Shown: positions 1 through 8,310 of the stretch, piece after piece
Numbering within the stretch: position 1 is the stretch's first letter
Layout of the letters: every line of letters begins with the position of its first letter
Assembly: GCA_027063755.1 (NCBI GenBank)
Contig: JAMORD010000078.1
Location: forward strand, 1 to 8,310
DNA from: a bacterium
GTDB lineage: Bacteria > Coprothermobacterota > Coprothermobacteria > Coprothermobacterales > JAADFF01
DNA length: 8,310 bases
Direction of reading: 5' to 3'
Notes under the pieces: generated by a model
Seen by the model: the letters and a program-made list of their open reading frames with translations, nothing else
What the model was told of the DNA's origin: nothing
The model's database searches: none
Program-made: the position numbers and the translations under genes

Positions 1-46
1 GTTCTGTTACAAAGAAATTAAGTAATATACTCCACATACAAAGCAT

Positions 47-75
47 AAAAAGGGGGGCTTTATGCCCCCTTTTTT
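47..75. terminator. GC hairpin with A/T flanks, bidirectional terminator
   Basis: An A5-G6-C arm (47-58) pairs with GC5T6 (64-75) around the loop TTTAT, with one G-T wobble. The A-tract on the left and T-tract on the right make it look like an intrinsic terminator on either strand. It lies only about 7 bases upstream of the ribosome binding site of the peroxiredoxin gene. It therefore either ends a gene left of the window or acts as a leader hairpin on the peroxiredoxin transcript. The core is nearly the same as the terminator at 3300-3329. Confidence 0.8.
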
Positions 76-94
76 CACAAAGGGAGGAGATAAC

Positions 95-601
95 ATGCCT
101 TGCAAGAAGAAAAGCACAAAGAAAGAAGAACATTGGAAAGCACCAGAGTTTTGTCTACCAGATAGTGAAGGGAATACCCACTGCCTAAAAGAGCATCTTC
201 AGAAGGGCTGGATTGTCCTATATTTTTATCCCAAGGCCAATACAAGTGGATGCACCAAAGAGGCTATAGGGTTTACAGAGCTAAAAGACGAGTTTGAAAA
301 ACTCGGTGCCACCATTATAGGTGTCAGCCCCGATAAGCCTGAAAAGATCAAGAAGTTTATAGAAGACCATGACCTAAAGATACTACTACTTTCAGACACT
401 GAAAAAGAGGTGCTGAAGGCATACGGAGCCTGGGGCAAGAAGAAAAACTACGGAAGAGAATATGAAGGTGTTATCAGAAGCACTTTTATCATAAATCCCG
501 ATGGCATGGTAGTAAAGTCATGGAAAAATGTCAGGGTTAAAGGACATATGGAAAAAGTGCTTGATACACTAAAAAAGCTGGTAGAGGCATATGAAGGATA
601 A
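95..601 (+). CDS. bcp: Peroxiredoxin, Bcp/PrxQ type (thiol peroxidase)
   Basis: 168 residues, the usual size for the AhpC/TSA superfamily Bcp branch, which reduces H2O2 and organic hydroperoxides with thiol electrons in the cytoplasm. The peroxidatic motif PxxxTxxC is present as PKANTSGC, with Cys53 as the catalytic residue. A conserved Arg lies in the later GVIRSTFII strand, followed by the NPDG turn typical of the fold. E. coli Bcp has its resolving Cys five residues after the catalytic one; here that position is Ile58. The protein is therefore either 1-Cys, or it uses Cys20, Cys30 or Cys3. The N terminus is Lys-rich. An in-frame ATG at 62 lies inside the hairpin; ATG 95 is preferred because GGAGGAGA ends 4 bases before it. 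The 3' end overlaps the next gene by 11 bases, so the two are probably co-transcribed. Family assignment is secure; the electron donor is not visible. Confidence 0.93.
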   Translation: MPCKKKSTKKEEHWKAPEFCLPDSEGNTHCLKEHLQKGWIVLYFYPKANTSGCTKEAIGFTELKDEFEKLGATIIGVSPDKPEKIKKFIEDHDLKILLLSDTEKEVLKAYGAWGKKKNYGREYEGVIRSTFIINPDGMVVKSWKNVRVKGHMEKVLDTLKKLVEAYEG

Positions 602-788
602 AAACTACAAGGTTGTTATACTTGATGGCTTTACAGATGAAGAAATATCTCAAATTGTAAAGACCATAAAACCTATGTTTCAGGGGCGGGATATCATCTT
701 TGCCCGCCCCACATCTTATACAAAGCAGTGGACCGTGGACAAACTCATAAAGGTTTTACATGAGGAGATAGAAGAGCATAACATCTAA
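591..788 (+). CDS. Small DUF3783-like protein
   Basis: 65 residues, no signal peptide or membrane segment. The layout matches what I know of DUF3783: a beta strand followed by GFTDEEI and an amphipathic helix, a central strand near residues 34-39, then a Thr and the W-T-x-x-x-L element leading into a Glu-rich C-terminal helix. Function of the family is unknown. The ATG overlaps the end of the peroxiredoxin gene by 11 bases, with GAGG three bases upstream, so translation is probably coupled. The overlap suggests a link to peroxide or redox handling, but that is inference from position only. No clear terminator follows; the next genes are on the other strand. Confidence 0.7.
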   Translation: MKDKNYKVVILDGFTDEEISQIVKTIKPMFQGRDIIFARPTSYTKQWTVDKLIKVLHEEIEEHNI

Positions 789-800
789 CTGAGATTCCTT

Positions 801-917
801 TCATACATAAGTGGCTTCAAATTCCCTAATGTCTCCATAGCATTTATATATAGATACAACTTTATCTACATTTATGCCGACAATGGTGGCAATATTTTCT
901 GCTATGTCTCTATTTTC
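801..917 (-). pseudogene. C-terminal remnant of a decayed gene
   Basis: An open stretch of 38 codons ending in TGA at 803-801. It has no start codon of its own and follows a TAA at 920-918. The peptide (NRDIAENIATIVGINVDKVV...) looks like real protein: balanced composition, amphipathic helix, codon use like the neighbours. It lies just downstream of the 935-1276 segment in a different frame, with a third frame (YGKMVWYVRK) open between them. I read it as the displaced C-terminus of that gene. It begins with RDIAE, as does the upstream segment near 1413, with a near-identical 16-base DNA match. It could instead be chance open sequence. Confidence 0.4.
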
Positions 918-934
918 TTACATACCATACCATT

Positions 935-1392
935 TTACCGTATACCAAGCCTCATAGCAAAATGCTGAAACTCACCATATCCTTGTGGAAAACCTAGACT
1001 AACATAAATCTCATTAACCTTGACCTTTTCACCAAATTGTCTATTAGCATATCCAATAATGTCATCTATGACATTAAAGGGATGTCTATGCGATATCGTG
1101 TATAGATACTGTAGGGAAATCTCATTGTCCATCCAAGTATATATTCCTAGCAAAGGCTCGTCAGAAGATATATAGTACGCATCGTTTACACTAACTGTTG
1201 ATGTGGGTACAATTCCCAACATTTGGGAAACATCTTCATATTTTCTCTGCTTTATATCGGGCTTTTGCAAAGCCAATGAAAATTTTTTCCCTCGTTAGGA
1301 TATGTATTTTTATCAAAATTATCAAAATATACCAACTGTGATATATGACAGGCATAGTCCATAAGATAGGTGGCCATATGGTTAATTTTCAT
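935..1392 (-). pseudogene. Hypothetical protein, frameshifted
   Basis: The longest open piece is 935-1276 (113 codons from a TTG), which I do not recognise. Directly upstream, in the frame one base off, 1287-1392 encodes a sensible peptide starting MKINHMATYLMDYACH and continuing to PNEGK. The frames meet at an A6 run (T6 on the plus strand, 1283-1288). Shifting back one base there joins them as NEGK-KFSLALQK, giving about 150 residues without a stop. The junction reads A AAA AAT, a possible -1 slippery heptamer, but loss or gain of an A is the simpler reading. The joined protein is soluble-looking, rich in Tyr and Ile, with no known motif. An alternative is that 935-1276 is a gene in its own right from TTG 1276, with GAGGGA 11 bases upstream, longer than the usual spacing. 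Confidence 0.5.
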
Positions 1393-1424
1393 AAAAGTTT
1401 CTGCTATATCCCTCTGGATATCGG

Positions 1425-1616
1425 TTATTTGACTATCTTTTCACTTGTATGTTTATTCTCAGGTGGTTCTGAATAACTATTGGGCATTGGAACATCAGAC
1501 ACTGCATTTGTAGACAAAATGTAGTTAGACACACTCATGCCGTATGTCCACGCTATAAATATTAGCATGACAGCAAGCACAATGCCAGCAAGAACCTTTT
1601 CACTCACATGCCCCAT
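1425..1616 (-). CDS. Small membrane-anchored hypothetical protein
   Basis: 63 residues. Residues 8-30 form one hydrophobic helix (VLAGIVLAVMLIFIAWTYGM) after a short N-terminus with one Lys. A polar, Pro/Ser-rich tail follows, probably outside the cell. Not recognised. ATG 1616 follows a TAG directly; GTG 1607 is an alternative start, and neither has a strong ribosome binding site. An extended -10 promoter lies about 25 bases upstream. The stop at 1427-1425 falls in A-rich sequence. Going back one base at the A4 run (GTGAAAAG, about 1436-1439) would continue the frame as SEKDSQITDIQRDIAET into the segment starting at 1392. This ORF may therefore be the N-terminal signal anchor of the broken gene downstream rather than a separate small protein. 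Confidence 0.45.
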   Translation of the reverse strand: MGHVSEKVLAGIVLAVMLIFIAWTYGMSVSNYILSTNAVSDVPMPNSYSEPPENKHTSEKIVK

Positions 1617-1641
1617 CTAACAGCCCAACTGAGCTAAAACA

Positions 1642-1650
1642 ATTATACCA
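1642..1650 (-). promoter_or_regulatory. Extended -10 promoter
   Basis: On the minus strand the sequence is TGGTATAAT, an exact TGn plus TATAAT extended -10 element of the sigma-70 type. No good -35 is seen 17 bases upstream, which is common with extended -10 promoters. Transcription would start near 1635, giving a leader of about 20 bases before ATG 1616. It lies in the 60-bp gap after the 1677-1973 gene. Confidence 0.6.
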
Positions 1651-1676
1651 TTAACTTGAAACAGTACTTTATTATA

Positions 1677-1973
1677 TTAACCAGTTCTGTATTCCCAATA
1701 GGAGCAATCTACACCCCAATCATTCTTTGTCACCCTAATTTCCATAGAGCTGTTAAGCAGTGTTCTTAGCAGATAGAAAAATTCACTATCAGGTATTCTC
1801 TTTCTTATACGCACAAGATACCTATCACCCTCTACATGCTCTATGAATTCAATAATATCTCTCACACTATTTACAATCTCTTTGCGAATCTCTACATCAC
1901 CACGGTAGGCCCTCACACTGCCAATACCACCTTGAGGACATCCACATGTTGTCAATTCAAAGTCTACTCGCAT
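1677..1973 (-). CDS. Hypothetical protein with CGC motif, coupled to CcdA
   Basis: 98 residues, no signal peptide or membrane helix, so cytoplasmic. Three Cys: Cys10 and Cys12 in TTCGCPQGG near the N-terminus, and Cys90 in GVDCSYWEY near the C-terminus. The middle alternates predicted helix (VNSVRDIIEFIEHV) and strand (RYLVRIRKR), a small alpha/beta fold. I do not recognise a family. The start is ATG 1973, because AGGAGG (1982-1987) sits 8 bases upstream; a GTG at 1982 would overlap that site. The AGGAGG overlaps the stop codon of the upstream ccdA-like gene, so the two are translationally coupled. Cys next to a thiol-disulfide transporter suggests a redox or metal role; that is inference. 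Confidence 0.7.
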   Translation of the reverse strand: MRVDFELTTCGCPQGGIGSVRAYRGDVEIRKEIVNSVRDIIEFIEHVEGDRYLVRIRKRIPDSEFFYLLRTLLNSSMEIRVTKNDWGVDCSYWEYRTG

Positions 1974-1985
1974 ATACCCCACCTC

Positions 1986-2672
1986 CTACATGAAGATGGC
2001 CACAAAGCCCTCCTTTAGCAGCGGAAAGGCAATAATAAGAAGCAGGATACTGGCAACCACCTCAAGATATGGCAGTATCTTTCCCTTTGCCTTTTTTACA
2101 AATCTAACATTGCCAACAATGTAGGCAAGTATAGAAAGCCCCCAGAATGGAACAGAGAAGATAATATTGTAAACAAGAAGAAGTAAAAACTGGAGCACAG
2201 TAGAAGAGGTATATGAGGCAAGTTTCAATGTGAAAACGATATATGGACCCATAGAACACGGAAGTAGAAGAAACGACAAAATAACACCAACGACATAGCT
2301 ACTTCCCGGTGATGTGGCCTTCTCTAAATATGCCCTAATAGTACCCTTCTCACTTTCCGGTGTAAGGCCTTTACTACCACGAAAAGCATCAAGAATAGCA
2401 AGCACGGCCAGTATACAACCGGCCCCACCAATAATGAGGTTGAGCCACGGTATAACATTTGATGGCAAGAGATGATATCCCCACAAGAGAGCCCCTCCAA
2501 GTGCCAGATATCCTGTGATAATACCCAGCGTAAATGCAAGGCCACTTTTCAGTGCTTGAGTGGGATTTCCTTTAATAATATTCAGTGTAAGCATAACAAG
2601 CAGTGCATTAATACAACATGGATTTACAGAATCAGCCAGTGCAAGCCCTAACAGAGACAACCAGAAATCCAT
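1986..2672 (-). CDS. ccdA: CcdA/DsbD-type transmembrane thiol-electron transporter
   Basis: 228 residues with about six membrane helices, the size of stand-alone CcdA. These proteins carry reducing equivalents from cytoplasmic thioredoxin across the membrane to extracytoplasmic thiol proteins, as in cytochrome c maturation. The two conserved Cys are present: Cys19 in ADSVNPC in helix 1, and Cys139 in LLPCSMGPY in helix 4. These pseudo-symmetric motifs form the redox pair. The loop at about 98-118 is polar. There is no fused thioredoxin domain, and no cytochrome or thioredoxin gene in the window, so the partner is unknown. ATG 2672 is chosen over the GTGs at 2684 and 2681 because GGTGAG precedes it. 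The stop overlaps the ribosome binding site of the 98-residue Cys-containing protein. A distant DsbD_2 or other electron-transfer homologue is possible, but the Cys motifs are strong. Confidence 0.88.
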   Translation of the reverse strand: MDFWLSLLGLALADSVNPCCINALLVMLTLNIIKGNPTQALKSGLAFTLGIITGYLALGGALLWGYHLLPSNVIPWLNLIIGGAGCILAVLAILDAFRGSKGLTPESEKGTIRAYLEKATSPGSSYVVGVILSFLLLPCSMGPYIVFTLKLASYTSSTVLQFLLLLVYNIIFSVPFWGLSILAYIVGNVRFVKKAKGKILPYLEVVASILLLIIAFPLLKEGFVAIFM

Positions 2673-2701
2673 ACCACTCACCACCTTGTTTATATATCTG
2701 C

Positions 2702-2724
2702 ATTATACTTAACTCACTTTGAGT
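2702..2724 (-). promoter_or_regulatory. Candidate ccdA promoter -10 with dyad in the spacer
   Basis: The minus strand has a perfect TATAAT at 2707-2702, about 30 bases upstream of ATG 2672. The 17 bases upstream of it (2708-2724) include the inverted repeat ACTCA-CTT-TGAGT (2712-2724). No good -35 follows (GGGTAT at the expected place), so the promoter may be weak or activator-dependent. A dyad between -10 and -35 is a usual place for a regulator to act. Confidence 0.4.
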
Positions 2725-2758
2725 ATACCCGATTTAGACAAAGTAGGGTAGACTAAAG

Positions 2759-2781
2759 TTAGGAGATAACTTATCTCCTAA
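2759..2781. promoter_or_regulatory. Perfect 23-bp dyad, candidate operator
   Basis: Two 11-base arms, TTAGGAGATAA and its exact reverse complement, face each other across a single C at 2770. It lies between divergently read ccdA (minus) and osmC-like (plus) genes, 25 bases before TTG 2806. With a 1-base centre it cannot form a good RNA hairpin without opening pairs, and no T-run follows, so a protein operator is more likely than a terminator. It is not the classic PerR/Fur box. It could control one or both genes. Confidence 0.6.
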
Positions 2782-2805
2782 ACTAATAACATGGAGGTGC
2801 CTAAA

Positions 2806-3240
2806 TTGGCTGATTTAAAATTTAGAGTATCGGCAAGTCTCACAGGCAAATTTACCGTAGAGGGAAAAATCAGAAAACACACGGTGCTACTTGACGAACC
2901 TGCAGATCTCGGTGGAGACGACAAGGGACCTAACCCCGTAGAACTCATACTGCTTGCACAGGCTGGCTGTATTCTCATGGTAGGAAGGGTTGTGGCAATG
3001 GAAATGGGATTTAATATAAACAGTTTCAAAATTGATGTTGTAGGTGTACTAAATCCTGAGAAGTTCATGGGCAAAGAGACACAAGACAGAGCAGGACTTA
3101 AAGAAATCACACTAAAGGTACATATAGACGCCGACGCAGATAGAGACACACTGGAAAAATGGTTAAAAACAGTAGAAGAAAGATGCCCTGTGAAAGACAA
3201 CCTTGTAAACACCACACCTGTAAAAGTAGAGCTTGCATAA
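2806..3240 (+). CDS. OsmC/Ohr-family protein
   Basis: 144 residues, typical for the OsmC/Ohr superfamily of thiol-dependent peroxidases acting on organic hydroperoxides in the cytoplasm. The two conserved Cys are present: Cys55 in LLAQAGC, at the start of the long central helix after the GPNPVELIL segment, and Cys127 in EERCPVKDNL. Together they form the redox pair. The layout (N-terminal strands, central helix, then KEITLKVHID and a C-terminal helix) fits OsmC-like proteins rather than Ohr proper. The start is TTG 2806, because GGAGGTG (2793-2799) is 6 bases upstream. An in-frame ATG at 2791 overlaps that site and has no site of its own. It is read divergently from the CcdA-like gene across a perfect dyad, which suggests shared redox or stress control. 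Substrate unknown. Confidence 0.9.
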   Translation: MADLKFRVSASLTGKFTVEGKIRKHTVLLDEPADLGGDDKGPNPVELILLAQAGCILMVGRVVAMEMGFNINSFKIDVVGVLNPEKFMGKETQDRAGLKEITLKVHIDADADRDTLEKWLKTVEERCPVKDNLVNTTPVKVELA

Positions 3241-3251
3241 CACCATCTACC

Positions 3252-3279
3252 AGGCAGGTTCACATATGTGAACCTGCCT
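3252..3279. repeat. Perfect 28-bp palindrome downstream of osmC-like gene
   Basis: Two 14-base arms, AGGCAGGTTCACAT and its exact reverse complement, with no spacer, starting 11 bases after the OsmC-like stop. As RNA it would form a strong stem of about 11-12 bp with a CATATG-type loop. It probably terminates or protects the plus transcript, but only TTATT follows and there is no real T-run. It lies between convergent genes, so an operator role is less likely. Confidence 0.6.
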
Positions 3280-3299
3280 TATTAAGACATCTGCCTCTA

Positions 3300-3329
3300 C
3301 AAAAATAAAAAGCGGGGGCTAGTGCCCCC
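3300..3329 (-). terminator. Intrinsic terminator of the hydrogenase operon
   Basis: On the minus strand GGGGGC-ACTA-GCCCCC is followed, after GC, by TTTTTATTTTTG: a 6-bp GC stem with a 4-base loop and a U-tract. It lies about 27 bases after the stop of the maturation protease gene. The core matches the hairpin at 47-75. Confidence 0.85.
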
Positions 3330-3355
3330 TAAACAAGAACCTCAGAGGTGATGCC

Positions 3356-3829
3356 TCAGCAGGTATGGTGCAGGTGATGGAGCAATTTCAAAAGATCTTC
3401 ACTAAGCACATGTAGGTTTTCACGCAAACATTGAGAAATCTCAGTAGACGGCCTGATATTACTTTCATCTACACCTATTAGATAAAATACCTTCCTCGCA
3501 CTGGCAATCTCCGACATGGTCTTTTCAAGCAGTTTAAGACTGTCAATAACACCGATCATATGGGCATGCTTCATAGAAGCCTCAAGATTCTTTACATCTT
3601 CTGCAGACATAATCTCTGCCCTACCACACGGGAAATGTTCACCTACTACAGCGTCAACAAACACAATGGGATCCTCACCCTTATAAAAATGTGGGAGTCT
3701 CAGCACATCGGTATGCAGAAAGACTCCCCTTGCATAATCGGGTAGCAAACCATCAATATACTTGTAAAGGTGATAGCCTACACCCTCATCACCCATTACA
3801 TCGTTGCCAAGAAAGACCACAAGAATCAA
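3356..3829 (-). CDS. [NiFe] hydrogenase maturation endopeptidase (M52, HybD/HycI family)
   Basis: 157 residues, normal for the family. These proteases recognise nickel in the immature large subunit and cut its C-terminal tail, letting the active site close. The N-terminal motif LGNDVMGDEGVG matches the family GN-x4-DEG-x-G signature. Likely nickel ligands by comparison with HybD (E16, D62, H93) are Glu15, Asp59 (IVFVDAVV) and His90 (MKHAHMIGV). The C-terminus is odd, ending LLHHLHHTC with four His and a Cys, a possible extra metal site. The start is TTG 3829, with GGGAGG 8 bases upstream inside the end of hydA and only 3 bases between the genes, so it is translationally coupled. It is the last gene of the operon, before a terminator. 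Its specific target is almost certainly the HydA encoded just upstream. Confidence 0.92.
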   Translation of the reverse strand: MILVVFLGNDVMGDEGVGYHLYKYIDGLLPDYARGVFLHTDVLRLPHFYKGEDPIVFVDAVVGEHFPCGRAEIMSAEDVKNLEASMKHAHMIGVIDSLKLLEKTMSEIASARKVFYLIGVDESNIRPSTEISQCLRENLHVLSEDLLKLLHHLHHTC

Positions 3830-3832
3830 TAT

Positions 3833-5140
3833 CTATGCCTCCCGAATAAGATGAACACTACAGGAAATACACGGATCATAAGCTCTGGGAACCATCTCAA
3901 GATATCTTATAAACTCATCATCGTCTATATCGGGATTATCTGCAAGTATGCCTTCTGCCATTCTCTGAACATCTCTGTGCATGGTGTTGAAGTTATACGC
4001 TGTAGGTGCAACAAGATCGGCAAATACAACCTCTCCTTTATCGTTATACTCAACAGTGTAAGAGACAATACCTCTGGGTGCCTCTGTAATGCATACTCCC
4101 ACACCAGCTTTGGGTTTAACCTCCACTCTATCATTGTCAAGTGGCATATCAAGCAACTTGCGTAAAACTTCAAGAGAGGCATCAATGAAATACAGAAGCT
4201 CTATTGCCTGAGCAAGGTTGTTGTAGAAAGCATTGTTAAAGCGTAATTTGCCTGAGTCAATAAGCTCTTTATAAATCTTCAATGACTCACCCCAAAGTGT
4301 TTCACCATTAACAGCCAAACGAGACAACGCCCCTACCATGAACTCTTTGCCATCAAGATATGCAAACTTCGTAAAGGAATGTGAAACTGGTTTCTCTACA
4401 AGATATTCTCTATACTTTTCCACAGGAAACTCTACACCACTGGTAGAGGCAACAACATCACCAAAAGCATCAAACTCATCAGTTTGTTTCAGTGCCACAT
4501 GGTTATACTCACCATCAAGATACTTTGGCATATCCAGAGAAGCAAGAAGTTCAATGGCAATCTTTGCCGTATCTCTAATCTCTTCAAGCTGTCTATATGC
4601 TTGGTTCATCTCTTCTCGTGAGGGTATCTTTCCAAATCCACCAACTATGGCATTTTCTTGATGAATCTCTCTACCACCGACCATAGCCTGAATGTAGTTG
4701 GCAACCTTCTTCATCATCAGTCCCTTTGTTACCTCTGTGCCATATTTATCGGCCATAGATATAGCATCAGGATAACCTAAGAAATCAGGCAGGGCAAGTA
4801 GAAATACATGAAGAGAATGACTTTCAATAAAGGAGGCATACACAAGGAGCTTTCTGAGAAGCTTGGTAAGCGTGCCAACCTCTATACCAAATGCCCGTTC
4901 CGTTGCCATAACAGATGTCAGCTTGTGTGAAGCAGAACAAATGGCACATATACGACTATACATATCTACTGCAACATCATAGGGTTTACCTCTGGTGATA
5001 TATTCAAAAAACCTTGGTCCTTCAACAAGCCTAAGAACTGCCTTGACATTTGTACCCTCTCTGTAAACCTCTATCATACCCCTACCCTCTACACGGGCAA
5101 GGTGCTCAACAGTTATAATCTTCCTCTGTATTTTTCCCAC
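3833..5140 (-). CDS. hydA: [NiFe] hydrogenase alpha (large) subunit, group 3b-like
   Basis: 435 residues, close to the Pyrococcus sulfhydrogenase alpha subunit. It holds the Ni-Fe site where H2 is formed or split, in a cytosolic complex. All four metal-ligating Cys are present: Cys65 and Cys68 in RICAICSASH near the N-terminus, and Cys424 and Cys427 in DPCISCSVH at the C-terminus. RVEGRG, with its conserved Glu, is at residues 17-22. Only five residues (LIREA) follow the final His430, so the tail removed on maturation is very short, as in Pyrococcus SHI-type enzymes. A GTG at 5149 is also in frame. GTG 5140 is preferred because GAGGTGA lies 5 bases upstream and the same 12-base element precedes the gamma gene start. 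It begins one base after the delta stop, so translation is coupled. The substrate couple (NADPH, and possibly polysulfide) comes from the family, not from this sequence. Confidence 0.96.
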   Translation of the reverse strand: MGKIQRKIITVEHLARVEGRGMIEVYREGTNVKAVLRLVEGPRFFEYITRGKPYDVAVDMYSRICAICSASHKLTSVMATERAFGIEVGTLTKLLRKLLVYASFIESHSLHVFLLALPDFLGYPDAISMADKYGTEVTKGLMMKKVANYIQAMVGGREIHQENAIVGGFGKIPSREEMNQAYRQLEEIRDTAKIAIELLASLDMPKYLDGEYNHVALKQTDEFDAFGDVVASTSGVEFPVEKYREYLVEKPVSHSFTKFAYLDGKEFMVGALSRLAVNGETLWGESLKIYKELIDSGKLRFNNAFYNNLAQAIELLYFIDASLEVLRKLLDMPLDNDRVEVKPKAGVGVCITEAPRGIVSYTVEYNDKGEVVFADLVAPTAYNFNTMHRDVQRMAEGILADNPDIDDDEFIRYLEMVPRAYDPCISCSVHLIREA

Positions 5141-5141
5141 C

Positions 5142-5939
5142 TTACTCACCTCTCACCAGAGATTTAAACTTTTCTATAATCTCATCACTATGTCCACCAA
5201 ACACCTTCATACGCTTCAGTGCTTCAAGGGGATCTACCCCGTTTTTCTCCATCATCTTTGCCATGGCATCTACACGCTGAATCTCCTTAATAGGACCACG
5301 GCAGCCCATACAAGGAAGCCCCAGTGATGGACATCTTGCGCCACAACCAGCTGTTGTAAACGGCCCGAGACATGGCTTACCCTCTTCTATGACAACACAC
5401 GGATTGCCTTTTTGCCTACACTCTTGACACACAGGAAAATCTTTCTGTTCCGGCCAAGTAGACCATATAAATGTTGCAAGGAAATATAGAAACTCCTCCT
5501 TCTCTATAGGACAGCCGGGTAGGTAAAAATCTACATCTATAACCTTATCAAGAGGTCTTGGTGGCATAACCTTCATATCAAACTGAAAGTTCTCTCCATA
5601 TACCGTCTTTATAGCCTCGTCAAGGCTAAAACCTGCCCCAATATTTGCACTCTGCACACCACCATGACATGCACATGTCCCCATGGCAACAACATACTTA
5701 GCCTTTTCTCTAACCTTTTTTACAAGCTCTTCATCATCTTCGGTAACAACAGCACCTTCTATAAAGGCAACATCAACAGACTCCTCTATCTTTGAAGCAG
5801 ATGTTGCCATATGAAAACAGACGATCTTCACCTCTGTAAATATATCAATAAGTTTATCTTCTATATTGAGCACATTCAGCTGGCACCCATAACACGATGT
5901 TGTCGGATAAAACCCCACTCTTAGTTCTCTCTTCTCCAT
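5142..5939 (-). CDS. hydD: [NiFe] hydrogenase delta (small) subunit
   Basis: 265 residues, matching sulfhydrogenase delta subunits. It carries three [4Fe-4S] clusters that move electrons between the Ni-Fe site in alpha and the beta/gamma modules. The proximal cluster ligands are Cys16 and Cys19 (TTSCYGCQLNVL), Cys89 (MGTCACHGG) and Cys143 (LPGCPIEKEE). A second Cys-rich part at 171-213 (CQEC, then Cys181, 190, 199, 203, 210, 213, ending PCMGCRGP) supplies the medial and distal clusters. There is no Tat signal, so it is cytosolic. The open frame runs upstream to 6074, but the real start is ATG 5939, with GGAGGGG 5 bases before it; the longer version would lie inside the gamma gene. It is separated by 13 bases from gamma and one base from alpha. 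Confidence 0.95.
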   Translation of the reverse strand: MEKRELRVGFYPTTSCYGCQLNVLNIEDKLIDIFTEVKIVCFHMATSASKIEESVDVAFIEGAVVTEDDEELVKKVREKAKYVVAMGTCACHGGVQSANIGAGFSLDEAIKTVYGENFQFDMKVMPPRPLDKVIDVDFYLPGCPIEKEEFLYFLATFIWSTWPEQKDFPVCQECRQKGNPCVVIEEGKPCLGPFTTAGCGARCPSLGLPCMGCRGPIKEIQRVDAMAKMMEKNGVDPLEALKRMKVFGGHSDEIIEKFKSLVRGE

Positions 5940-5952
5940 GACAGCCCCTCCT

Positions 5953-6816
5953 TCACTCCATGAGTTCTGGGTACCTCTGTACCTGTCTGTAAGAAAATAC
6001 CGGACCATCTTTGCACACATATAGCATGCTGTCAGAGCTACCCACATTGCAGTGCCCACACTTGCCAATGCCACATCTCATTCTTCTCTCAAAAGTGGCA
6101 TATATATAGTCTGGGTCAAACCCTCTGGCAATAACCTCATCAAATATACTCTGATACATACGAGGAGGTCCACACATGATAACCACACTGTTTTTCGGAT
6201 CAACATTGGCTTGAGGAATATACAGATGACACCTACCTTTGCATACTCCTTCAACTTCTTCCCTTGTCACCGTCTGTATAACCTTGACACCATCACCTTT
6301 ATATGTGCGTGCTATAGCTTCAAGCTCCTCATAATATAAGAGGTCTCTTTTGGTTCTTGCAGAGTTAATCAGAGTGATATTGCCATAATCCCAACGATTA
6401 TCAAGGGCATAGAGAAAAACACTTCTCAGTGGAGCCATACCAAGTCCAGCAGATAAGAACAGAAGATCTCTGCCCTTCCACTCATCTATGGGAAAGCCAT
6501 TGCCATAAGGCCCACGAATCCACACATAGTCTCCCTCATTAAGATTATGAATAACTGTTGTCACTCTACCAACCCTTCTAATAGTCAATGCAAAGAACCC
6601 TTTCTGCGTAGGAGGAGAACATAGTGATATAGGCACCTCACCTATACCGGGCAAATTAACCTGCACAAATCTTGCCGGTCTTGTATAGTTTCTTTCAAAC
6701 TCTTCCTGGTCTTTGGGATCTACAAATGATATAACAAACATCTTCTCTGTCGGTGTTACCTTAAATACCTTCTTTATCACGGCCTTTTTCGGCTGAAGAG
6801 GATTATTATTTGGCAT
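5953..6816 (-). CDS. hydG: Hydrogenase gamma subunit, FAD/NAD(P) oxidoreductase
   Basis: 287 residues of the ferredoxin-NADP reductase-like family, as in sulfhydrogenase gamma and SudB/NfnA-type proteins. It exchanges electrons between NAD(P)(H) and the Fe-S chain. The N-terminal FAD domain covers about 10-110, with VPISLCSPP in the flavin site. The nucleotide domain has FLSAGLGMAPLRS (about 120-132) and VIMCGPPRMY (about 212-221). A C-terminal [2Fe-2S] site uses Cys248, Cys253, Cys256 and Cys268 (RCGIGKCGHCNVG...YVC). NADP versus NAD preference cannot be read safely. Start ATG 6816 has GAGGTGA 6 bases upstream, and the gene overlaps the end of beta by 11 bases. The name hydG follows the Pyrococcus operon and is not the radical-SAM [FeFe] maturase of the same name. 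Confidence 0.94.
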   Translation of the reverse strand: MPNNNPLQPKKAVIKKVFKVTPTEKMFVISFVDPKDQEEFERNYTRPARFVQVNLPGIGEVPISLCSPPTQKGFFALTIRRVGRVTTVIHNLNEGDYVWIRGPYGNGFPIDEWKGRDLLFLSAGLGMAPLRSVFLYALDNRWDYGNITLINSARTKRDLLYYEELEAIARTYKGDGVKVIQTVTREEVEGVCKGRCHLYIPQANVDPKNSVVIMCGPPRMYQSIFDEVIARGFDPDYIYATFERRMRCGIGKCGHCNVGSSDSMLYVCKDGPVFSYRQVQRYPELME

Positions 6817-7831
6817 GCTTACTCACCTCACTAAGTTTCTGAAGATTCTCCCAGAAATTGATACCAGCAGGGCAAAAAGCCGTGCATCTACCACAGCCTA
6901 CACAGTAAGACAAATTCGTTCCATAGGCAGGGGAAATCTTACAGTTGTACCTATTTTTCATTCTGTCTGCTACCGTAGGACGGAAATTATGACCACCGGC
7001 AACAAGGGCATGATGTTCAAATTGACAAGAATCCCATACCCTCTCTTGAATAGCATGAACACCATCTATAGAGGGAATATCTCTTACCTCATAGCACCTA
7101 CATGTGGGACATGTAGTATTGCAGTTTCCACATGCAAGACACTCTTCAGAAAGCTCTTCCCACACATCAGAGTGTCTATGCATTTCAAGCACACCACGCA
7201 ATACATAAGCGTCCATATCCCACTTAAACCCCTGTCTTCTCTCTTCTTGATATCTTTCAAATGCCTTAAAGTCATCTGTGCTTGCATCCTCCATACCAAT
7301 CTCATCGGCCAGTGCCTGCCCTCTCTCAGAGAGCACCCTAACCAGCCATCCATCTGGTAGTGGATGAAGGAAAATATCAAAGCCATCGGTGGAAAACGAT
7401 GTGTGAGTCACATTGCACGCACAAAACTCATCGGGTTTACAATCATAGCCTACAATAAACAGGTGTTTTCTTCTACGGCTGTAGTAAAAATCTGCTGGAT
7501 ATCCCATAAACACGCTGTCAAGCCTCTTCAGTCCCTCTATATCGCAGTGATGAAGTCCAAAGAGAACAATAGGCCCCATATCTTCCTCTGGAATAGAAAC
7601 CTTACCCTTTTCTCTATCAATCTCAAACATAACCTCGTGTGGCGGATACACAAATTTCTTCGGTGGTGAAATAGTGCGCACATAATTTAAATCCATGTCG
7701 TCAAAGCGGGAAACCTTTCTAAAATCATATGTCTTCTTGCTAATCTTTACAGGACCGTATATCTCTCCATATTTCCTTAGCGCTTCAAACAGTCGGTCCC
7801 TGTCCTCATACCTCAGTTTTAGGTATCGCAC
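6806..7831 (-). CDS. hydB: Hydrogenase beta subunit, 4Fe-4S dicluster protein
   Basis: 341 residues, slightly shorter than Pyrococcus HydB. It is the outer electron-transfer subunit of the sulfhydrogenase, linked in the family to sulfur/polysulfide reduction along with gamma. Two ferredoxin-like [4Fe-4S] motifs lie in the C-terminal third: CLACGNCNTTCP (Cys231, 234, 237, 241) and CVGCGRCTAFCP (Cys310, 313, 316, 320). Extra Cys are at 244 and 246. The N-terminal alpha/beta domain has GLHHCDIEGLKRLD (Cys96) and DCKPDEFCAC (Cys131, 137, 139), as in the HydB/anaerobic sulfite reductase A family. The start is GTG 7831, with AGGAGGG 6 bases upstream. It is the first gene of the operon, preceded by a 190-bp gap with promoter-like sequence. 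Its 3' end overlaps the gamma gene by 11 bases. Confidence 0.94.
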   Translation of the reverse strand: MRYLKLRYEDRDRLFEALRKYGEIYGPVKISKKTYDFRKVSRFDDMDLNYVRTISPPKKFVYPPHEVMFEIDREKGKVSIPEEDMGPIVLFGLHHCDIEGLKRLDSVFMGYPADFYYSRRRKHLFIVGYDCKPDEFCACNVTHTSFSTDGFDIFLHPLPDGWLVRVLSERGQALADEIGMEDASTDDFKAFERYQEERRQGFKWDMDAYVLRGVLEMHRHSDVWEELSEECLACGNCNTTCPTCRCYEVRDIPSIDGVHAIQERVWDSCQFEHHALVAGGHNFRPTVADRMKNRYNCKISPAYGTNLSYCVGCGRCTAFCPAGINFWENLQKLSEVSKHAK

Positions 7832-7855
7832 CGCTGTCCCTCCTCTTTCTGTTTA

Positions 7856-7874
7856 TTGTTAAATATAATCACAA
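7856..7874. promoter_or_regulatory. Rex-like inverted repeat before the hydrogenase operon
   Basis: The plus strand reads TTGTTAAATATAATCACAA. The outer half-sites TTGTT and CACAA resemble those of the NADH-sensing repressor Rex (TTGTGAA-N4-TTCACAA). The gap is 9 bases instead of 8 and the inner bases differ, so this is a weak match. It overlaps a candidate -10 (minus strand TATATT, 7867-7862, with TTGGAA 16 bases upstream). A similar half-match, TGTTA-N5-TCACA, lies at 7980-7994. Confidence 0.25.
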
Positions 7875-7893
7875 ACTTTTCACTTCCAACTCT

Positions 7894-7924
7894 ATTATAT
7901 ATGAAATGCAAGATATTGGGACAA
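7894..7924 (-). promoter_or_regulatory. Candidate promoter of the hydrogenase operon
   Basis: On the minus strand TTGTCC (7924-7919) serves as a -35. It is followed by TATATA 17 bases on, or a perfect TATAAT (7899-7894) 19 bases on. The leader would be about 60 bases. A second candidate, TTGGAA-N16-TATATT (7889-7862), is nearer the gene. The region is AT-rich, so chance matches are easy. Confidence 0.4.
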
Positions 7925-7954
7925 AATGAACTTTTGTTTTTAGGGAAAAACAAA
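7921..7954. repeat. Overlapping inverted repeats upstream of the operon
   Basis: ACAAAA (7921-7926) pairs with TTTTGT (7932-7937) across 5 bases. TTTGTTTTT (7933-7941) pairs exactly with AAAAACAAA (7946-7954) around AGGG. The two hairpins share the middle T-rich arm, so they exclude each other. They lie at and just upstream of the candidate -35. They may be an upstream activator site, or an alternative-fold element if transcription enters from the transporter gene. Confidence 0.4.
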
Positions 7955-8012
7955 CAGAGGGAACGATGCGATACTGATATGTTAGAAAATCACATTTTTA
8001 TATAAGGTCTAT

Positions 8013-8035
8013 CCCCAGGGGATTACCCCCTGAGG
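8013..8035 (-). terminator. Hairpin at the transporter stop codon
   Basis: On the minus strand CCTCAGGGG pairs with CCCCTGGGG across the loop GTAAT: nine pairs with one T-G wobble. It overlaps the last codons and TAA of the transporter gene. A clean U-run is lacking (ATAGACCTTATA follows), so termination may be partial and some transcription may pass into the hydrogenase operon. Confidence 0.5.
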
Positions 8036-8310
8036 ACAAACCTAAATGTATTGATAACAACCACAATAAAGAAATATACCAGTGTGGCATACAGGAGATA
8101 CGCTATCCACTGGAACACTGCTACATTGAATGTTTTATAGAGAAATATCGTAGATATTGTATATGCACCAAGCGGGAATGTATATGCCCACCAGCCTAAA
8201 CCATAGGGTATTGCTGTGGTTTTACGGTAATGATATGTAACAAATATTGCAATAAAATAGCACCATAACCCAAATCCCCAGAACAGTGGAGCAATTGAGG
8301 AAAGATTCAA
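8023..8310 (-). CDS. TDT-family transporter (TehA/SLAC1-like), C-terminal part
   Basis: 95 residues, open to the window edge, so the true start is outside; TTG at 8310 is only the edge codon. Family members have about 300-350 residues and ten helices, so this is the last third. Three hydrophobic helices are visible (about 6-27, 41-58, 64-90). The segment GLGWWAYTFPLGAY, between the first two, is characteristic of tellurite-resistance/dicarboxylate transporter (TDT) C-termini. Members export sulfite or move C4-dicarboxylates and other anions across the cell membrane; the substrate cannot be told here. Sulfite export would fit the sulfur-linked hydrogenase next door, but that is inference. The stop lies inside a hairpin. 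Confidence 0.82.
   Translation of the reverse strand: MNLSSIAPLFWGFGLWCYFIAIFVTYHYRKTTAIPYGLGWWAYTFPLGAYTISTIFLYKTFNVAVFQWIAYLLYATLVYFFIVVVINTFRFVLRG

Follow-up and report, generated by a model that had tools for sequence, protein, structure and literature searches.

Genomic context

The window analyzed here is an entire contig of 8,310 bases (C78), one of the 251 that make up a 1.5-Mb assembly. It opens on the plus strand with a peroxiredoxin gene of the AhpC/TSA type (62-601, with the start probably at 95) and a DUF3783 gene (591-788). These are followed on the minus strand by an apparently broken gene of about 820 bases (801-1616), a gene for a 101-residue protein (1677-1982) and a gene for an SfLAP/LysE-like membrane protein (1986-2684). 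An OsmC-like gene then lies on the plus strand (2791-3240), and the remainder is dominated by a minus-strand cluster (3356-7831) encoding a hydrogenase maturation protease and a four-subunit, sulfhydrogenase-like NiFe hydrogenase. The hydrogenase cluster is intact, and its subunits resemble HydB, HydG, HydD, and HydA of sulfhydrogenase 1, all of them scoring under the curated equivalog cut-offs. Immediately ahead of the OsmC-like gene, a 23-base inverted repeat (TTAGGAGATAAGTTATCTCCTAA, 2759-2781) may be a conserved operator, and a 91% match to it precedes the OsmC-like gene of the sister species (L008:4294-4316). An Rfam search of the window returned no match.

Architecture of the broken gene

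Within 801-1616, we found four open segments in a row on the minus strand, essentially as an earlier, sequence-only reading of this DNA had described them. Segment A (1425-1616), the gene start, lies in frame 0 and encodes 63 amino acids beginning MGHVSEKVLAGIVLAVMLIFIAWTYGM. Judged by eye, its N-terminus resembles a signal anchor, with a charged start and then about 19 hydrophobic residues. Segment B (about 1288-1440; DSQITDIQRDIAETFMKINHMATYLMDYACHISQLVYFDNFDKNTYPNEG) lies in frame 2, which is open from 1440 to 1255, and the open reading frame (ORF) listed from the ATG at 1392 extends to 1252. Segment C (935-1288) lies in frame 1 and comprises 113 to 117 codons, the lower figure being the 113 amino acids counted from the TTG at 1276. 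Finally, segment E (801-917) returns to frame 0, with 38 codons ending in TGA and no internal ATG, GTG, or TTG start. Joined, the segments would give a product of about 270 residues, rather than the roughly 260 first claimed. Segments B and E both encode RDIAE within a direct repeat of 21 bases (1393-1413 and 891-911, 81% identical); the likeness goes no further and is probably due to chance.

Stop positions confine the junctions between segments to short minus-strand intervals. Both frames are open over 1428-1440 for the A/B junction, which has an A4 run at its upstream end (1438-1441, not 1436-1439 as previously placed), and over 1255-1294 for the B/C junction, which includes an A6 run at 1283-1288, exactly where the earlier reading put it. 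The C/E junction (913-971) requires two lesions, as that reading had also proposed, because frame 1, used by C, closes at 937, while frame 0, used by E, has a stop at 920-918. These could be two shifts by way of frame 2 (reading YGKMVWYVRK) or one shift together with the in-frame TAA at 920-918; the path of a Viterbi model with mild penalties sets the two shifts at 943 and 921. The total is thus at least four lesions, with two single-base shifts and two further changes around 913-971. The longest homopolymer run anywhere in 801-1616 is 6, and runs at the other junctions do not exceed 4.

Coding signal across the frame changes

Using a codon table trained on 173 long open frames from the same assembly, we found that the minus-strand coding signal passes from frame 0 to frame 2, then to frame 1 and back to frame 0, switching where stop codons permit. 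On this scale, 40-codon windows of real genes average 0.25 in-frame and -0.28 out-of-frame. Each of the four segments reads as coding in its own frame and in no other. Segment A scored 0.175, against -0.48 to -0.53 for the other minus-strand frames, segment B scored 0.129 in its own frame, and segment C scored 0.130, against -0.18 and -0.25. Segment E scored 0.334 (a sum of 16 bits), a value that only 0.5% of out-of-frame windows reach. In segment B, the signal begins upstream of the ATG at 1392, evidence against a separate gene with its start at that codon.

A frame-aware Viterbi model with penalties for frameshifts and stops gave 22.7 bits at its strict setting, on a path from A to C, and 34.2 bits at its milder setting, on a path from A to E. 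Dinucleotide shuffles averaged 0.3 to 0.5, and 0 of 300 attained the observed score at either setting, indicating that the coding signal continues over the frame breaks. The longest single open frame (119 codons) is, on its own, poor evidence, being matched by 18 of 1,000 shuffles. The GC content of the broken gene is 35.7%, versus 40 to 45% in most contigs of the genome. The earlier statement that an intact promoter remains did not hold up, as promoter-like sites in the region occur at chance frequency (10 found versus 8.5 ± 2.6 expected).

Homology searches

The individual segments, and a read-through protein with an X at each junction, gave no match above the cut-off against Pfam, PHROGs, NCBIfam, or PADLOC, only chance matches against PDB sequences, and no matches in plasmids, phages, or viral and genome contigs. 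Across about 970 genomes, including those of the genus and the order, similarity was at chance level only (the best, at E = 9e-4 per genome, was in 1 of 395 genomes searched); these single-sequence searches detect fairly close relatives only, such that membership of a distant family is possible. Neither the organism's own genome nor eight relatives carry a second copy, and, among the genomes searched, only a single species has the broken gene. Predicted from its sequence alone, the fold of segment C had a mean pLDDT of 44. The full-length homologue spanning the junctions, for which the earlier reading had proposed to search with the joined translation, thus appeared in none of the collections. 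Its central proposal, that one gene has been split by frame changes, is supported by the coding signal; the segments are joined solely on the grounds of codon usage and frame geometry.

Comparison with the sister species

Apart from the genome under study, that of the sister species was the one genome found for the genus. The DNA matches the sister sequence L008 up to 781 (89% identity) and again from 1788 (84%), leaving a block without similarity (782-1787) around the broken gene. Similarity resumes only at 1788 because the 101-residue protein departs from its counterpart in the sister far more strongly over its C-terminal third (1680-1787) than elsewhere in the gene. The genes flanking 801-1616 are intact and syntenic, including those nearer the contig end. 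At the same site, the sister carries a 1,427-bp block with two intact plus-strand genes unrelated to the broken gene. Specifically, the first encodes a protein whose N-terminus is signal-like and which carries repeats like the N-terminal domain of copper amine oxidase (PF07833, E = 4e-24), and the second encodes a membrane protein with a weak, below-cut-off likeness to DUF4405. Proteins with PF07833 abound in both species and across the order, and the sister's genes at the site, at 37% GC, are AT-rich, like the broken gene. The site is therefore variable in gene content between the two species.

The sister species also supplied the background against which the lesions were counted. Comparing sister proteins with sampled contigs, which cover part of the assembly, and making the reverse comparison, we found 0 frameshift junctions in 48 to 65 protein pairs spanning 46 to 56 kb. 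Both internal stops in this genome's alignments fall where the N-terminus of the query had been extended too far; in the reverse direction, stops in the sister turned up in nine alignments, whose queries were frames read from stop to stop and included at least one lying antisense to a gene. A Viterbi lesion count over the other contigs was dropped, as it scores overlapping neighbor genes as frameshifts, and the sister-species comparison was used in its place.

Interpretation

At least four lesions in 0.82 kb, versus no frameshifts in 46 to 56 kb of genes shared with the sister, make a general base-calling error an unlikely cause of the breaks. Together with the codon signal, this bears out the view of the earlier reading that the region reflects decay rather than generally poor base-calling. 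We consider it likely that 801-1616 is a pseudogene, left by a single orphan accessory gene, restricted to this species, whose product had about 270 residues and a signal anchor at its N-terminus. The four segments would once have formed one reading frame, the encoded protein may have sat in the membrane, facing outward, and the lesions would have built up after the gene lost its use. The present product should be no more than the anchor peptide of 63 residues, and the region probably has no protein function today. Such a pseudogene would share several features with frameshift pseudogenes of bacterial ORFan genes, including several breaks in one gene, intact neighbors, a GC content under that of the genome, and a gene-content difference between sister species, but it differs from them in that no intact relative of the gene was found.

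The strongest competing explanation is that the organism itself has an unbroken gene and that the breaks arose locally, during sequencing or assembly. This has some appeal: the contig is short, the metagenome assembly is fragmented, the broken stretch starts just 801 bases from the contig end, and short A runs lie in or touch two of the junction intervals. Nevertheless, those runs are only 4 and 6 long, the compared genes are free of frameshifts, and the flanking genes are intact on both sides, even toward the contig end, leaving local error an unlikely account. Less plausible still is that the segments are separate, small, intact genes. Possible starts exist for A (ATG 1616), B (ATG 1392), and C (TTG 1276); however, the coding signal of B begins before its ATG, E contains no start codon, the segments follow directly on one another in successive frames on one strand, and the collections searched hold no homologue of any of them as a gene in its own right.

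Phase variation, which the earlier reading had raised beside decay, or programmed frameshifting, would keep the gene switchable or readable, and the A6 run inside one junction interval could be cited in its favor. A predicted membrane-anchored product and a homopolymer at one junction are indeed shared with surface genes that vary by slippage in simple repeats. Yet phase-variable tracts are usually longer than A4 or A6; here, no single long repeat sets the frame, the independent lesions are too many, and all four would need to revert together. Further, there is no conserved relative in which the runs are seen to be kept, and one segment lacks a start codon. We regard this explanation as very improbable. 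It is scarcely credible that, in a deep-branching thermophile lineage, ribosomes still shift frame repeatedly along the four segments and so make a single membrane-anchored protein.

For the favored explanation, a decayed accessory gene, the observation is sound and the biology is ordinary. Its importance extends little beyond annotation, where automatic gene callers would report one to three spurious small proteins from the region. Additionally, it marks a variable site between the peroxiredoxin/DUF3783 pair and the transporter-hydrogenase cluster, at which the AT-rich genes, coding for exported or membrane proteins, differ between two sister species. As a separate observation, two adjacent secreted or membrane proteins of the sister at this site (L008:1957-3224), the first of which also bears the PF07833 repeats, share a Cys/Asp-rich motif, DCPFGExNDxYPGKCxxYIDTxxxGICDHSE, just past their signal-like N-termini.
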